Of a stretch of 64,000 nt of DNA, positions 1 to 64,000 are shown in pieces. The stretch covers positions 434,001-498,000 of the forward strand of contig NZ_BAAAWN010000001.1 in the NCBI RefSeq assembly GCF_039535095.1. Direction: 5' to 3'. The number at the start of each line of letters is the position of its first letter. Position 1 is the first letter of the stretch. The notes under the pieces were generated by a model that was not told where the DNA came from, ran no database searches, and saw only the letters and a list, made by a program, of their open reading frames with translations. Made by a program: the position numbers and the translations under genes. The stretch is from Arthrobacter ramosus (GTDB taxonomy: Bacteria; Actinomycetota; Actinomycetes; Actinomycetales; Micrococcaceae).

Positions 1-1164
1 GCCGAGCAGGGCGATCTTGGCCTTCGAACGGTCGCCACCGAAGCCCTGCGCGGCGATCCCGGCGTACAAGTCCTTGTCGCGCGCAGCCTCGGCCATCTTC
101 GAGTCCTGCGCCAGCGCCACCAGAACCCGGGGCTCGAGCTGGGAGGCGTCTGCGACGATCAATTTGTGCCCCGGGTCGGCATGCACCGCGCCGCGGATCT
201 GGCGGGGGATCTGCAACGCCCCGCCGCCCCTGGACGCCCAACGGCCGGAAACCACGCCCCCCACCACGTACTCGGGACGGAAACGCCCTTCGCTGACCCA
301 CGCGTCCAGCCACGACCAGCCGTTGGCAGCGAACAAGCGGGAGAGCTTCTTGTACTCCAGTAGTGGCTCGATGGCCGGATGCTTGGATTCCTTGAGTTCC
401 CACTGGCGGGTGGTTTTTACTTCGATGCCGTTCCGGTGCAGGGCACGCATGAGGTCCTGGGGTGAATCAGGATTCAGCTTCGGAGACTGGAGAATCCCGC
501 GAAGCTCGTTGCAAAGAGCCTCCAGCCTGGCTGGCCGGTGGCCGGCGGGAGGCCGGGGACCCAGGTGGCCTTCCAGGATTTCTTCATGCAACGCCTCCTG
601 CCACGGGACACCCGTGAACTGCATTTCGGCGGCGATCATGGCACCGGCGGATTCCGCAGCGAGCAGCAGTTTCAGGCGGTGCTGCCGGCCTTCTTCCCTG
701 GAGGCCTGGCCGAGCGCGTGTTGCTGGGCGGCAAACTCGGCCCGGATCTCGTTCAGGCTTGGCTGGGTGCTGCGCGGGACCAAGTCGTCGAACAGCGCGT
801 CCTGCTCGGCGGGCGGCGGGGGAGGCTGGAGGACCCGAGGCGGAACCGGCATTTCGTCGTCTTGCGTGAGTTTTTCCGCGCTGCGGGCATAGCCCGTGTG
901 GGCCGTGAACTCGGAATGGACCAGGATGGCGCGGCAGAGTGTGAGGTCATGGCAACGCTCCAGTTCCACCCCTGCCTGAAGCATCGCCGGGTACCAATCC
1001 TGCGTCCGGTTCCAGACCCAGCGCGGACGACTCTTCTCCAACACGCTTACGACGCCGGCCAGCTCGGCCTTTCGTACGAGCCGCGGCTCCGCCACGGCTA
1101 CTCCGGCAGCATCGCTTTCCTGAATAGCTGCGCCGTCTGGATGGGCGGCGAGCAGCAGGTACAT
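1..1164 (-). CDS. Bifunctional 3'-5' exonuclease/DNA polymerase, family A (5' part only)
   Basis: Reading leftward from the ATG at 1164, the frame stays open for 388 codons and runs off the window edge, so the C-terminal polymerase half is missing. Visible near the edge is DASQLEPR (about residue 339), the counterpart of polymerase motif A (DYSQIELR in Pol I), preceded by GGVVSGRWASRGGGALQIP, which resembles the template/nucleotide-binding segment of family-A polymerases. The N-terminal half matches the degenerate exonuclease-like part of the short actinobacterial polymerases annotated as bifunctional 3'-5' exonuclease/DNA polymerase. These differ from the main PolA, which is longer and carries a 5' nuclease. 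The product presumably acts in DNA repair synthesis. It is divergent from the Tad operon, with about 200 bp between them. The family is confident; whether the exonuclease is active cannot be judged here. Confidence 0.85.
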   Translation of the reverse strand, partial: MYLLLAAHPDGAAIQESDAAGVAVAEPRLVRKAELAGVVSVLEKSRPRWVWNRTQDWYPAMLQAGVELERCHDLTLCRAILVHSEFTAHTGYARSAEKLTQDDEMPVPPRVLQPPPPPAEQDALFDDLVPRSTQPSLNEIRAEFAAQQHALGQASREEGRQHRLKLLLAAESAGAMIAAEMQFTGVPWQEALHEEILEGHLGPRPPAGHRPARLEALCNELRGILQSPKLNPDSPQDLMRALHRNGIEVKTTRQWELKESKHPAIEPLLEYKKLSRLFAANGWSWLDAWVSEGRFRPEYVVGGVVSGRWASRGGGALQIPRQIRGAVHADPGHKLIVADASQLEPRVLVALAQDSKMAEAARDKDLYAGIAAQGFGGDRSKAKIALLG

Positions 1165-1206
1165 GCTGACAATTCTGCCCTGTGAATCAGTGGAACCTTG
1201 CACTTT

Positions 1207-1225
1207 GCGGACAGCTGCCGTCCGC
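1207..1225. repeat. Small hairpin in polymerase/tad divergent intergenic
   Basis: GCGGAC-AGCTGCC-GTCCGC is a perfect 6-bp inverted repeat between the two divergent genes. It is followed by two copies of GCTTCCGTCCGG. It could be an operator or a leader hairpin of the tad operon. Function is not known. Confidence 0.35.
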
Positions 1226-1362
1226 GATGCTTCTGGCGCTTCCGTCCGGGGTGCTTCCGTCCGGAACGCGGACTCGTCCCCCACAGGGGTTGTTGTGGTT
1301 GCTTTTCCACATATGCCGATACGGGCCTTCAACGCTCGTGGCGAAACGGAGAGAGTGGCTTC

Positions 1363-2595
1363 ATGAGCGGGCAACATCTCGAGCGGAACCACAACAGCGG
1401 TGCAAGCGGGGTCGGGCCCAATGGCGCGGGCGGCTCGACGGCGCTTCAACGTGGCCGCCCTCGGCCCGGAAGGCCCGGTCCACGGCCCGGAAGGCCCGGT
1501 CCACGGTCCGGACCGGAGCCCGACCCGGTGTCCGGAGAGCCCTGGCTTCCACCAAGTTCCGGGGAAGTTCTTTTGGTGACAGGAAACGTCAGGTTACAAG
1601 CCGAAGCAGAAAGGATCGCGGCCGCTGTCGGTGTCGGTCTCCGGACAGTCGTCGATTCATCCGCTGCCTCGCCCATGTGGGACACCGCAGGGATAGTGCT
1701 TCTTGGCAGCGATGTCCGCGAACTTCCGCCCCGTCGTCGTGCACCTTCCGTCTTGCTGGGCCTCAACGGTGAAGGGGACTCTTTGTGGCAATTGGGAGCG
1801 GCGCTGGGGGCCGAACGCGTGGCTGTATTGCCGGAAGCTGCAGCCTGGCTGGCTGAGCACCTCGGTAGGTCCCGCGATCCGGACCCCGGAGGATTGCTGC
1901 TTGGCGTGACGGGAGGATGCGGCGGTGCTGGCGCGTCCACGGCTGCGGTCTGGCTGGCCCAGGAAGCGGCCGTCCACGGAGTCCGGACACTGCTGGTTGA
2001 TGGGGATTCCCGGGGAGGGGGTCTTGAGCTTTGCCTGGCCGCTGAAGATGCGCCAGGGCTGCGCTGGCCCGATCTTGCGGGTGCCAGCGGCAGCATCGGC
2101 ACCGGGCAGCTCAGCGACTCACTTCCCGTAGCCGGAGGATTCTCCTTCTTGTCTTGGCCGGGCAGTCGCGACCGTTCCCCGGACGTGGAGCCCGGGGCCG
2201 TCGCGGCTGTCCTTGATGCGGCGCGGCGGGGATTTGAACTGATCATTGTCGATATCGGCCGCGGAACAGAATCGCTTGGCAGCTTCGCCTGGGACTGCGA
2301 CAGGATCCTTCTTGTGGCACCGGCCCAACTCCGCGCAGCAGTCGCTACGGCCCGGCTTCTCCAGGAGCTGCCGCCCGTGGACACAGCCCTGGTGATCCGG
2401 GGGAATGCCGGTGCGGCCCTGGACGGACCGCTCATCGCCGAATCGCTGGGCCTGCCCCTTCACTGCGTGCTCCCCGAACTCCGCGGTACTGCCGCGGCGG
2501 CTGAACTCGGACGCCTTCTGGAATTCGGCAAGCGCAAGGCCGTGCGTCGTTTTGCGGAATCCGTCCTTCAACTACTCGACGACGGCGCAGTATGA
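1363..2595 (+). CDS. ssd: Septum site-determining protein Ssd / CpaE-like P-loop ATPase of the Tad locus
   Basis: A 410-residue MinD/ParA-superfamily protein. A low-complexity Gly/Pro/Arg leader (about residues 1-50, with a duplicated PGRPGPR unit) is followed by a receiver-like region, then a deviant P-loop GVTGGCGGAGAST near residue 183 and a Walker-B-like LIIVDIGRG near 293. In actinobacteria this family (Ssd, Rv3660c in M. tuberculosis) always precedes tadA. It has been linked both to septum regulation and to pilus positioning like CpaE. The start at 1363 is chosen because GGAGAG lies 9-14 bases upstream. The open frame continues to 1198, but that extension is in the intergenic hairpin region. 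The stop overlaps the tadA start (ATGA at 2592-2595), so the two are translationally coupled. Confidence 0.85.
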   Translation: MSGQHLERNHNSGASGVGPNGAGGSTALQRGRPRPGRPGPRPGRPGPRSGPEPDPVSGEPWLPPSSGEVLLVTGNVRLQAEAERIAAAVGVGLRTVVDSSAASPMWDTAGIVLLGSDVRELPPRRRAPSVLLGLNGEGDSLWQLGAALGAERVAVLPEAAAWLAEHLGRSRDPDPGGLLLGVTGGCGGAGASTAAVWLAQEAAVHGVRTLLVDGDSRGGGLELCLAAEDAPGLRWPDLAGASGSIGTGQLSDSLPVAGGFSFLSWPGSRDRSPDVEPGAVAAVLDAARRGFELIIVDIGRGTESLGSFAWDCDRILLVAPAQLRAAVATARLLQELPPVDTALVIRGNAGAALDGPLIAESLGLPLHCVLPELRGTAAAAELGRLLEFGKRKAVRRFAESVLQLLDDGAV

Positions 2596-3845
2596 GCGCC
2601 TCAGCATTCCCAAGCGGCGAGCGCCGACGCAATACCCGGCTTTTGGACGCCGCGCTCCTTGAAGCCGTGCGGGAAACCGTCATGGCCGACGCCGGACCGG
2701 TCACTCCGTCGCGCGTGGCAGCGGCCGTCCACGCCACGGGCAGGCTCCTCGGAACCGTTGGGGCGCTCGCCGCCGTCGAATCGATCAGCGCAGAACTGAG
2801 CGGACTTGGACCTCTCCAAGAGCTTGCACGCGATGGCGCCGTGACGGACATTTTCGTGAATGGCCCGGACTCGGTGTGGTTCGACCGCGGCAACGGGCTG
2901 GAACGGGCACGGGTGCATTTCGACGGCGAACCTCAGATCCGTGCCTTGGCCTCCCGCCTTGTGGCGGCGGGCGGGCGTCGCTTGGACGACGGTTCGCCGT
3001 GCGTCGATGTCCGTCTCGACGGCGGATACCGGGTGCACGCAGTACTGCCTCCGATTTCCACCGCCGGAACCTTGTTGTCCGTGCGGATTCGGCGCGAGGA
3101 GGTTTTCTCGATGGACGAGTTGCGTGCGGGAGGCATGTTCGGGGCGCCCGTCCAGCAGGTGCTGCAGGCCATGGTTGACTGCAGGCTGAGCTTCCTGATC
3201 AGTGGGGCCACCGGTTCCGGGAAGACCACATTGCTGTCCACGATGCTCGGCTTGAGTAGCCCGCGCGATCGGCTCGTCCTGATTGAAGACGCTTCGGAGC
3301 TGAACCCGGTGCACCCGCACGTGGTTTCCCTTGAGTCCAGGCACGGGAACCTTGAAGGCGGTGGCGCACTCGACCTTGGCGAACTCGTTCGGCAGGCGCT
3401 GCGGATGCGGCCGGACCGGTTGATCGTGGGCGAGTGCCGCGGTGCCGAAGTCCGTGAGCTGTTGACGGCACTCAATACCGGCCATGCAGGTGGCGGCGGA
3501 ACAATCCATGCCAACACCGCCTCCGCAGTCCCGGCGAGGCTCGTGGCCTTGGGCGCCCTCGCAGGCTTGAGCCGGGAAGCGGTTCAACTGCAGCTTTCAA
3601 CGGCATTGGATGCAGTGGTCCACGTCGAACGGACGCCTGCCGGAAGGAGAGTGTCCTGCATTGGATTGTTGGCGGAGGACGCGTCTGCCCAATCGATCGT
3701 GCCCGCTGTCGAACTGCGGGCGGGTGCCGCCGTTGCCGGCCCGGCGTGGAGTGACCTCGCAGCGCGCCTTGAGCTGGATCCCGGGCTCCTTCCTGGGCCC
3801 CTGGGACCGTTTTCCCGAGCGGATCACCTTGGGGCGATTGCGTGA
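2592..3845 (+). CDS. tadA: TadA/CpaF-family type II/IV secretion ATPase
   Basis: A 417-residue hexameric ATPase expected to power assembly of a Tad/Flp pilus or secretion system at the inner face of the membrane. Walker A GATGSGKTT lies near residue 205. The Asp-box/Walker-B region is RLIVGECRGAEV near 276-287, and the His-box GHAGGGGTIHANTA follows. The N-terminal CpaF-type domain includes GPLQELARDGAVTDIFVNGP. Length is normal for the family. The gene overlaps ssd by 4 bp upstream and tadB by 4 bp downstream (GTGA), consistent with one polycistronic, coupled unit. Homolog of Rv3659c by gene order. Confidence 0.95.
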   Translation: MSASAFPSGERRRNTRLLDAALLEAVRETVMADAGPVTPSRVAAAVHATGRLLGTVGALAAVESISAELSGLGPLQELARDGAVTDIFVNGPDSVWFDRGNGLERARVHFDGEPQIRALASRLVAAGGRRLDDGSPCVDVRLDGGYRVHAVLPPISTAGTLLSVRIRREEVFSMDELRAGGMFGAPVQQVLQAMVDCRLSFLISGATGSGKTTLLSTMLGLSSPRDRLVLIEDASELNPVHPHVVSLESRHGNLEGGGALDLGELVRQALRMRPDRLIVGECRGAEVRELLTALNTGHAGGGGTIHANTASAVPARLVALGALAGLSREAVQLQLSTALDAVVHVERTPAGRRVSCIGLLAEDASAQSIVPAVELRAGAAVAGPAWSDLAARLELDPGLLPGPLGPFSRADHLGAIA

Positions 3846-4681
3846 GTGGATTCCTCATTCTCGTCCTGGCGGCCGCTGCGTGGGGGATCTTCCAACCGTC
3901 CCGGCGGCTTGGCAAACGGGTAGTGCGCGCTCTGTCTGGTGCTCCCTCGACTCGGCCCGGGCCTGGGCCCGTGGCTGGGGCTGGGGCCATGGCTGGGGCT
4001 GGGGCCATGGCGCGCATGCCGCGGAGACGCTCTCGCGCGGACGCATTGCCGCTAACCGTACTCGTACAGCAGTTGGCCGCTCTCCTCCGGGGTGGCCGTT
4101 CGACGTCGAGGCTGTGGGAGGAACTCTGGATGGTGCATGAAGCGAAGGATCACCGCATTGGTCCGGGCGACTCGGAGGTCCTCAAGGCCCGAGGAAAGGA
4201 CCCGGGATTGCGCAAGCTATCATCTGGGTCTCTTCAAGTTCTCGCAGCAGCCCAGGCGGCCTCGATGATGGGGACATCGGTCGCCGAAGCCATCAGAACG
4301 TCGTCAGCGAACGATCTTCAGGGCGGGAATTCCGTGGAACGCCGAATCTGGAGAGAACTTGCCGCCTGCCTGGACGTTGCGGAGGCGAGTGGTTGTCCGT
4401 TAGCCGACGTGCTGAGCCGATTCGCCGCCCAACTTGACGCCGAGGACGACGCCGGTGATGCGCGGCAAACTGCCTTGGCCGGCCCGAAAGCCACTTTGCG
4501 CCTTCTGACCTGGCTACCGGTGTTCGGCCTGGGGCTGGGCATGATGCTTGGCGTGGACCCGCTGGAGGTCCTGCTGGCCAACGGAGTCGGATTGGCAGCG
4601 CTCGCGGCTGGCTGCGTCCTGACCGTCATCGGCAGAATCTGGTCATCTCGATTGGTGCGGGCCGCGGTGGGCGTTGACTGA
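3842..4681 (+). CDS. tadB: TadB-like type II secretion F-family membrane protein
   Basis: A 279-residue inner-membrane platform protein of the Tad system. It has one hydrophobic segment at the N-terminus (SGFLILVLAAAAW) and a C-terminal hydrophobic hairpin (LPVFGLGLGMMLGV... VGLAALAAGCVLTVIG), with a soluble T2SSF-type helical region between. The GTG start overlaps the tadA stop. A short Gly/Ala/Met stretch near residues 45-58 comes from two tandem 18-bp DNA units (GGCTGGGGCTGGGGCCAT). Such units can expand or contract by slippage and are absent from typical TadB proteins. Assignment as TadB rather than TadC rests on order: TadB follows TadA. Confidence 0.85.
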   Translation: MSGFLILVLAAAAWGIFQPSRRLGKRVVRALSGAPSTRPGPGPVAGAGAMAGAGAMARMPRRRSRADALPLTVLVQQLAALLRGGRSTSRLWEELWMVHEAKDHRIGPGDSEVLKARGKDPGLRKLSSGSLQVLAAAQAASMMGTSVAEAIRTSSANDLQGGNSVERRIWRELAACLDVAEASGCPLADVLSRFAAQLDAEDDAGDARQTALAGPKATLRLLTWLPVFGLGLGMMLGVDPLEVLLANGVGLAALAAGCVLTVIGRIWSSRLVRAAVGVD

Positions 4682-5313
4682 TGGGCCCGACCTTCCCTGC
4701 CATCGGGGTGTCCCTGGCGTTGATCTTCGCGGCAATTCTCGGGCTGGCGTATCAGGGAAGAACCCGGCGGCGCACAGCCTTGCGGATGCTTCGCGGCTCG
4801 CCCGGGAGCAACGGCCCGCTGAAGAACGCTCGCAGGGACGGGGCCGTAGACGCTCTCCCGAATCCGGAGCGGCAAGAAGGCCTACGCAATGTGCCCATGA
4901 TCCTTGAGTTGGTGGCTGCCATGCTCGAGTCAGGGGCGGGGCTCGGAAGGTCCCTTGAGTTGATCGCCGGATGCGCGTCCCCGCAGCTCAGCCGTTCCCT
5001 GCGAACGGTGGTTGCAGCCCTCGACATCGGAACGGACTGGGAGACGGCATGGCGGAGTTCGGGCCAGAAGTGCATTGAAGCGCGCAGGCTCAAGGATGCG
5101 CTCGCCTTCGCTGCCCTGACCGGAGCGCCATCCTCGGCCATCCTTTATGCCCAGGCAGCACGCCTGCGGCGTGAACAGTTCAGGATGGCAGAGAAGCGCG
5201 CTGCCGCGCTCGGAGTGAAACTCGTGATTCCGCTGGGTCTGTGTTCCTTGCCTGCCTTCATCTGTCTCGGTGTCGTCCCGGTGCTGTTGGCAATGCTTCC
5301 GTCCGGGGGATAG
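4681..5313 (+). CDS. tadC: TadC-like type II secretion F-family membrane protein
   Basis: A 210-residue partner of TadB in the pilus platform. It has an N-terminal transmembrane segment (IGVSLALIFAAILGLAY), a cytoplasmic T2SSF domain (LELVAAMLESGAGLGRSLEL through ALTGAPSSAILYAQAARLRR), and a C-terminal membrane segment (VIPLGLCSLPAFICLGVVPV). The ATG overlaps the tadB TGA (TGATG). A gap of 147 bp separates it from the pilin-like gene, so the pilin may have its own transcript start or a processed, more abundant message. Confidence 0.88.
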   Translation: MGPTFPAIGVSLALIFAAILGLAYQGRTRRRTALRMLRGSPGSNGPLKNARRDGAVDALPNPERQEGLRNVPMILELVAAMLESGAGLGRSLELIAGCASPQLSRSLRTVVAALDIGTDWETAWRSSGQKCIEARRLKDALAFAALTGAPSSAILYAQAARLRREQFRMAEKRAAALGVKLVIPLGLCSLPAFICLGVVPVLLAMLPSGG

Positions 5314-5460
5314 CCGGCAGGCCCGCCCGAGTTTCCCTCCACACAAACGATCAGAAGCGAGTTTTCCACTTAGGAGACTTGGGGACTTTCGAAGCCTCGA
5401 TACCGACGGAAGAGTCGAAGTACAGCCGGCAGCCACGCCGGCGCGAAGAAAGGAACTGAA

Positions 5461-5823
5461 ATGAACACAACCGTCGACCCCGTCCATACCGCACTGGCCC
5501 TCGCCCAGGCAGCTCCTCCTCGGCGGGAGGCCGAGGTCCTCGAACTGTTCCCGGGCTCGTCGGTAAGCAGGACTGGTCGGCTGCCAACCCACCTCCATTC
5601 CAATGCTGAAACAGTCCGTGCGCGGTCCAGCGACGATTCTTCCGCTCCGAAACGGTCGAAGAAGCGGCCCAGCGGGTCCGAGCTTGGCATGGCAACGGCC
5701 GAGTATGCCATTGCCACGCTTGCGGCAGTGGGCTTCGCCGGACTCCTGGTGGTCATCCTTCGCAGCGAGGAAGTACGTGGCTTCCTCCTCAACCTCATTC
5801 GCAGCGCACTCTCCCTGCCATGA
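5461..5823 (+). CDS. DUF4244 protein, Flp-pilin-like subunit
   Basis: A 120-residue protein whose C-terminal 45 residues are pilin-like: GMATAEYAIATLAAVGFAG begins with the Gly-x-x-x-x-Glu arrangement of type-IV-pilin/Flp processing sites and leads into one hydrophobic helix. The first 75 residues are unusually long and Pro/Arg-rich for a prepilin leader. DUF4244 proteins occupy this place in actinobacterial Tad loci and are the presumed major pilin (Rv3656c equivalent). AAGGAACTGA upstream is a good ribosome-binding site. No prepilin peptidase (TadV) gene is in the window. The stop overlaps the next start (ATGA). Confidence 0.85.
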   Translation: MNTTVDPVHTALALAQAAPPRREAEVLELFPGSSVSRTGRLPTHLHSNAETVRARSSDDSSAPKRSKKRPSGSELGMATAEYAIATLAAVGFAGLLVVILRSEEVRGFLLNLIRSALSLP

Positions 5824-6308
5824 CACCGCGCCGGGGTTCTAAGCGAGATGTTTTCCCTGAGAGGGACAACGGTGCCGTCACTGCGGAATTCGCCGTGGCC
5901 CTACCCACCGTCCTGCTTCTTTTGGCCTTGCTTCTGGCAGGATCGGCCGCTGGAATTACGCAGCTTCGCTTGGAAGAGGCGGCCAGGGCAGGAGCCAGGG
6001 CCCTCGCCCGCGGAGATGGCCACGCGGCCGTAGACGGAATCGTTCGAAGACTGGCAGGCGATGCCGCCTCGGTCGTCATTGCGGAAGACGGCGAATGGAT
6101 AAACGTCACAGTCTCCGCCCGGGCCGTCGGCCCGTTGGGCTCTCTCATCCCGTGGTGGCTTTCGGCGACGGCATCTGCAAGGGGAGAAGCCCCGCAGTCG
6201 TCAGCAGCCACTGCGCCCCTCCTCGCCGTCGGAGGCGGCGTTGTGGACTTCAACGAGGCTATGCCGTTGCTTGGGCTCCAAGCCGCCGTGAAAGAGGTCG
6301 CGGCGTGA
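5820..6308 (+). CDS. tadE: TadE-family pilus assembly protein
   Basis: A 162-residue pseudopilin-like protein. After a short basic leader comes GAVTAEFAVALPTVLLLLALLLAG, the TadE signature: Gly, then Glu five residues on, followed by a single transmembrane helix. The rest is a predicted extracytoplasmic domain with the usual RLEEAARAGARALARGD segment. TadE-like minor pseudopilins support Flp pilus assembly. It is coupled to both neighbours by 4-bp overlaps (ATGA upstream, GTGA downstream). Confidence 0.9.
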   Translation: MTPRRGSKRDVFPERDNGAVTAEFAVALPTVLLLLALLLAGSAAGITQLRLEEAARAGARALARGDGHAAVDGIVRRLAGDAASVVIAEDGEWINVTVSARAVGPLGSLIPWWLSATASARGEAPQSSAATAPLLAVGGGVVDFNEAMPLLGLQAAVKEVAA

Positions 6309-6682
6309 GGGTTGGTATCGCCCGCGTCGGCGATGGTTGTCGCGAGGCGGAGCACGGCTCGGGAACCGTTCTGGCCGTTGTCCTGGGCTTTGTTGTCATG
6401 ATCTGCATGGCGGCGGCGTTGACCATGGCCCAGGCCATGGCGATGGCCCACCGCGCAGCATCTGCCGCCGATCTCGCTGCCCTCGCAGGAGCTGACGCGG
6501 CCCGCGGCCTGACAACCGGAGATCCTTGCGTGGTCGCCAGCGAAACGGCTGCGCGGCACGGAGCCTCGTTGTCGGCTTGCAGAGTGGGCGAAGGCGGGAT
6601 CGTAGAGATCCGCACTGAGCTGGACCGCGGCGCAGTCTTCGGGACCGCAACCGGCCGCTCTCGGGCCGGGCCGCCTCCTTAA
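6305..6682 (+). CDS. TadE-like protein of the helicase/secretion neighbourhood (TadF/G-like)
   Basis: A 125-residue protein with EHGSGTVLAVVLGFVVMICMAAALTMAQAM-type N-terminus: a Gly cleavage position followed by one transmembrane helix. HRAASAADLAALAGADAARG follows, which is characteristic of the small Tad proteins found next to the DEAH helicase in actinobacteria (Rv3655c/Rv3654c type). The GTG start at 6305 is preferred over the open upstream frame to 6095 because it overlaps the tadE stop as GTGA. Its last 4 bases overlap the 3' end of the convergent helicase gene, leaving no room for a terminator between them. Confidence 0.82.
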   Translation: MRVGIARVGDGCREAEHGSGTVLAVVLGFVVMICMAAALTMAQAMAMAHRAASAADLAALAGADAARGLTTGDPCVVASETAARHGASLSACRVGEGGIVEIRTELDRGAVFGTATGRSRAGPPP

Positions 6683-9021
6683 GCCGCGTCCCGCAGGAGC
6701 ACGTCGATCAGGGTGACCGCGGCGTCCTTGTCCAGTGGATTGTTCTTGTTGCCGCATTTGGGGGACTGGACGCAGGAAGGGCAGCCGGTGTCACACTCGC
6801 ATGCTTTGATGGCGTCCCTTGTGGCGGTCAACCACACTTTGGCCTTCTCGAAGCCACGCTCGGCAAATCCTGCACCGCCTGGATGACCGTCGTAGACAAA
6901 GATCGTGGGAACTCCGGTGTCGGCGTGGAGCGCTGTTGAGACTCCACCGATATCCCAACGGTCACTTGAAGCGACCAGAGGGAGAAGCCCGATGGCGGCG
7001 TGCTCGGCGGCGTGAAGCGCGCCCGGGAACTGGGCTTCGACAAGGCCCGCGCCAGTCAGCGAACGGTTGTGAACCACGAACCATACCGCCTTGGTGAAGA
7101 GATCCCTGGCCCCGAGCTCCAGCGGTTCTTCCCCCAAAACCTCATTGGAAATCAGTGCCTTACGTTGGAAGGAGACCACCTGTGTTGTTACCCTCACTTC
7201 GCCGAAGTGGACCGCGATATCCCCCCATTCCATGGTCCGGAGAGTCTGCAGGACCTCGATCTGCGTCACGTCCCGTGCTGTGGTGTAGTAGTCCGGGTTG
7301 GTTCGACGAACCACCACGCAGTGGTCTTCTTCGTTCAGTTCCTCGACCAAGTAACTGTCGCCTTGGTGCACATAGATCGCACCGGTGTGCGCCTGGTAGT
7401 GCGTCTGTGGCGAGTCCATGGTGCCCAACAGGGAGCCAGTCTCGGAGTCCACGATGCTTACGGGGCCGCCGCCATCTGCGCGGAGATTCACCATGGCCGC
7501 GGCGCTCTCGGGGTGGGTCCAGAACCAGCCCGCAGGGCGTTTCCTCAGGTACCCCTGCTCCACCAGCTGATTCAGCAGGGACTCGGACGTTGGACCGAAC
7601 AGGTCAAGTTCAGCCACGCCGATCGGGAGCTCGGCCGCCGCCGCGCACAGATGGGGGCCGAGCACGTAGGGATTTCCGGGATCGAAGACCGTGGCCTCGA
7701 CTGACACATCAAAGATCGCCTCCGGATGGTTGACGAGGTATGTGTCCAAGGGATCGTCGCTGGCCACGAATGCGGCGATGGCGTCTTGGCCCGCGCGGCC
7801 TGCCCGTCCGATCTGTTGGAACAGGGACGCCCTTGTCCCGGGCCAGCCAGCTACCAGCACTGCGTCGAGCCCGGAAATGTCGATACCCAATTCCAATGCG
7901 GACGTGCTGGAGACGCCAAGCAGCTCACCGGAACGCAGAGCCTTTTCCAAAGCCCGTCTCTCCTCGGGGAGATAGCCGGAGCGGTACGCAGCAACACGCT
8001 GGGGCAGGCTGGGGTCCACCTCATCGAGGAGGCGCTTGGTGATAGACGAAATAGTTTCTGCACCGCGCCTGGATTTGATGAAGGCGATGGTCCGTACACG
8101 GGAGGACACCAGATTGGCCAGCAAGTCCGCGGTCTCGGCCACGGCGGTCCTGCGGGATTTTGCCCCGTTTTCGCCCTTCAGCTCGGTCAGGGCTGGTTCC
8201 CAAAAAGCCACCGTCGTGGAGCCATGCGGTGAACAGTCTTCGGAAACTTCGCGGACGGGGGTGCCGATGAGCCGGGCAAAGGACGTGCCGGGGTCCGACG
8301 CTGTCGCCGACGCCGCAATGAATACCGGTTCAGGAAACGAGGTGCCGGCACCGTAGTAGGCGCAGATTCGCCGGAGCCTCCGCATGAGGTTGGCGACGTG
8401 GGACCCGAACACCCCACGGTAGCTGTGGGCCTCGTCCACGATGACGTACCGCAGCCTGCGGAAAAAGCGGGCCCACCACGTGTGGTTGGGCAGGATCCCG
8501 AAGTGCAGCATGTCGGGATTGGCGAGGATGAAGTTGGCGTGATCGCGGATCCAGCGACGCTGGGACTGCTCGGTATCGCCGTCGTACGTTTCCGCCCGGA
8601 CCGTAGGGAGCTTGAGTGCACGGATCGCTGCCAGCTGGTCGGCTGCAAGGGCTTTGGTGGGAGAGAGATACAGGGTGACGGCACCGTCGTCGTGGATCTT
8701 GCCCGGCTCGGACAGCACCCGCAACTCGGAACGATGGATCGCGTCGAGGGCGGGCAGCTGGTAGGCAAGCGACTTGCCGGAGGCGGTCCCCGTGGCAATG
8801 ACGACGTTTTGGCCCGAGTGGGCGAGCTCGGCTGCTTCGATCTGGTGCCGGTACGGCTCGTGGATGCCCAAGGCTCCGTAGGCGGCAACGACATCGGGAT
8901 GCGCCCAGCCCGGCCATGACTCGTGGATCGCCTGGCGCGCCGGAATAATGCGGACATGTCGCAACTGCTCCGGGTCCGGGCTCCTGCCCAGAAGGGAGAT
9001 CATCGATTCAGTTGCGTTCAC
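6679..9021 (-). CDS. DEAD/DEAH-box helicase with C-terminal DUF1998 (MrfA/Hrq1-like)
   Basis: A 780-residue superfamily 2 helicase. Walker A ATGTASGKS is at 76-84 and the DEAH box at 196-199. Helicase-C motifs are SSTSALELGIDISGLDAVL and QQIGRAGRAGQ. The C-terminal DUF1998 region ends with a cysteine cluster, CECDTGCPSCVQSPKC (from about 741). The four-Cys DUF1998 domain defines the MrfA (B. subtilis YprA)/Hrq1 group, which in B. subtilis removes mitomycin C adducts together with the nuclease MrfB. No mrfB lies nearby. The GTG start at 9021 is used; ATG at 9003 is possible. Rv3649 is the equivalent by position, and the helicase-tad pairing is conserved, though no functional link is known. Confidence 0.9.
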   Translation of the reverse strand: MNATESMISLLGRSPDPEQLRHVRIIPARQAIHESWPGWAHPDVVAAYGALGIHEPYRHQIEAAELAHSGQNVVIATGTASGKSLAYQLPALDAIHRSELRVLSEPGKIHDDGAVTLYLSPTKALAADQLAAIRALKLPTVRAETYDGDTEQSQRRWIRDHANFILANPDMLHFGILPNHTWWARFFRRLRYVIVDEAHSYRGVFGSHVANLMRRLRRICAYYGAGTSFPEPVFIAASATASDPGTSFARLIGTPVREVSEDCSPHGSTTVAFWEPALTELKGENGAKSRRTAVAETADLLANLVSSRVRTIAFIKSRRGAETISSITKRLLDEVDPSLPQRVAAYRSGYLPEERRALEKALRSGELLGVSSTSALELGIDISGLDAVLVAGWPGTRASLFQQIGRAGRAGQDAIAAFVASDDPLDTYLVNHPEAIFDVSVEATVFDPGNPYVLGPHLCAAAAELPIGVAELDLFGPTSESLLNQLVEQGYLRKRPAGWFWTHPESAAAMVNLRADGGGPVSIVDSETGSLLGTMDSPQTHYQAHTGAIYVHQGDSYLVEELNEEDHCVVVRRTNPDYYTTARDVTQIEVLQTLRTMEWGDIAVHFGEVRVTTQVVSFQRKALISNEVLGEEPLELGARDLFTKAVWFVVHNRSLTGAGLVEAQFPGALHAAEHAAIGLLPLVASSDRWDIGGVSTALHADTGVPTIFVYDGHPGGAGFAERGFEKAKVWLTATRDAIKACECDTGCPSCVQSPKCGNKNNPLDKDAAVTLIDVLLRDAA

Positions 9022-9089
9022 TTGAACATTCTGTCACCGCGCCGGAAACCGACCGGCGCCGAAGGTCGGTTACGCCACAGGACCGTCCG

Positions 9090-9785
9090 CTACGCCACAG
9101 ACAGGTCAGTCTCGTCGACCCGTTTGGTGGACATCATGAGTACCTGGCACACGTGCTTCCAGCCAAGGTGTGAGTAGAGATGCTGTCCGTCCAAGGAAGC
9201 CAGGAGGAGACCGCTTTCAACATCGTATTGAAATGCCTGCGCGGCGAGGGCTTTCATGATGAAGCTGCCCAGTCCCCGGCGCTGGTAGTTGGGCTCGGTG
9301 ACGATCTTGTCGAACACCGCCGTCTGCCTGACCACGAACACCTGACCGCTGGCCGCCACCTTTTCGCCGGCATGGACCACCGCGTAATGGACGCCCTTGT
9401 TTTCGGAAGTCGTGAGCTTGAGGTCGTCATCCGAAAGCCACGGATCTTCCGCATCCTGCGTCCCCATGTCCACGATCATCATGGTTTGGGAATCCGAAGT
9501 GATGTTCAGCCCGTTCTCGCGAGCCAACTGGGTGTAGCGTGCGACGTCGTTCGTGAGGATCGTCAGGATACGAGTGTCCGCCTGGGCGGTCTTGGCTGCC
9601 AGCTCGGCGAACTCAGCATCCGACGGGTCGTGCGCAAAGAATTCCCAGTCGCCGGTTTTGTCCGCACGCAGGGCTGCCGGGAACCGGCCTTCCTTGCGCG
9701 TTTCGTAACTCCGGGACCCAGACCAGCCAGCCACCCAGACTTCGAGCAGCTCAGCGATGTCTTCAACCAAGGCGTCGTGACTCAT
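9090..9785 (-). CDS. GNAT-family N-acetyltransferase
   Basis: A 231-residue protein with a C-terminal GNAT fold. FDKIVTEPNYQRRGLGSFIMKAL contains the acetyl-CoA pyrophosphate loop Q/R-x-x-G-x-G/A (QRRGLG). It is followed by LLASLDGQHLYSHLGWKHV, the usual strand and helix ending in GW/F. The first 110 residues form an extra domain without a recognised motif. Substrate unknown. It stands alone between the helicase gene (68 bp away) and trhO (divergent). Confidence 0.82.
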   Translation of the reverse strand: MSHDALVEDIAELLEVWVAGWSGSRSYETRKEGRFPAALRADKTGDWEFFAHDPSDAEFAELAAKTAQADTRILTILTNDVARYTQLARENGLNITSDSQTMMIVDMGTQDAEDPWLSDDDLKLTTSENKGVHYAVVHAGEKVAASGQVFVVRQTAVFDKIVTEPNYQRRGLGSFIMKALAAQAFQYDVESGLLLASLDGQHLYSHLGWKHVCQVLMMSTKRVDETDLSVA

Positions 9786-9910
9786 GTAGAGAGACTATGC
9801 CAGCGGTCTGGGAATCAACAGGGGCCGTCAGTAACAGCTCCATTAACACTTAGAGCAGCCCGATGGCAGCCCGACACATGGGTTTGGGGCCACCAAGTAC
9901 CCTTAAATAC

Positions 9911-10804
9911 GTGGCTTTAAACAGAATTGTGCTCTTCTATGGCTTTACTCCGATCGCGGACCCGGACGCCGTTCGGCTCTGGCAGCGCGCCCTGTGCGAG
10001 AAGCTCGGCCTGACCGGGCGCATCCTTATTTCGCGGGACGGCATCAACGCCACCGTTGGCGGGGAACTGAACAACGTCAAGCAGTATGTGAAGACCACCA
10101 AGGAATACAGGGGCTTCCACGGTATCGACTTCAAATGGTCCGAAGGCGGAGCCGACGACTTTCCGAGGCTCAGCGTCAAGGTTCGCGATGAGATCGTGTC
10201 CTTCGGTGCCCCCGGCGAACTGAAGGTGGATGAGAACGGCGTCGTCGGCGGCGGCACCCACCTTCAGCCTGAGGAGCTCCACGCACTCCTGAAGGAAAAG
10301 AAGGCGGGCGGGCAGGATGTGAAGTTCTTCGACGGACGCAACGCCTTCGAAGCCCAGATCGGCAAGTTCAAGGACGCAATTGTTCCCGACGTCGCCACGA
10401 CCCAGGACTTCATCAAGGAACTCGACTCGGGAAAATACGACGACCTTAAGGACCAGCCTGTCGTCACCTACTGCACAGGAGGAATCCGTTGCGAAGTCCT
10501 TTCCAGCCTCATGGTGAACCGCGGTTTCAAGGAGGTCTACCAACTCGACGGCGGGATTGTCCGCTACGGCGAAACCTACAAGGACCAAGGCCTGTGGGAA
10601 GGCTCCTTGTACGTTTTCGACAAGCGCATGCACGTGGAATTCAGTGAGGACGCCAAGACCATTGGCCAATGCGTCCGCTGCCAGGCGCCCACCAACAAGT
10701 TTGAAAATTGCTCCAATCTAAGCTGCCGCAACCTCACACTGTATTGCGCCGAATGTGCCTCGAGCCCGGAAACGTTGCGTTGCCCGGAAGGCTGCGCAGC
10801 CTAG
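9911..10804 (+). CDS. trhO: tRNA uridine(34) hydroxylase TrhO (rhodanese-related)
   Basis: A 297-residue protein. The N-terminal UPF0176-type domain ([19 protein letters not shown]... [15 protein letters not shown]) precedes a rhodanese domain with the active-site loop YCTGGIRCE (Cys near 188). A C-terminal Cys-rich segment (CVRCQAP... [16 protein letters not shown]... CPEGC) probably binds zinc. TrhO makes 5-hydroxyuridine at the wobble position of certain tRNAs using O2. The GTG at 9911 is chosen because homologs begin about ten residues before the FYxF motif; the open frame reaches back to 9863. It converges with the lipoprotein gene with only 9 bp between stops. Confidence 0.9.
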
Positions 10805-10813
10805 GTCCGGTCG

Positions 10814-11353
10814 TTAGATCCGGCTCACCCGGTACGCGAAGTTCGCCGCTGCATTGGCGGTGATCGTGATACCCAGGACGGCGTCCGTCTCCAGCTGCAG
10901 GACCTTGACCCGCGTGGTGCCGCACCGCAGCATCACCTCGGTGAGGACTTCGCTCCCGTTGCGCACGGTGAATTCAGCGCTGCGGGCACCTCGGCACGCC
11001 AGCGTCACCGCATACGTTCCGCCCGGAAGCTGGGTGGTCTCTTCGTCTCGGGATTCGCCGGCGGACAACAGGCCGAAGCTGCTATAGAAGGACAGCCCGT
11101 TCACGTCTGGAAGCACGTCCTGCGCCCAAGCTTTCAGCGCGTCGCCCGTAACGGTCTGCCCCAGCGCCGGGTCGCGGGTCAGTACCGGATCCGTGATGAC
11201 CGGCGACGGCGGACTGCTCACCGGCGCACGGCCGTCGTCGTAGCTGTATTCGCACGACGCCATCGTGCCGCACGCGAGCACGCCGCAAAGCACGACGGCG
11301 GGAATCGCCGACCGCGTCGTCGGTACCTTCAGGGCGCGTGCCCACCCCATCAC
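10814..11353 (-). CDS. Putative lipoprotein, unknown function (paralog of the next gene)
   Basis: A 179-residue protein with a hydrophobic signal segment (AIPAVVLCGVLACGTMASC) ending in a lipobox-like MASC, so Cys33 is a likely lipidation site. The C-terminal part contains GGTYAVTLACRGARSAEFTV, a Cys near 148 (LRCGTTRVKV) and a hydrophobic end. This resembles the equivalent part of the neighbouring lipoprotein at 11394-11831 (GSYVLTVACDGGGKAFFDV ... CNG), which suggests an old tandem duplication. No recognised domain. Probably exported and tethered to the membrane, with a small beta-rich binding domain (inference). Confidence 0.7.
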   Translation of the reverse strand: MMGWARALKVPTTRSAIPAVVLCGVLACGTMASCEYSYDDGRAPVSSPPSPVITDPVLTRDPALGQTVTGDALKAWAQDVLPDVNGLSFYSSFGLLSAGESRDEETTQLPGGTYAVTLACRGARSAEFTVRNGSEVLTEVMLRCGTTRVKVLQLETDAVLGITITANAAANFAYRVSRI

Positions 11354-11393
11354 CCGACTCTACGCCCGGCTGCAGCCCCGAACGAGGGGGCAG

Positions 11394-11831
11394 TTACGAA
11401 GCCGGTACCAGTTGGTACGCGTAGATCACGGGTGCATCCACGCTGCTTGCGCTGATGCTTAGCGGACCGGTCGAGGGAATCTTGAGGCGGGACGTTTCTC
11501 GGCTGCCATTGCACGCCGCCCCGGCCTCGGTGATCTGCGTACCGCCCGAGGAAACGTCGAAGAATGCCTTGCCGCCGCCGTCGCAGGCAACGGTCAGGAC
11601 GTAGCTTCCCGCAGCGACGCTGGCGAAGCTCTTGACCAGGGGGGCGCGGTTCGGGATTTTACCGGAGTCCTCCACGACGACCCCGGCCGCCGAGGGCATG
11701 GTTGTCGCCTTCCACGCGGGGATGTCGGCGTTGGAGACGGATCCCCCGGAGGAGCATGCAGTCATCGCCAGGGTGGCTGCACCAATGACCAAAAGTGCAG
11801 CGAGACGCCAAGTGGAGGGGTGAAATGCCAT
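11394..11831 (-). CDS. Putative lipoprotein, unknown function
   Basis: A 145-residue protein with a clear lipoprotein signal: basic start, hydrophobic stretch LAALLVIGAATLAMTAC and a lipobox (MTAC), followed by a Ser/Gly linker. The mature part has AAGSYVLTVACDGGGKAFFDV and AGAACNGSRE, which line up with the paralog downstream on the same strand (40 bp apart), including two conserved cysteines that may form a disulfide. No known family. It is transcribed away from the methyltransferase gene at 11916. Confidence 0.72.
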   Translation of the reverse strand: MAFHPSTWRLAALLVIGAATLAMTACSSGGSVSNADIPAWKATTMPSAAGVVVEDSGKIPNRAPLVKSFASVAAGSYVLTVACDGGGKAFFDVSSGGTQITEAGAACNGSRETSRLKIPSTGPLSISASSVDAPVIYAYQLVPAS

Positions 11832-11915
11832 GATTCAACGCTACCTGCTCGAACGCCTCCCCGCCGACGCAGCCGCCGACGCAGGCGCCAGCCACAGCCC
11901 CAATAGACTTGCACG

Positions 11916-13589
11916 GTGACTGATCCCGCAACGCCCGCTATCTTTGGTACCACCCCAACCACCCTTGACGCTCCCCGCACCGACCTTCCCGAGCTGCTCA
12001 CAGCGCTCGCCGACGACCTGCGGAACGTTGGCTACACCGTGGACGGAGTGGCAGGACTTCTGGGGGAGTCCGCCCACGCGGCCCTCGCCCGGGATCAGCT
12101 CATCCCTGCACTCATCGTCACCGAACCGGCTGCCTCCACCGGAGACCCGGCGGCGGACCGCGCGAAAGCCGCGCTCGCCGTCGTCGTGCGCTTGTGGCTT
12201 CTCGCTGTCCCGCAGACCGAAGGCGACGTCGACGCCGCCCTGCCGCGCATCCGAACCTCGGGACTGATGGAGCTTGGCTTGGCGGAGAAGAACGACGGCG
12301 GTGCTGTCGCCGCCAAAGTGGATTTGAGGCCGTACGGCTGGGAATGTGACTCCGGAGCACACAACAGCGGCAGCGGCGGCGCCGAACTCTGGGTTTCCAG
12401 CGATCTTGCCGCCCACCAGCAGCCCGGCGTGCTCCGGCATGACCATGTGCTGGGCATCGGGCAGGCCTCCACCACGCTTGTCCAGACCACCATCCGCCGG
12501 CACTCGAAACGCGCCCTTGACCTCGGGACGGGCTGTGGAATCCAGACTTTTCACCTCCTGCACCACAGTGAGCACGTCACGGCCACGGACATCTCCGAAC
12601 GGGCCCTCGCGTTCACCCGCTTCAACCTGATGCTCAATGCGGAGGCCCTGCACCTTGACCCGGCCGATCTCGAGTCCCGCGTGAGCTTGCGGCTGGGCTC
12701 GCTCCTGGAACCCGTGGCCGGTGAGACTTTCGATCTGGTGGTGTCCAATCCGCCTTTCGTGATTACCCCGCGAAGTGCCGGCGAGCGTTCTTCGGATCAG
12801 TTCACCTACCGCGACGGCGGGCTGCCCGGCGACGACATCGTCGCCAACCTCGTCCGCACGCTTCCCGACGTCCTCGCGCCCGGCGGCACGGCGCAAATGC
12901 TCGGCAACTGGGAGATCCCCGCGGGCAGCGGCTGGAGTGAACGGCCCGCGTCGTGGCTCGCAGGTTCCGGCACGGAGGCGTGGTTCATCCAACGGGAACA
13001 GGTGAGTCCCGAGCTGTACGCGGAGACCTGGCTGCAGGACGCCTCCGAAGGCCGTGACCGCGAGCTCTATCGCGATGCCTACGCCGCCTACCTGGAGGAT
13101 TTCGCGTCCCGCAACGTGGAGGCAATTGGTTTCGGAATGATCTGGCTGCGCCGGCCGCAGGACGGGCGTCCAGGAGCTGCGCCCGCGCGTTTCGAGGAAA
13201 TCACGTACCCCATCGAGCAACCGATCGGTCCGCACCTTGCCGCCGCCGTCGAACGCGCCGACTGGCTGGATACCCACGAGCTCGCCGACGCCCACCTGGT
13301 GGTGGCCGAGGACGTGACCGAGGAACGCCACCAGCGGCCCGGCGCCGAACACCCCGGCGTCATCTTGTTGCGCCAGGGCGCGGGGCTGCGCCGGACGAAT
13401 CTGCTGAGCACCGAGCTGGCCGGCTTCGTGTCGGCATGTGACGGCGAGCTGTCCGTCCGCCAGCTGATCGGCGCCTTGGCCGCCCTGCTGGGTGGAGGGG
13501 ACGACTTCGACGACGACGCTTTCCGCGCCGGGTTGCTCTCCGATGTGGGGAACTTGGTCCGCGACGGCTTCCTGCTTCCCGCGACATAG
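11916..13589 (+). CDS. Class I SAM-dependent methyltransferase with flanking DUF7059/DUF7782-type domains
   Basis: A 557-residue protein in three parts. The N-terminal 150 residues form a helical domain. The methyltransferase core has SAM-binding motif I DLGTGCGIQ (about 202-210), acidic strand-2 motif VTATDISERAL, and the catalytic SNPPF motif near 277-281. The C-terminal part ends in a winged-helix-like region (LSVRQLIGALAALLGG). NPPF/Y with this layout is typical of N5-glutamine or N6-adenine methyltransferases (HemK/PrmC and RlmF/RsmC relatives). The long flanks are typical of an actinobacterial group with unknown substrate. GTG start, no shorter candidate with better context. The following regulator gene is 36 bp away. 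Confidence 0.85.
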   Translation: MTDPATPAIFGTTPTTLDAPRTDLPELLTALADDLRNVGYTVDGVAGLLGESAHAALARDQLIPALIVTEPAASTGDPAADRAKAALAVVVRLWLLAVPQTEGDVDAALPRIRTSGLMELGLAEKNDGGAVAAKVDLRPYGWECDSGAHNSGSGGAELWVSSDLAAHQQPGVLRHDHVLGIGQASTTLVQTTIRRHSKRALDLGTGCGIQTFHLLHHSEHVTATDISERALAFTRFNLMLNAEALHLDPADLESRVSLRLGSLLEPVAGETFDLVVSNPPFVITPRSAGERSSDQFTYRDGGLPGDDIVANLVRTLPDVLAPGGTAQMLGNWEIPAGSGWSERPASWLAGSGTEAWFIQREQVSPELYAETWLQDASEGRDRELYRDAYAAYLEDFASRNVEAIGFGMIWLRRPQDGRPGAAPARFEEITYPIEQPIGPHLAAAVERADWLDTHELADAHLVVAEDVTEERHQRPGAEHPGVILLRQGAGLRRTNLLSTELAGFVSACDGELSVRQLIGALAALLGGGDDFDDDAFRAGLLSDVGNLVRDGFLLPAT

Positions 13590-13625
13590 GACAATTGCGG
13601 CGGCACCGGCGGATAAACTGTTCCG

Positions 13626-14267
13626 GTGAATGAAGACAATGGGGTATCCACCGGGCTGGCATCCCCGAAGCGCCGGAAACGGCCCGAGAAGACGGTGGAG
13701 ATCACCGATCCCAAAGCGATCCGTGCGCTTGCGCATGCAGCCCGGCTTGAGGTCATCTCGGAGCTGTATTCCACACAGCTGAGCCGCACGGCCACCGAGC
13801 TCGCCGCGCAGACCGGGCTCACGCCGAGCGCCATGAGCTACCACCTGCGGGCCCTCCAGAAATGGGGGATAGTGACTGCTGCGGACAACGAGGGCGATGC
13901 GCGCGAACGCCGTTGGAAGGCCGCGGGTTCGGACTTCACCATCAAATCCGGCGGCAACGCTCCGAGCCCGGAGATCGCCGTCGTCGAACTCGAACTGGAC
14001 GCCTTCCGGCGTCGGGCGACCGCCTTCACCCGGGCCCGTGGTGAGCGGCGCCAGCGCGGCGAGGCCGCGAACGAGGCAGCCGCCATGGTGTTGTCCAGCG
14101 ATCTGCTGTATTTGACTCCGGATCAGCGGACGGATCTCAAGGCCAAATTCCAGGACCTCATCAGGTCATATGAACTCGAAGATCCCACGCGGATTCCCGA
14201 AGGAGCAGTCCGAATCGCTACGATGTGGTCAATGATTCCGGACGACCGGACGCCGTCTTCAAGCTAG
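13626..14267 (+). CDS. ArsR-type winged-helix transcriptional regulator
   Basis: A 213-residue regulator with a winged helix in its first half: IRALAHAARLEVISELYSTQ, then ATELAAQTGLTPSAMSYHLRALQKWGIV as the recognition helix, and a wing with ARERRWKAAG. This is the ArsR/HTH_20 type. The C-terminal half is helical and has no metal-binding cysteines, so it is probably not a metal sensor. The GTG start is 36 bp after the methyltransferase stop and the pair may be cotranscribed. Target genes unknown. Confidence 0.82.
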   Translation: MNEDNGVSTGLASPKRRKRPEKTVEITDPKAIRALAHAARLEVISELYSTQLSRTATELAAQTGLTPSAMSYHLRALQKWGIVTAADNEGDARERRWKAAGSDFTIKSGGNAPSPEIAVVELELDAFRRRATAFTRARGERRQRGEAANEAAAMVLSSDLLYLTPDQRTDLKAKFQDLIRSYELEDPTRIPEGAVRIATMWSMIPDDRTPSSS

Positions 14268-14386
14268 TCCCCACCGCCGTTCCTCCACAGCACTTGTGCA
14301 CATGGAAACGCACGATTCTGCAAAATATGGTGAACTAGGCCAATATGGGCACGAGCCCAAGCAATTCATTTTTCTGTAGGAGAACC

Positions 14387-17116
14387 GTGCCCAGCAAGGC
14401 AAAAACCGGCAAGAAACTCGTGATCGTGGAGTCTCCGGCCAAGAGCAAGACCATCGCCAAGTACCTGGGCGAAGGCTTCATTGTCGAGGCCTCGATAGGT
14501 CACATCCGCGACCTCCCACAGCCCTCGGACCTCCCTGCAGAACTGAAGAAGACCTCGGTTGGCAAGTTCGCCGTCGACATCGAGAACGACTTCAAACCGT
14601 ATTACGTGGTGTCCCCGGACAAGAAGAAAAAGGTTGCCGAACTCAAGGCCCAGCTGAAAGACGCTGACGCGCTCTATCTCGCAACCGATGGGGACCGCGA
14701 AGGCGAAGCCATCGCGTGGCACCTCCTGGAGGTCCTGAAGCCCAAGGTTCCCGTCTACCGCATGACCTTCGGTGAAATCACCAAGGAAGCCATCCACCGC
14801 GCCATGGACAACCTGCGCGACGTCGACAGCGCCCTCGTCGACGCCCAGGAAACGCGCCGCATCTTGGACCGACTGTACGGTTACGAAATCTCCCCGGTGC
14901 TGTGGCGCAAGGTTGCCCGTGGCCTGTCCGCCGGCCGTGTGCAGTCGGTCGTGACCCGCATGGTGGTTGACCGCGAACGCGAACGCATGGCCTTCAAGTC
15001 CGCATCGTACTGGGACCTGACGGGCCAGTTCGGTACCGGCTCCGCGACGTTCAAAGCGAAGCTCGCTGCCGTGGACGGCGCGAAGGTAGCCAGCGGCCGT
15101 GACTTCAACGACAACGGCATCCTCACCTCCGCGAACGCGGTCCACCTCAACGCGGAACTCGCGACGTCGTTGGTCGCCGGGCTGGAGAACGCGGACTTCC
15201 GCGTCCGATCAGTCGACACCAAGCCGTACACGCGCCGTCCCGCGGCGCCGTTCACGACGTCGACACTTCAGCAGGAGGCCGGCCGCAAGCTGCGCTTCAC
15301 CTCCAAGAGCACCATGCAGATCGCCCAGCGCCTGTATGAAAACGGCTACATCACCTATATGCGTACGGACTCGTCCGCCTTGAGCGACGAAGCCCTCACG
15401 GCCGCCCGCCGCCAGGCTGCCGAGTTGTACGGTCCCGAGTACGTGCCGCAGTCTCCCCGCGTCTACGCCAACAAGGCAGCCAACGCCCAGGAAGCCCACG
15501 AGGCCATCCGCCCCGCGGGTGACTCCTTCCGCACCCCGGCGCAGGTGGCCAACCATCTGACCGGCGACGCTTTCCGCCTCTACGAACTCATCTGGAAGCG
15601 CACCATTGCGTCCCAGATGGGCGACGCCAAGGGCTCCACCGCCACCATCCGCCTCGGCGCAGTGGCTAACGATGGTCGCGACGCCGAATTCTCGGCCTCC
15701 GGAACGGTCATCACCTTCCCGGGCTTCCTCGCGGCCTACGAAGAAGGCAAGGACGAGAGCCGCGGCGACGACGACTCCGACGAAGCCCGGCGCCTGCCCA
15801 ACGTGGCAAAGGATGATTCCCTCACGGCTTCGGAAATCGTTGCTGTTGGCCACGAGACCTCGCCACCGCCGCGGTACACGGAAGCATCGCTGACGGCGGA
15901 GCTGGAAAAGCGCGGCATTGGCCGTCCGTCCACCTACGCGTCCACGATCTCCACCATCCAGGACCGCGGCTACGTCCGGAAGCAGGGGTCCGCGCTGGTC
16001 CCCAGCTGGATCGCCTTCTCCGTGATCCGCTTGCTGGAGCAGCACTTCACGGACTACGTGGACTATGAATTCACGGCGGACATGGAAGGCGACCTGGACA
16101 AGATCGCCAACGGCCAGGCCGTCGGTGCTGCTTGGCTCAAGCACTTCTACTACGGTGAAGATGCCGATCCGGGCCTGCTGAGCATCGTCAACAACCTCGG
16201 TGAAATCGATGCGCGCGAGATCAACTCGGTGCCGATTGCCGAAGGGATCACCCTGCGCGTCGGCAAGTTCGGGCCGTACTTGGAAAGCTCGATCCCCACC
16301 ATCGATCCGAAGACCGGCGAAGTCGTGGAGTCGGCGCGTGCCAACGTCCCCGAGGATCTCGCTCCGGACGAACTTACTGCGGCCAAGGCCGTGGAGCTCA
16401 TGGAAACTGCTGCCCCCGAGGAACGTGTCCTGGGCGCAGACCCGCACACCGGGCACACCGTGGTTGCCAAGAACGGCCGCTACGGCGCTTATGTCACCGA
16501 GATCATCCCCGAGATGACGGAAGAGCAGCTGGCAAACCAGCCGGTGGAGTACTACAAGAACGGCAAACCCAAGCCGCCGAAGAAGCCCGTCAAGGCCAAG
16601 CCGCGCACAGGCTCGCTGTTCAAGTCAATGTCCGTTGACTCGATCACGCTCGACGAAGCCATTCAGCTCATGAGCCTGCCCCGCGTCCTCGGCGCGGACG
16701 CCGAAGGCAACCCCATTACGGTGCAGAACGGCCGCTTTGGGCCCTACTTGAAGAAGGGCACGGACTCGCGGTCCATCGGATCCGAGGAAGAGATCTTCAC
16801 GATCACCCTGGACCAGGCACTGGAGATCTACTCCCAGCCGAAGCAGCGTGGTGCGCGTGCAGCCGTACCGCCTCTGGCCGAGTTCGGTCCGGACCCGGTC
16901 TCGGAGAAGAACATCGTGGTGAAGGAAGGCCGTTTCGGCCCGTACATCACCGACGGTGTCACCAACATCACGGTTCCGCGCGCCACGTCCTTGGAGGAGC
17001 TGACCCGGGAGCAGGCAATCGAGCTGCTTGCCGAGAAGCGCGCCAAGGGCCCGGTCAAGCGGACCACCACGACGGCCCGCAAGGCGCCTGCGAAGAGGGC
17101 TGCTGCTAAAAAGTAG
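14387..17116 (+). CDS. topA: DNA topoisomerase I
   Basis: A 909-residue type IA topoisomerase that relaxes negative supercoils. The TOPRIM domain starts at KKLVIVESPAKSKTIAKYLG and includes the metal-binding DGDREGEAIAWHL. The catalytic tyrosine lies in GYITYMRTDSSALSDE (about residues 319-334). Four or five C-terminal topoisomerase-associated repeats of the GRFGPYL type replace zinc fingers. A Lys/Ala/Arg tail (TTTARKAPAKRAAAKK) is common in actinobacterial TopA. The GTG at 14387, preceded by AGGAG at 14378-14382, is preferred to the ATG at 14345, because PSKAKTGKKLVIVES is the usual start. A long perfect hairpin follows the stop. Confidence 0.97.
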   Translation: MPSKAKTGKKLVIVESPAKSKTIAKYLGEGFIVEASIGHIRDLPQPSDLPAELKKTSVGKFAVDIENDFKPYYVVSPDKKKKVAELKAQLKDADALYLATDGDREGEAIAWHLLEVLKPKVPVYRMTFGEITKEAIHRAMDNLRDVDSALVDAQETRRILDRLYGYEISPVLWRKVARGLSAGRVQSVVTRMVVDRERERMAFKSASYWDLTGQFGTGSATFKAKLAAVDGAKVASGRDFNDNGILTSANAVHLNAELATSLVAGLENADFRVRSVDTKPYTRRPAAPFTTSTLQQEAGRKLRFTSKSTMQIAQRLYENGYITYMRTDSSALSDEALTAARRQAAELYGPEYVPQSPRVYANKAANAQEAHEAIRPAGDSFRTPAQVANHLTGDAFRLYELIWKRTIASQMGDAKGSTATIRLGAVANDGRDAEFSASGTVITFPGFLAAYEEGKDESRGDDDSDEARRLPNVAKDDSLTASEIVAVGHETSPPPRYTEASLTAELEKRGIGRPSTYASTISTIQDRGYVRKQGSALVPSWIAFSVIRLLEQHFTDYVDYEFTADMEGDLDKIANGQAVGAAWLKHFYYGEDADPGLLSIVNNLGEIDAREINSVPIAEGITLRVGKFGPYLESSIPTIDPKTGEVVESARANVPEDLAPDELTAAKAVELMETAAPEERVLGADPHTGHTVVAKNGRYGAYVTEIIPEMTEEQLANQPVEYYKNGKPKPPKKPVKAKPRTGSLFKSMSVDSITLDEAIQLMSLPRVLGADAEGNPITVQNGRFGPYLKKGTDSRSIGSEEEIFTITLDQALEIYSQPKQRGARAAVPPLAEFGPDPVSEKNIVVKEGRFGPYITDGVTNITVPRATSLEELTREQAIELLAEKRAKGPVKRTTTTARKAPAKRAAAKK

Positions 17117-17133
17117 TCCTGGGTTGCCGAATT

Positions 17134-17189
17134 CGTGGGTGTGGGCCGGGGGCTGCGTTCGGGAACGCAGCCCCCGGCCCACACCCACG
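17134..17189. repeat. 27-bp perfect inverted repeat after topA (repeat family B, copy 1)
   Basis: Arms 17134-17160 and 17163-17189 are perfectly complementary, with a 2-base loop (GG). The stem is very GC-rich and starts 17 bases after the topA stop. No T-run follows, so it is not a canonical terminator, although it would stop or protect a transcript. The right half (GGAACGCAGCCCCCGGCCC through CACCCACG) recurs with one change at 18363-18390, on the far side of the next gene. It is therefore a dispersed repeat. Confidence 0.85.
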
Positions 17190-17264
17190 TACGGGGTTTC
17201 CCGGGTTTCCACATAGCTCGATTGGCTGCTTCCGGGCAGTCCGCTGTTCGCCGAAGCTTGTGCA

Positions 17265-18326
17265 GTGAACAGTTACGGAAACATTGACTCCGTCGTCCCG
17301 GTGGACCCGCTGGCGGAACTTTGGGATTACATGGAACCGGCGAAATCCTCGGCAGCTTCCGCACCGCCAGGCGCACAAACCGCCGTGGTTTCGGCGCTCA
17401 CAAACTCGGGGGTGCATCTGCTTCCCGCGGGCGGGAACATGTGGCGGACAGAGGAATTGCTGTCCCAAGGACTGAGCAAGCGACACATCAATGAGAACCT
17501 CCGCTCCGGCGCACTGGTGAGGGTCCGCACGGGCGTCCTGGTCCGGGGCACCTTCTGGCGTGGGCTTTCGGACGATGGCCGGGAGCGAGCTCAGTTGGCG
17601 GCGTATTGCCGTCGGACCCTCCGCGTTACGGCGGACGGGTTGACGTTCAGCCACACCTCCGCCGCCCGTCTGCACCGTCTGTATTTGTGGAAGGCAGATC
17701 AGTTGATCCACGTCATCATTCCCTACCACGCAGCTAGTGGATCCCATGCTGCCGACGTCAGGGCTCATTCAGGCCTCCTCCTGCCCGGGCAACGGATCGA
17801 GATTGATGGACTTCCGGTGACATCACTCGACCGCACCGTTCTGGACTGCGCGCAGATACTGAATTATCGGCAGGGCCTGATTCTCTTGGACCACGGGTTG
17901 AGGCGCGGATGCAATCGTGAGTGGTTGGAGTCAGCGTGCGCCAATCTGGTCGGTGCCCGGGGAGTCACCGCTTTCCGAAAAGCACTGGCCTTTGCGAACC
18001 CATTGTCCGAATCCCCAGGGGAGACATTGACCCGGGACGCGATCGCCAAGCTCGGATTCCCGGATCCCGTGCTCCAGTTGCGGGTCCAAACACCTCGTGG
18101 CGCTTACCGGTTCGACTTCGCGTGGCCGCACCTTCGGGCCGCGCTCGAGTTCGACGGCAAGGCAAAGTACTTCGACTACAAGCCAACTGCAGAAGTGATC
18201 TTCGAAGAACGGCAAAGGGAGAAACTGCTGACTGAGCAGGGCTGGCGGATCCTGCGCATTGATTGGAAAGGCCTCTTCGACGAACGCGGTCTGAAAGTAC
18301 GTCTGCTCAGGCTTCTTCGGGGCTGA
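17265..18326 (+). CDS. DUF559-type nuclease-fold protein with AbiEi-like N-terminal winged helix
   Basis: A 353-residue protein. Residues about 55-95 (LLSQGLSKRHINENLRSGAL, then VRVRTGVLVRGTFW) look like the N-terminal winged helix of AbiEi-type antitoxins. The C-terminus is a Vsr/DUF559 restriction-endonuclease-like fold: YRFDFAWPHLRAALEFDGKAK gives the D...ExDG residues, then QREKLLTEQGWRILRIDW. Such genes are frequent, multicopy and uncharacterised in actinobacteria. A paralog lies at 56037-56981. No toxin gene is adjacent, so a toxin-antitoxin role is not supported here. GTG start. The gene sits between two copies of palindromic repeat family B, and its stop codon touches the downstream copy. 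Confidence 0.8.
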   Translation: MNSYGNIDSVVPVDPLAELWDYMEPAKSSAASAPPGAQTAVVSALTNSGVHLLPAGGNMWRTEELLSQGLSKRHINENLRSGALVRVRTGVLVRGTFWRGLSDDGRERAQLAAYCRRTLRVTADGLTFSHTSAARLHRLYLWKADQLIHVIIPYHAASGSHAADVRAHSGLLLPGQRIEIDGLPVTSLDRTVLDCAQILNYRQGLILLDHGLRRGCNREWLESACANLVGARGVTAFRKALAFANPLSESPGETLTRDAIAKLGFPDPVLQLRVQTPRGAYRFDFAWPHLRAALEFDGKAKYFDYKPTAEVIFEERQREKLLTEQGWRILRIDWKGLFDERGLKVRLLRLLRG

Positions 18327-18395
18327 GATCGTGGGTCTGGGCCGTGGACTACGTCCCGGGCCGGAACGCAGCCCCCGGCCCGCACCCACGATCTC
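18325..18395. repeat. Palindromic repeat family B, copy 2
   Basis: Outer arms GAGATCGTGGGT (18325-18336) and ACCCACGATCTC (18384-18395) are perfect complements. The inner part is an imperfect stem. The right half matches the right half of the element at 17134-17189 with one change. It begins inside the stop codon (TGA 18324-18326) of the DUF559 gene. Confidence 0.8.
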
Positions 18396-18462
18396 GACGG
18401 CGGGCGGGCGTCGGGAGAGCCGGGAATTGCTTCGAACAGGGGAACCGTGATCGAGTGGAACC

Positions 18463-18954
18463 ATGACAGATCAGCCTGCAGCCCCGGAATCCCTGCCTTT
18501 GAATGACCTTGAGTCCAAGCTCGCAAAGTCCGGGCAACCCGACGCGAACCCGGTGGACGTCATCCTGGCCTTCCTGAACAACGAGGTCTACATCCTGAGC
18601 ACCGACTCCTTGGATAAGCCTGACGCCGCCGTGGAGCCGCTTGTCCTCGCCAACTCCGAGGGCCAGCCTGTCCTCGCTGTCTTCAGCCACCCGAGCCGGG
18701 TCGAATCCCACTTCCTCGAGGCCGCGCCCAACGTCCTGGGCACCCACGGTTCTGCGATTCTGGACAGCATCGGTGACGAGCTGGGCCTGGTGATCAACCC
18801 CGGCAGCGAGCACGGCTTCGAGATGGGCCCGGAAGGCATCGCCAACGTCCGCCGCGACTTCACCCGCGCCGACGGAGCCGACGGAGCCGACGAAGCCCCG
18901 GACTCAGCCGCAGATGCGGCCGTAGAAGCAGGCAACGACGGACCCCGGGACTAA
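18463..18954 (+). CDS. SseB-family protein
   Basis: A 163-residue protein with the SseB N-terminal-domain pattern: a helix (NDLESKLAKSGQPDANPVDV), strands with LAFLNNEVYILS, then LVLANSEGQPVLAVFSHPSR and a C-terminal GLVINPGSEHGFEMGPEGI. In actinobacteria these small cytosolic proteins have no assigned role; the name comes from a Salmonella secretion chaperone, whose function should not be carried over. The tail is acidic with a duplicated ADGADGAD stretch. Ppx follows 70 bp downstream. Confidence 0.8.
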   Translation: MTDQPAAPESLPLNDLESKLAKSGQPDANPVDVILAFLNNEVYILSTDSLDKPDAAVEPLVLANSEGQPVLAVFSHPSRVESHFLEAAPNVLGTHGSAILDSIGDELGLVINPGSEHGFEMGPEGIANVRRDFTRADGADGADEAPDSAADAAVEAGNDGPRD

Positions 18955-19024
18955 TTGACTAACCGCCGGCACGAATCGGCAGTCGTGTTGCTTCACATGC
19001 TTCGAATCGGGGAATAATGGCAGA

Positions 19025-20089
19025 ATGCGTCTTGGCGTCCTAGACATCGGTTCCAACACCGTCCATTTGCTTTTGGTGGACGCGCATCCAGGCGCACGCC
19101 CGGTCGCGTTTGCCTCCCACAAGCGTCCACTTTCGCTGGTTCAGTTCCTGGACGCCGAGGGTAACATCAACGACGCCGGACAACACGAGTTGATCGAGTT
19201 CGTCCTTGAAGCGTGGGAGTTCGCGGCCCGCCACAAGGCCGAGGACCTCCTGGCTTTTTGTACCTCGGCCATCCGCGAAGCGACCAACGGCGTCGAGGTC
19301 CTCGCCCGGGTGAAGCACGAGACCACCGTGACCTTGCAGGAACTGACCGGCAGCGAAGAAGCCTCCATGACGTTCTTCGCGGTTCGACGCTGGTACGGCT
19401 GGGGCGCCGGGCCGATTCTGGACCTGGACATCGGCGGCGGCTCCTTCGAAATGGCGTTTGGCCAGGACGAACTGCCCGAGCTCGCAGTGTCGGTACCGCT
19501 TGGCGCCAGCCGCCTGACCAGGGACTGGCTCCACAATGACCCGCCCACGGCCAAGAGTGTCAAAGAGCTGCGCAAGTACATCCGCAATACTCTCAAGCCC
19601 GTCGTACGTGAGTTCAAGCAATTGGGCCGGGCCAACCTGGTGGCCGGAACCTCCAAGACCTTCCGTTCGCTTGCACGCATCGCAGGCGCGGCCCCCAGCG
19701 GCGCCGGTCCGTACGTCAAGCGCGAACTTCACGCCACGGACTTGGGACTCTGGGCGCAGCGGATCTCGGCCATGACCGTCGAGGACCGGCTGTACCTCCC
19801 CGGCGTATCGGATGCACGGGCAGCGCAGATCCTCGCGGGAGCCCTTGTGGCCGAGGCCGCATTGGAAATGTTCGAGTTTCCCAGCATGGAGATCTGCCCT
19901 TGGGCCTTGCGCGAGGGGTTGATCCTGCGCCGACTCGACCAGCTGATCTTTGACGGCCCGCTGGCCCCGGCTCCGCATGTCGGGCTCGGAGGCGCGGTAC
20001 CGGTACCACGCTTGGGCCCCAACACCGGAACGGCCGCGCCCGCTGCAGTATCCATACCAATTTCCATCGCCGGGAGGCAGGCCAACTAA
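19025..20089 (+). CDS. ppx: Ppx/GppA-family exopolyphosphatase
   Basis: A 354-residue member of the ASKHA phosphotransferase superfamily. The phosphate-1 motif is LGVLDIGSNTVHLLLVDAH at the N-terminus. EELTGSEEASMTFFAVRRWYG and the phosphate-2 motif LDLDIGGGSFEMAFGQ (about 135-150) follow. The length and single-domain layout match the short actinobacterial Ppx (Rv0496 type), which hydrolyse terminal phosphates of polyphosphate and can be inhibited by (p)ppGpp. The ATG follows GGGGAATAATGGCAGA. The next gene starts 1 bp after its stop, so the two are cotranscribed. Confidence 0.92.
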   Translation: MRLGVLDIGSNTVHLLLVDAHPGARPVAFASHKRPLSLVQFLDAEGNINDAGQHELIEFVLEAWEFAARHKAEDLLAFCTSAIREATNGVEVLARVKHETTVTLQELTGSEEASMTFFAVRRWYGWGAGPILDLDIGGGSFEMAFGQDELPELAVSVPLGASRLTRDWLHNDPPTAKSVKELRKYIRNTLKPVVREFKQLGRANLVAGTSKTFRSLARIAGAAPSGAGPYVKRELHATDLGLWAQRISAMTVEDRLYLPGVSDARAAQILAGALVAEAALEMFEFPSMEICPWALREGLILRRLDQLIFDGPLAPAPHVGLGGAVPVPRLGPNTGTAAPAAVSIPISIAGRQAN

Positions 20090-20090
20090 C

Positions 20091-20927
20091 ATGAGCACCG
20101 ACGTCGAGCACTCCGAAGAAGACACGCCGAGGATCCCGGTGGCGCTATCCAGCGCTTCTGTCTATCCGCTCAGCGTCCATGACGCCTTTGCCGTGGCCCA
20201 GGACCTGGGGTACGACGGTGTCGAGGTGATGGTGACCAACAACGCCACCAGCCAGAACCCGGATGCCCTCATCCAGCTAAGCCATCGCTACGACCAGCAG
20301 ATCGTCTCCATCCACGCCCCCACCCTGCTGCTGACCCAGCAGGTTTGGGGTCCGGCATGGAACAAGATCGAGATGTCCTGCCAGATGGCGCGCGAGGTCG
20401 GCTGCAACACCGTGGTGGTCCATCCGCCGTTCCGGTGGCAGTCGAACTATGCGGAGAACTTCGCTGCCGGTGTACGCGAGATTGCGGCGATGTACCAAGT
20501 GCACATCGCGGTAGAGAACATGTACCCGTGGCGTGTGCGCGGCCGGGAGGCGCTCGCTTACCTTCCGCACTGGGATCCGATGGGCCAGGATTACGACGAC
20601 GTCACCTGGGACTTCTCACACGCCGCCACCGCGGGTGCCAACAGCCTTGAGGCGATACGGGCGCTCGGGAGCAAGCTGCGTCACGTCCACCTCACGGACG
20701 GTTCGGGCTCGGGCAAGGACGAACACTTGATCCCCGGTTACGGGACCCAACAGTGCGCCGAGGCGCTGCAGTATCTCGCATCCAACGGATTCGAGGGCAC
20801 CGTGGTTGCCGAGATCTCCACGCGCAAGGCCAAAGCTGCCGGTGAACGCGAGGAGTGGCTCGCCGAAACGCTTCGCTTCGCGCGCCAGCACTTGGGGGCG
20901 CCGCTCGTGGGAGCCTTCGAGATCTAG
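20091..20927 (+). CDS. Sugar phosphate isomerase/epimerase (AP endonuclease family 2 fold)
   Basis: A 278-residue TIM-barrel protein. Metal-ligand-type motifs include GYDGVEVMVTN, VSIHAPTLLL, VVVHPPFRW, IAVENMYPWR, WDFSHAATAG, LRHVHLTDGSG (with GKDEHLIPGYG) and VVAEISTR. The sugar isomerase/epimerase label is structural; its substrate is not known. It corresponds by position to Rv0498, between ppx and proC. The start at 20091 is 2 bases after the ppx TAA; the open frame extends further up inside ppx and is not used. Confidence 0.85.
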   Translation: MSTDVEHSEEDTPRIPVALSSASVYPLSVHDAFAVAQDLGYDGVEVMVTNNATSQNPDALIQLSHRYDQQIVSIHAPTLLLTQQVWGPAWNKIEMSCQMAREVGCNTVVVHPPFRWQSNYAENFAAGVREIAAMYQVHIAVENMYPWRVRGREALAYLPHWDPMGQDYDDVTWDFSHAATAGANSLEAIRALGSKLRHVHLTDGSGSGKDEHLIPGYGTQQCAEALQYLASNGFEGTVVAEISTRKAKAAGEREEWLAETLRFARQHLGAPLVGAFEI

Positions 20928-20944
20928 GTTCCGCGAGATTCAGG

Positions 20945-20961
20945 GCCCGACGACGTCGGGC
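20945..20961. terminator. GC hairpin after the ppx-isomerase pair
   Basis: GCCCGACG-A-CGTCGGGC is an 8-bp perfect stem 18 bases after the stop codon. There is no T-run. Probable transcript end for the ppx operon. Confidence 0.5.
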
Positions 20962-21041
20962 GGCTGAGTCGCGGTCGCGCCTGCCGTCGGACACGGCGCG
21001 GCCGGTTACCGCCCGCTTCTGCCAGCACCCCTTAAACGAGA

Positions 21042-21098
21042 AAGCACCGGCGGTCGATACGGGAAAATGGGGGGAAACCCGTTCGACCACCGGTGCTT
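21042..21098. other. Long stem-loop in the isomerase-proC gap
   Basis: Arms 21042-21057 and 21083-21098 pair at 15 of 16 positions. The 25-base loop contains a second nested stem (ACGGG/CCCGT, 21059-21063 with 21078-21082), giving a 57-base rod. It lies in the 351-bp gap between 20927 and 21279, where no gene is seen. It could be an RNA element of the proC leader, a small RNA, or an insertion remnant. Confidence 0.55.
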
Positions 21099-21145
21099 GT
21101 GGCGGACATCCCCATGCCCGCCTCATCACTCGCACCCTCAATGAG

Positions 21146-21161
21146 GTAACTACTAAGTTAC
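21146..21161. promoter_or_regulatory. Palindromic site upstream of proC
   Basis: GTAACT-ACTA-AGTTAC is a perfect 6-bp inverted repeat 118 bp before the proC start, in a locally AT-richer stretch. Operator-like; no regulator can be assigned. Confidence 0.4.
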
Positions 21162-21278
21162 GGAGCGATATTGGGTGCAGCCTGCAATAACCTTGGGAAC
21201 TAGCTGGGAATCCCGGTTCCCCTGCTGAGTCCCGGAACTGGTTCTGCAGCGGCGCAGCCGAACTGGCATCATGGAGCC

Positions 21279-22109
21279 ATGAGCAACCGAATCGCATTCC
21301 TTGGCTGTGGGTCCATGAACGAGGCCATCCTGGGTGGCCTTCTGGCTGCCGGAACGGATCCGTCGGACGTCGTCGCCACCGTACGTCGCGCAGAACGCGC
21401 CGCCGAACTGGCTGAGCGCCACCATGTGATGACCATCGCCGGAGCCGAGGAGCCAGACAACAACAAGCTGGCTACGAAGGGCGCTTCGGTTGTCATCTTG
21501 GGTGTCAAGCCTGTCGGCATTGCCGATCTCGCCCGGGAAATCTCGCCCTCACTGGCCAAGGACACCATTGTGATCAGTGTTGCCGCTGCTGTGTCCATCG
21601 CCCAGCTGGAAGCAGCCCTTCCGGCGGGCCAGCCCGTCATTCGCACGATGCCCAACACGCCCGCCAAGCTCGGCCGTGGAGTGGTCTCCGTTTCGCCCGG
21701 AACCAACTGCACTCCCGAGCAGCTTCAGCTGGCCAAAGACATCCTCGCCGCCGCAGGCACCGTGGTGGAAATCCCCGAGAAACAGGTTGATGCCCTGTCC
21801 GCCATCAGTGGCTCGGGCCCTGCGTACGCGTTCTACCTTGCGGAGGCCATGGCTGCCGCCGGGGTCGAGCTTGGCCTGGATCCCGAGCTCTCCCTCATGA
21901 TTTCCCGCGAGACCGTAGCAGGCGCGGGTTTTATGCTCGCCGAGCCCGGAGCAGACCCCACTGCGCTCCGCATCGCCGTGACGAGTCCCAACGGCACCAC
22001 GGAACGCGCCATCGCGGCGTTCAACGACGGCGGGATACCTGCGATCATCGCCGACGGAGCCCGCGCTGCAGCGGCCCGGGCTGCGGAAATCACGCAGCAG
22101 CTCGCCTAG
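21279..22109 (+). CDS. proC: Pyrroline-5-carboxylate reductase
   Basis: A 276-residue NADP-dependent enzyme catalysing the last step of proline synthesis. The N-terminal Rossmann motif is IAFLGCGSMNEAILGGLLAAG. TMPNTPAKLGRGVVSVSPG and the family signature DALSAISGSGPAYAFYLAEAM (about 170-190) follow, with the C-terminal dimer domain including SPNGTTERAIAAFNDGG. Full family length. In M. tuberculosis proC is followed at once by the BldC-like and bS22 genes; here 11.4 kb of other genes intervene. Confidence 0.96.
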   Translation: MSNRIAFLGCGSMNEAILGGLLAAGTDPSDVVATVRRAERAAELAERHHVMTIAGAEEPDNNKLATKGASVVILGVKPVGIADLAREISPSLAKDTIVISVAAAVSIAQLEAALPAGQPVIRTMPNTPAKLGRGVVSVSPGTNCTPEQLQLAKDILAAAGTVVEIPEKQVDALSAISGSGPAYAFYLAEAMAAAGVELGLDPELSLMISRETVAGAGFMLAEPGADPTALRIAVTSPNGTTERAIAAFNDGGIPAIIADGARAAAARAAEITQQLA

Positions 22110-22127
22110 GCTTGCCCCAAGAGTCAG

Positions 22128-22814
22128 CTACGGCCGCGCCGCGAACCGTTCCAACAGGTCCACATGTCCGGACACAATCAGCATGTCGCGGCCGGAAACT
22201 TTCGTGTCCGGCCGGGCGTAGGTGAAGTCTTCGCCCGGGGATTTCACGCCGACAATGGTCACGCCGTACTTGGAACGGACCTTGGACTCATCCAAGGTGA
22301 AGCCCACAGTTTCCTTGGGCGGGTACATTTTCACGATGGCGAAATCGTCGTCGAACTCGATGAAGTCCAGCATGCGCCCGGAGACCAGGTGTGCTGCACG
22401 GACGCCGGCGTCGGCCTCGGGGTAGATGACGTGGTTTGCGCCTATGCGGGTGAGGATCTTGCCGTGCGAGGCCGTGATGGCTTTCACCCAAAGGTGTTCG
22501 ATGCCAAGATCCACGAGGTTAACCGTGATGAGCACTGAGGACTCGATCGACGTTCCCACGCCCACCACGGCGGAGCTGAATTCCTGCGCGCCGAGTTGGC
22601 GGAGGGCATCGATGTTGGTGGCGTCCGCCTCGACTACGTGGGTCAGCACGGAAGCCCAGTTCTGGACGAGCGTGCGGTCCCGCTCGATGGCCAGGACTTC
22701 GCGTCCCTGCTTGACGAGCTGCTCGGCGGTGGCTGCACCGAATCGGCCCAAGCCGATCACCAGCACGGGCGCGTTGTGCGCCGGCCGGTTGGGGGCGCCT
22801 GTTGAATTAGCCAA
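22128..22814 (-). CDS. KtrA/TrkA-type RCK subunit of potassium uptake
   Basis: A 228-residue cytosolic gating subunit. RCK-N Rossmann motif VLVIGLGRFGAATAEQLVKQG is followed by VLAIERD and VVEADATNIDALRQLGA. The C-terminal RCK-C domain is PGEDFTYARPDTKVSGRDMLIVSG. It binds nucleotides and controls the partner channel. The start is TTG at 22814, overlapping the end of the ktrB-like gene by 8 bp, since the Rossmann fold begins about 14 residues on. The longer frame to 22880 would lie inside the upstream gene. Translational coupling probably sets the subunit ratio. Confidence 0.88.
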   Translation of the reverse strand: MANSTGAPNRPAHNAPVLVIGLGRFGAATAEQLVKQGREVLAIERDRTLVQNWASVLTHVVEADATNIDALRQLGAQEFSSAVVGVGTSIESSVLITVNLVDLGIEHLWVKAITASHGKILTRIGANHVIYPEADAGVRAAHLVSGRMLDFIEFDDDFAIVKMYPPKETVGFTLDESKVRSKYGVTIVGVKSPGEDFTYARPDTKVSGRDMLIVSGHVDLLERFAARP

Positions 22815-24240
22815 TGATCGGCCTCTCTTCCGGATAATGGAATAGCTGCCTGCGCTGGCGGAGGGCCAGGGCGGAGGCAAGGGTTATGGTGCCGATGCGG
22901 CCGGCGAACATGAGGGCGGCGAGAACGTAGACCCCCGACGGCGGCAGTTCGGCGCTGAGGTTCGTGCTGAGTCCTACGGTTGCAAAGGCCGAAATGGTTT
23001 CGAAGAGTACCCGGTCCAGGCTGGCGCCGCTGATGGCCAGCAGCAAGAATGCGGATGCGCATACCAAGGTGGCGCCGGCAACGATCACCGAGATGGCTAC
23101 CCGCATGGTGCCTTCGGGGATAGTGCGGCCGTAGACCTTGACGTCGTCGTCGCCCCGGGCCTCAGCGACGATGGCGAGGAACATGACCGCGATGGTCGTA
23201 ACCTTGATGCCGCCCGCCGTCGATGCCGAACCGCCGCCGGCGAACATGAGCGCGTCCGACAGCAGCCTGGTGGTTGAATCCATATGGCCCTGGTCGACCA
23301 GGTTGAAGCCACCGGAGCGCGTCATGACCGAGGCGAAAATGGAATGCGTGATCTTGTCCCCAAAGCTCATGTTGGCGATGGTGTTGGTGTTGTCCCATTC
23401 CATCAGGGCCCAGAGGACTGCGCCGGCAACGAGGAGGATCAGGGATACCTGGATGGTCAGCTTTGTGTGGAGGCTCCACTTCTTCCAATTGAGGCCGTGC
23501 CGTCGAAGCACCAACATGACCGGGAAGCCGAGGCTGCCGAGGAACACGCCAAGCATGAGCGGCACAAGAATCCACAGATCGGTCTCGTACGGCACGATTC
23601 CGTCGGAATGGGGTGTGAAACCGGCATTGTTGAAGGAAGAAATCGAGTAGAAAACCCCGTGCCAGACGGCGTGCCCGAAGTCCTCGCCGAGTGTCAGGAA
23701 CCGGGGAATCATCGCGACGGCCAGGACGGCCTCGATAGTCACGGAAGTCGAGATGACGATCCGCAACAAAGTACCCACTTCGCCCAAGCGTCCGGCGTTA
23801 TTCATGGCCTCCTGGGCAATGAGCTTGCCCCTCACGCCCAGCCGTTTGCTGACCATGAGTGCCAGGAGGGAAGCGAGTGTCAGGGTTCCCAATCCACCGA
23901 CGAAGATGCCCACGAGAATCACGAGCTGGCCGAAGAACGTCCAGTGCGTCGCCGTCGACACAACCGTCAAGCCAGTCACGCAAACGCTGGAAACAGCGGT
24001 GAACAAGGCTTGGTGGATAGGAGTGACCGAACCGTCCGCCGATGCCGCCGGCAGGGAAAGCAGACCGGTGAACAAGAGAATCGCGAAGACGTACGCCGTG
24101 AGCGCCAATCGCGCCGGAGAGGAGTTGGCGATGTTGTCGATGAAGTCGCGGATACCCGTGAAAATCCACAGGCCTCCCCGCTCCGGCTGGACGGTTTGCC
24201 AGCTGGCCGGGTCTCGGGACCTCGACTGGCTCTGAGTCAT
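22807..24240 (-). CDS. KtrB/TrkH-type potassium transporter
   Basis: A 477-residue membrane protein with four M1-P-M2 repeats. Selectivity-filter segments include SVCVTGLTVVS (first P loop), SSFNNAGFTPHS, GGSASTAGGIKVTTIAVM and TVGLSTNLSAELP. Together with the RCK subunit encoded just downstream it forms a Na+- or voltage-dependent K+ uptake system. The ATG at 24240 gives a basic cytosolic N-terminus. Divergent from acuC with about 110 bp between them. No c-di-AMP (ydaO) riboswitch was recognised upstream. Confidence 0.92.
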   Translation of the reverse strand: MTQSQSRSRDPASWQTVQPERGGLWIFTGIRDFIDNIANSSPARLALTAYVFAILLFTGLLSLPAASADGSVTPIHQALFTAVSSVCVTGLTVVSTATHWTFFGQLVILVGIFVGGLGTLTLASLLALMVSKRLGVRGKLIAQEAMNNAGRLGEVGTLLRIVISTSVTIEAVLAVAMIPRFLTLGEDFGHAVWHGVFYSISSFNNAGFTPHSDGIVPYETDLWILVPLMLGVFLGSLGFPVMLVLRRHGLNWKKWSLHTKLTIQVSLILLVAGAVLWALMEWDNTNTIANMSFGDKITHSIFASVMTRSGGFNLVDQGHMDSTTRLLSDALMFAGGGSASTAGGIKVTTIAVMFLAIVAEARGDDDVKVYGRTIPEGTMRVAISVIVAGATLVCASAFLLLAISGASLDRVLFETISAFATVGLSTNLSAELPPSGVYVLAALMFAGRIGTITLASALALRQRRQLFHYPEERPIIG

Positions 24241-24352
24241 GGCAGTGCTGTTCGCTTCTGGTCGATTGATTCTGCTTTCCTGAGTAGTAAACCACTAATC
24301 ACCCGGTGTAACGGGGCAGGTGGGTTCCCGCCGCTCGGGTAGCCTGTCATTG

Positions 24353-25564
24353 ATGACTTCCTGGGCAGGCCTCCGTCCGTCCCCGCTACCAACGACGGTG
24401 GCGTGGGATCCCGCCATGACCGCATACAATTTCGGTCCCTCGCATCCGATGGCCCCCGCCCGGCTGGAACTGACGGCCAGGCTCGCCACGGCGCTCGGAC
24501 TCTTCGACCTGGAGCATGTGTCCGTCCAGGCGCCCGAGGTCGCGTCCGACGTCGAACTCCTGGCAGTGCACAGTGCCGAATATGTCGCCGCGGTGCGGCG
24601 TGCAAGCGAAGACCCGACGACGCCGGACCCGGAACGCGGGCTCGGCACCGAAGATGATCCCGCTTTTGCCGGGATGCACGAAGCCAGCGCCCGGATTGCC
24701 GGTGGGTCGTTACTCGCGGCCGAGGCGGTCCTGTCCGAGACCGCGGTCCGGGCCGTCAACTTCGGCGGCGGCATGCATCACGCCTCCCGCGAGCGTGCCA
24801 GCGGCTTCTGCATCTATAACGACGCCGCACTCGCCGTGCAGAGGCTGCTCGACGGCGGTGTCCGGCGGGTCGCGTACATCGACGTCGATGCCCACCACGG
24901 CGACGGCACTCAGAGCATCTTCTGGAACGACCCGAGGGTCCTGACGATTTCCCTGCACGAAAGCGGCCTCTCGTTGTTCCCCGGAACGGGATTCGCCAAT
25001 GAGATCGGCGGCCAGGACGCGCTGGGCACGGCCGTCAACGTGGCGTTGCCTGCGTGGACGGGCGACGCCGGGTGGCTGCGCGCCTTCCACGCCGTGGTAC
25101 CTCAACTCGTGCAGGCCTTCGAACCGGAAGTCATCGTGAGCCAGCATGGCTGCGACTCCCACAAACTCGATCCCCTCACGCACCTCAACCTCAGCGTGGA
25201 CGGCCAACGCGAGGCGGCGACCGCCGTCGCGGGCCTCGCCGCGAGGTTCTGCGAAAACCGTTGGATCGCCACCGGTGGAGGGGGCTACAACATTACGGGA
25301 GTGGTACCGCGGACGTGGAGCCATTTGATCGGCATCGTGGCCCAACATCCCGTCCAGTTGACGGCTCCGGTCCCGGAGGCTTTCCGGAGCTATGTCAGGG
25401 AGAAGTACGGGGAAACGGTGCCCGAACTCATGGGCGACGGCGTCGACACGTGGTGGCGTTCGTGGGAGGTCGGGTACGACCCCGCGGATGCCGTGGACCG
25501 TACCATCATTGCCACCCGCAAGGAGATCTTCCCCCTCTGCGGGCTGGATCCCTGGTTCGACTGA
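24353..25564 (+). CDS. acuC: Acetoin utilization protein AcuC / class I histone-deacetylase-like deacetylase
   Basis: A 403-residue zinc deacetylase. Motifs: GGGMHHASRERASGFCIYND (catalytic His pair), YIDVDAHHGDGTQ (Asp/His zinc ligands), SQHGCDSHKLDPLTHLNL (third ligand Asp) and TGGGGYNITGVVPRTW with the active-site Tyr. AcuC proteins remove acetyl groups from lysine, classically on acetyl-CoA synthetase. No acs or acetoin gene is adjacent, so the substrate here is open. Start at the ATG 24353; the open frame extends to 24320 without a better site. Confidence 0.9.
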   Translation: MTSWAGLRPSPLPTTVAWDPAMTAYNFGPSHPMAPARLELTARLATALGLFDLEHVSVQAPEVASDVELLAVHSAEYVAAVRRASEDPTTPDPERGLGTEDDPAFAGMHEASARIAGGSLLAAEAVLSETAVRAVNFGGGMHHASRERASGFCIYNDAALAVQRLLDGGVRRVAYIDVDAHHGDGTQSIFWNDPRVLTISLHESGLSLFPGTGFANEIGGQDALGTAVNVALPAWTGDAGWLRAFHAVVPQLVQAFEPEVIVSQHGCDSHKLDPLTHLNLSVDGQREAATAVAGLAARFCENRWIATGGGGYNITGVVPRTWSHLIGIVAQHPVQLTAPVPEAFRSYVREKYGETVPELMGDGVDTWWRSWEVGYDPADAVDRTIIATRKEIFPLCGLDPWFD

Positions 25565-25662
25565 TGCGTGTTCGTCCAGTCGGTGTAAGGCTCGGGTCAA
25601 CACCGCGTGCACATGCGAAATAGTTGATGCCTTTTGGCGTATATGTCGCTAGGGTGGGAGGC

Positions 25663-26238
25663 ATGGTGACTGACGACGTATTTGCCGTCATTGCTGAGGC
25701 AACCCGGCGTGACATTCTGGTTTCCCTCCGCTCTGGGGATAAGGCTGTGGGGGAACTGGTGGAGGAGCTCGCCGCGAGCCAGCCCACCATTTCGAAGCAT
25801 TTGAAGGTACTCCGCGAGGCCGATCTCGTCAGCATGCGCGCGCAGGGACAGAAACGCTATTACGCGTTGAACCCGAAGCCGCTCGCCGGGATTGCCAGCT
25901 GGCTGGAGACGTTCGACGTCGGTCCCGCGAAGCCCGCGGCCGAGCCCGCCACACTGGCCCGCAGCCCCCGCGCACGTGCCGCTGGCCAGGTTGCCGCGGG
26001 CCAGCCGGGCACCGCGCGGACACAGCCCGACGGCGAGCCGCTCGGCACGTCTCCGGCGAGCACCGACGTCGAACGCTCGCCTGAAACCGTTCCTACCTCC
26101 GGAGCTGTTGCCTCCGTCGCGGGTATCGACGACACCATGCCGCAGCAGATCGGCCGTACGGTTGGCCGGGCAGCCACCAAGGCTGCGGACCTCTTGGCGA
26201 ACCTACCCAACCTGCCGAAGTTCGGGCGGAAGAAGTAG
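25663..26238 (+). CDS. ArsR-family winged-helix regulator with long disordered tail
   Basis: A 191-residue protein. The first 85 residues are a compact ArsR domain (FAVIAEATRRDILVSLRSGD, VGELVEELAASQPTISKHLKVLREADLV, GQKRYYALNPKPL). The following 80 residues are Ala/Pro/Thr-rich, without structure signals. The last 35 are basic and helical (IGRTVGRAATKAADLLANLPNLPKFGRKK). No CxC metal site is present, so it is not an arsenic or metal sensor. ATG at 25663 with GGGAGG at 25656-25661; the frame opens slightly earlier (25624). The tail could bind DNA or protein partners (inference). Confidence 0.82.
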   Translation: MVTDDVFAVIAEATRRDILVSLRSGDKAVGELVEELAASQPTISKHLKVLREADLVSMRAQGQKRYYALNPKPLAGIASWLETFDVGPAKPAAEPATLARSPRARAAGQVAAGQPGTARTQPDGEPLGTSPASTDVERSPETVPTSGAVASVAGIDDTMPQQIGRTVGRAATKAADLLANLPNLPKFGRKK

Positions 26239-26589
26239 CAGTAAACCGGGGTGATCCCGGTCAGGCCATGATTCGCTCCTGCTGAGGTATTTCCCGCACC
26301 AGCTGAGTGGTGAAAAGCCGAAATTGAGTACATAGAAGCTACGTTTTGAGTGGTGTTGAGCATGAATTGAGTGCTGACAAATACATCACATGCTTCGCCA
26401 AAAAAATCCTCTGACCTGTTTGTTTAAAGATCTTGTCAGCACTCAGGCCATCATCTATTCTCGGTAGTCCAATTCGTCTTTACTATCGGGGGCAGGTATG
26501 ACTTTTTTGGCATTTTCGAAGTTCCGGGACTGTAAAAACCAAGTGGCGGGCCTGCACCGTAATCCCGTCCGGACGCTCAGGGGGAAGCA
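26239..26589. promoter_or_regulatory. AT-richer intergenic with phased TGAG repeats
   Basis: No gene is seen in these 351 bp, which are visibly less GC-rich than their surroundings. TGAG occurs at 26283, 26304, 26325, 26347, 26357 and 26368 on the plus strand, spaced 21, 21, 22, 10 and 11 bases (multiples of about one helical turn). The sites read mostly C/T-TGAGTGG. The last one merges with a 13-bp inverted repeat. This pattern resembles a regulator array on one DNA face. Confidence 0.5.
26368..26445. repeat. 13-bp inverted repeat, 52-bp spacer
   Basis: TGAGTGCTGACAA (26368-26380) and TTGTCAGCACTCA (26433-26445) are perfect complements. The spacer is AT-rich, with an A-run and TTTGTTTAAAGATC. 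The structure could be a hairpin transcript end, paired operators, or the footprint of a lost small element. No transposase-like sequence lies between them. Confidence 0.6.
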
Positions 26590-26916
26590 TTGAAAACTCG
26601 AAAAGTCGGCGCGATCGGAATCTGCGCGGCAATGGCATTGGTAACTGCATCCGCGATTCCCGCGCAGGCAGCAGTGACGAGCGTCAGCGGCTCGCTCAGC
26701 TGCCCCGCGGGTCAGGTCGTATGGGTACACGTCGTGACTACGTACAGTGCGCCGGTCACCTTCTATTCCGGCACCGCCCTGCGCACCACGGACCGCGGCG
26801 GCTATGACCATGTCTTCAACTACGGAACCAGGACGGTGAACTGGAAGGTGGTAAGCAGTGACATCCAGACGGCGACCGACTATTGCGGAAGTAACGTGAC
26901 GCGTCCAAGTGAATGA
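26590..26916 (+). CDS. Small secreted protein, unknown function
   Basis: A 108-residue protein starting at TTG 26590, 6 bases after GGGGGAAG. A basic start and hydrophobic stretch (AIGICAAMALVTASAIPAQA) end in AQA-A, a signal-peptidase I site near residue 28. The mature 80 residues hold two cysteines (LSCPAGQ and DYCGSN), likely one disulfide, and many Thr/Tyr/Val residues in a beta pattern. No family is recognised. Its last 8 bases overlap the next small gene. The region is less GC-rich than its surroundings, which suggests a recently acquired or fast-evolving gene. Confidence 0.6.
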   Translation: MKTRKVGAIGICAAMALVTASAIPAQAAVTSVSGSLSCPAGQVVWVHVVTTYSAPVTFYSGTALRTTDRGGYDHVFNYGTRTVNWKVVSSDIQTATDYCGSNVTRPSE

Positions 26917-27163
26917 ATCCATCCAGACTGAGATCGCCCGCACACTCAGCACAATTCCAGTCCGCGCGTCTCGCCAAATGACCTCCATCGAGTATCAGTT
27001 TCGTGTGAGCGAGATCCTCAGGCTTTTTGACATCGATGCAGTGGGCAGCGAAACGGGCGTAGTTTACGGGGACAAGGGCGTTGAGCTAGAGGATCAGCCT
27101 TTAGTCTGGGCCATTCGCATACTCATTGGGAGGCGGTTCGACATCCCGGAAGCAATAATGTGA
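26909..27163 (+). CDS. Small hypothetical protein
   Basis: An 84-residue predicted protein with a GTG start overlapping the preceding secreted-protein gene by 8 bp. The sequence is cytosolic, slightly acidic and helical (SRQMTSIEYQFRVSEILRLFDID), then VVYGDKGVELEDQPLVWAIRILIG. No motif recognised. The overlap suggests a two-gene unit with 26590-26916, for example an exported protein and a partner, but nothing in the sequence identifies the relation. No strong ribosome-binding site besides coupling. Confidence 0.5.
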   Translation: MNESIQTEIARTLSTIPVRASRQMTSIEYQFRVSEILRLFDIDAVGSETGVVYGDKGVELEDQPLVWAIRILIGRRFDIPEAIM

Positions 27164-27167
27164 ATAG

Positions 27168-28706
<1,539 letters not shown>

Positions 28707-28751
28707 TCCCAATGCACACACGCGCGCACCCGCGCCATCCTGCCCACCCCA

Positions 28752-28818
28752 CCCCAACTAACTCGCATTTGTTGTCGTTTTGAGGGCTCAAAACGACACC
28801 TACTGCGAGCTAGTTGGG
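28752..28818. repeat. 67-bp palindromic repeat family A, copy 1
   Basis: CCCCAACTAACTCGCATTTG on the left mirrors the right end, GCGAGCTAGTTGGG, and the centre is GTCGTTTTGAGGGCTCAAAACGAC, a near-perfect stem. It lies between the convergent gdhA and lldD genes, 9 bases from the lldD stop, where it could act as a bidirectional transcript end. Related copies: 48367, 55979, 57044 and 57718. Confidence 0.88.
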
Positions 28819-28827
28819 CAGCCGGAC

Positions 28828-30132
28828 CTAGTGCTGCAGCAGGCGCACGTGGTCCGGGTTCAGTTCCGAAATCTTCGTGACTCCGAGCAGGGCCATGGTG
28901 CGGGCCATATCCTTCTCCAGGATCTGTATGGTGCGGTCCACGCCGGCCCTCCCGCCGGCCATGAGCCCGTAGAGGTAGGCGCGGCCGATCAGCGTGAAGT
29001 CGGCGCCGAGGGCCAGGGCTGCGACGATATCGGCGCCGCTCATGATGCCGGTGTCCAGGATGATGGCCGCATCGCTGTTGTCCGCCTTCAGTGCGGCGGC
29101 GACCTCCGGAACGAGGTGCAGCGGAATCGGTGCCCGGTCCAGTTGGCGCCCGCCGTGGTTGGAGATCACGACGCCGTCCGCGCCGTGGTCCACCACCTTG
29201 CGGGCATCTTCCACCGTCTGGATGCCCTTGACTACCAGCTTGCCCTTCCAGGTTTCGCGCAGCCAGTCGAGGTCGTCGAAGGTCAGGGTGGGATCGAACA
29301 TTGAATTGATGAGGTCGGCCACGGTTCCCGTGTAGCGGGAGAGCGAAGCGAAAGTCAACGGCTCGTGCGTGAGGAAGTTGAACCACCATGCAGGCCGGTA
29401 CGAGGCATCCAGGACGGTCCTCACCGTGAGCGCCGGCGGAATGGTCATGCCGTTGCGGACGTCCCGCAGCCGGGCGCCCGCGACGGCGGTGTCCACCGTG
29501 ACCATGAGGGTGTCGTTTCCGGCCTTGGCGGCGCGCTCGATCAGCTCCAGGGAACGGTCCCGGTCCGTCCAGAGGTAAAGCTGGAACCAGTTGCGGCCGT
29601 TCGGAGCCGCCGCGGCCACGTCCTCGATGGAAGCCGTGCCCATCGTGGAGAGAGTGTACGGAATACCGGCCGCTTCGGCCGCCTGCGAACCCGCGTACTC
29701 ACCCTCCGACTGCATCATGCGCGTGAATCCCGTAGGCGCGATGCCGAACGGAAGCCGTGATTCCTTGCCCAGGATCCCGGTCCTGAGGTCGATACTGGAG
29801 ACGTCGCGCAGGATTCCCGGCCGGAACTCGATGTCCTGGAACGCCTGGCGGGCCCGGCGGAGGGTGATCTCCGCCTCCGCTGCACCGTCCGTGTAGTCGA
29901 ACGGCGCCTGGGGAGTGCGTCGCTTGGCCATGTCCCGCAGTTCCCAAATGGTGGATGCGCGGCGCAGCTTCGCCGCGTTGCTGAACTCGGGCTTCTTGAA
30001 CTTCATGAGGGGAGCGAGGTCCGAGTATTTGGGAACCCGGCGCTTGAGTGCTGCGGGGCGCCCGACGGCGGTGGGGACCTTCGCTGGCACCTCAAGGGAA
30101 GGGGCGTTGCTCGGCTGGACGGTCTGCGTCAT
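28828..30132 (-). CDS. lldD: FMN-dependent alpha-hydroxy-acid oxidizing protein (L-lactate dehydrogenase type)
   Basis: A 434-residue TIM-barrel flavoenzyme oxidising L-lactate (or a related 2-hydroxy acid) to the keto acid at the membrane. Features: [15 protein letters not shown] loop, [25 protein letters not shown] with the catalytic His, and [20 protein letters not shown] phosphate-binding region (the usual Arg of GIRxG is Met here). The long N-terminus with KFKKPEF and [10 protein letters not shown] fits the mycobacterial LldD2 type. Divergent from a FadR-type GntR regulator, with two operator palindromes between them, so lactate-responsive control is likely. Substrate is an inference. 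Confidence 0.88.
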
Positions 30133-30153
30133 GGTGCTGTCTCCAGTGTGCTT

Positions 30154-30170
30154 GTGTGGTTAGACCACAC
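30154..30170. promoter_or_regulatory. FadR/LldR-type operator 1
   Basis: GTGTGGT-TAG-ACCACAC is a perfect palindrome with the TGGTnnnACCA core used by FadR-subfamily GntR regulators, including LldR. It lies 21 bases upstream of the lldD start, so binding would block lldD transcription. Confidence 0.8.
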
Positions 30171-30178
30171 TCTATGCC

Positions 30179-30195
30179 ATGTGGTCCAACCACAT
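30179..30195. promoter_or_regulatory. FadR/LldR-type operator 2
   Basis: ATGTGGT-CCA-ACCACAT is a second perfect palindrome with the same core. Its centre is 25 bp from operator 1. It sits just before the regulator start, suggesting autoregulation and cooperative binding. Confidence 0.8.
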
Positions 30196-30211
30196 CAACT
30201 ACTATTTATCC

Positions 30212-30916
30212 ATGCGAACGCACGAGCTCGTCCTGAGTTGGATCGAAAAGCAATTGTCCGACGGGCACTTGGTGCTTGGTGGGCGGCTTCCTGCCGAGCG
30301 GGCGCTGGCAGAACAGCTGGAAGTCTCAAGGACCTCGGTCCGCGAAGCCATCAGGATCCTGGAAGCCATGGGTTTGGTGCGGGCAGGTGTCGGCTCCGGC
30401 AAGGACGCCGGGACCGTGGTCATCGCGGAACCGGCCACGGCACTCGGCTCCGCGCTCCGCCTCCACGTGGCCACGCAGCATTTGCCCGTCGCTGACATCG
30501 TGGAAACACGGGTCCTGCTCGAATCATGGGCGGTATCCCGCGCCAAGGCCGATGCCCCCGAACTCAAGGAGGCAGCGAGGCTGCTGGACGAAATGGACGT
30601 AAGTGCCGCCGTCGACGACTTCCTCGCGCTCGACGTCGCCTTCCACCTCGCGCTGGCGGAAGCCGCCGGAAATGCCGTGGTGAGCACCATCATGGGATCG
30701 CTGCGTGAAGCGATTGAGGGTTACGCCGCGGCGCTCACTGCGAACCTGCCGGATTGGGATAGCACCGCCCAGCGCCTGAGGTCGGAGCACCGCGCCATCT
30801 TGGAGGCCGTGAACGACGGCGACGGCGGCCGGGCAGCGACCCTCGTTGCCGCACACATCGAGGGGTACTACCGGGAAGCCGGGCTGGGGCTGGCCCCTGC
30901 TGAACCTAGGCCTTGA
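30212..30916 (+). CDS. FadR-subfamily GntR regulator, probably LldR-like
   Basis: A 234-residue repressor. N-terminal GntR winged helix: LVLGGRLPAERALAEQLEVSRTSVREAIRILEAMGLV. C-terminal FCD domain with metal/ligand-type residues: VETRVLLESWAVSRAK, DVAFHLALAEAAGN and LRSEHRAILEAVNDGD. The ATG at 30212 is chosen; the earlier ATG at 30179 lies inside operator 2 and would add an operator-encoded tail. The gene is divergent from the lactate dehydrogenase-like gene, so lactate is the likely effector. Its 3' end overlaps the convergent LacI-type gene by 11 bp. Confidence 0.88.
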   Translation: MRTHELVLSWIEKQLSDGHLVLGGRLPAERALAEQLEVSRTSVREAIRILEAMGLVRAGVGSGKDAGTVVIAEPATALGSALRLHVATQHLPVADIVETRVLLESWAVSRAKADAPELKEAARLLDEMDVSAAVDDFLALDVAFHLALAEAAGNAVVSTIMGSLREAIEGYAAALTANLPDWDSTAQRLRSEHRAILEAVNDGDGGRAATLVAAHIEGYYREAGLGLAPAEPRP

Positions 30917-31919
30917 CGGGTCCGGTGCTGCCCCTGAGCTCAATCCGCGGCGGGAAGTAGTTCGTGGGGGAGGCTGCGTCGTTGGTCTGGATCTGCTCCC
31001 GCATGCGGCGCCACGCAAGGTCCCCGAGGTCGGTGATCGGCACGGCGGCGGTGGTCAGCGGAGGCATGGTGTACCGGGCGAAGGGCATGTCGTCGAAACC
31101 AGTGAGCGACAAGTCTTCCGGTACGCGGATCCCGCGCTGGCTTAGTCCGCTCAAGAGGCCCATCGCCGCGACGTCGTTGAAGACGAGGATGCCGGTGGCA
31201 CCGCACGAGGCGACCGCATCGCTTGACTCGAATCCGGCGTCGAACGTGTTGCCTCCGGGAAGGAACTGCAATTCGACGTCCGGGAATTCGGCGGTGAACT
31301 TCTCGAGCCCGCGGAGGCGCTGCACGTTGGACGCGCTGCGGTCCGGTCCCGTCAGGTAGGCCAGTTTGCGATGACCCAGCTCCACCAGATGGGCGGCAAG
31401 TTCCTGGATGCCTTGGCCGTAGTCCACCACGAGGCTGGGAGTCGGCACCGACTCGGTGGTCCGGTTGATGAGGACGAGCGGATAGAGCGAGGGGGCGAGT
31501 TCTTCCAGGTCGGCGTCGCTCATGCGGGGGGCACAAAGAACGACGCCGTCGCATCGCCTACGCGCCTCCCCGGCGAGGATCGCTTCTTCGCTGGAGACTT
31601 CGGACGAGTCGGCGATCAACACGCGGTAGCCGTCGCGGGCGGCGGCAATACTCAGCCCGCGGAGAATGGCCTGGAACGTGGGGTTGGACAGGTCCGGCAC
31701 CACGATTCCGATGGTGTCCGTCTTTCCCAGGGCCAGGCTCCGACCTACCGGGTTTGGCTTGTACTTCAGCTCCAAGGCGGCCGCGCGCACGCGAGCGGCA
31801 ATGTCCGCGTCCACGGTGGTGTTTCCGTTCATGACGCGGGAAACCGTGGCATGCGAAACACCGGCCATGGATGCCACATCTGCGATGCCCACCCGCCGGG
31901 TGTTCCTTCTGCCTGGCAT
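30906..31919 (-). CDS. LacI-family transcriptional regulator
   Basis: A 337-residue regulator. The N-terminal LacI helix-turn-helix is VGIADVASMAGVSHATVSRVMNGN, and the hinge helix ends near YKPNPVGRSLALGKT. The effector domain resembles periplasmic sugar-binding proteins (IGIVVPDLSNPTFQAILRGL, GILVFNDVAAMGLLSGL, SLTGFDDMPFARYTMPPLTT). The ATG at 31919, with AGGAAGGA just upstream, is preferred to 31955. No sugar transport genes are adjacent, so its regulon is elsewhere. A palindrome about 80 bp upstream of its start may be its own operator. Confidence 0.9.
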   Translation of the reverse strand: MPGRRNTRRVGIADVASMAGVSHATVSRVMNGNTTVDADIAARVRAAALELKYKPNPVGRSLALGKTDTIGIVVPDLSNPTFQAILRGLSIAAARDGYRVLIADSSEVSSEEAILAGEARRRCDGVVLCAPRMSDADLEELAPSLYPLVLINRTTESVPTPSLVVDYGQGIQELAAHLVELGHRKLAYLTGPDRSASNVQRLRGLEKFTAEFPDVELQFLPGGNTFDAGFESSDAVASCGATGILVFNDVAAMGLLSGLSQRGIRVPEDLSLTGFDDMPFARYTMPPLTTAAVPITDLGDLAWRRMREQIQTNDAASPTNYFPPRIELRGSTGPVKA

Positions 31920-31998
31920 GGTTTCCTTCCTGGAGCTGGGGCCGCCCTGTTCCAACGCGGCGGCGACATGTGTTCTGAGGTGAAGTTTATAGTGCGTG

Positions 31999-32013
31999 GG
32001 GAAACGGTTTCCC
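31999..32013. promoter_or_regulatory. LacI-type palindromic operator
   Basis: GGGAAAC-G-GTTTCCC is a 7-bp perfect inverted repeat with an odd centre in the divergent region between the LacI gene and the aroG leader. It is a plausible autoregulatory site, and it sits just 22 bases before the predicted -35 of the aroG leader. Confidence 0.55.
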
Positions 32014-32034
32014 TTGATGTCGTTGGATTTCGAT

Positions 32035-32064
32035 TTGCGGGCATCCGGAGCCTGACGCTATGGT
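32035..32064 (+). promoter_or_regulatory. Predicted promoter of the aroG leader transcript
   Basis: TTGCGG (32035-32040) and TATGGT (32059-32064) with an 18-base spacer resemble a housekeeping sigma promoter. Transcription would start about six bases downstream, at or next to the leader ATG (32071), which implies a leaderless mRNA. Confidence 0.5.
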
Positions 32065-32070
32065 TTGGCT

Positions 32071-32130
32071 ATGACTAAGCGTTGGTATGCGTATTTTTCG
32101 TTGGCTCTGGAGGGGCCCGCGTCTAACTGA
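32071..32130 (+). CDS. Aromatic leader peptide of the DAHP synthase gene
   Basis: A 19-codon open frame reading MTKRWYAYFSLALEGPASN. Codons 5-9 are Trp-Tyr-Ala-Tyr-Phe, so all three aromatic amino acids made from the DAHP synthase pathway are sampled in five codons. No ribosome-binding site is visible and the predicted transcription start coincides with the ATG, suggesting leaderless translation. The codons lie directly before the first strand of a set of competing RNA stems. Leader peptides of this kind are known for aromatic biosynthesis genes in corynebacteria and enterobacteria. The peptide is too short to be stable and acts only by ribosome position (inference). Confidence 0.82.
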   Translation: MTKRWYAYFSLALEGPASN

Positions 32131-32207
32131 CACGCATCCAACTTTCCTTCAGAGCCAACAGGGCAGAGATCATTCTCTGCCCTTCGCCATTTCCAGGCGG
32201 GCTCTGA
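32100..32207 (+). promoter_or_regulatory. Attenuator-like alternative RNA stems upstream of aroG
   Basis: Strand 1 GTTGGCTCTG (32100-32109) pairs perfectly with strand 2 CAGAGCCAAC (32150-32159). Strand 2 can instead pair with strand 4, GGCTCTGA (32200-32207), through TCAGAGCC (32149-32156). A separate perfect 9-bp hairpin, AGGGCAGAG/CTCTGCCCT (32160-32183, six-base loop), lies between. A ribosome stalled on the aromatic codons would mask strand 1 and shift the pairing. No T-run follows, so the readout could be termination of another type or control of the aroG ribosome-binding site. Confidence 0.65.
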
Positions 32208-32244
32208 GTAGGGTCCGCACCTCTTTCGGAACAGGACCCCTTTC

Positions 32245-33387
32245 ATGACCAGCATCGCCGCAGAGCCCACCACACATAACGTCGACGTCGGGAATTCCCG
32301 CGCCCAGTCGACGTCGAACCTGCGCGTCAGCCGCTTCGAGCCGCTCCCCACGCCGCAGGAAATCAGCGCGGAACTGCCGCTTGACGCGAGGTCTTCCGCC
32401 GTCGTCGAGCGCGGACGCGATGGAGTCCGCGCGATCATGGACGGCGTGGACGATCGCCTCCTGGTGATAGTGGGCCCTTGCTCCATCCACGATCCGAAGG
32501 CCGGCCTGGAATACGCACGCAGGCTGGTCAGCCAGGCGGAGAAGCATAAGGAAGACCTTTTGATCGTCATGCGGGCGTACTTCGAGAAGCCGCGGACCAC
32601 GGTTGGCTGGAAGGGCCTCATCAACGATCCCCACCTGGACGGCAGCCACGACATTGCGGCCGGACTCCGTGCGGCGCGCGGATTCCTTCAGCAGGTCACG
32701 GCCCTGGGATTGCCGACCGCCACAGAGTTCCTGGAACCCATCAGCCCGCAATACATGGCCGACCTCGTGGCGTGGGGCGCCATCGGTGCGCGGACCACCG
32801 AGAGCCAGATCCACCGTCAGCTCGCCTCGGGACTGTCCATGCCGATCGGCTTCAAGAACGGGACCGACGGCGACCTCCAGGTAGCGATCGATGCCTGCGG
32901 TGCTTCTGCCGCACCCCAGGCGTTCCTGGGGATCGACGGCGATGGCCGCGCCGCCCTGGTGGCGACCTCGGGCAACCCGGACACGCATGTGATCCTGCGC
33001 GGGGGCCGCAAGGGTCCGAACTACGCGGCCGACCAGGTTGCCGCTGCGTCGGAGAAACTCTCGGCGAAGGGGCTGAATCCGCGGCTGATCGTTGACGCGA
33101 GCCACGCCAACAGCGGCAAGAGCCACCATCGGCAGGCCGAAGTCGCCTTGGAGATCGGTGCGCAATTGGAGGATGACGTGGCTTCGCCGATCGCCGGCGT
33201 CATGCTGGAGAGCTTCCTTGTCGGTGGGGCGCAGAACCTGGATGTGGAGCGGCAGTCTGCTGGCGAACAAGAGCTGGTGTACGGCCAGAGCGTCACGGAC
33301 GCCTGCATGGAATGGGACGTCACGGTGTCCGTCCTGGACCAGTTGGCGGCCTCGGCCCGCAAGCGTCGGATGGCTGCTTCCAACTAA
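32245..33387 (+). CDS. aroG: 3-deoxy-7-phosphoheptulonate (DAHP) synthase, type I
   Basis: A 380-residue enzyme joining phosphoenolpyruvate and erythrose 4-phosphate, the first step of aromatic amino-acid synthesis. AroF/G/H-type motifs: LLVIVGPCSIHDPKAGLEYA, MRAYFEKPRTTVGWKGL, WGAIGARTTESQIHRQLASG (substrate binding), GFKNGTDGDLQVAIDA, and DASHANSGKSHHRQ with metal ligands. It is type I (bacterial AroG) and not the plant-like type II. Expression is probably attenuated by the aromatic leader peptide ending 115 bases upstream. The first two ATG-proximal codons follow a weak GGAACAGG site. Confidence 0.95.
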   Translation: MTSIAAEPTTHNVDVGNSRAQSTSNLRVSRFEPLPTPQEISAELPLDARSSAVVERGRDGVRAIMDGVDDRLLVIVGPCSIHDPKAGLEYARRLVSQAEKHKEDLLIVMRAYFEKPRTTVGWKGLINDPHLDGSHDIAAGLRAARGFLQQVTALGLPTATEFLEPISPQYMADLVAWGAIGARTTESQIHRQLASGLSMPIGFKNGTDGDLQVAIDACGASAAPQAFLGIDGDGRAALVATSGNPDTHVILRGGRKGPNYAADQVAAASEKLSAKGLNPRLIVDASHANSGKSHHRQAEVALEIGAQLEDDVASPIAGVMLESFLVGGAQNLDVERQSAGEQELVYGQSVTDACMEWDVTVSVLDQLAASARKRRMAASN

Positions 33388-33426
33388 GTGAAACCTAGTC
33401 TCCAGTTGGCCGAAAGACTTTCACTT
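33386..33426 (+). terminator. Hairpin after aroG
   Basis: AAGTGAAA (33386-33393) pairs with TTTCACTT (33419-33426), and inner AGTCT pairs with AGACT, with a 3-base bulge. The left arm starts within the TAA stop codon (33385-33387). TTTGG follows, so it is a weak intrinsic terminator. Confidence 0.6.
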
Positions 33427-33545
33427 TGGTACCAGCAGCCTCTAGAGTATCTAGCACATGGTTGTTTGATGGCTCAGCATCGGCACACCAGGTAATGAAT
33501 GCTGGGGTTCGCCGCTAACCGCTGAGAGCAAAGGAATATGGAGAA

Positions 33546-33758
33546 ATGTCCGCAGAGACTAACTTCTCGAACGCGCGTTTCATGACAGTGGCTGAAGTTG
33601 CCGAAGTCCTCCGGGTTTCCAAAATGACCGTGTACCGTCTGGTCCACTCGGGAGAATTGCCGGCCGTCCGATTTGGACGATCATTCCGGGTCCCCGAAGA
33701 AGCCGTGAGCCAGTACCTCAAGGGCGCGGTCGTCGACGGACACTCGGAGACGGCTTGA
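33546..33758 (+). CDS. bldC: BldC-family MerR-like DNA-binding protein
   Basis: A 70-residue protein that is almost entirely one winged-helix domain: FMTVAEVAEVLRVSKMTVYRLVHSGELPAVRFGRSFRVPEEAVSQYL. This is the BldC/excisionase-like family; in Streptomyces BldC binds direct repeats cooperatively and holds back differentiation. In non-sporulating relatives its role is unknown but the gene is highly conserved (Rv0500A), always next to bS22. It stands alone, 158 bp after aroG, so it has its own promoter. Confidence 0.93.
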   Translation: MSAETNFSNARFMTVAEVAEVLRVSKMTVYRLVHSGELPAVRFGRSFRVPEEAVSQYLKGAVVDGHSETA

Positions 33759-33931
33759 GCCATGCCTGGTTCCCGAAGGGGCCGGCGGTCATTGGGTGCC
33801 CCCGATAAGCGGTACCCTGTTAAGGAACGTTTTACGTCATTGTAAGAATCTGTCAGTTGTAAAGTCTGTTGCTCAGTTCAAGGACCTCACCCAGCAGACA
33901 GAATCTCAATCTAGTTTGGTAAGGAACTTAC

Positions 33932-34030
33932 GTGGGTTCAGTTATTAAGAAGCGCCGCAAGCGTATGGCCAAGAAGAAGCACCGCAAACTGCTTCGTAAG
34001 ACCCGCCACCAGCGTCGCAATAAGAAGTAG
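33932..34030 (+). CDS. 30S ribosomal protein bS22 (AURKAIP1/COX24 domain)
   Basis: A 32-codon gene starting at GTG 33932, 6 bases after AAGGAA. The product begins GSVIKKRRKRMAKKKHRKLL and is almost entirely basic. It matches the bS22 protein seen in mycobacterial ribosomes near the mRNA decoding centre, and mitochondrial AURKAIP1. Small size means it is often missed in annotation. It is followed by a strong hairpin terminator, so it is monocistronic and probably highly expressed. The location right after bldC is conserved in actinobacteria. Confidence 0.93.
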   Translation: MGSVIKKRRKRMAKKKHRKLLRKTRHQRRNKK

Positions 34031-34050
34031 AGATACTTCCTACAGCGTGA

Positions 34051-34084
34051 ATGCCCGTTGCCTCCCGAGGCGGCGGGCATTTTT
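34051..34084 (+). terminator. Intrinsic terminator of the bS22 gene
   Basis: ATGCCCG-TT-GCCTC-CC-GAGGC-GG-CGGGCAT is a stable stem with one symmetric internal mismatch, followed by TTTT. It is a canonical rho-independent terminator 20 bases after the stop. Confidence 0.88.
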
Positions 34085-34112
34085 GCGTGCGGGGATGGGT
34101 TGGTGACGTCGC

Positions 34113-34212
34113 GCGACGCGCAAATTGGCTGGCGACGCGCAAAATCCCTGGTGACACCTGAATACAGGCGTCGCCAGGGATTTTCTGTGTCGCGCAGCTC
34201 TTTGCGTGTCGC
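34113..34212. repeat. 100-bp composite palindrome
   Basis: The core AAAATCCCTGGTGACACCTG (34141-34160) pairs with 34165-34184 at 18 of 20 positions around AATA. The outer parts, GCGACGCGCAAATTGGCTG on the left and the complement of CAGCTCTTTGCGTGTCGC on the right, also pair with some mismatches. It fills the gap between the bS22 terminator and the convergent HAD gene, ending 15 bases from that gene's stop. Probably another dispersed palindromic element (family D, one copy here). Confidence 0.75.
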
Positions 34213-34226
34213 AGGAAGAGCGCGGG

Positions 34227-35045
34227 TTAGGCCCTCGGGCTGCGGAACTTGGAGAAACCCCGCCACAGACCGTAGACGGCGCCACCGACGGTCGCGGCTT
34301 TGAGGCCGAGCGTCGCTGCCCGGCGGCCGGAACGGAAGTCGTAAACAGGCCAGTTGTTCTCCCGCGCATGGCGGCGCAGCCCGGCATCGGGATTGATGCA
34401 CACCGGGTGGCCCACCAAAGTGAGCAGCGGGATGTCGTTATGTGAATCGCTGTACGCCCAGCAGCGTTTCAGGTCCAGGCCTTCTTCGTCCGCTACGCGC
34501 TGCACAGCCACGGCCTTGGCCGGCCCGTGGAGGATCTCGCCCACCAGCCGGCCCGTGTAGGCGCCATCTTCAACTTCGCCCACGGTACCCAGGGCGCCGG
34601 TCAGGCCGAGGCGCGTGGAAATGACGGTGGCAACTTCGATGGGCGTGGCGGTCACGAGCCAGACCTTCCGGCCAACACGCAGATGCTGTTCTGCCAGGGC
34701 CTTCGTACCAGGCCAGATCCGCGACTCGATCATCTCGTCGTAGACCTCTTCGCCCAGCTCCTTGATATCTGACACCTTGATACCGGCCGCGAGGATCAGC
34801 GCGGAATCCCGGACGGAATGGACGTCCTCCATTTTTTCGCCCCGCAGGACGAACTTGAACTGCTTCCAGGCAAAGCCCGCGGCTTGGGAGAGCGTGAAGG
34901 CCTTGCGTTCATACATCTTCCGGGCGACGTGGAAGAGGCTGGCACCCTTCATGAGGGTGTTGTCGACGTCGAAGAATGCGGCTTCGCCGTGTTGCTGCGT
35001 TGCAGCCGGCGCGGTGGCCACAACGGCGTTCTTCTCGACGGGCAT
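34227..35045 (-). CDS. HAD-IB family hydrolase (SerB1-like)
   Basis: A 272-residue haloacid-dehalogenase-superfamily phosphatase. Motif I is AAFFDVDNTLMKGAS (nucleophile Asp), motif II the Thr in VWLVTATPIEVA, motif III the Lys in HGPAKAVAVQRVA, and motif IV CWAYSDSHNDIPLL. The HAD-IB helical cap lies between motifs I and II. A C-terminal hydrophobic segment (TLGLKAATVGGAVYGLWRGF) may touch the membrane. It corresponds to Rv0505c (serB1) by position; whether it is a phosphoserine phosphatase is uncertain, as related proteins act on lysophospholipids or other phosphates. Divergent from the glutaredoxin gene. Confidence 0.87.
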   Translation of the reverse strand: MPVEKNAVVATAPAATQQHGEAAFFDVDNTLMKGASLFHVARKMYERKAFTLSQAAGFAWKQFKFVLRGEKMEDVHSVRDSALILAAGIKVSDIKELGEEVYDEMIESRIWPGTKALAEQHLRVGRKVWLVTATPIEVATVISTRLGLTGALGTVGEVEDGAYTGRLVGEILHGPAKAVAVQRVADEEGLDLKRCWAYSDSHNDIPLLTLVGHPVCINPDAGLRRHARENNWPVYDFRSGRRAATLGLKAATVGGAVYGLWRGFSKFRSPRA

Positions 35046-35122
35046 GCCTTGAGTCTAGTCAATCGCCCGGCCCCCTGCCGTTCGCGACGGTTGTGCCGAC
35101 GCTGAAGCGATACCGTTGAACC

Positions 35123-35377
35123 ATGCCAAATCCCGACGTCGTACTCCTCACCAAAGCTGACTGCCACCTTTGCGCCGCGGCGCGTGACGCCGTCGAACGC
35201 GTGACCTCAAGCCTTGGCCTCACGTGGACGGAACAGTCGATCGACACTGACCCGGTACTGCGCGAGCGCTACGCCGAGGAGATCCCGGTGGTGTTCGTGG
35301 ACGGAATCCAGCGGGATTTCTGGAAAATCGATGAGGCACGATTGGTGCGGGTCCTGAAGAAGGCCATCGCCGCCTGA
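35123..35377 (+). CDS. Glutaredoxin-family protein
   Basis: An 84-residue thioredoxin-fold protein: VVLLTKADCHLCAAARDAV carries the redox CHLC pair at residues 14-17, and EEIPVVFVDG supplies the cis-proline (TVP-type IPV) loop. The C-terminus is a helix. It is of the DUF836/glutaredoxin-like type found before rex and hemA in actinobacteria, next to the Rv0506 position. Likely a dithiol exchange protein of unknown partner. Rex follows about 60 bp downstream and may be cotranscribed. Confidence 0.88.
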   Translation: MPNPDVVLLTKADCHLCAAARDAVERVTSSLGLTWTEQSIDTDPVLRERYAEEIPVVFVDGIQRDFWKIDEARLVRVLKKAIAA

Positions 35378-35440
35378 ACATGCGTGCAGAGCTTTGTTGG
35401 CAATAGAGTGGGAAAACAAAGCGACGCAATGGAGAAGAAC

Positions 35441-36136
35441 GTGACTGCGCTGGAACCGTCTGCCGAAGCTGTACCCGGGGACAAGGACTCTGCCGCGAAG
35501 CAGATACCACCCGCGGCTGTGGCCCGGATGACGCTTTATCTGCGCGCTCTGAACTCCCTGCTGGGCGAAGGCGTGGAACGCGTTTCCTCCGAGGCGCTGG
35601 CCGAGGCGTCGGGAGTCAGCTCGTCCACGTTGCGCAAGGACCTCTCCTACGTCGGCTCCTATGGAACGCGTGGCGTGGGATACGAGGTCCAGTACTTGAG
35701 CCGGCACATCGCGGCGGCGCTCGGCCTGACCCACGACTGGAAAGTGGCCATTGTGGGCGCCGGCAACCTTGGCAAAGCCTTGGCACGGTACGGCGGATTC
35801 GAGTCGCGCGGTTTCGACGTGGTGGCGATCCTCGACGCCGATCCGATGATCATCGGGAACGAAGTCGGCTGGCTGCGGGTCAGCGACGCCGCCAATCTTG
35901 AAACGGTCCTTCAGCGGACCGGCACCAACATGGTTGTCCTGGCCCTCCCGGCCGCGGTGGCACAGGACGTCTGCGACCGCGTGATCAGCGCGGGTATCCG
36001 CAGCATCCTCAGCTTTGCTCCTGTGCTGTTGCAGGTTCCGCCGTACGTGAATCTGCGCAAGGTGGACATGGCAACTGAGCTTCAAATCCTGGCGTATCAC
36101 GCACAACGGGCGCAGACTCCGCGCCAGGCCCTCTAG
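35441..36136 (+). CDS. rex: Redox-sensing transcriptional repressor Rex
   Basis: A 231-residue NADH/NAD+ sensor. N-terminal winged helix: AVARMTLYLRALNSLLGEGV, ASGVSSSTLRKDLSYVGSYGTRGVGYEV. C-terminal Rossmann domain: VAIVGAGNLGKALARYGGF, VVAILDADPMIIG and VPPYVNLRKVDM. Rex represses respiratory and fermentative genes and is released by NADH. The GTG at 35441 has GGAGAAG five bases upstream and is preferred. ATG 35429 (235 residues) or the frame opening at 35384 are possible. No Rex box (TTGTGAnnnnnnTCACAA) is seen close by. The left arm of its terminator is inside the coding sequence. Confidence 0.93.
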   Translation: MTALEPSAEAVPGDKDSAAKQIPPAAVARMTLYLRALNSLLGEGVERVSSEALAEASGVSSSTLRKDLSYVGSYGTRGVGYEVQYLSRHIAAALGLTHDWKVAIVGAGNLGKALARYGGFESRGFDVVAILDADPMIIGNEVGWLRVSDAANLETVLQRTGTNMVVLALPAAVAQDVCDRVISAGIRSILSFAPVLLQVPPYVNLRKVDMATELQILAYHAQRAQTPRQAL

Positions 36137-36171
36137 GCCAAGCCGGGTCTGCGCCCGTTGTTGGTTTTGTT
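36103..36171 (+). terminator. Rex terminator overlapping its own coding end
   Basis: ACAACGGGCGCAGAC (36103-36117) pairs perfectly with 36147-36161, and TGGTTTTGTTC follows. The left arm encodes residues near the C-terminus (AQRAQT) and the stop lies in the loop. It is an intrinsic terminator with a 15-bp stem. Confidence 0.75.
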
Positions 36172-36207
36172 CTTGGCTATAGGCCCTGTGGCCGTTCGCC
36201 GTCTGGC

Positions 36208-37029
36208 CTAGCGGCCGTAAGGCGCCTGGCCATAGGGGTTCGCGAACGGCTGGGCTTTCCGGAAATACGGCGCCGAGGCCGGCAAGTACAGCAGCACGAT
36301 CGCGGCGATGCCCAAGAGGATGGTGATGGTGCCCATCCCGACCTGGGTCAGGCCCAGCAGGGAAATTCCGGCAAAGACCGTGCCCAGGATTCGGGCCCAG
36401 TTCTTCCCCTTGCGGACATTGAACGCAACCAGTGCGTAGAGCCCGGCAAAGATCACCGAGAAAACAACCACGAAGGTGACAGCAATGCCGATGACGCTGT
36501 TTGTGTCCAGGCCTGAAGCGTTGGTCCCCTGCCCCGCCAACGCCTGGTCGATCATGCTCTTGCCCGCGGGCGAGTTCAGCCCGGCGATGGTGATGGGGAT
36601 GCCGATCAAGGTCAGCAAACCGGCGGCAAGCATGAGCCAGAAGGAGATGGTGACCAGCTGTGGGACTCCCGACGTCGCGGCGGGCTGCTGGCTCGGCCAG
36701 ATGACCGGTCCGCCCTGGCCGTACTGCGGGACGGAAGGCTGGCCGTACTGCGGCTGCTGAGGTGCCTGCTGGCCGTACTGCGGAGCCTGCTGCCCGTACT
36801 GGGGCGCGGAAAGCTGTCCGTATTGCGGCGCGGAAGGCTGGCCGTAAGGGGGCTGCTGACCCTGCTGCGGTGCCTGCTGCCCGTACTGAGGCGTCTGCTG
36901 GCCGTACTGCGGAGCTTGCTGGCCGTATTGCGGCTGCTGACCCTGCTGGGGTGCCTGCTGCCCGTATTTCGGCTCCTCAGGGGTGGGATTCTCGCCGGGA
37001 GTGGACGGCGGGTACGGAGGGGTGCTCAT
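36208..37029 (-). CDS. Gln/Tyr/Pro-repeat membrane protein
   Basis: A 273-residue protein. Residues about 20-120 are a low-complexity array of YGQQAPQ / PQYGQQ units (more than ten copies), followed by four predicted membrane segments: LVTISFWLMLAAGLLTLIGI, VIGIAVTFVVVFSVIFAGLY, ILGTVFAGISLLGLTQVG and ILLGIAAIVLLYLPA. A second gene with the same layout follows upstream on this strand (37264-37926), and both share the block WVAAAL/FWLMLAAGLL after an LTIS motif. Function unknown; the repeat is cytosolic by the positive-inside rule and prion-like in composition. ATG 37029 with AAAGGAA upstream is preferred to 37122. Confidence 0.75.
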   Translation of the reverse strand: MSTPPYPPSTPGENPTPEEPKYGQQAPQQGQQPQYGQQAPQYGQQTPQYGQQAPQQGQQPPYGQPSAPQYGQLSAPQYGQQAPQYGQQAPQQPQYGQPSVPQYGQGGPVIWPSQQPAATSGVPQLVTISFWLMLAAGLLTLIGIPITIAGLNSPAGKSMIDQALAGQGTNASGLDTNSVIGIAVTFVVVFSVIFAGLYALVAFNVRKGKNWARILGTVFAGISLLGLTQVGMGTITILLGIAAIVLLYLPASAPYFRKAQPFANPYGQAPYGR

Positions 37030-37263
37030 GGCATTCCTTTGCGTGTCGACTGCAGATACGGCTGCCGGGTGCAACGTGCCCTGCCCCCAGCTCGGCTTAA
37101 TTCCACCGTACCCCGACGGCACAGTGCTGGTGATGATTCACGGGAAGAATTCTCGCTAAACAAGCTTCGGCGGATCTCCCCTGAATGGTGCGAGGACAAA
37201 CGGAAGGCCGCGGGGCCCTCCCGGGACCTGCCGCGGCCTTCGGCCATGGGTGCTGCGTTGTTG

Positions 37264-37926
37264 CTAGACGAAGTGCTTCCTGGACTCCGGAAGCCACATC
37301 AACACCGCGGCCGCGACAGCTACCGCCGATCCGATGAAGTTGAGGTTGAGGGTAACCACCTGGACCAAGAGGGAAATTACGGCAAATGCTCCCAGGATGG
37401 TCAGGACAAGCCGCGCCCAGCGGGAGCCCTCTTTAAGCCGAATGGCAATGAAGATGTAGAGGGCTGCGAACACCAGGCTGAAAATCAGGCCCACAATGCC
37501 CGCGCCAACCATCATCTCTCCGAAGACGCTGCGCATCGTGAAAATGTTAATGAAGCTGGCAAGAACACCCAAAGCGGCAGCCGCGACCCACAACCAGTAG
37601 GAAATGGTCAGCTGCTGCGGCACTCCCGTGGTGTCTCGAAAGCGCTGGGCGACGTTGTTGAAGTCGAGTCCAAAAGTGTTCCGCGCCGGCGCCGCGTAGC
37701 CCAGCCCTGCCGGCGGGGCGCTATTCGGACCCGCTGGCATGCCATAGGCGGGTTGGCCCGGCTGCTGGTTTCCAGGGGCGGGCTGCTGGTAGGAGGGGGG
37801 CGCTTGGTAAGAAGGAGGTGCTTGGTATCCCTGCGGAGGCTGGTAACCCGCAGGAGGGACGTTGCCGGGCTGCGGTGGCTGGGCCCCGGGCTGTTGAGGC
37901 TGAGGAGCTTCGTTTGGGTTACTCAT
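37264..37926 (-). CDS. Pro/Gln-rich membrane protein, paralog of the preceding one
   Basis: A 220-residue protein. The first 75 residues are Pro/Gln/Tyr-rich (PPQGYQAPPSYQAPPSYQQP). The rest holds four membrane helices: LTISYWLWVAAAALGVLASF, MMVGAGIVGLIFSLVFAALY, VLTILGAFAVISLLVQVVTL and AVAVAAAVLMWLP. The helices and loops (IAIRLKEGSRWARLVLTILG versus VAFNVRKGKNWARILGTVFA) align with the 36208 protein, so the two arose by duplication. Function unknown; related DUF2127-like or small actinobacterial membrane proteins have not been characterised. About 230 bp separate the two genes; the second has its own start region. Confidence 0.75.
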   Translation of the reverse strand: MSNPNEAPQPQQPGAQPPQPGNVPPAGYQPPQGYQAPPSYQAPPSYQQPAPGNQQPGQPAYGMPAGPNSAPPAGLGYAAPARNTFGLDFNNVAQRFRDTTGVPQQLTISYWLWVAAAALGVLASFINIFTMRSVFGEMMVGAGIVGLIFSLVFAALYIFIAIRLKEGSRWARLVLTILGAFAVISLLVQVVTLNLNFIGSAVAVAAAVLMWLPESRKHFV

Positions 37927-38035
37927 GGCATCACTTTAGACCTGAGGTTTAAGGATTCATAGGAAATTCTTGGCTAATTCGCCGCTAAGCATCGGCTTTT
38001 CCCCGAACAATAGGCGGGTGACACCGCAAGCAAAA

Positions 38036-38089
38036 AATGGCGCCTCCGGGGCTGCACACGTGATTATGTGCAGCCCCGGAGGCGCCATT
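38036..38089. terminator. Strong terminator of yceI
   Basis: A perfect 23-bp inverted repeat (38036-38058 with 38067-38089) with an 8-base loop. On the minus strand the stem is followed by a T-run (38032-38037), 20 bases after the yceI stop: a textbook intrinsic terminator. Confidence 0.92.
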
Positions 38090-38109
38090 CAGTCCGGGAA
38101 ACCGGTGGA

Positions 38110-38658
38110 TCAGGCGGCAGGCGCGATGAAAGCCAGTTCGAGGTTGATGACAACCTTGTCGCTGACCAGCACGCCGCCGGCCTCGAGCACTGCGTTCCAG
38201 GTCAGGCCGAAGTCCTTGCGGCTGATGGTGGTCTCACCGGAGACGCCTGCGCGGGTGTTGCCGAACGGGTCAACGGCCACGCCGTTGAACTCGGTCTCGA
38301 TGGTGACCTCTTGGGAGACGCCCTTGATCGTCAGCTCGCCCACGAGGTCGAAGCTGTCGCCGTTGGCCTTGACGTGGCGGGAGACAAAAGTGATTTCCGG
38401 GAACTTCTCCACATCGAAGAAGTCCTCGCCCTTGACGTGGCCGTCGCGGTTGGCGTCGCCCGAGTCGAAGCTGGCGGTCTGGATCGTTGCGGCGACCTTG
38501 GAGTCGGTCAGGCTGCTGCCAAGGTCAAGGGTGGCCTCGGCCTCGGTGAACTGGCCGCGGACCTTGCTGATGCCTGCGTGGCGGACCGTAAAGCCGATCT
38601 CGCTGTGGGAGTTGTCGAGGGTCCAGACGCCGGTGGTGACGTTTGCGGGAAGAGTCAT
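38110..38658 (-). CDS. YceI-family protein (lipid-binding beta-barrel)
   Basis: A 182-residue lipocalin-like protein. It starts TGVWTLDNSHSEIGFTVRH, the YceI signature, and continues with KVRGQFTEAEATLDLG, HVKGEDFFDVEKFPEITFVS, LTIKGVSQEVTIETEFNG and FGLTWNAVLEAGG. YceI proteins bind isoprenoid chains such as polyprenols or quinone tails. No signal peptide is visible from the chosen start, so this copy is probably cytosolic. The ATG at 38658 has AAGGAG 6-11 bases upstream. It is divergent from the cytochrome c operon, sharing a region with three small palindromes. Confidence 0.9.
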   Translation of the reverse strand: MTLPANVTTGVWTLDNSHSEIGFTVRHAGISKVRGQFTEAEATLDLGSSLTDSKVAATIQTASFDSGDANRDGHVKGEDFFDVEKFPEITFVSRHVKANGDSFDLVGELTIKGVSQEVTIETEFNGVAVDPFGNTRAGVSGETTISRKDFGLTWNAVLEAGGVLVSDKVVINLELAFIAPAA

Positions 38659-38714
38659 GGGGTTCTCCTTGGGAAGGTGTGATCGTAGCTTCATCGGGCG
38701 TTCGGCCGCACTTA

Positions 38715-38822
38715 GTTGAAGTGTCAACCGAACCTTGTGTCAAGTATAAACATGCAAATGCATCTTTTATTCCACCTTCAGGGAACATTCTGAAGAAACT
38801 TTCAGTTCTACGAAACGTAGAA
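38715..38822. promoter_or_regulatory. Divergent control region with three short palindromes
   Basis: Between yceI and the phosphatase/ccs operon are GTTGA-AGTG-TCAAC (38715-38728), ATGCA-AA-TGCAT (38752-38763) and TTCTACG-AAA-CGTAGAA (38806-38822), all perfect. They look like operators of two or three different regulators, for example MarR-type for the first. The region is AT-rich, as expected of promoters. Confidence 0.5.
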
Positions 38823-38861
38823 GATTTCAGATCGCCCGCCTTCTTTGAGAAACTGGTAAAC

Positions 38862-39524
38862 ATGCCCCAAGCAACTGTCCATCTGCTCCGCCATGGCGAG
38901 GTCTACAATCCCGACGGCATTCTGTACGGCAGACTGCCTGAATTCCACCTCTCCGAACGCGGCCGCGAGATGGCCAAGATGCTCGCGGACCACTTCGCTG
39001 CCCGTGTCGCGCAGGGGGCCAACATCGTTTACCTTGTCTCCTCGCCGTTGACCCGCGCGCAGGAAACCGCGCTTCCCGCTTCGCAGGCGCTGGACCTCCA
39101 GATCCACACGGAACCGCGGATCATCGAGGCGGAGAACCACTTCGAAGGGCTCAGGGCCAACATCTCCGAATTCATCAAGCCCAAGCACTGGCGCGAGTAC
39201 CGCAACCCGCTGCGTCCGTCCTGGGGCGAGTCTTACCAGGACCAGGTCACCCGCATGCGTGCCGCCGTCGAGGACGCCCGGCTGAAGGCGATCGAACTCG
39301 GCGGCGATGGCGCCGAAGCCATCCTCGTCAGCCACCAGCTCCCCATCTACGCCACGCGCCTCAGCGCGGAGGGCCGCCCTTTGTGGCACGATCCGCGCAA
39401 ACGCGAGTGCACTCTGACGTCCCTGACTTCCATCGTGTTCGACGACGGCAAGGTTGCGCGGGTGGAGTACAGCGAACCCGCCGCCGTACTGCTGCCCGGT
39501 GCCGCGAGGACCCCTGGAGCATGA
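38862..39524 (+). CDS. Histidine phosphatase (phosphoglycerate-mutase-like)
   Basis: A 220-residue branch-1 histidine phosphatase. The catalytic motif is VHLLRHGEVYNPDGILYGR, with the second RxxET-type region SPLTRAQETALPAS and the second catalytic His in AILVSHQLPIYATRL. Unlike metabolic PGM, substrate loops are short; typical annotation is histidine phosphatase family. It is the first gene of the cytochrome c maturation operon and its TGA overlaps the ATGs of the next gene. ATG 38862 is chosen; the open frame extends into the promoter region. Its role in the pathway is not known, but this pairing recurs in Micrococcaceae (from general knowledge). Confidence 0.88.
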   Translation: MPQATVHLLRHGEVYNPDGILYGRLPEFHLSERGREMAKMLADHFAARVAQGANIVYLVSSPLTRAQETALPASQALDLQIHTEPRIIEAENHFEGLRANISEFIKPKHWREYRNPLRPSWGESYQDQVTRMRAAVEDARLKAIELGGDGAEAILVSHQLPIYATRLSAEGRPLWHDPRKRECTLTSLTSIVFDDGKVARVEYSEPAAVLLPGAARTPGA

Positions 39525-39526
39525 CA

Positions 39527-40177
39527 ATGGACCGCAATATCACCAGCCGCAAGACCAGCGGCCAGAAGGCCAATGCAACCTTGACCTCGCGCCGCAGTTT
39601 CCTCGCCGTCGGGGGCGTGGCACTTTCTGCATTGACCATGGGCCTGTCCGCCTGTGCCCAGGAAGATGCCCTGGCCCAGCAGGCCAAAGCCGGCGACAAC
39701 AAGAACTACGTCGCCGGGGACGGCTCGGTGACCGAATTCGCCAAAGCGGACCGCAAGGCCGCCGTCGGGATCAAAGGCACTTTGTTCGACGGAACTGCCG
39801 TGACCCCGCAGGACCTGCTCGGCAAGGTGACCGTCCTCAACTTCTGGTTCGCCGCGTGTGCGCCGTGCCGGGTTGAAGCGCCGATTCTTGAGGAACTGCA
39901 CCAGGAGTTCAAGCCCAAAGGTGTCCAGTTCTACGGTGTGAACCTCCGGGACGAGAAGGCGACGGCGGACGCGTTCGACAAGACGTTCAACCTCACGTAC
40001 CCCAGCTTCAACGACAAAGACGGCGCCGTGCTGCTGTCTGTCTCCGGCATTGTGCCTCCGGGTGCGGTGCCGACCACGCTGGTGCTGGACAAAGAAGGCA
40101 AGGTTGCCGCCCGCGTCCTGGGCGAGATCGATAAGAGCACGCTCAAGGCGCTCATCACCACCGCGGTTGCCGAGTAG
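39527..40177 (+). CDS. TlpA/ResA-like thiol-disulfide oxidoreductase, lipoprotein
   Basis: A 216-residue protein. LTSRRSFLAVGGVALSALTMG has a twin-arginine-like start, and LSACAQ is a lipobox, so it is probably exported and lipid-anchored. The thioredoxin domain is VTVLNFWFAACAPCRVEAP, with the CAPC redox site (WCxxC-type) near residue 109, and GIVPPGAVPTTLVLDKEG with the cis-Pro. ResA keeps apocytochrome c heme-binding cysteines reduced outside the membrane. The ATG at 39527 has GGAG seven bases upstream; ATG 39521, overlapping the previous stop, is the alternative. Confidence 0.9.
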   Translation: MDRNITSRKTSGQKANATLTSRRSFLAVGGVALSALTMGLSACAQEDALAQQAKAGDNKNYVAGDGSVTEFAKADRKAAVGIKGTLFDGTAVTPQDLLGKVTVLNFWFAACAPCRVEAPILEELHQEFKPKGVQFYGVNLRDEKATADAFDKTFNLTYPSFNDKDGAVLLSVSGIVPPGAVPTTLVLDKEGKVAARVLGEIDKSTLKALITTAVAE

Positions 40178-40191
40178 GTGGCCCCGACAGC

Positions 40192-40947
40192 GTGAACAGC
40201 CCTTTCGCCGAGACCATCCTGAGCGGTTCCTTGCTGCTGGCCATCCCCGTGGCTTTGCTGGCCGGACTCGTGTCCTTCCTGTCGCCTTGCGTCCTGCCCC
40301 TGGTACCTGGCTACCTTGGCTACGTGACCGGGCTGACCGGCGTCGACCTCCAGAAGCAAAGGCGCGGGCGCATGCTCGCGGGAATCGGCCTGTTCGTCCT
40401 CGGATTCTCCGTAATTTTTGTCCTGCTCGGTGGTGCCTTCGGTCAACTGGGGACCCTCATCACCGGTCCGCAGAACGCGTGGATCACGCAATTGCTGGGC
40501 GTACTGGTGATCATCATGGGCGTCGTCTTCCTGGGTGGCTTCGGGTGGTTGCAGCGCGACGCCAAAATCCATGCCAAGCCGCCTGCCGGACTGTGGGGTG
40601 CGCCGTTGCTGGGCATCACGTTCGGACTCGGCTGGGCGCCCTGTATTGGTCCCACCTATTCCGCCGTCCAGTTGCTGAGCCTTTCCGGGGGATCGTCCGC
40701 GGCAAAGGGGGCTCTCCTGGCGTTTGTCTATAGTCTTGGCCTTGGCATTCCCTTCCTGTTGATAGCCCTGGCAGTCCGCCGGGGGATGGGTGTGATGTCC
40801 TTCTTCCGCAAGCATCGCCTCGCGATCCAGCGGATGGGCGGGGGCATCCTGATCCTCCTGGGAATCCTGATGGCCACGGGAGTGTGGGGCGCCTGGGTAA
40901 CCGGGCTCCAGTACTGGTTCCAAACCGATGTGAAGTTGCCGATCTGA
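40192..40947 (+). CDS. ccdA: CcdA-type cytochrome c biogenesis transmembrane protein
   Basis: A 251-residue membrane protein with six helices. It has the CcdA motif LAGLVSFLSPCVLPLVPGYL with one redox Cys, and the matching second Cys in FGLGWAPCIGPTYSAV. CcdA carries electrons from cytosolic thioredoxin across the membrane to ResA, encoded just upstream. The GTG start lies 14 bp after the ResA stop, and the TGA overlaps the ATG of resB (TGATG). Confidence 0.93.
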   Translation: MNSPFAETILSGSLLLAIPVALLAGLVSFLSPCVLPLVPGYLGYVTGLTGVDLQKQRRGRMLAGIGLFVLGFSVIFVLLGGAFGQLGTLITGPQNAWITQLLGVLVIIMGVVFLGGFGWLQRDAKIHAKPPAGLWGAPLLGITFGLGWAPCIGPTYSAVQLLSLSGGSSAAKGALLAFVYSLGLGIPFLLIALAVRRGMGVMSFFRKHRLAIQRMGGGILILLGILMATGVWGAWVTGLQYWFQTDVKLPI

Positions 40948-42686
40948 TGAGCGAGCCCGTGCAAGGTAAAAAGAAGTCAAACAAGTCCGCCAGCGAATCC
41001 GCGGAAGCTGACAACGCAGCTGACAAGGCGAATGACAAGGCGATCGACAAGGCGATCGACAAGGCCAAGGCCGAAGCGGCACTGCCGGTCCTGGGCATCG
41101 TAGGCATGCTGCGCTGGGCCTGGACCCAGCTGACCAGCATGCGCACAGCGCTGTTCCTGCTGCTTCTCCTGGCCGTCGCGGCAGTTCCCGGATCGCTGTT
41201 CCCGCAGCGCCCGGCGAACCCTTCGATCGTGACGCAGTACATCAGCGACCACCCGGACTACGGCAAGCTCCTGGACTCCGTGCAGCTCTACGACGTGTAC
41301 TCCTCTGCCTGGTTCTCGGCGATATACATTCTTCTGTTTATCTCCCTGATCGGTTGTGTCACGCCACGGGCCATCGCCCACTACAAGGCGATGCGCTCCC
41401 AGCCGCCGCGGACCCCGAAGCGCCTGTCCCGCCTCCCGGAGTACGGCACGCTTGTGCTGCCCGCCGACGCCGGGATCCCGGCGTCGAAGGCTATCTCGGA
41501 CGCCGCCGCGGTGCTGAAGAAGCGCGGCTACCGTGTGGAGGTACGCGACGTCGACGCCGCCATGCCTTCCTTGGGTGCCGAGCGCGGCTTCCTCAAGGAA
41601 GTGGGCAACCTCGTGTTCCACGCTTCGCTGATCGGAGTGCTGGTTTCGGTGGCGGTCGGCGGGCTGTTCGGCTACAGCGGCCAGCGGATCCTGGTGGAAG
41701 GCGATACCTTCGTGAACACCTTGGTGGGCTATGACCAATTCAGCCCCGGCACCAACTTCCAGAGCAGCTGGCTGCAGCCGTATTCCATCCAGCTGAACAA
41801 GTTCGACGTCCAGTTCGACCGGGAATCGCCGGCGCACTTCGGCCAGCCCATCGACTTCACGGCCGACGTCACCACCAAGGACACCCCGGACGCGCCTGCC
41901 AAGAAGCAGGTCCTCAAGGTCAACGATCCCGTGTCACTTGGCGATACCAGCATCTACCTGACGGGCAACGGCTACGCTCCCGTCGTCACCGTCCGGGACG
42001 GCGCCGGCAACGTCGCGATGCAGGGACCTGTAGTGGCCAAGTTGCAAGGTGACAACTATTACTCCTCGGTGGTCATCAAGGTTCCCGATGCCAAGCCCGA
42101 TCAGCTCGGTTTCGCGGGGTTTTTCCTTCCCACCGCCATGGTGACGGACAAGGGTCTCGCCTACAGCGGCGATCCCTCACTCATCAACCCCCAGTTGAAC
42201 CTGAACTCGTACTATGGCGACCTCGGCCTGAACAAGGGCACCCCGCAGAACGTCTTCGAACTCGACGTAGCCAAGCTGACCCCGCTCAATGGCCGCGGCA
42301 TGGCGGACAAGGCCATCGCAATTGCCCCGGGAGGCACCTACACGCTTCCGAACGGCAAGGGCAGCATCACCTTTGACGGCGTCAAGAAGTACGTTGGCGT
42401 CGACATCCACCACAATCCGGGCCAGGCCACCGCGCTCGTGTTCGCCCTGTTGGCGGTCGCCGGACTGATTCTCTCCCTCTACCTGAACCGACGCCGCGTC
42501 TGGGTCCGGACCGGAACCCATGACGACGGGCGCACAATGGTGGAGTATGGTCTCCTTGCCCGCGGCGAGGACCACAGGCTGGCCGGCGAAGCTGCCGCGA
42601 TCCGCGAACTGCTGCAACGAGAATGGCTGCTCACCACAGAGCAGTCCACCGACACCGTTTCTTCCTCAACCTCGAAGGACCAGTAA
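40947..42686 (+). CDS. resB: Cytochrome c biogenesis protein ResB (Ccs1)
   Basis: A 579-residue membrane protein, one half of the System II heme-export/ligation complex. Helices: MRTALFLLLLLAVAAVPGSLF, AWFSAIYILLFISLIGCV, VFHASLIGVLVSVAVGGLFG, and the C-terminal ALVFALLAVAGLILSLYLNRRRV. A large extracytoplasmic domain (about 250-500) lies between the third and fourth. The N-terminal 50 residues are charged, with a repeated AIDKAIDKAK stretch from tandem DNA. Coupled to ccdA and ccsB by TGATG and TAATG junctions. Confidence 0.93.
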   Translation: MSEPVQGKKKSNKSASESAEADNAADKANDKAIDKAIDKAKAEAALPVLGIVGMLRWAWTQLTSMRTALFLLLLLAVAAVPGSLFPQRPANPSIVTQYISDHPDYGKLLDSVQLYDVYSSAWFSAIYILLFISLIGCVTPRAIAHYKAMRSQPPRTPKRLSRLPEYGTLVLPADAGIPASKAISDAAAVLKKRGYRVEVRDVDAAMPSLGAERGFLKEVGNLVFHASLIGVLVSVAVGGLFGYSGQRILVEGDTFVNTLVGYDQFSPGTNFQSSWLQPYSIQLNKFDVQFDRESPAHFGQPIDFTADVTTKDTPDAPAKKQVLKVNDPVSLGDTSIYLTGNGYAPVVTVRDGAGNVAMQGPVVAKLQGDNYYSSVVIKVPDAKPDQLGFAGFFLPTAMVTDKGLAYSGDPSLINPQLNLNSYYGDLGLNKGTPQNVFELDVAKLTPLNGRGMADKAIAIAPGGTYTLPNGKGSITFDGVKKYVGVDIHHNPGQATALVFALLAVAGLILSLYLNRRRVWVRTGTHDDGRTMVEYGLLARGEDHRLAGEAAAIRELLQREWLLTTEQSTDTVSSSTSKDQ

Positions 42687-43750
42687 TGTTCCCCATCAAC
42701 GAAACCATGGGCCAATACAGCGAGCTTTTCATGCTGCTCGCGGCCGGCACCTACACGGTGGCGTTCGTCGCTTTCGCGTGGGACCTCGCCAAGAGCAGCA
42801 AAATGCTGAAGGCAGTGGACCTCAAAGCGGCCTCTTCGGTGGCAGCCGAAGTCAAGGTTCCGGTCGCCGCCGGGCGTGCCGGTGGAAACGACGTCGGGGG
42901 ACCTGCCGGCCGTACCGAGCGCCCGACGTCGGCGATCACCTCCGTCAACCAGACCGCCGGCGGTGACATGAAGTACGCCGCCGAGCGCCGCATTCCCGCC
43001 CGCGCGGCGGTGGCAGTCGCGATCATCGGCGTGGCAGTCCATGGTGCCGGAGTCATCACCCGTGCGGTCGGCGCAGGCCGCGTGCCGTGGGGCAACATGT
43101 ACGAGTTCCTGACCACCGGTGCTTTCCTGGTGGTGGCAGTCTTCCTGCTCTCGCTGATCCGCCGCGACCTGCGCTTCCTGGGCACCTTCGTGCTGGGCCT
43201 CGCCGTGATCATGATGGTGGCAGCGTCGGTGACCTATTGGACCCCGGTAGGCCACTTGGTTCCGGCACTCCAAAGCTACTGGCTGGTCATCCACGTCTCC
43301 ATCGCCGTGATGTCGGCTTCCCTGTTCACCTTGACGTTCGCCATGTCAGCCCTGCAGTTGCTGCAATCGCACCGGCAGAAAACCCTGGCGGCGGGCGGCG
43401 TGGACAAGCTGGGCTTCATGCGCCTCGTGCCGAACGCGTTGAGCCTGGAGAACCTGTCCTACCGCATCAACACCGTGGGATTCGTGGGCTGGACCTTCAC
43501 CCTCATGTTCGGCGCGATCTGGGCCGAGAAAGCCTGGGGCCGCTTCTGGGGCTGGGACACCAAGGAAGTCTGGACCTTCGTAATCTGGGTGGTCTACGCC
43601 GGCTACCTGCACGCACGCGCCACCCGCGGCTGGACGGGAACCCGCGCGGCCTGGTTGTCGATTGCGGGCTACCTGTGCGTGATCTTCAACTTCACCGTGG
43701 TCAACGTGTTCTTCAACGGACTGCACTCGTACTCGGGGCTCTCGCAGTAA
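42686..43750 (+). CDS. ccsB: Cytochrome c biogenesis protein CcsB/CcsA (heme handling)
   Basis: A 354-residue protein with eight membrane segments and the heme-handling WWD-type motif WGRFWGWDTKEVWTFVIW. Conserved histidines occur in LVIHVSIAVM and AGYLHARAT. With ResB it ligates heme to apocytochrome c outside the cell. The insertion around residues 40-95 (after KAVDLKAA) is variable and low in hydrophobicity. A 20-bp perfect hairpin ends the operon 4 bases after the stop. Confidence 0.94.
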   Translation: MFPINETMGQYSELFMLLAAGTYTVAFVAFAWDLAKSSKMLKAVDLKAASSVAAEVKVPVAAGRAGGNDVGGPAGRTERPTSAITSVNQTAGGDMKYAAERRIPARAAVAVAIIGVAVHGAGVITRAVGAGRVPWGNMYEFLTTGAFLVVAVFLLSLIRRDLRFLGTFVLGLAVIMMVAASVTYWTPVGHLVPALQSYWLVIHVSIAVMSASLFTLTFAMSALQLLQSHRQKTLAAGGVDKLGFMRLVPNALSLENLSYRINTVGFVGWTFTLMFGAIWAEKAWGRFWGWDTKEVWTFVIWVVYAGYLHARATRGWTGTRAAWLSIAGYLCVIFNFTVVNVFFNGLHSYSGLSQ

Positions 43751-43753
43751 GTT

Positions 43754-43800
43754 CAAGGCGCTGATGCCCGCGGGCCGGGTCCGCGGGCATCAGCGCCTTG
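43754..43800. terminator. Terminator of the cytochrome c biogenesis operon
   Basis: CAAGGCGCTGATGCCCGCGG (43754-43773) is perfectly complementary to 43781-43800, with a 7-base loop. CCGTTCTGACCCTTTTT follows. Strong stem, with the T-run slightly displaced. Confidence 0.88.
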
Positions 43801-43827
43801 CCGTTCTGACCCTTTTTGGATTAACGC

Positions 43828-43866
43828 CGACGGCGACACTCCGCACTTGCGGGCGTGTCGCCGTCG
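43828..43866. terminator. Second hairpin, likely end of the minus-strand gene 43909-44286
   Basis: CGACGGCGACAC (43828-43839) pairs with GTGTCGCCGTCG (43855-43866), with an inner CCGCA/TGCGG stem. It lies 43 bases past the stop of the PLDc_N protein gene. Confidence 0.6.
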
Positions 43867-43908
43867 TTCGCGTTTCAAAAGAGGTCAGGAAGGGAGTCTC
43901 CTCGGGTC

Positions 43909-44286
43909 TCAGCTGTTGACGTCGCCGCTGTCGTCAGCCTTGGTCTCGCCCTTGAGCTTGCGTTCCTTGGCTTCGAGTTCGGCCTTGAGCTTCTTCAGCC
44001 GTTCGGCTTCGGCCTGGTTGCGACGGCGGACCTCCAGGTTGCGGAGAAAGTCGGGGTCGTCGTCGGGGGCGGTGGGGTGGCTCGTGGGCTGCGGGGTGGG
44101 CCGGATGTTGTAGGGACGGCCGATAAGGAACCAGAGGACCGCGCCGAGAACCGGCAGCAGGATCATCACGACAATCCATGCGGTTTTGGAAATTCCCCGG
44201 GTAGAGCGGCGGTCGGTGCGGATGACGTCCACCAGCCCATAGACGAACACGAGCAGGACGGCGACAACTGCAACAACGCGGAGCAT
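43909..44286 (-). CDS. PLDc N-terminal-domain membrane protein
   Basis: A 125-residue protein. Two membrane segments, VVAVVAVLLVFVYGLVDVI and AWIVVMILLPVLGAVLWFLIGRP, form the phospholipase D N-terminal (PLDc_N) domain. A charged coiled-coil tail follows (RNLEVRRRNQAEAERLKKLKAELEAKERK). No catalytic domain is attached. Such proteins are common near men and ccs genes in Micrococcaceae; function unknown. ATG 44286 is chosen; the frame extends to 44316 only. Confidence 0.83.
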   Translation of the reverse strand: MLRVVAVVAVLLVFVYGLVDVIRTDRRSTRGISKTAWIVVMILLPVLGAVLWFLIGRPYNIRPTPQPTSHPTAPDDDPDFLRNLEVRRRNQAEAERLKKLKAELEAKERKLKGETKADDSGDVNS

Positions 44287-44367
44287 ACCGTCAAGTCTAG
44301 TCGCCGCCGGGTCCAACGATAGCTGTGCGATCAGGGTGCAATCAGGCTGTGAGGCTAAACTTGATCC

Positions 44368-44676
44368 GTGGCTTTCCTCAAATACTCCCTGATCCGCCTG
44401 GCGATCTTCGTACCGCTCTTCGTCCTCTTCGCCCTCCTTCAGACGGGTTTGTTCCTGGCAGCGATTTTCGCGGGCCTCATCGCGTTCGCCGTCAGCTACC
44501 TGTTCTTCCAGAAGCAGCGCGACGCCGCCACTGCTGCTATGCGCGAACGTTTCTCCGGGCGGGCCAAGCCCATCCGCTCTGCGTTGGAGATTGAAGATGC
44601 CTCGATCGAGGACCGGCTGGTCGATGAAAACCCTGCGGTAACGGTCGAGAACGACCGACGCCCCAAGGAATCCTAG
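44368..44676 (+). CDS. DUF4229 membrane protein
   Basis: A 102-residue protein with two helices in its N-terminal half: LIRLAIFVPLFVLFALLQTG and FLAAIFAGLIAFAVSYLFF. A cytosolic tail includes KQRDAATAAMRERFSGR and an acidic end. DUF4229 genes lie next to menA in many actinobacteria, and a link with quinone synthesis is possible but untested. GTG start at 44368. The next bases are a repeat element shared with the menA 3' end. Confidence 0.83.
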   Translation: MAFLKYSLIRLAIFVPLFVLFALLQTGLFLAAIFAGLIAFAVSYLFFQKQRDAATAAMRERFSGRAKPIRSALEIEDASIEDRLVDENPAVTVENDRRPKES

Positions 44677-44686
44677 AAACTCAAAG

Positions 44687-44804
44687 CTGAGCGAGGGTTC
44701 GGGAAAACCGGCCTATATGTGAGCGAGGGTTAGGGGGGAGGACGCTCGCTCACATGACTGAGCGAGGGTTCGGGAAAACCGGGCTATATGTGAGCGAGGG
44801 TTAG
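44687..44804. repeat. Two 47-bp direct repeats with an inverted centre (family C)
   Basis: 44687-44733 and 44758-44804 are identical at 46 of 47 positions; both read CTGAGCGAGGGTTCGGGAAA... TATGTGAGCGAGGGTTAG. Between them, CGCTCGCTCACAT is the complement of ATGTGAGCGAG, so each unit can fold with the centre. The element fills the space between convergent DUF4229 and menA genes, and its last bases form the menA stop codon (44801-44803). Confidence 0.88.
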
Positions 44805-45682
44805 AAGCCGTGGCTCAGGACGAGGCCCAGCGAGAACAGCACGCTGTAGCCGAGATTGATCAGTCCGGTCTGCTTGAGCACCGGAATGAGGCTCTTGCGC
44901 TTCCTGCCGTTGACCATGAGCCAGGCCGGCATGAGGCAGGCGGGGATCAGCAGCAGCACTATAAGCATCCAGGGCTTGGTAGGCGCCAACACCACCACCA
45001 ATAGGATCGCGACTGCCAGCATCAGGACGTAGCTCTCGCGGGCATGGCGGTCGCCCAGCCGCACGGCCAGTGTCCGCTTGCCCGCCACCATGTCCGTGGG
45101 GATGTCGCGCACATTGTTGGCCATCAGCAGGGCGCAGGCGATCAATCCTGTGCCAATGGCGCCGATGATGGCCGGAAGGCTCACTTGCCCGGCCTGCGTG
45201 TAGGTGGTGCCCAGCGTTGCCACCAGGCCGAAGAAGACAAACACGAACAGGTCGCCAAAGCCCATGTAGCCGTACGGGTTCTTGCCGCCGGTGTACCCCC
45301 AGGCAGCAAGGACGCAGCCGATTCCCACCAGGATCAGCCACCAGCTCTGCGTGATGATCACCAGGACCAGGCCGAAAATCATGGCCAGGCCGAAGGCTCC
45401 GAAGGCGGCCCACTTGACGTGGTCGGGGCGTGCCGCGCCGGAACCGACCAGCCGGAGCGGACCCACGCGGTCCTCATCGGTGCCGCGGATGCCGTCCGAG
45501 TAGTCGTTGGCGTAGTTGACCCCGATCTGCAGGAGCAGCGCCACGAGGGCGGCGAGGATGGCATTCAAGAGCCGGAAAGATTGAAGCTCGTAGGCGGACG
45601 CTGTGCCGATCAGCACCGGCGCGATCGCTGCCGGCAGGGTGCGCAGGCGGGCGCCTTGAATCCATTGTGCAGCTGTTGCCAC
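44801..45682 (-). CDS. menA: 1,4-dihydroxy-2-naphthoate polyprenyltransferase
   Basis: A 293-residue UbiA-superfamily prenyltransferase that attaches the polyprenyl chain to DHNA in menaquinone synthesis. Asp-rich motif 1 is GVNYANDYSDGIRGTDEDR; motif 2 is LMANNVRDIPTDMVAGKRTLAV. About eight membrane helices; the protein begins AQWIQGARLRTLPAAIAPVLIG. GTG 45682 (GAGGT upstream) is chosen as in homologs; ATG 45721 would add 13 residues. Its stop codon is supplied by the repeat element. The menE gene follows upstream on the same strand, about 60 bp away. Confidence 0.93.
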   Translation of the reverse strand: MATAAQWIQGARLRTLPAAIAPVLIGTASAYELQSFRLLNAILAALVALLLQIGVNYANDYSDGIRGTDEDRVGPLRLVGSGAARPDHVKWAAFGAFGLAMIFGLVLVIITQSWWLILVGIGCVLAAWGYTGGKNPYGYMGFGDLFVFVFFGLVATLGTTYTQAGQVSLPAIIGAIGTGLIACALLMANNVRDIPTDMVAGKRTLAVRLGDRHARESYVLMLAVAILLVVVLAPTKPWMLIVLLLIPACLMPAWLMVNGRKRKSLIPVLKQTGLINLGYSVLFSLGLVLSHGF

Positions 45683-45743
45683 GTTCAGTACCTCGTGTTG
45701 TTTCGCGTTGGGGGAAGGCAAATGACGGTCGGGGAGAACGTGT

Positions 45744-46877
45744 CTATTCTCCCTGATGCACCTCGGTGAGAAGCTCGATCATCGCCAGCCGGTCCGGCTT
45801 TCCATTAGGGAGCATGATGAGTCCATCCGTGGTCAGCACTGTTTTCGGAGCGAGGGTCCCTAGCGATTCCTGGCAGTGGGCCTTGTAGTCTGCGATGCTT
45901 TCCGGGGAGCTGTCCTCGACGGCAACATACGCTGCCACCGCCTGGCCCCACTCCCGGGAAGGCACCCCGGCCACGAAAGCCGCCGTGACGCCGTCGAACT
46001 TTTCAAGCTCAGCCTGGATGAACGCGGCGGAGGCTTTGACGCCGCCGGTGATGATGACGTCGTCGGCGCGTCCCAGCACAGTGAGCGTACCGTCGGCGGC
46101 GAGCTCGCCAAGATCGTTGGTGCGGTACCAGCGGGTGCCGTCCTCCTCGAAGAACGCTTCGGCAGTCGCCTCGGGCGCGTCCAGGTAACCGGAAGCCACG
46201 GTGTCGCCGCCCAGGAGGACCCGGCCGTCGTCGTCGAGCATGACCTGGACGCCCTCAAGCGGCCTTCCGTCGTACACGCAACCGCCGCACGTCTCAGCCG
46301 AGCCATAGGTGGTCACGACCTTCAGCCCGGCCTCCCTGGCGGCGTCCAGCAGCGGCGCGGGCGCGGGCGCGCCGCCCAGAAGGATGGCATTGAAGCGGCG
46401 AAGCATCGCGAGGGTCTGCGGCGAGGGCGAGTCCAGGAGCCGCTGCAGCTGCGTCGGCACCAAGGAGGTGAAGCGGATCGTGTCGGTCAGCTCTTCGGCG
46501 CCGGAGGTGAAGGCCTCGGGAGTGAAGCCGTTCGAGAGGTCCATGGCCCACGGACGCGTGCCCGCGAAGAGGGAGCGGACCAACACCTGGACCCCGGCGA
46601 CGTATTGCAGCGGCAGGGCCAGAAGCCATTGGCCCTCGCCCCGGAGCGCGATGGCCGTGGCCATGGAAGAAGCAGCGAGCTCGTCGACCGTGAGCACCGT
46701 GGCCTTGGGCGTACCGGTGGAACCGGAGGTGCGGACCACTACCGCGGCGTCATCGAAACCGGGCGTCTCAACGGGGACCGCCACCGGGGTGCCGTCCTCC
46801 GGGACGAAGATTTCGACGGCGGGTCCCTCGTCGTGGAGGGCGGCGGCGAGGGCTTTGAGAACGGGATCGATGTTCAC
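45744..46877 (-). CDS. menE: o-succinylbenzoate-CoA ligase, AMP-binding
   Basis: A 377-residue acyl-CoA synthetase, shorter than canonical MenE (about 450-500) but normal for actinobacterial copies. AMP-binding signature VVVRTSGSTGTPKATVLT (about 85-102), TYGSAETCGGCVYDG, WYRTNDLGELAADG and the hinge LGRADDVIITGGVKASAAF. The C-terminal domain with GLIMLPNGKPDRLAM carries the catalytic Lys. It activates o-succinylbenzoate to the CoA ester used by MenB, encoded 9 bp upstream. GTG start at 46877. Confidence 0.88.
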   Translation of the reverse strand: MNIDPVLKALAAALHDEGPAVEIFVPEDGTPVAVPVETPGFDDAAVVVRTSGSTGTPKATVLTVDELAASSMATAIALRGEGQWLLALPLQYVAGVQVLVRSLFAGTRPWAMDLSNGFTPEAFTSGAEELTDTIRFTSLVPTQLQRLLDSPSPQTLAMLRRFNAILLGGAPAPAPLLDAAREAGLKVVTTYGSAETCGGCVYDGRPLEGVQVMLDDDGRVLLGGDTVASGYLDAPEATAEAFFEEDGTRWYRTNDLGELAADGTLTVLGRADDVIITGGVKASAAFIQAELEKFDGVTAAFVAGVPSREWGQAVAAYVAVEDSSPESIADYKAHCQESLGTLAPKTVLTTDGLIMLPNGKPDRLAMIELLTEVHQGE

Positions 46878-46886
46878 GGGCGAGTC

Positions 46887-47840
46887 CTAGAAGTAGTAAG
46901 GGAAGTTGGACCAGTCCGGATCGCGCTTCTCGAGGAAGGCTTCCTTGCCCTCGACGGCTTCGTCCGTCATGTATGCCAGGCGCGTGGCCTCCCCGGCGAA
47001 CACCTGCTGGCCGGCCAGGCCGTCGTCGGCGAGGTTGAAGGCGAACTTGAGCATGCGGATGGCTTGCGGGGATTGGCGCGCGATGTCCGCCGCGTACTCC
47101 AAGGCAACCTCCTCGAGGCGCTCGTGGTCCACGGCTTCGTTGACTGCACCCATGCGCACCATGTCCTCCGCGGAATATTCACGGGCCAGGAAGAAGATCT
47201 CGCGGGCGGCTTTCTGCCCGATCTGGCGGGCGAGCAGCGCCGAGCCGTAGCCGGCGTCGAAACTTCCCACGGTGGCGTCGGTCTGCTTGAACTTGCCGTG
47301 CTCGCGGGAGGCGATGGTGAGGTCAGAGACAACGTGCAGCGAGTGCCCGCCACCTGCGGCCCAGCCGTTCACGACCGCGATGACCACCTTAGGCATGGTC
47401 CGCATGAGCCGCTGGACTTCCAGGATGTGCAAGCGGCCGGCCCGGGCGGGGTCGATGCTCTCCTGCGTCTCGCCGTCGGCGTACCGGTACCCGTCTCGTC
47501 CGCGGATCCGCTGGTCACCGCCGGAACAGAAGGAATGGCCGCCGTCCTTGGGGGAGGGACCGTTTCCGGTGAGGAGCACTGTGGCGACATCCGGAGTCAT
47601 CCGGGCGTGGTCCATGGCGCGGTAGAGCTCGTCAACGGTGCCGGGACGGAAGGCGTTGCGGACCTCCGGGCGGTTGAAGGCAATCCGGACCGTCGGAACG
47701 TCCCTCGTCACTTTTCCGTCGGCGTCCCGCTCGACCTGCCGGTGGTACGTCATGTCCTGGAAATCGTCGAAACCGGACACGGTGCGCCAGCGCGACGGGT
47801 CAAAGACGTCGGATACCTTGGCGGGGAAGTCGTTGCTCAC
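46887..47840 (-). CDS. menB: 1,4-dihydroxy-2-naphthoyl-CoA synthase
   Basis: A 317-residue crotonase-fold enzyme closing the second ring of menaquinone. Signatures: VRIAFNRPEVRNAFRPGTVDELYRA, FCSGGDQRIRGRDGY (oxyanion hole region), VVIAVVNGWAAGGGHSLHVVSDLTIAS and TDATVGSFDAGYGSALLAR (MenB-specific Asp/Ser region). It is longer than E. coli MenB, typical of actinobacteria. GTG start at 47840. It starts the men unit (menB-menE-menA). MenD, MenF, MenC and MenH are not in the window. Confidence 0.93.
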   Translation of the reverse strand: MSNDFPAKVSDVFDPSRWRTVSGFDDFQDMTYHRQVERDADGKVTRDVPTVRIAFNRPEVRNAFRPGTVDELYRAMDHARMTPDVATVLLTGNGPSPKDGGHSFCSGGDQRIRGRDGYRYADGETQESIDPARAGRLHILEVQRLMRTMPKVVIAVVNGWAAGGGHSLHVVSDLTIASREHGKFKQTDATVGSFDAGYGSALLARQIGQKAAREIFFLAREYSAEDMVRMGAVNEAVDHERLEEVALEYAADIARQSPQAIRMLKFAFNLADDGLAGQQVFAGEATRLAYMTDEAVEGKEAFLEKRDPDWSNFPYYF

Positions 47841-47861
47841 CCTCAGAGTCTAGTAATCCGC

Positions 47862-48299
47862 TCAGCTGATGCAGAACTCGTTGCCTTCGGGATCCGCCAT
47901 GGTGTGCCATTCGTGCGGCCCTTGCTTGGCCGTCCAGAGGTATTTCGCGCCGCGCGCTTCCAATGTGGCGCGGACTTCGTCCTTGTCCTGTCCGTTGAGG
48001 CGCACGTCCCAGTGAACCCGGTTCTTGACGGTCTTGTCCTCCGGAACGGTCTGGAACAGGAAGCGGCGGCGGGCGTCCTTGTCCTGGTCTTCTTCGGGGC
48101 CGATGGCCGCGCCGTCCTTCCACACCAGGTTGCCGTTGTGGGTGGTCGTTTCAGCCTCCGTGGCAAAGCCTTGATCGACCATGGACCGGATGAACGCTTC
48201 GTCCTGGGGCTCCACGATCCACTCGAGCGTCTCGGCCCACCAATCGGCGAGGACGTGCGGATTCTTGCAGTCGATCACTACCTGAAAGTTCAGTGCCAT
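47862..48299 (-). CDS. VOC-family (glyoxalase-like) protein
   Basis: A 145-residue protein of the glyoxalase-like-domain group: MALNFQVVIDCKNPHVLADWWAETLEWI at the start, LVWKDGAAIG, NRVHWDVRLNGQDKDEVRATL and HTMADPEGNEFCIS at the end, where the terminal Glu is a typical metal ligand. These small vicinal-oxygen-chelate proteins have no defined substrate. It lies 22 bp from menB on the same strand, so it may be the first gene of that unit. Confidence 0.85.
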   Translation of the reverse strand: MALNFQVVIDCKNPHVLADWWAETLEWIVEPQDEAFIRSMVDQGFATEAETTTHNGNLVWKDGAAIGPEEDQDKDARRRFLFQTVPEDKTVKNRVHWDVRLNGQDKDEVRATLEARGAKYLWTAKQGPHEWHTMADPEGNEFCIS

Positions 48300-48366
48300 G
48301 GACTGAACCTACGACGACGGCGCGTGGCCGGGGAAGAGCCTAGCGGACAGTTCCGGTCCGGGTTTC

Positions 48367-48432
48367 CCAACTGACTCGCATTTGTTGTCGCTTAGCGGCC
48401 TGAAAACGACATCTACTGCGAGTTAGTTGGGT
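48367..48432. repeat. Palindromic repeat family A, copy 2
   Basis: 66 bp: CCCAACTGACTCGCATTTGT at the left, GCGAGTTAGTTGGG at the right, with a less perfect centre (GTCGCTTAGCGGCCTGAAAACGAC). It is followed by short direct repeats GGTTGGGTGGGCTAGG. Lies between two minus-strand genes (36 bases from the CPBP gene's stop). Confidence 0.85.
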
Positions 48433-48467
48433 GGGCTAGGCAGGTTGGGTGGGCTAGGTGGGTTGGG

Positions 48468-49196
48468 TCAGCCGCCCAGGAGTTGCGGCGGGATCGCGTA
48501 GATCAGCACGACCGCCAACAGGTTCTTGGCGGCGTGAACGAAGTAGGAGAACATCACGTTCTTGCCTGTCCAGACGTAGACGGCCACCAGGACAACGCCC
48601 ATTCCGAGGTACGGGGCCAGGGCGGGAAGTACCAGGCCTTCACGTCCCACGACGTGGATGGCGGCGAAGCAAAGCACGGACAGGGCGCAACAGAGCCAAA
48701 TGTTGACACGACGGGACAGCTTGCCGATGAGCAGGTGCCGGAACAGGTATTCCTCCACGAAGGGACCCAGCACCACCAGCAAAGGCACCACGAACCAAGC
48801 CGGCAGTTGCAGCACGAGGGACTGCAAGCCCAGTTGGTTTTGCGACGACTTGGCCGAGCCGGTAACCGTCACCAGGATGGCGGTGATCACCAGCATCGCC
48901 ACGATGGACAGCGGAATCATGGCAAGCGTGAACCACGGACGGGTGGCCAGGATCAGGAGGTCGCGGGCTATGACGCGCCACGCAGCCGCAACCGCGAACA
49001 GGCCGACCGAAGCGTAGAAAGCGAGGTTGATGGCGAAGACGGCGATTGCCGGATCGGGAAAGATCCGCTGCACGAAAGTCGTCACCGGGGCGGTGGCGAG
49101 GCTCAGAACGGCCGCCAATGACACATAGAGTCCGAAAGCCGCAGCGTCCAAGCCCGTGAAACGGTATAGCCTGCCGGCTGACGGAATGGTGCCCAT
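48468..49196 (-). CDS. CPBP-family intramembrane metalloprotease
   Basis: A 242-residue membrane protein with about seven helices. CPBP (Rce1-like) motifs: EEYLFRHLLIGKL (motif 1, Glu-Glu...Arg), FAAIHVVG (motif 2 His) and FSYFVHAAKNLLAV (motif 3, His and Asn). These abortive-infection-type or bacteriocin-immunity-like proteases cleave prenylated or small membrane substrates in eukaryotes; bacterial substrates are unknown. ATG 49196 is chosen. A very long open frame continues upstream to 51398 but is the antisense shadow of the permease gene. Confidence 0.87.
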   Translation of the reverse strand: MGTIPSAGRLYRFTGLDAAAFGLYVSLAAVLSLATAPVTTFVQRIFPDPAIAVFAINLAFYASVGLFAVAAAWRVIARDLLILATRPWFTLAMIPLSIVAMLVITAILVTVTGSAKSSQNQLGLQSLVLQLPAWFVVPLLVVLGPFVEEYLFRHLLIGKLSRRVNIWLCCALSVLCFAAIHVVGREGLVLPALAPYLGMGVVLVAVYVWTGKNVMFSYFVHAAKNLLAVVLIYAIPPQLLGG

Positions 49197-49397
49197 ATGT
49201 CCAGCGTAACGCCCCTGTTTGTTGCCCGCGTCACGCTCCGCCGAAATCACCGGGTAGGATGGTTTTGCCGGATTTACCTTCGACGCTTCCGTGTTTTCGC
49301 TACTGATTCGACTCGCCAACAGGGTGAAAGCTCGAATTGCTTGTGCCGATGCGCGTGAAGCCAGGGCCGGCATCTCCTCAACCCACAAGGAACAGCT

Positions 49398-50876
49398 GTG
49401 CCTCAAAACACCACAACCGACCTTCAGCGTGAGCCGGGAACCCTGGCTGCGCCCAGTACCTCTACAACTTCCGAAAACCTCAGCGCCGAGGGCTACCAGA
49501 AGACCCTGAGCCGCCGCCACGTCACCATGATCGCGATGGGCGGTGCGATCGGCGTCGGCCTCTTCATGGGTGCCGGTGGACGCCTTGCCTCCACCGGCCC
49601 GGCCCTGATCTTCTCGTACGCCATTGCCGGCGTCATCGCCTACCTGCTGATGCGGGCCCTCGGCGAACTGATCATGTACCGCCAGACCTCCGGCTCTTTT
49701 GTCAGCTACGCCGGTGAGATGTTCGGCAAAAAGGGTGCCTTCCTCTCCGGTTGGATGTACTTCATCAACTGGGCCATGACGGGCATCGCCGAACTCATTG
49801 CCATCGGCCTGTACTTCCAGTTCTTCTTCCCGAACGTTCCCGTTGAACTGTCCGCCATCGCCGCGCTGGTGCTGCTTGTGGCCGTGAACCTGTTCAGCGT
49901 CAAGGCCTTCGGCGAGTTCGAATTCTGGGCTTCCTGCCTCAAGGTGGCCGCGATCCTGATCTTCCTGGCCGTGGGCACCTTCATGGTGGTCACGAACGCG
50001 CAGGTCGGCACCGGCCACGCTTCCGTGGGGAACCTCTTCGCTGCCGACGGCGGAATGTTCCCCAAGGGCGGCCTGGTGATGATCCTGGTCCTCAACGCCG
50101 TGATCTTCGCTTACAACGCCATCGAACTGGTCGGCATTACCGCTGGCGAGATGCAGAACCCGGAACGCGAAGTGCCCAAGGCGATCCGCGCCGTCGTGGT
50201 CCGCATTGTGGTTTTCTACGTCGGTTCCGTCATGCTGCTGGCGATGCTCCTGCCTTCGGACCAGTACCACGCGGGAACCTCCCCGTTCGTCACGGTCTTC
50301 GGCCAGATGGGCTTGCCCTGGATGGGCGACGTCATGAACATGGTCGTCATCACCGCCGCGCTGTCCTCGTGCAACTCCGGCCTGTACTCGATCGGCCGCA
50401 TCTTCCGCACCATGGCCAACAACGGACATGCCCCCAAATGGCTCACCAAGATGTCCACCCGCCACGTGCCGTACGCGGCCATCCTGGCAATCGGCGCCGT
50501 GTACCTCGTGGGCATCCTGCTCAACATCTGGTTGGGCGGTTCGCACGCCTTCGACCTCGCTCTGAACACGGCCTCGATCGGCGTCATCTTCACATGGGGC
50601 TCGATTTTCGCCAGCCAGATCGCGCTGCGCAAGAAGAAGGGCAACGTTTCCAGCCTGCCGATGCCGGGTTCGCCGTGGACCAGCTGGGTTGGCCTGATCG
50701 CCCTCTTGGCCATCACCGTGCTGATCGGCATGGACACTATGACGGACAAGGCCACGGGCGAGGTGTTCCTCCTGGGCCTCTGGACCCTGGCCACGATTCC
50801 GTTCTTCGCCTTGGTGCTGTGGCTCGGCTGGCAGAAGGTCAAGAACAACGAGCCGAAGAGCGAGCTGTTTAGCTAG
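49398..50876 (+). CDS. Amino-acid permease, APC superfamily (AnsP/GabP-like)
   Basis: A 492-residue transporter with 12 predicted helices. The first helix motif is MIAMGGAIGVGLFMGAGGRLASTGPALIFSY (substrate-binding GxG region), followed by LGELIMYRQTSGSFVSYAGE and IELVGITAGEMQNPEREVPKAI. The loop with FRTMANNGHAPKWLTKMSTRHVP is typical of the AAT subfamily. Length and loops resemble L-asparagine permease AnsP or D-serine/glycine transporters; the substrate cannot be fixed by sight. GTG start with AAGGAACAG upstream. Ends in a hairpin shared with the convergent hydrolase gene. Confidence 0.9.
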   Translation: MPQNTTTDLQREPGTLAAPSTSTTSENLSAEGYQKTLSRRHVTMIAMGGAIGVGLFMGAGGRLASTGPALIFSYAIAGVIAYLLMRALGELIMYRQTSGSFVSYAGEMFGKKGAFLSGWMYFINWAMTGIAELIAIGLYFQFFFPNVPVELSAIAALVLLVAVNLFSVKAFGEFEFWASCLKVAAILIFLAVGTFMVVTNAQVGTGHASVGNLFAADGGMFPKGGLVMILVLNAVIFAYNAIELVGITAGEMQNPEREVPKAIRAVVVRIVVFYVGSVMLLAMLLPSDQYHAGTSPFVTVFGQMGLPWMGDVMNMVVITAALSSCNSGLYSIGRIFRTMANNGHAPKWLTKMSTRHVPYAAILAIGAVYLVGILLNIWLGGSHAFDLALNTASIGVIFTWGSIFASQIALRKKKGNVSSLPMPGSPWTSWVGLIALLAITVLIGMDTMTDKATGEVFLLGLWTLATIPFFALVLWLGWQKVKNNEPKSELFS

Positions 50877-50936
50877 TCCCCACCGCCACCCTCGCCTCGC
50901 AAGCTCGGCCAGGGAACCCTGGCGGCGTGGGCCCAC

Positions 50937-50978
50937 ACGACGGCGGGCGCCTCCCGCTCCGGGGGCGCCCGCCGTCGT
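50937..50978. terminator. Bidirectional terminator hairpin
   Basis: ACGACGGCGGGCGCC (50937-50951) is perfectly complementary to 50964-50978. It lies between the convergent permease and dienelactone hydrolase genes. No long T-run on either side. Confidence 0.75.
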
Positions 50979-50992
50979 ACTCTGTTCAGCCG

Positions 50993-51718
50993 CTAGTCCC
51001 TCAGGTGCTTCGCGAAGTGGTCCTCGATCCGCTGCCAGCCTTCCGGAGCCGCAGCCGGATCGGGTTTGATGCCCATCACCCGCATCAACGGCCGCAGTGG
51101 CCGGGGCCCGACCGGAACGTCGTTCATGAAGGCGTGGCCCGCCGTCGGGAACTCCTTGACGTCGTGCTCGATCCCAAGGTTCGTCAACGCAGCCTCCAAC
51201 TTCGCGGCCGCTCCCCGCAACGTCCGGTCCTTGCCTCCATAGTTGGCCACCACCGGGCAAGCGCCCGCCAAAGCCTGCTCCAGGTGCCGTGGCAATTGGC
51301 CGTAGTTCACGGAGGCCGCGTCGAAGTCGTCGTGGGCCGCGAGCAGGGCGAAGGCGCCTCCCATGCAGAAACCGATGACCCCCACTTTTCCAGTGCACCG
51401 GACATCGCTGCGGAGCCAGGAACGTGCCGTGGACACATCCGTAAATGCCCGGCCCGTGCCCGACATCAGGGAGCGCATGGTCGCCACGAGGCAGCGCCTC
51501 GCGCCGCCGTCGCTATAGAGATCGACGGCGAGCGTCAAGTAACCGGCCGAGGCGAGCCTGTCTGTGTGCCGCCGCATCATGTCGTCGAGCCCAAAGGCTT
51601 CATGGATAAGCACGACGCCGGGAAACGGACCTTCGCCGTCGGGCTCGGCCAAGTACCCCTGCAGGGTCCGCGAGCCTCCGGCCGCCGCACTGTCCGCGCT
51701 CAAGTCAATGTGCACCAT
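50993..51718 (-). CDS. Dienelactone hydrolase family protein
   Basis: A 241-residue alpha/beta hydrolase. Features: PFPGVVLIHEAFGLDDMMRRH (with the Glu that orients the nucleophile), VGVIGFCMGGAFALLAAH (G-x-C-x-G-G, nucleophilic Cys as in DLH) and FPTAGHAFMND with the catalytic His. DLH enzymes open lactone rings in chloroaromatic degradation, but many homologs are general esterases. ATG 51718 is chosen with GAAAGG upstream; the frame extends to 51799 without support. Divergent from the SRPBCC gene. Confidence 0.88.
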   Translation of the reverse strand: MVHIDLSADSAAAGGSRTLQGYLAEPDGEGPFPGVVLIHEAFGLDDMMRRHTDRLASAGYLTLAVDLYSDGGARRCLVATMRSLMSGTGRAFTDVSTARSWLRSDVRCTGKVGVIGFCMGGAFALLAAHDDFDAASVNYGQLPRHLEQALAGACPVVANYGGKDRTLRGAAAKLEAALTNLGIEHDVKEFPTAGHAFMNDVPVGPRPLRPLMRVMGIKPDPAAAPEGWQRIEDHFAKHLRD

Positions 51719-51827
51719 GGTGAGGAAGCCTTTCGTTGGCCGATCCGATTGCGGCGTAGGCCCAGTGTTTGCCATCCCGACGGTCCGCGCAAGTGTCATT
51801 GTCAGCAGTCGCAGCTAGGCTCGATGC

Positions 51828-52286
51828 ATGGACCACAGCACCACTCTCAGCCAGCACGTCAACGCCTCCCGGGAGAAAGTCTGGGCCGTCATCACCGACA
51901 TTCCGGGCTCGGCCAAGACCCTCTCGGGCGTCAAAGCCATTCAGATGCTCAGCGAGGGACCCTATGGTGAGGGCACGCGGTGGAAGGAAACCCGCGCCAT
52001 GATGGGCAGGGAGGAAACCGTGGAAATGCACGTTTCCCAGTGCGATCCTCCGCGCGGCACCACGGTCAAGGCGCGGCAGGGCGGCGCGGATTACACCACC
52101 CGATTCACCTTGGAAGAGCGCGACGGCGGGACCGAACTCGCGCTGTTCTTCGGCGCCGAGGTCCTCAAGCCGACTTTCTTCAGCAAGGTCATGATGGCCG
52201 CGTTCGGAAAGCTCGGGATGAGCGTCACGCGCAAGGCGCTTGCGAAGGATCTCGCCGAGATCGCGGCGAAAGCGGAGGCGCTCTGA
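51828..52286 (+). CDS. SRPBCC-family protein (polyketide cyclase/START-like)
   Basis: A 152-residue protein: TLSQHVNASREKVWAVITDIPGSA opens the START-like fold, then EGTRWKETRAMMGREETVEMHV, and TRFTLEERDGGTELALFFGAEV followed by a long C-terminal helix. It has a hydrophobic ligand pocket by family; ligand unknown. The TGA overlaps the ATG of the pentapeptide gene, so both are made from one message. Confidence 0.87.
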   Translation: MDHSTTLSQHVNASREKVWAVITDIPGSAKTLSGVKAIQMLSEGPYGEGTRWKETRAMMGREETVEMHVSQCDPPRGTTVKARQGGADYTTRFTLEERDGGTELALFFGAEVLKPTFFSKVMMAAFGKLGMSVTRKALAKDLAEIAAKAEAL

Positions 52287-52945
52287 TGGCGGCGGTCGCC
52301 AAGGTGACGGCACCCCGGATTTCCCCGATCAGGCTTGACGAGCTCCGCGACGATCCCGCGCCGGACTTCCAGCGCGGGGAGCGGTACGACGGCGTCCGCC
52401 TCACCCGGGCCGTGGCTGACGGAGCGGAGCTGAGCGGGGCGGACTTCATCGAGTGTGAATTCAACGGAGTCTCTTTCAACGAGGCACAGCTGCGTGGCGC
52501 GAACTTCCGGGACTGCATCCTGAATGAGCCCTACGCGCCGGTGTTTACCGCTGCACGCACCTCGTGGCGTGAAGTGGAGATCAGCAACCCGCGTTGGGGT
52601 TCTGCGGAGATGTACGAGGGCGCCTGGCATTCGGTGAAGATCGACGGCGGCAAGCTGGACTTCCTGAACCTGCGTGGATCCAAACTCACGGATGTGGTGA
52701 TCACGGGCTGCATCATCAATGAGCTCGACCTCGGGGCATGTACCGCGACGCGGATGGTGCTCAAGGACTGCACCATCGGGACCCTGGATGTCACAGGGGC
52801 CAAGCTCAAGGATGTGGACCTGCGTGGCTCGGACTTCCGGATGATCAATGGACTTGGTGGACTGTCCGGCGTGGTCATTGACGATTACCAGCTCAGCCTG
52901 TTGGCGCCCCTTTTGGCCGGACATCTGGGTATCCGGGTGATCTGA
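52286..52945 (+). CDS. Pentapeptide-repeat protein
   Basis: A 219-residue right-handed beta-helix protein. Repeats of the A(D/N)LxX type run from about residue 45: GAELSGADFIECEFNGVSFNE, LRGANFRDCI, then after a spacer LDFLNLRGSKLTDVVITGC, LDLGACTATRMVLKDC, LDVTGAKLKDVDLRGSDF. Some family members (MfpA, Qnr) mimic DNA and protect gyrase, but this one lacks the uninterrupted coil length, so that role is not supported. Coupled to the SRPBCC gene by TGATG. Confidence 0.88.
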   Translation: MAAVAKVTAPRISPIRLDELRDDPAPDFQRGERYDGVRLTRAVADGAELSGADFIECEFNGVSFNEAQLRGANFRDCILNEPYAPVFTAARTSWREVEISNPRWGSAEMYEGAWHSVKIDGGKLDFLNLRGSKLTDVVITGCIINELDLGACTATRMVLKDCTIGTLDVTGAKLKDVDLRGSDFRMINGLGGLSGVVIDDYQLSLLAPLLAGHLGIRVI

Positions 52946-52988
52946 GTGGAGCAACGGGGTCGCGAGGTGGCGGTTCACCACGTGACGG

Positions 52989-53016
52989 TTGACCGCGGGG
53001 CGGCGCCGTGTAATCT
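52989..53016 (+). promoter_or_regulatory. Promoter of the thiolase operon
   Basis: TTGACC (52989-52994) and TAATCT (53011-53016) with a 16-base spacer form a good housekeeping-type promoter 63 bp before the thiolase start. Confidence 0.65.
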
Positions 53017-53021
53017 TTATA

Positions 53022-53036
53022 GAACGAACGGTCGGT
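53022..53036. promoter_or_regulatory. TetR/PaaR-type operator at the transcription start
   Basis: GAACGAACGGTCGGT (complement ACCGACCGTTCGTTC) is an imperfect palindrome of the ACCGAnnnnTCGGT kind used by TetR-family repressors of phenylacetate and fatty-acid genes. It lies immediately after the -10, where a repressor would block initiation. Confidence 0.65.
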
Positions 53037-53078
53037 AAATTATTCACCGGCCCCGCTCCCTTCGCGAAGGATGTTCTC

Positions 53079-54302
53079 ATGGTCGAGGCTTTTCTTGTTG
53101 GCGGTGCCCGCACCCCTGTAGGCCGTTATGGCGGCGCCCTTTCCGCGGTCCGGCCCGATGACCTGGCGGCCCTCGTGGTCCGCGAAGCCGTGGCCCGTGC
53201 CGGCATCGACCCCGACGCGATCGACGAAGTCATCCTGGGCAACGCCAACGGCGCCGGCGAGGAAAACCGCAATGTCGCCCGGATGGCCACCCTTCTCGCG
53301 GGACTGCCCCTCCACATCCCGGGCATCACGATCAACCGCCTTTGCGCCTCCGGCATGAGCGCCATCATCATGGCCAGCCACATGATCAAGGCCGGCGCGG
53401 CGGACATCGTGGTGGCTGGCGGCGTCGAGTCGATGAGCCGGGCCCCGTGGGTGCAGGAGAAGCCCACCACGGCCTTCGCCAAGCCCGGCCAGATCTTCGA
53501 CACCTCCATCGGCTGGCGCTTCGCCAACCCGCTCTTCAGCAAGGGCGAGTTGTCCCGCGGCGGCAAGATGACGTATTCCATGCCGGAAACCGCCGAGGAA
53601 GTCGCCCGCGTGGACGGTATCTCCCGCGAAGACGCCGATGCCTTCGCCGTCCGCTCGCACGAACGCGCACTTGCTGCCATCGCCGGCGGTCGCTTCAAGG
53701 AAGAGATCGTGCCGGTCACCGTGAAGACGCGCAAGGGCGAAACCATGGTGGACACCGACGAAGGCCCGCGCGAGGGAACCACCATGGAGGTCCTCGCCGG
53801 GCTCCGTCCAGTGGTTGCCGGCGGATCTGTTGTCACGGCGGGCAACTCCTCCTCGCTCAACGACGGCGCCTCGGCCATCATCGTCGCGTCCGAGGCTGCC
53901 ATCGAAAAGTTCGGCCTCACTCCGCGGGCCCGCATCATCGACGGCGGCTCGGCCGGTTGCGAACCGGAAATCATGGGCATCGGCCCTGTTCCGGCCACCC
54001 AGAAAATCCTGACCCGTTCCGGACTCACGGTCGGCGACCTTGGCGCCGTCGAACTCAATGAAGCCTTCGCGACGCAATCGCTCGCTAGCATGCGGCGTTT
54101 GGGCCTGGATCCGGACATTGTGAACCTCGACGGCGGTGCCATCTCCCTGGGGCACCCGCTCGGTTCCAGCGGCTCACGTATCGCGATCACTTTGCTGGGC
54201 CGCATGGAACGCGAGCTGGGCACCGCCGACCGTAAGATCGGCCTCGCGACGATGTGCATCGGCGTCGGGCAGGGCGCTGCCATTCTCCTGGAAGGCATGT
54301 AA
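53079..54302 (+). CDS. Acetyl-CoA C-acyltransferase (thiolase; PaaJ/FadA-like)
   Basis: A 407-residue degradative thiolase. Catalytic Cys: ITINRLCASGMSAIIMASHMI (near residue 91). The C-terminal His is in GGAISLGHPLGSSGSRI, and the second Cys in GLATMCIGVGQGAAIL. The start, EAFLVGGARTPVGRYGGALS, is the PaaJ/PcaF style. With the next two genes (hydratase, 3-hydroxyacyl-CoA dehydrogenase) it forms a short beta-oxidation unit, as in lower phenylacetate degradation (PaaJ-PaaF-PaaH). The ring-cleavage genes paaABCDE and paaZ are absent, so fatty-acid use remains possible. ATG 53079; TAATG couples it to the hydratase. Confidence 0.9.
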   Translation: MVEAFLVGGARTPVGRYGGALSAVRPDDLAALVVREAVARAGIDPDAIDEVILGNANGAGEENRNVARMATLLAGLPLHIPGITINRLCASGMSAIIMASHMIKAGAADIVVAGGVESMSRAPWVQEKPTTAFAKPGQIFDTSIGWRFANPLFSKGELSRGGKMTYSMPETAEEVARVDGISREDADAFAVRSHERALAAIAGGRFKEEIVPVTVKTRKGETMVDTDEGPREGTTMEVLAGLRPVVAGGSVVTAGNSSSLNDGASAIIVASEAAIEKFGLTPRARIIDGGSAGCEPEIMGIGPVPATQKILTRSGLTVGDLGAVELNEAFATQSLASMRRLGLDPDIVNLDGGAISLGHPLGSSGSRIAITLLGRMERELGTADRKIGLATMCIGVGQGAAILLEGM

Positions 54303-55108
54303 TGGCGTTGAAGCCAGAGGAATTCGGAACGTTGCTCATCGAGGAACGCGAGGACCGCGTCACCGTGCTGCTGAACCGGCCCGAGGTCCGCAACGCGATC
54401 GACCAGCAAATGGTGGACGAACTCCATCAGGTGTGCGATTACCTTGAACGCGAGCCCAAAATCCTGATCATTGCCGGCGTCGAAGGCGTCTTTGCATCAG
54501 GTGCCGATATCGGCCAGCTGAGGGAACGCCGCCGCGACGACGCCTTGCGCGGCATCAACTCCACCATCTTCGTGCGGATCGCGAAGCTGCCCATGCCCGT
54601 CATCGCGGCCCTGGACGGCTATTGCCTGGGCGGCGGGGCCGAACTCGCCTACGCCGCGGACTTCCGCATCGGCACGCCGAGCCTGCGCATCGGCAACCCG
54701 GAAACCGGACTGGGCATCATGGCCGCGGCCGGTGCTACGTGGCGCCTCAAGGAACTCGTGGGGGAGCCGATCGCCAAGGAGATCCTCTTGGCCGGGGCGG
54801 TCCTCCGAGCGGAGGAAGCCCTCCGCATCAATCTCATCACCCAGATCCACGAAGCTCCCGTGCTGATGGAAGCGGCCCATAACCTTGCGGACCGGATCGG
54901 CCGGCAGGATCCCTTGGCCGTGCGGATCACCAAGTCCGTGTTCCACGCTCCGGCCGAGGCGCACCCCGTGATCGACACCCTGGCCCAGGGCATGCTTTTC
55001 GAATCGCAAGCCAAGTTCGACCGCATGCAGGCGTTCCTGGACAAAAAGAGCGCCAAGCAATCCAGCGACAAACAGTCCAGCGACAATCCAGACAGGACCC
55101 GAAAATGA
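54302..55108 (+). CDS. Enoyl-CoA hydratase/isomerase (PaaF-like)
   Basis: A 268-residue crotonase-fold protein: VTVLLNRPEVRNAIDQQMVDELH, then FASGADIGQLRERR (oxyanion hole), MPVIAALDGYCLGGGAELAYAADFRIGTP, and IGNPETGLGIMAAAGATWRL, with Glu in the hydratase position. It hydrates a 2,3-enoyl-CoA to the 3-hydroxyacyl-CoA used by the next enzyme. Tail is Lys/Gln/Ser-rich with a duplicated SSDKQSSDN. TAATG upstream and ATGA downstream overlaps. Confidence 0.9.
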   Translation: MALKPEEFGTLLIEEREDRVTVLLNRPEVRNAIDQQMVDELHQVCDYLEREPKILIIAGVEGVFASGADIGQLRERRRDDALRGINSTIFVRIAKLPMPVIAALDGYCLGGGAELAYAADFRIGTPSLRIGNPETGLGIMAAAGATWRLKELVGEPIAKEILLAGAVLRAEEALRINLITQIHEAPVLMEAAHNLADRIGRQDPLAVRITKSVFHAPAEAHPVIDTLAQGMLFESQAKFDRMQAFLDKKSAKQSSDKQSSDNPDRTRK

Positions 55109-55968
55109 CAGCAACGCCCGCCATCCCGCATGTTGTCGGTGTCCTCGGCGGTGGCCGCATGGGTGCCGGCATCGCCCATGCCTTCCTGATCAAGGGCGCT
55201 ACGGTGATCGTCGTCGAGCGAGACCACGAATCCGCCGCCGGTGCGCAGGGTCGCGTTGCTGAGGCCGTGGCCAAGTCCGCCGCCCGAGGCACCCTGACGG
55301 AAACCGCCGGAGAGGCCTTGTCCCGGTTCAGCACCTCAACCGACTATGACTCCTTCGTCCATTGCGGGCTCGTGGTCGAAGCCGTGCCCGAGGACTACGA
55401 GCTCAAGGTTGCGGCCCTCAAAGCTGTGGAGGAGCACCTCTCCGCCGACGCCTTCCTGGCCTCCAACACCTCGTCGCTCTCCGTGACCGGGCTCGCTTCG
55501 CAGCTCCGGCGGCCCGCCAATTTCGTGGGCCTGCACTTCTTCAACCCGGTCCCGGCTTCCACGCTCATCGAGGTGGTCCTGGCCAAGGAGACTTCGCCGG
55601 AGCTCGCCGCCACGGCGAAAAGCTGGACCGAGGCACTCGGCAAGACCGCCGTCGTCGTCAACGATGCGCCCGGCTTTGCCTCGTCGCGGCTGGGCGTCGC
55701 GATCGCACTCGAGGCGATGCGCATGGTGGAAGAAGGCGTGGCCTCCGCGGAGGACATCGACGCCGCCATGGTGCTCGGCTACAAGCACCCCACGGGACCG
55801 CTCAAGACCACGGACATCGTGGGCCTGGACGTGCGCCTCGGCATCGCCGAGTACCTGCATTCGACGCTCGGGGAGCGCTTCGCCCCGCCGCAGATCCTGC
55901 GCGACAAGGTTGCCCGCGGCGAGCTGGGACGCAAGACCGGCAAGGGTTTCTTCGACTGGACTGACTAG
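55105..55968 (+). CDS. 3-hydroxyacyl-CoA dehydrogenase (PaaH/FadB2-like)
   Basis: A 287-residue NAD-dependent dehydrogenase. Rossmann motif VGVLGGGRMGAGIAHAFLIKG. Catalytic His/Glu regions are LASNTSSLSVTGLASQLRRP, FVGLHFFNPVPASTLIEVV and VVVNDAPGFASSRLGVAIALEAMRMVEEG. The C-terminal helices contain YKHPTGPLKTTDIVGLDVRL. It is the stand-alone short type like PaaH, PaaC or Hbd. Last gene of the unit; a palindromic repeat follows 10 bases after the stop. Confidence 0.93.
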   Translation: MTATPAIPHVVGVLGGGRMGAGIAHAFLIKGATVIVVERDHESAAGAQGRVAEAVAKSAARGTLTETAGEALSRFSTSTDYDSFVHCGLVVEAVPEDYELKVAALKAVEEHLSADAFLASNTSSLSVTGLASQLRRPANFVGLHFFNPVPASTLIEVVLAKETSPELAATAKSWTEALGKTAVVVNDAPGFASSRLGVAIALEAMRMVEEGVASAEDIDAAMVLGYKHPTGPLKTTDIVGLDVRLGIAEYLHSTLGERFAPPQILRDKVARGELGRKTGKGFFDWTD

Positions 55969-55978
55969 CGCCTCGTAC

Positions 55979-56045
55979 CCCCAACTAGCTCGCATTTGTT
56001 GTCGTTTTCAGGCCCTATAACGACAACAAATGCGAGTCACTTGGG
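55979..56045. repeat. Palindromic repeat family A, copy 3
   Basis: 67 bp, CCCCAACTAGCTCGCATTTG to GCGAGTCACTTGGG, with the middle GTCGTTTTCAGGCCCTATAACGAC. It separates convergent genes and contains the stop codon (56037-56039) of the DUF559 gene. Confidence 0.88.
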
Positions 56046-56981
56046 CGTCCAGCCTCGGTCCAAAAGCACGGCACGGACTTTCGCGACGGCGGACCGTGCT
56101 TCGTTCGCCATGTGGCGTTTGGAGATCCTCACCAAGTGCCAGCCCGCACGGGCGAAATCCTCTTCTCGGGCGATGTCCCGGACTATCTGGGCCGGCTCGG
56201 AATGCGGCTCGCCGTCGTATTCGACCGCCACACGGTGTTCCGGATAGGCGAGATCCGGTTGACGTACGACGCCGGCACTTAGCTCAGTGGCTACGTTCAG
56301 TTGGGGTTCCGGCAGCCCGCCGTTTTCAAGGGCCAGCCGGAGCCGCGTTTCGGGGGCCGAGTCTGAGCCGATCCGCGCCTGTTCGAGGGCCAGGCGCGCC
56401 TTGCGGATCCCGGGAGTGCCTTTGTGCCGGTCCAGCATGTCGGCCAGCCGTTCCAATGTTGCGTACGGCTCTGTCCGGCCTTCAAACTCCGCCCGGGGGA
56501 TCCGCACCAGATGGTCGGCCACAACGGTCAGTTCGTCCACGCTCATCTTCCTGGACACATCAAGCCAGGTCCGGGTGCGCGTGGTGACCAGAAGGCCGTC
56601 AAGACTCGTGATTTCGTCGTCGAAGAACTGCCCCACATGCCCAACCACCCCGGTTCGCCGGGGAATGGCCATGGTGTCCGGACGCGAAATGTGGATGCGC
56701 GGATCATCGCTGCCTGGCAGGAACCCCGGGAACGACCACAGACCGAAGGCCGTGGCGTGAGACGCTGCCGAGAACTCGGTCACCGCGGTGAAAGGCCGGA
56801 CGAAACCGACCTCCTTTGGTTGACCTTGGGCAAAGGCCTGGTCCGGAATCCTGATGCCCCGGCTCGGCGCGGGCAGCGCTCGGTGCCGCAACCGCCGGAG
56901 GCTCACGCCGGCGTCGACCGCTTCTTGAAAGGTGAACGGGGCGCACGCCAGCAGCGCGGGCAAGGGTTGCGGAGTCCTCAT
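56037..56981 (-). CDS. DUF559-type nuclease-fold protein (paralog of 17265-18326)
   Basis: A 314-residue protein. The N-terminal third has an AbiEi-like winged helix (FTFQEAVDAGVSLRRLRHRAL, then APSRGIRIPD). The C-terminus is the Vsr/DUF559 nuclease fold: VVRQPDLAYPEHRVAVEYDGEPH, REEDFARAGWHLVRISKR. The D...ExDG catalytic-type residues are intact. Between them the middle segment includes VTTRTRTWLDVSRKMSVDEL. ATG 56981 is chosen; the open frame runs to 57083 inside repeat copy 4. The gene sits between repeat copies 3 and 4, and its stop lies inside copy 3, mirroring the arrangement at 17134-18395. Confidence 0.8.
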   Translation of the reverse strand: MRTPQPLPALLACAPFTFQEAVDAGVSLRRLRHRALPAPSRGIRIPDQAFAQGQPKEVGFVRPFTAVTEFSAASHATAFGLWSFPGFLPGSDDPRIHISRPDTMAIPRRTGVVGHVGQFFDDEITSLDGLLVTTRTRTWLDVSRKMSVDELTVVADHLVRIPRAEFEGRTEPYATLERLADMLDRHKGTPGIRKARLALEQARIGSDSAPETRLRLALENGGLPEPQLNVATELSAGVVRQPDLAYPEHRVAVEYDGEPHSEPAQIVRDIAREEDFARAGWHLVRISKRHMANEARSAVAKVRAVLLDRGWTPK

Positions 56982-57043
56982 GGCCCTATCGTTGCAAATC
57001 CTGGAACGCCATTTTGAGTTATCCACAGGCAACCGCCCCGGAA

Positions 57044-57110
57044 CCCCAACTGACTCGCAGTTGTTGTCGTTTTCAGCCGCCAAAACGACAACAAATGCGA
57101 GCTAGTTGGG
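57044..57110. repeat. Palindromic repeat family A, copy 4
   Basis: 67 bp, CCCCAACTGACTCGCAGTTG to GCGAGCTAGTTGGG, with GTCGTTTTCAGCCGCCAAAACGAC in the middle. It lies between divergent genes (DUF559 and GNAT), so it cannot be only a terminator; 17 bases precede the GNAT start. Confidence 0.88.
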
Positions 57111-57127
57111 TCGGTTAGGCTGGCTGG

Positions 57128-57727
57128 GTGACTCTCATTGCACCCGTGACCCTGGACGGCCGCTTCGTAACCCTGGAGCCCCTTAGCTCCGAGCACCACG
57201 ACGGCCTTGTGGATGCCGCCAAAGACGGCGAGTTGTGGAAACTCTGGTACACCTCGGTTCCGACGCCGGGGGGCATGGCCGCGGAGATCGACCGCCGGCT
57301 CGGGCTGCAGGAGCAAGGATCCATGCTGCCGTTCGCCACCCGGTTGAAGGCGACCGGCAAGTTGATCGGCATGACCACCTACATGAACATCGACGCCGCC
57401 ACCCCGCGCGTCGAGATCGGCTCCACGTGGAACGCCGCCTCGGCGCAGGGTCGCGGGAGCAACCCGGACTCCAAACTGCTGCTCCTGCGCCACGCTTTCG
57501 AAACCCTTGGCTGCCCTGCCGTCGAATTCCGTACACACTGGCTCAACCACCAGTCCCGCGAGGCCATCGCCCGGTTGGGCGCTAAGCAGGACGGCGTCCT
57601 GCGGAACCACTCTCGGACTTCGGACGGAGTGCTCCGCGACACCGTGGTGTTCTCGATCCTCGAACACGAGTGGCCCGCGGTCCGCACCGGTCTCGAGTTC
57701 AGGCTCGCGTCACGCCTCCCCAAGTAG
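57128..57727 (+). CDS. GNAT-family acetyltransferase (RimJ/RimL-like)
   Basis: A 199-residue acetyltransferase of the ribosomal-protein/alanine type: TLDGRFVTLEPLSSEHHDGLVDAA at the start, PRVEIGSTWNAASAQGRGSNPDSKLLLLRHAFETLG in the acetyl-CoA region, then VEFRTHWLNHQSREAIARLGAKQDGVLRNH. Such proteins acetylate N-termini or small molecules. GTG start; its stop (TAG 57725-57727) lies inside repeat copy 5 and its start is 17 bases from copy 4, so the whole gene is framed by two repeats. Confidence 0.87.
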   Translation: MTLIAPVTLDGRFVTLEPLSSEHHDGLVDAAKDGELWKLWYTSVPTPGGMAAEIDRRLGLQEQGSMLPFATRLKATGKLIGMTTYMNIDAATPRVEIGSTWNAASAQGRGSNPDSKLLLLRHAFETLGCPAVEFRTHWLNHQSREAIARLGAKQDGVLRNHSRTSDGVLRDTVVFSILEHEWPAVRTGLEFRLASRLPK

Positions 57728-57784
57728 CTCGCAGTTGATGCCGTTTTGAGCCCTGATAACGACATTAAGTGCGAGCCAGTTGGG
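57718..57784. repeat. Palindromic repeat family A, copy 5
   Basis: 67 bp, CCCCAAGTAGCTCGCAGTTG to GCGAGCCAGTTGGG; centre GCCGTTTTGAGCCCTGATAACGAC. It contains the GNAT gene's stop codon. More diverged than copies 1, 3 and 4. Confidence 0.85.
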
Positions 57785-57876
57785 TTAGCGGGAGGGAAAC
57801 GGGGGCGCCCCCACGTCCGGCTACACTCTTGAAGGCAACACGTGCCGAAGATCCATTCCTCCGGAAGCAGTCCCCA

Positions 57877-58521
57877 ATGGTCGAACAACTGATGGCGTTT
57901 GCGCTGACCTGCGTCGTCGTGGTCCTCGTTCCCGGCCCTGATTTTGCGCTTGTGCTGAAAAACGCACCCCGCGGACCCGGATCAGCGGCAACCACCGCGA
58001 TCGGAATCATGGTCGGCAACACGGTCCTTGCCCTTCTCGCCGTGCTTGGCGTCACGGCGCTCCTAGGTGCCTCCGAAGTCCTTGGCAACGCCATCAGGAT
58101 CGCCGGTGCTGTGTACTTGCTCTATCTTGGGGCCCGCGCCCTGCTGGAGGCCTTCGGCCGCCCTCGCAGTCAAGCCGGCCAAGCTACGGCGCCGGAACCC
58201 AGGCTAGGATTCCGCGGGAACTCACCCTTCCTGCAGGGAATGGTCAGCAATCTGCTCAACCCCAAGGTCGCCGTCTTCTATCTTTCCCTTTTCCCTCAAT
58301 TCAACCTCGCACCGCTTCCCCCTTTGGGCCAGCACTCGTTGATGGCGGGCATCTTTCTGCTCACCGCGCTGGTTTGGTACGTGCTGCTGGTGCATGCGCT
58401 CAAGAGAATCTCCTCGGCACTGGCCCGTCCCCGAGTGAAGCGGATCATCACCGGCGGATCGGGGACTGTACTGATCGGCGTCGGCGGGACAATCCTGACG
58501 AAATCCCTCGCCTCCAGCTAA
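57877..58521 (+). CDS. LysE-family translocator
   Basis: A 214-residue membrane protein with six helices. LysE/RhtB motif: VVLVPGPDFALVLKNAPRGPGSA, with TAIGIMVGNTVLALLAVLGV, then FLQGMVSNLLNPKVAVFYLSLFPQF. It exports amino acids such as lysine, threonine or homoserine; substrate unassigned. ATG 57877 is used; the frame opens at 57769 inside the repeat. 3' end is 7 bases from the convergent Gfo/Idh gene's stop. Confidence 0.9.
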   Translation: MVEQLMAFALTCVVVVLVPGPDFALVLKNAPRGPGSAATTAIGIMVGNTVLALLAVLGVTALLGASEVLGNAIRIAGAVYLLYLGARALLEAFGRPRSQAGQATAPEPRLGFRGNSPFLQGMVSNLLNPKVAVFYLSLFPQFNLAPLPPLGQHSLMAGIFLLTALVWYVLLVHALKRISSALARPRVKRIITGGSGTVLIGVGGTILTKSLASS

Positions 58522-58527
58522 CCGCCC

Positions 58528-58537
58528 GCTAGTTGGG
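58528..58537. repeat. Half-copy of repeat family A
   Basis: GCTAGTTGGG matches the conserved right end of family A. It includes the stop codon (58529-58531) of the Gfo/Idh gene. Only ten bases, so it may be a remnant or chance. Confidence 0.4.
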
Positions 58538-59662
58538 TTGGTGGGCATGAAGAGTAAGGGCGCTGCGGACCGAGGTCCAGGACTTGAGGACCTCCAGCAC
58601 GTCCGGGTCGCGTTCAGTCAGGACGGCCTGTGCGTAGGATTCCTCAAGGAGCGCATCAACGGAAACGCGCGCTCCGGTGGAGGCGCTGAGCATGGCCGCC
58701 TCCACCATGGCCAGGCTCATGATGTTCTGGTGGACTTGGCCCATGGGAGTGCTCCCGGTGCGCAGGGCCGCCACGAAGTCACGCAATGAGCCGGCGATCT
58801 CCTGGCCTGGGTCCTCCGAACCGGTTCCGGACGGAAAGAGCAACGAGGACACAGGTTCGCTGTCGCCGTCCCACAGGACCGTGCCGCGTTCGCCGCTGAT
58901 CCGCCATGCCGCGTTCCAGGAGGTCTCCTGACCCGGGCTGCACCAGCTCCCGGTGAACACGAAGCGCTCCCCGCCTGTCATTTCGAAGATGGCGGTGGCC
59001 CCTGCATCGCCGCGGTACCAGCTCCAGGACGGGTTGTATTCCTCGCAGAACACCGAGACGGGATCCGCGTCGAGCAGGAACCGGGCCATGTCGAACTGAT
59101 GGATGGCCATGTCCAGAAGCAACGGGTGGTCCATGGCATCCCGGAAACCCCCGAAATGCGGGCCCTTGAAGAATTCCGCCGACACGATGCCCACAGTGCC
59201 GAGCGCCGAGGCGAGCCGTTTGGCCTCGAAAAGATGCCTGTTGTACCTGCGCGATTGGCTGACCATGAACAACTGGCCAGTAAGCTCCGACGCCGCGGCT
59301 AGCGACAGCCCCTGGGCCACCGTGGAGGCCACGGGCTTTTCGCCAAGCACCGGGAGCCCTGCCGCCAGCGCCTCGGTGGTCACCGGATGATGGGCTACCG
59401 GAACGGTGACGTTGATGACCGCTTGGGCGCCGACGTCGGACGCCAACTGCGCCGTCCCGGTGCCCACCGGCAGATCGGGACGCCCGATAGCCGCCGCGCC
59501 TGCGCGGGCGGCGTCCAGGTCCAGGTCAACGATGCCCGCGAGCTCCACGAGCGGCGACTCCTGCACCGTCCGAAGCCACGCGCGGCCCATGCCCCCGGCG
59601 CCGACGACGACGACGCGAACGGGAGTGCCGTCGTCGGGAATGGTGGCGAAAGGGGTACTCAT
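58529..59662 (-). CDS. Gfo/Idh/MocA-family oxidoreductase
   Basis: A 377-residue NAD(P)-dependent sugar or inositol dehydrogenase-like enzyme. The Rossmann motif is [18 protein letters not shown], the EKP motif is [14 protein letters not shown] (substrate/cofactor Lys), and the C-terminal beta-sheet domain includes [29 protein letters not shown], with the catalytic Asp/His. It is the last gene of the sugar operon, overlapping the ThuA gene by 4 bp, so it likely oxidises the imported sugar or its derivative. Confidence 0.9.
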
Positions 59663-60426
59663 GCGTCGGCTCCCTGGTAGCTCTTGCCGTTGAAGAAGTC
59701 GTTGGTCTCATATCGCAGCAGTTCGGGGTAGGCCCGCTCCGGCCGATCGGTCACTGCCCATTCGACGGCGTTGGAGATGACCCGGCGGACATCCTTGTGG
59801 TGGTAGACCGGGTAGTCCTGGTCGCCGGGGCTGAAGAAGAAGATCTTGCCGTGGCCGCGGCGGAAGGTGCATCCCGAGCGGAAGACTTCCCCGCCGCTGA
59901 AGGAACTGATGAACACGAGCTCCTCGGGCGTGGGGATGTCGAAGAATTCGCCGTACATTTCCTGCTGATCGATCACGATGGGGTGAGGCACGCCCTTCGC
60001 AATGGGATGGGTAGGGTCCACGGTCCAGACCAGTTCACGGTCCTGCTCACTGCGCCAGCGCAACGTGCAAGAAGTGCCCATGAGCTTGGTGAAGATCTTC
60101 GACCAGTGCCCGGAGTGCAGCACGATCAGGCCCATGCCGGACAGGACGTGGCGGTGCACGCGATCGACGATCTCGTCGTCGACATCACCGTGGGACATGT
60201 GCCCCCACCACGTGAGGACGTCCGTGTTCGCGAGGCCTTCCTCGGTGAGGCCGTGCTCGGGCTCGTCCAGGGTGGCGGTGCGGACGCTCACCTTGGCGCC
60301 GAGGTTCTCCTCGATGCCGGCCTTAACGGCTCCGTGCATGCCGTCGGGGTAGAGGCGAGCCACCAGTTCGTCGCGCTTTTCGTGCCGGTTTTCGCTCCAC
60401 ACGGTGACGCGGATTGGTTCAGACAT
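59659..60426 (-). CDS. ThuA-domain protein
   Basis: A 255-residue ThuA/trehalose-utilization-like protein with a class-I-glutamine-amidotransferase-like fold: [80 protein letters not shown] and [18 protein letters not shown]. In rhizobia ThuA/ThuB convert disaccharides to 3-keto derivatives; here it sits directly between the ABC permeases and a Gfo/Idh (ThuB-like) gene, matching the ThuA-ThuB pair. Confidence 0.9.
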
Positions 60427-60456
60427 GGTTTCTCCTTGTTGATGTTGAAGGGCGGT

Positions 60457-61362
60457 CTACTTGACCGCGCCGCCGGTTGTGCCGGCTGCGATGTACTTCT
60501 GCGCCGCGACCAGCAGGATGATGGCCGGTATGGAGGCGAGGACCGCCGTCGCCATGACGGAGCTCCAGTCGTTCACATAGGCGCCGATGTACTGGAAAAT
60601 TCCCAGGGTCACGGGCCGCACCGCCTCGGTGGTGGTCAGGGTCAGGGCGAACAGGAAGTCGCTCCAGGTGAACAGGAAAGTGAAGAGCCCCGCGGTGATA
60701 AGCGAGTTCCTGCTCAGCGGCACCACGATGGACCAAAACGCCCTCAAATGCCCGGCACCGTCCACCCGTGCCGCCTCGATGACCGACGCCGGCATGCCGT
60801 TCATGAAGGCCCTGATGATGAGGATCGCGAACGGGATGCCATGGGCGGAATCTGCCAGGATCAGGCCCGGGATGGAGTTCAGCAAGCCAAGATCGTTGTA
60901 GGCCGCGTACAGCGCGTTGGCCACCACGATCCCGGGGATCATCTGGCTGATCAGGATCGCGAAGAGGACCACACCAGCGCCCTTGACCTTGAAATAAGCC
61001 AAGGCATAAGCGGCCGGCGCGGCGATGGCCAGGCTGAGCACCACGCTGCCCAGCGAGATCACCAGGCTGGTGGCCAGGTTCCCGCCCTGCTCGCTGATGG
61101 CCGTGGCGTATCCCGAGAAGTCCGGCTTGAGCGGCAGCCACGAGGTTTCCAACGTGGTGCCGTTGGGCTGCAACGAAGCGTTGATCATCCAGTAGACGGG
61201 GAACAGCATGATGGCCAGGAAGAAGATGGCCATGACGGTATAGCCCCACTTCTTGCGCCCGGGTCCGTTCTCGGCGCGCTCGGGTCCGTGGCCCTTGCGG
61301 GCGCTACTTTTGCGGGGGCTCGCCGGCGCCGAACGGCGGATGGTGATTTTCGTCGTCGTCAT
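60457..61362 (-). CDS. Carbohydrate ABC transporter permease (MalG type)
   Basis: A 301-residue permease with six helices: WGYTVMAIFFLAIMLFPVYW, TSLVISLGSVVLSLAIAAPAAYALAYF, the EAA-loop region ASVIEAARVDGAGHLRAFWSIVVPLSR (contact with the ATPase), and the C-terminal VLASIPAIILLVAAQKYIAAG. The ATG at 61362 has GAGG six bases upstream; ATG 61377, overlapping the preceding permease, is possible. Its partner permease is 7 bp away. Confidence 0.92.
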   Translation of the reverse strand: MTTTKITIRRSAPASPRKSSARKGHGPERAENGPGRKKWGYTVMAIFFLAIMLFPVYWMINASLQPNGTTLETSWLPLKPDFSGYATAISEQGGNLATSLVISLGSVVLSLAIAAPAAYALAYFKVKGAGVVLFAILISQMIPGIVVANALYAAYNDLGLLNSIPGLILADSAHGIPFAILIIRAFMNGMPASVIEAARVDGAGHLRAFWSIVVPLSRNSLITAGLFTFLFTWSDFLFALTLTTTEAVRPVTLGIFQYIGAYVNDWSSVMATAVLASIPAIILLVAAQKYIAAGTTGGAVK

Positions 61363-61369
61363 GGTTTCC

Positions 61370-62380
61370 TCACTCATCGACGGACCGCCGGCTGGCACGC
61401 AAGTACAGGACCGCGAAGACCAGGGAAATGACCACCAGGACGTTGCCCAGCGCGGCGCCCTCGCCGAATTTGAACTCATGGAAGGACAGATCGTAGGACT
61501 GGGTGGCGATGGTCTGGGTCGAATTCGCCGGGCCGCCGTTGGTCAGGCCCAGGATGATGTCCAGCACCTTCAGGGTGTAGACGACGCCGAGCACCAGGAC
61601 CACGCTCACTACCGGACGCAGCATCGGCCAGGTGATGTGCCGGAACGCCTTCCAACCGGTGGCGCCGTCCAGGGAACCGGCTTCATAGAGCTCATCCGGA
61701 ATTTCCTGGAGGCCGCCATAGAGAATGGTCAGATTGAACGGGATGCCGATCCAGATGTTCACTCCCACCACCGCGATTAGCGCCAGCGAGGTGCTGGTGA
61801 GCCACGGAACACCCGTGTTCACGATGTGCAATTCGCCGAGGAAGCGGTTCAAGGCTCCGCTGTCCTTGTCCAGGATCCATCTCCACACGGCGCTGGACAC
61901 GATGAGCGGCAGCAACCAGGGGAGGAGGAGCAGCGAACGCAGTATTCCGTTGAGCGGGAACTTGCGCTGGAAGAAGATCGCCAACGCCAGGCCGATCACG
62001 AACTGGCCCAGTATGGATCCCAGCGTGAACAGCGCGGTGTTCACCAAAGACGTTGAAAACAACGACGACGACAGCACCTTCGCGTAGTTCGCTAACCCTA
62101 CCCAGGGGGCCTCGCCCGTGAAGAACGTGGCCGTGGTGTAGTCCTGGAAGCTCATCACGATGTTCTTGACCACGGGGTAGCCGAAGAACAGCGCCATGTA
62201 AGTCACGGCAGGAACCAGGAACAGCCATTGGAAGAGGCGCTCGCGGCGTTTGCGGTTGCGCCTGCGGGGTGATGGGCTTGCTTCCCGGGCCCGGGTGTTG
62301 CCCAACCCGGACTTGGCGCGTGACTTGGCGCGCTCGTTGGCGCGTGACTTGGCCTGCGACAAATCAGTTGTGAGGGACAT
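61370..62380 (-). CDS. Sugar ABC transporter permease (MalF type)
   Basis: A 336-residue permease. The basic N-terminus (AKSRANERAKSRAKS, then PSPRRRNRKRRERL) is long and repetitive. Six helices start at LFQWLFLVPAVTYMALFFGY. The EAA motif is PDELYEAGSLDGATGWKAFRHITWPML. It forms the heterodimer with the MalG-type protein. ATG 62380 is used since it lies 10 bp after the binding-protein stop; the frame opens at 62419 inside that gene. Confidence 0.92.
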   Translation of the reverse strand: MSLTTDLSQAKSRANERAKSRAKSGLGNTRAREASPSPRRRNRKRRERLFQWLFLVPAVTYMALFFGYPVVKNIVMSFQDYTTATFFTGEAPWVGLANYAKVLSSSLFSTSLVNTALFTLGSILGQFVIGLALAIFFQRKFPLNGILRSLLLLPWLLPLIVSSAVWRWILDKDSGALNRFLGELHIVNTGVPWLTSTSLALIAVVGVNIWIGIPFNLTILYGGLQEIPDELYEAGSLDGATGWKAFRHITWPMLRPVVSVVLVLGVVYTLKVLDIILGLTNGGPANSTQTIATQSYDLSFHEFKFGEGAALGNVLVVISLVFAVLYLRASRRSVDE

Positions 62381-62390
62381 GTCCAGCTGC

Positions 62391-63626
62391 TTACTGGCCT
62401 TGGGCTTGCTTGAGGGCATCGGCCGGAGAGGCCTTGCCCGTCAGCGCGGTCTGGATGGCGGTGTAGATCTTGGTCGCCTGTGCCGGCCATCCTTCTCCGA
62501 GTTCGCCGGTGCGGGCCCGGGCGGTCTTGATGAGATCGGTGAAGGTGGCGAGCTTGGGGTTGTCGGTGGCGAACTTCGCGGCCAGCGAGGTCTTGGACGG
62601 GATGGTGTTGCGGACCTTGGCCATGGCCAGCTGGTTTTCGTCGCTGTTCATGCAGGCCACCACTTCTGCGGCCTTGGCCTGGTGGGCTTTGTTGCCCGTC
62701 TGCGGAACGGTCCACACTTCGCCGCCAAGCGGGGCAACGGCTGTCTGGCTAGCATCACGGACCGGGATCTTGACGACGCCGTACTGCAGCGTGGTCTTCT
62801 TGTCGAGCGCGGGAATCTGCCAGGGGCCGTTGACCATCATGGCTGCCTTGCCCGCCATGAACTGGTCCTTGACGTCTGCTTGCGTCCAGTTCAGCGCCGA
62901 CGAAGACACGGATCCGTCCTTGACGAGGTCGGTCCAGAGCTGGAGGGCCTGTGCGGTCTCGGGGGTGTCGATGTTCTTCTCGTCGCCACCGTTGGACCAC
63001 ATGACAGGAAGGAACTGCCACGTGCCCTCGTAGGTGGGGTTGGCGTTGAAAGCCAAGCCGTACTGCTCGCCGGACGTGAGCTTGGTGGCCGCCGCCTTCA
63101 GCTCGTCCCAGGTGGTGGGCGGGGTGACGCCGGCCTTGGCCAGAATGTCCTTGTTGTAGAAGAGTGCGATCGTGTTCACCGTGGGGGCGAGCCCGTACAC
63201 CTTGTCCTTGTAGGTGCCTGCGCTCAGGACGCCGGGCGCGAAATCGGCGGTGCTGATGTTGAAATCGGACAACGGAGCCAGCGCCCCAGTAGCGGCAATC
63301 TGCTGCAGGTCCGGATTGTCGAGCATGAGTACATCCGGCAGCGTCTTGGAAGAGGACTGCTGGAGCACCTTGGAGATCAACGACTTGCCCGGCACGGTCT
63401 CGCGTTTGATCGTCACACCGGCCTTGGTGCCGCAGGCGGTCAGGGCATCGCCGATGAAGGACTTGTCCGGCTCATTGTTGTAGTAGTCCGTCACGGAGAT
63501 TTCCTTCACTGCATCCGTCGAGGAGGCGGAGGCAGTGGTACCGCAGCCCGAGATGGCGAGCGGGAGGCCGACGAGAGCTGCCACGGCCAGGGCGAGCGGG
63601 CGGCGTGTACTGATAGCTGACTTCAT
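62391..63626 (-). CDS. Extracellular sugar-binding lipoprotein of the ABC transporter
   Basis: A 411-residue solute-binding protein. The lipoprotein signal LALAVAALVGLPLAISGCGTT ends at Cys28. Family-1 (MalE-like) features: ALTACGTKAGVTIKRETVPGKS, DVLMLDNPDLQQIAATGALAPL, FYNKDILAKAGVTPPTTWDEL and AAMMVNGPWQIPAL. ATG 63626 has AAGGAACAG upstream; the longer open frame to 63977 is rejected. First gene of the operon, and it is preceded by an operator-like palindrome. No ATPase gene is in the cluster. Confidence 0.93.
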   Translation of the reverse strand: MKSAISTRRPLALAVAALVGLPLAISGCGTTASASSTDAVKEISVTDYYNNEPDKSFIGDALTACGTKAGVTIKRETVPGKSLISKVLQQSSSKTLPDVLMLDNPDLQQIAATGALAPLSDFNISTADFAPGVLSAGTYKDKVYGLAPTVNTIALFYNKDILAKAGVTPPTTWDELKAAATKLTSGEQYGLAFNANPTYEGTWQFLPVMWSNGGDEKNIDTPETAQALQLWTDLVKDGSVSSSALNWTQADVKDQFMAGKAAMMVNGPWQIPALDKKTTLQYGVVKIPVRDASQTAVAPLGGEVWTVPQTGNKAHQAKAAEVVACMNSDENQLAMAKVRNTIPSKTSLAAKFATDNPKLATFTDLIKTARARTGELGEGWPAQATKIYTAIQTALTGKASPADALKQAQGQ

Positions 63627-63682
63627 TGTCTGTTCCTTTGTTGGTGGAGGAAGGGAATGGTGCGTTTGTTGATGGAAGCGAA

Positions 63683-63702
63683 TCATCGATGCGTATCGAC
63701 GA
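63683..63702. promoter_or_regulatory. LacI-type operator before the sugar ABC operon
   Basis: TCATCGATGCGTATCGACGA is palindromic at 16 of 20 positions with a central CG, the shape bound by LacI-family proteins. It lies between the 3' end of a LacI gene and the binding-protein gene, so the adjacent regulator is the probable ligand. Confidence 0.6.
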
Positions 63703-63765
63703 TGCTGAAACGAAAGGATATGGAGCTGGAACAAAAGGTTCCCGCCGCGAATCAGGGGTGGCGAT

Positions 63766-64000
63766 TCACTGCGGACGGAGGGTGCTGGAACGGTGCGTGA
63801 TGACCGTGGGCACCAACTCCAAGGATTCGTGTGGTCCGTGGGAGTCGGCTTCGAGGAGTTGGCACATGATTTTGACCGCGCGCCGGGATACTTCTGCCGG
63901 CCGCAGATCGATGGTGGAAAGCGGTATCGGTTGGAGCTCGGCAAGGGTGGGGGAGGCGCTTCCGATAACCGAAACATCCAGCCCCAGGGTCAGGCCGCGG
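63766..64000 (-). CDS. LacI-family regulator (3' end only)
   Basis: The window holds only the last 78 codons. Visible sequence includes LTLGLDVSVIGSASPTLAEL, LQPIPLSTIDLRPAEVSRRAVKIM and ESLELVPTVITHRSSTLRPQ, which matches the C-terminus of LacI/GalR effector domains (GFDD-like region replaced by VIGSA; P-L-T-T-I/V then xRxS). It lies upstream of the ABC operon in the same direction, so it probably controls it. The helix-turn-helix is outside the window. Confidence 0.85.
   Translation of the reverse strand, partial: RGLTLGLDVSVIGSASPTLAELQPIPLSTIDLRPAEVSRRAVKIMCQLLEADSHGPHESLELVPTVITHRSSTLRPQ

Follow-up and report, generated by a model that had tools for sequence, protein, structure and literature searches.

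A candidate leaderless attenuator with tryptophan, tyrosine and phenylalanine codons upstream of the class I DAHP synthase gene of Arthrobacter ramosus

Aromatic amino acid synthesis begins with DAHP synthase. In the E. coli trp leader the regulatory codons lie within one arm of a stem, the stems are mutually exclusive, and the stop codon is near the competing strands. A case nearer to DAHP synthase is AroR of Corynebacterium glutamicum, which is said to have been reported as leaderless by Neshat et al. in 2014. As far as the accessible text of PMC11802643 and PMC4046766 describes it, AroR is a leader with the codons F-Y-F upstream of aroF. Other actinobacterial leaders have been described as well: the mycobacterial poly-cysteine leaderless attenuators (Canestrari et al. 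2020) are cited in PMC13236596, which in its accessible part also discusses translation attenuation of cysteine genes, and the LEU element before leuA of Actinobacteria, according to the accessible part of PMC1262725, combines a leader peptide with an RNA structure involving the Shine-Dalgarno box. The same 2005 survey of actinobacterial RNA elements reports, in that part, no conserved structures before phenylalanine or tyrosine operons (PMC1262725). Two uORF candidates with F and Y codons before shikimate genes are given in PMC6429828, where the passage at hand does not name the organism and the words Corynebacterium and Arthrobacter are absent from the main text. A literature search, with subscription papers mostly outside its reach, returned no actinobacterial DAHP-synthase attenuator but C. 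glutamicum AroR, and the peptide string WYAYF was not found in it.

The locus studied here is part of the window, i.e. the whole stretch of 64,000 nucleotides of Arthrobacter ramosus that was analysed. The initial annotation had proposed a short frame with aromatic codons directly upstream of a DAHP synthase gene, followed by competing RNA stems. The features of the locus, as they now stand, are as follows.

32035-32064, + strand: promoter, with a -35-like TTGCGG (32035-32040, assigned by eye), an 18-nt spacer and a -10 TATGGT (32059-32064; TAnnnT conserved)
32071-32130, + strand: leader-peptide ORF MTKRWYAYFSLALEGPASN, 19 codons (ATG at 32071, stop at 32128-32130), probably leaderless (sequence reading and relatives)
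32083-32097, + strand: regulatory codons TGG TAT GCG TAT TTT (W-Y-A-Y-F; codon counts in 100 RWYAYF relatives)
32081-32091, + strand: strand A5 (GUUGGUAUGCG, Arg-Trp-Tyr-Ala codons), pairs with A3 with one bulged U (coevolution z -10.0)
32133-32142, + strand: strand A3 (CGCAUCCAAC), just past the leader stop (coevolution with A5)
32100-32115, + strand: strand B5, pairs with B3 (16 pairs) or, via 32103-32107, with X (covariation, folding)
32113-32117, + strand: strand X (GGGCC), pairs with 32103-32107 (B5:X z -5.6)
32144-32159, + strand: strand B3, pairs with B5 or C (covariation, swap tests)
32160-32183, + strand: hairpin H, 10 pairs, no U-tract in the window (covariation)
32184-32200, + strand: small stem h2, UCGCC (32184-32188) with GGCGG (32196-32200) (covariation)
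32197-32208, + strand: strand C, pairs with B3 (via 32200-32208) or D (via 32197-32204) (swap tests)
32211-32218, + strand: strand D (GGGUCCGC), pairs with C (8 pairs) or E (via 32211-32216, 6 pairs) (swap tests)
32233-32239, + strand: strand E (GGACCC at 32234-32239), overlaps the aroF Shine-Dalgarno AGGA at 32233-32236 (D:E z -8.2)
32245-33387, + strand: class I DAHP synthase (aroF/aroG type), the putative regulated gene (PF00793, TIGR00034)

The 19-codon aromatic frame is present as proposed, and the gene directly behind it encodes a class I DAHP synthase (PF00793 match with E 4.6e-87, and a match to the aroFGH model TIGR00034), its start lying 114 nt after the leader stop. The regulatory codons are W5 (32083), Y6 (32086), A7 (32089), Y8 (32092) and F9 (32095). 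The pattern TGG-TAY-GCN-TAY-TTY occurs a single time in the whole 5.25-Mb genome, and the covariance model R1, described below, also has a single match there. The neighbourhood has two further features. A small helix-turn-helix protein, which we take to be of the BldC/excisionase type, is encoded at 33546-33758 directly after aroF. On the other side, an inverted repeat (GGGAAAC-G-GTTTCCC, 31999-32013) is found between the aroF leader promoter and a divergent gene of the LacI family (30906-31955, minus strand, family assigned by eye); the repeat is probably an operator of this regulator, and with only about 20 nt between its end and the -35-like hexamer it might affect aroF as well.

A leaderless start of the leader is very likely, since the ATG follows a TAnnnT box by 6-7 nt and has no Shine-Dalgarno. 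The promoter geometry predicts that the 5' end of the transcript is the leader ATG, as the initial annotation had read from the -10 box, and this geometry is conserved: of 94 distinct upstream regions, 93 have the TAnnnT box at a distance of 6 nt (52 cases) or 7 nt (41 cases) from the leader start, as opposed to 1.6% of shuffled sequences, while a Shine-Dalgarno-like site upstream of the leader start is found in none of the 94. In a broader set, the leader starts 5-7 nt behind a TAnnnT box in 93 of 100 loci. A strict sigma-70 promoter scan of the window locus called no promoter. Taken as sequence signals, these features predict that the leader is translated from a leaderless transcript.

The reading frame and the stems were compared in relatives and both are conserved. 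In a first set of 111 DAHP-synthase loci (L001-L111, in which the window's own locus and several contigs each appear two times), 108 have a leader that fits a strict peptide pattern, and 96 of these are distinct in leader plus gene start; of the exceptions, L075 has the same peptide, while the leaders of L100 and L111 are altered. The RNA covariance model matches 111 of 111 loci (82/82 and the other 29), 37 of which were used to build it. The codons hardly vary: in 100 loci with RWYAYF, the codons CGT, TAT, GCG and TAT are each used 100 times and TTT 98 times, whereas in the aroF genes of the same loci TAT makes up 0.4% of the Tyr codons and TTT 2.3% of the Phe codons. The mean pairwise codon identity is 0.988 in the leader versus 0.617 in DAHP synthase (196 conserved residues, same loci). 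Leader codons that are near-frozen relative to those of aroF point to a constraint that acts both on the RNA and on the peptide, the latter being nearly invariant in the Micrococcaceae loci, non-aromatic residues included. One locus (L069, the same contig as L120; 1264-1403) carries a natural frameshift after leader codon 11, by which the end of the peptide is lost and the RNA strands B5 and X are retained.

The position of the frame relative to the RNA strands is also preserved. The parse required that two or more aromatic codons precede B5 and that the stop fall between B5 and B3; a frame of this kind is found in 99 of 100 loci versus 8.3% when the flanking letters are shuffled, and together with a -10 box in 93 of 100 versus 0.5%. 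In the 99 parsed loci (L164, without a parsed leader, was left out of the geometry counts), B3 follows the stop by 5-20 nt, and in 96 of them the distance from the start of the last aromatic codon to B5 is 6 nt (78) or 9 nt (18).

The RNA stems reported in the initial annotation are all recovered in a somewhat larger form. The perfect 10-bp stem 32100-32109:32150-32159 extends to 16 pairs, some of them G-U (32100-32115:32144-32159), the alternative pairing with 32200-32207 becomes the 9 pairs 32148-32156:32200-32208 (B3:C), and the independent 9-bp hairpin has 10 pairs (32160-32169:32174-32183). New are the stem A5:A3 that holds the regulatory codons, the hairpin B5:X, and the relay formed by C:D and D:E. 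Covariation was assessed on alignment A3, which has 100 matches in 100 chosen loci (99 distinct) and, being fitted to the model, leans towards the modelled structure. On this alignment 97.0% of the cells of stems B, H and h2 are paired versus 82.7 in shuffles, 352 cells are doubly changed versus 98.7 in shuffles and 9-48 with the partners slid, and the covariation score is 0.419 versus 0.161. Hairpin H is the best-paired helix (99.4% of cells, double changes in 8 of 9 modelled pairs), and h2 is 98.4% paired with double changes in 4 of 4 modelled pairs. The arms of H (AGGCAGAGA and TCTCTGCCT) have nearly identical letters in several distant families, which is beyond the need of a plain hairpin.

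The strands were also compared by a swap test, in which the energy of a locus' own duplex is compared with that of swapped partners after removal of row and column means, and in which shared ancestry inflates z. In 89 loci (9 of 100 were dropped by tail length and 2 as repeats), z was -14.5 for B5:B3, -10.3 for C:D, -8.2 for D:E and -4.3 for B3:C, the D and E segments being tested as disjoint halves; in 94 loci it was -10.0 for A5:A3 and -5.6 for B5:X. The control pairs gave C:E -0.6, B3:E +2.6, B5:D -0.8, B5:E -0.5 and B3:D -3.5 in the 89 loci, and A5:X +0.4, A5:E +1.2, A5:B3 -3.3, B5:post +1.0, X:post -2.8, X:B3 -2.2 and X:E -0.8 in the 94 loci, i.e. 10 of the 12 lie between -2.8 and +2.6, with B3:D and A5:B3 as outliers. 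As shared ancestry takes controls to about 3.5, B3:C is the weakest of the six helices, barely past the worst control. For D:E, strings with both strands changed can be read by eye: GGGUCC:GGACCC in the window and L106, CGGUCC:GGACCG in L137, GUCCCG:CGGGAC in L094 and L122, and GUCCGU:ACGGAC in L097. In one Arthrobacter group (L084, L088, L089, L090, L092, L093 and L121) the pairing D:E over the Shine-Dalgarno is altered, and in several of these loci (L084, L088-L090, L121) D has, by eye, another possible partner in a C-rich segment that precedes the Shine-Dalgarno. L090 comes from a record titled Sporosarcina beigongshangi that has an Arthrobacter-type DAHP synthase with the leader, and is probably a mislabelled genome.

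An aromatic ORF before a gene of the pathway, with its codons in or beside one arm of exclusive, conserved stems, supports the architecture of ribosome-mediated attenuation that had been proposed for the locus. We consider it reasonably probable, short of firm confidence, that the element is an attenuator of the DAHP synthase gene that acts in cis, is leaderless and responds to the ribosome, and that its readout is translational. The element itself is well supported; its readout and its sign are what we infer. Two internally compatible and mutually exclusive sets of helices can be read from the sequence. The OFF set would consist of A5:A3 enclosing B5:X, B3:C enclosing H, and D:E over the aroF Shine-Dalgarno, and the ON set of B5:B3, H and C:D, which would leave the Shine-Dalgarno free. 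When aromatic amino acids are plentiful and the Trp, Tyr and Phe tRNAs are charged, the ribosome would reach the leader stop, which lies between B5 and B3, so that B5 would be kept from pairing with B3 during the synthesis of strands B3, C, D and E; B3 would then take C, D would take E, and the Shine-Dalgarno would be hidden. If any of the three amino acids is short, the ribosome would stall at codons 5-9, cover A5 and break A5:A3, upon which B5 could pair with B3 and C with D, and aroF would be translated. The geometry of the frame and the helix energies are the basis on which we infer this sign, according to which a shortage of aromatic amino acids probably turns aroF on.

When no ribosome is present, the energies of the named helices in the window are -59.3 kcal/mol for OFF and -57.5 kcal/mol for ON. 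With the ribosome stalled at W5 or Y6, ON is favoured by 9.0 kcal/mol, and at Y8 by 3.1-4.9; the outcome at F9 depends on the reach that is assumed and ranges from 3.1 kcal/mol for ON to 4.1 for OFF (OFF with a 15-nt reach), and a ribosome at the leader stop favours OFF by 9.5 kcal/mol. Rough duplex sums over 90 loci give an average of -3.9 (sd 7.4) for OFF minus ON; ON is better in 91% of the loci when A5:A3 is lost, and OFF is better in 97% when the ribosome is at the stop.

Folding at equilibrium does not reproduce this behaviour. In unconstrained folding of 205 nt without a ribosome, the probabilities are 1.0 for B5:B3, 0.0 for A5:A3, 0.0 for C:D and 0.85 for D:E, and with a masked ribosome there is no Shine-Dalgarno switch, D:E remaining at 0.85 and the exposure at 0.25 at every ribosome position. 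The switch, if real, must therefore be kinetic, i.e. it must need the order of events during transcription. Across the loci, the predicted exposure of the Shine-Dalgarno is 0.42 versus 0.52 with the preceding letters shuffled, and lower in 56 of 74; it is little changed (0.45) when strand C is added, and 15 of 89 loci have no recognised Shine-Dalgarno. In free folding of the window, strand C (32200-32208) appears paired with 32260-32268 in the coding start of aroF (GCAGAGCCC), not with D. We also considered a pseudoknot in which A5:A3 and B5:B3 coexist, which appears less likely than mutual exclusion.

The initial annotation had noted the missing T-run after the stems, and indeed H is followed by UUCGCCAUUU in the window and a scan of 31900-32400 finds no terminator-like site, so that an intrinsic terminator of the trp type was not found there. 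Because D coevolves with a strand that overlaps the aroF Shine-Dalgarno and because that region holds no terminator-like site, the readout in the clade of the window leans to translation rather than termination. We regard it as unlikely, yet deserving of serious attention, that the locus works by transcription attenuation, with H (or C:D) as a weak intrinsic or Rho-assisted terminator gated by leader translation and D:E as a secondary feature. Such a role would suit the best-paired helix, and elsewhere in the family there are signs of it: at least five T are found in the first 8 nt after H in 18 of 100 loci, in the probable corynebacterial relatives the letters after H are CUUUUG or CUUUCG, and for C. 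glutamicum the accessible text of PMC4046766 mentions attenuator transcripts detected at aroF and that of PMC11802643 describes aroF as enhanced at the transcription level. The U-tailed H of some relatives thus points to termination in those organisms. In the window, the sequence after H and the negative scan speak against it, and H itself forms at 0.99 at every ribosome position; an upstream strand that could sequester H, i.e. an antiterminator, was sought by eye in the U-tailed relatives and not found. Moreover C, D and E, all of which are downstream of H and coevolve, would not be needed for a decision based on H.

The sign of the response could also be reversed. In the E. coli trp leader the pairing of regions 2 and 3 is the ON state in starvation, and by analogy a stalled ribosome would cover B5 and let B3:C form as the ON state. 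The near-fixed distance between the last aromatic codon and B5 would agree with this polarity, as would the fact that a ribosome stalled at F9 partly hides B5 (5 to 8 of the 16 pairs are lost); stalls at W5 and Y6, on the other hand, leave B5 uncovered. We set this polarity aside as quite improbable, since B3:C frees D for E over the Shine-Dalgarno and would shut aroF off in starvation, and since the coevolving stem A5:A3 would be left without a role. The invariance of the Micrococcaceae peptide beyond its aromatic residues might suggest that the nascent peptide arrests the ribosome in response to an aromatic compound, TnaC being an example of arrest by a nascent peptide. The invariance is, however, found at the level of codons, the non-aromatic part encodes B5 and X, and the leaders of distant families differ freely. 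This explanation was rejected as very improbable on account of the codon-level constraint and of the frameshifted leader of L069/L120, in which the RNA is retained. It is scarcely credible, finally, that a protein or small molecule binds the RNA and that the frame is incidental. The extreme sequence conservation, loop-like stretches included, could be taken that way, and for the LEU element of Actinobacteria a protein had at one time been suggested (accessible part of PMC1262725), but in other families the start, the position of the stop and the aromatic content are kept while the letters change, far above the shuffled controls.

The distribution of the element was examined with the covariance model R1, built from alignment A1 (37 sequences; 41 loci had been chosen and L008, L010, L019 and L020 were dropped for strand). 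Among sampled genomes, R1 matches 47 of 297 in the order and 35 of 394 in the class, with one match per listed genome; six genomes, the window's own included, are counted in both samples. In 50 of 55 loci fetched from these matches, the element is followed, in the same orientation, by a homologue of the window's DAHP synthase. In the other five (L163-L167) no homologue of the window's DAHP synthase was found downstream; the one product tested, that of L167, has weak DAHP_synth_1 and chorismate mutase domains. These five loci as well as L203 and L204 belong to one large-genome family in which the element sits before another gene, and there the 8 nt behind hairpin H contain six or seven T. The leaders of distant families vary yet stay aromatic (RWFTYA, RRWRYF, RRYPYF, RWYWRF, RFYF), and in one further family an aromatic short ORF is present in 18 of 20 upstream regions, being absent in L268 and L279. 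A class I DAHP-synthase homologue is found in 79 of the 394 class genomes, and many class I DAHP synthases are without the element: among 25 loci (L211-L235), read by eye, 10 have a leader and 15 do not. Control of DAHP synthase of this kind is thus probably spread over several families. Rfam 15 gives no match in the window at gathering scores and none at E up to 5 in 31950-32300, and a search of ten relatives gave two sub-threshold matches, both in L206, and nothing usable.

We tentatively suggest, as a possibility that we would not call probable, that these loci belong to an RNA family of ancient origin in actinomycetes, in which a single aromatic sensor serves two readouts, namely termination at H in some lineages and the B5-B3-C-D-E relay in Micrococcales. 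In the relay, a ribosome parked at the leader stop would separate two strands and the signal would be passed over about 130 nt to the Shine-Dalgarno of DAHP synthase. One leader could report all three aromatic amino acids, probably via translation rather than termination. The element may serve as a compact test case for leaderless leaders and multi-strand RNA relays, and as a handle for strains that overproduce aromatic compounds.

It is useful to return to the described systems. The likeness to the E. coli trp leader lies in the codons within a stem arm, the exclusive stems and the stop near the competing strands; the locus of the window differs in that it is probably leaderless, has a longer chain of strands and no intrinsic terminator, and has a readout that is probably translational. 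The mycobacterial poly-cysteine attenuators share, judging from the title of the work, a leaderless short ORF with regulatory codons, whereas the amino acid and the genes are different, and the likeness is one of description in the accessible text, not of structure. The LEU element, again compared by its description in the accessible part of the source, likewise joins a leader peptide to a structure at the Shine-Dalgarno, with leucine codons and a proposed pseudoknot as differences. The two candidates of PMC6429828 are, in the passage at hand, aromatic uORFs before shikimate genes, as is ours. The closest system is AroR: in both C. glutamicum and the window, a leader with aromatic codons precedes a class I DAHP synthase. 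The differences are that the window's leader can sense Trp, Tyr and Phe while the codons of AroR are F-Y-F, that H is not followed by a U-tract, and that C, D and E are added over the Shine-Dalgarno. Four of the 20 upstream regions mentioned above come from a group of small genomes that is probably Corynebacterium; three of these loci (L265-L267) have WRFYF or RFYF leaders together with B5, B3 and H, and in L268 no such leader was found. R1 matches L266 (E 1.1e-3) and L267 (E 6e-6), and L265 falls short of E 0.05. On these sequence grounds the family seems to be related to the C. glutamicum AroR attenuator. The kind is thus already known from AroR before aroF, and it is the breadth of the family, the relay and the putative translational readout that appear to be new.
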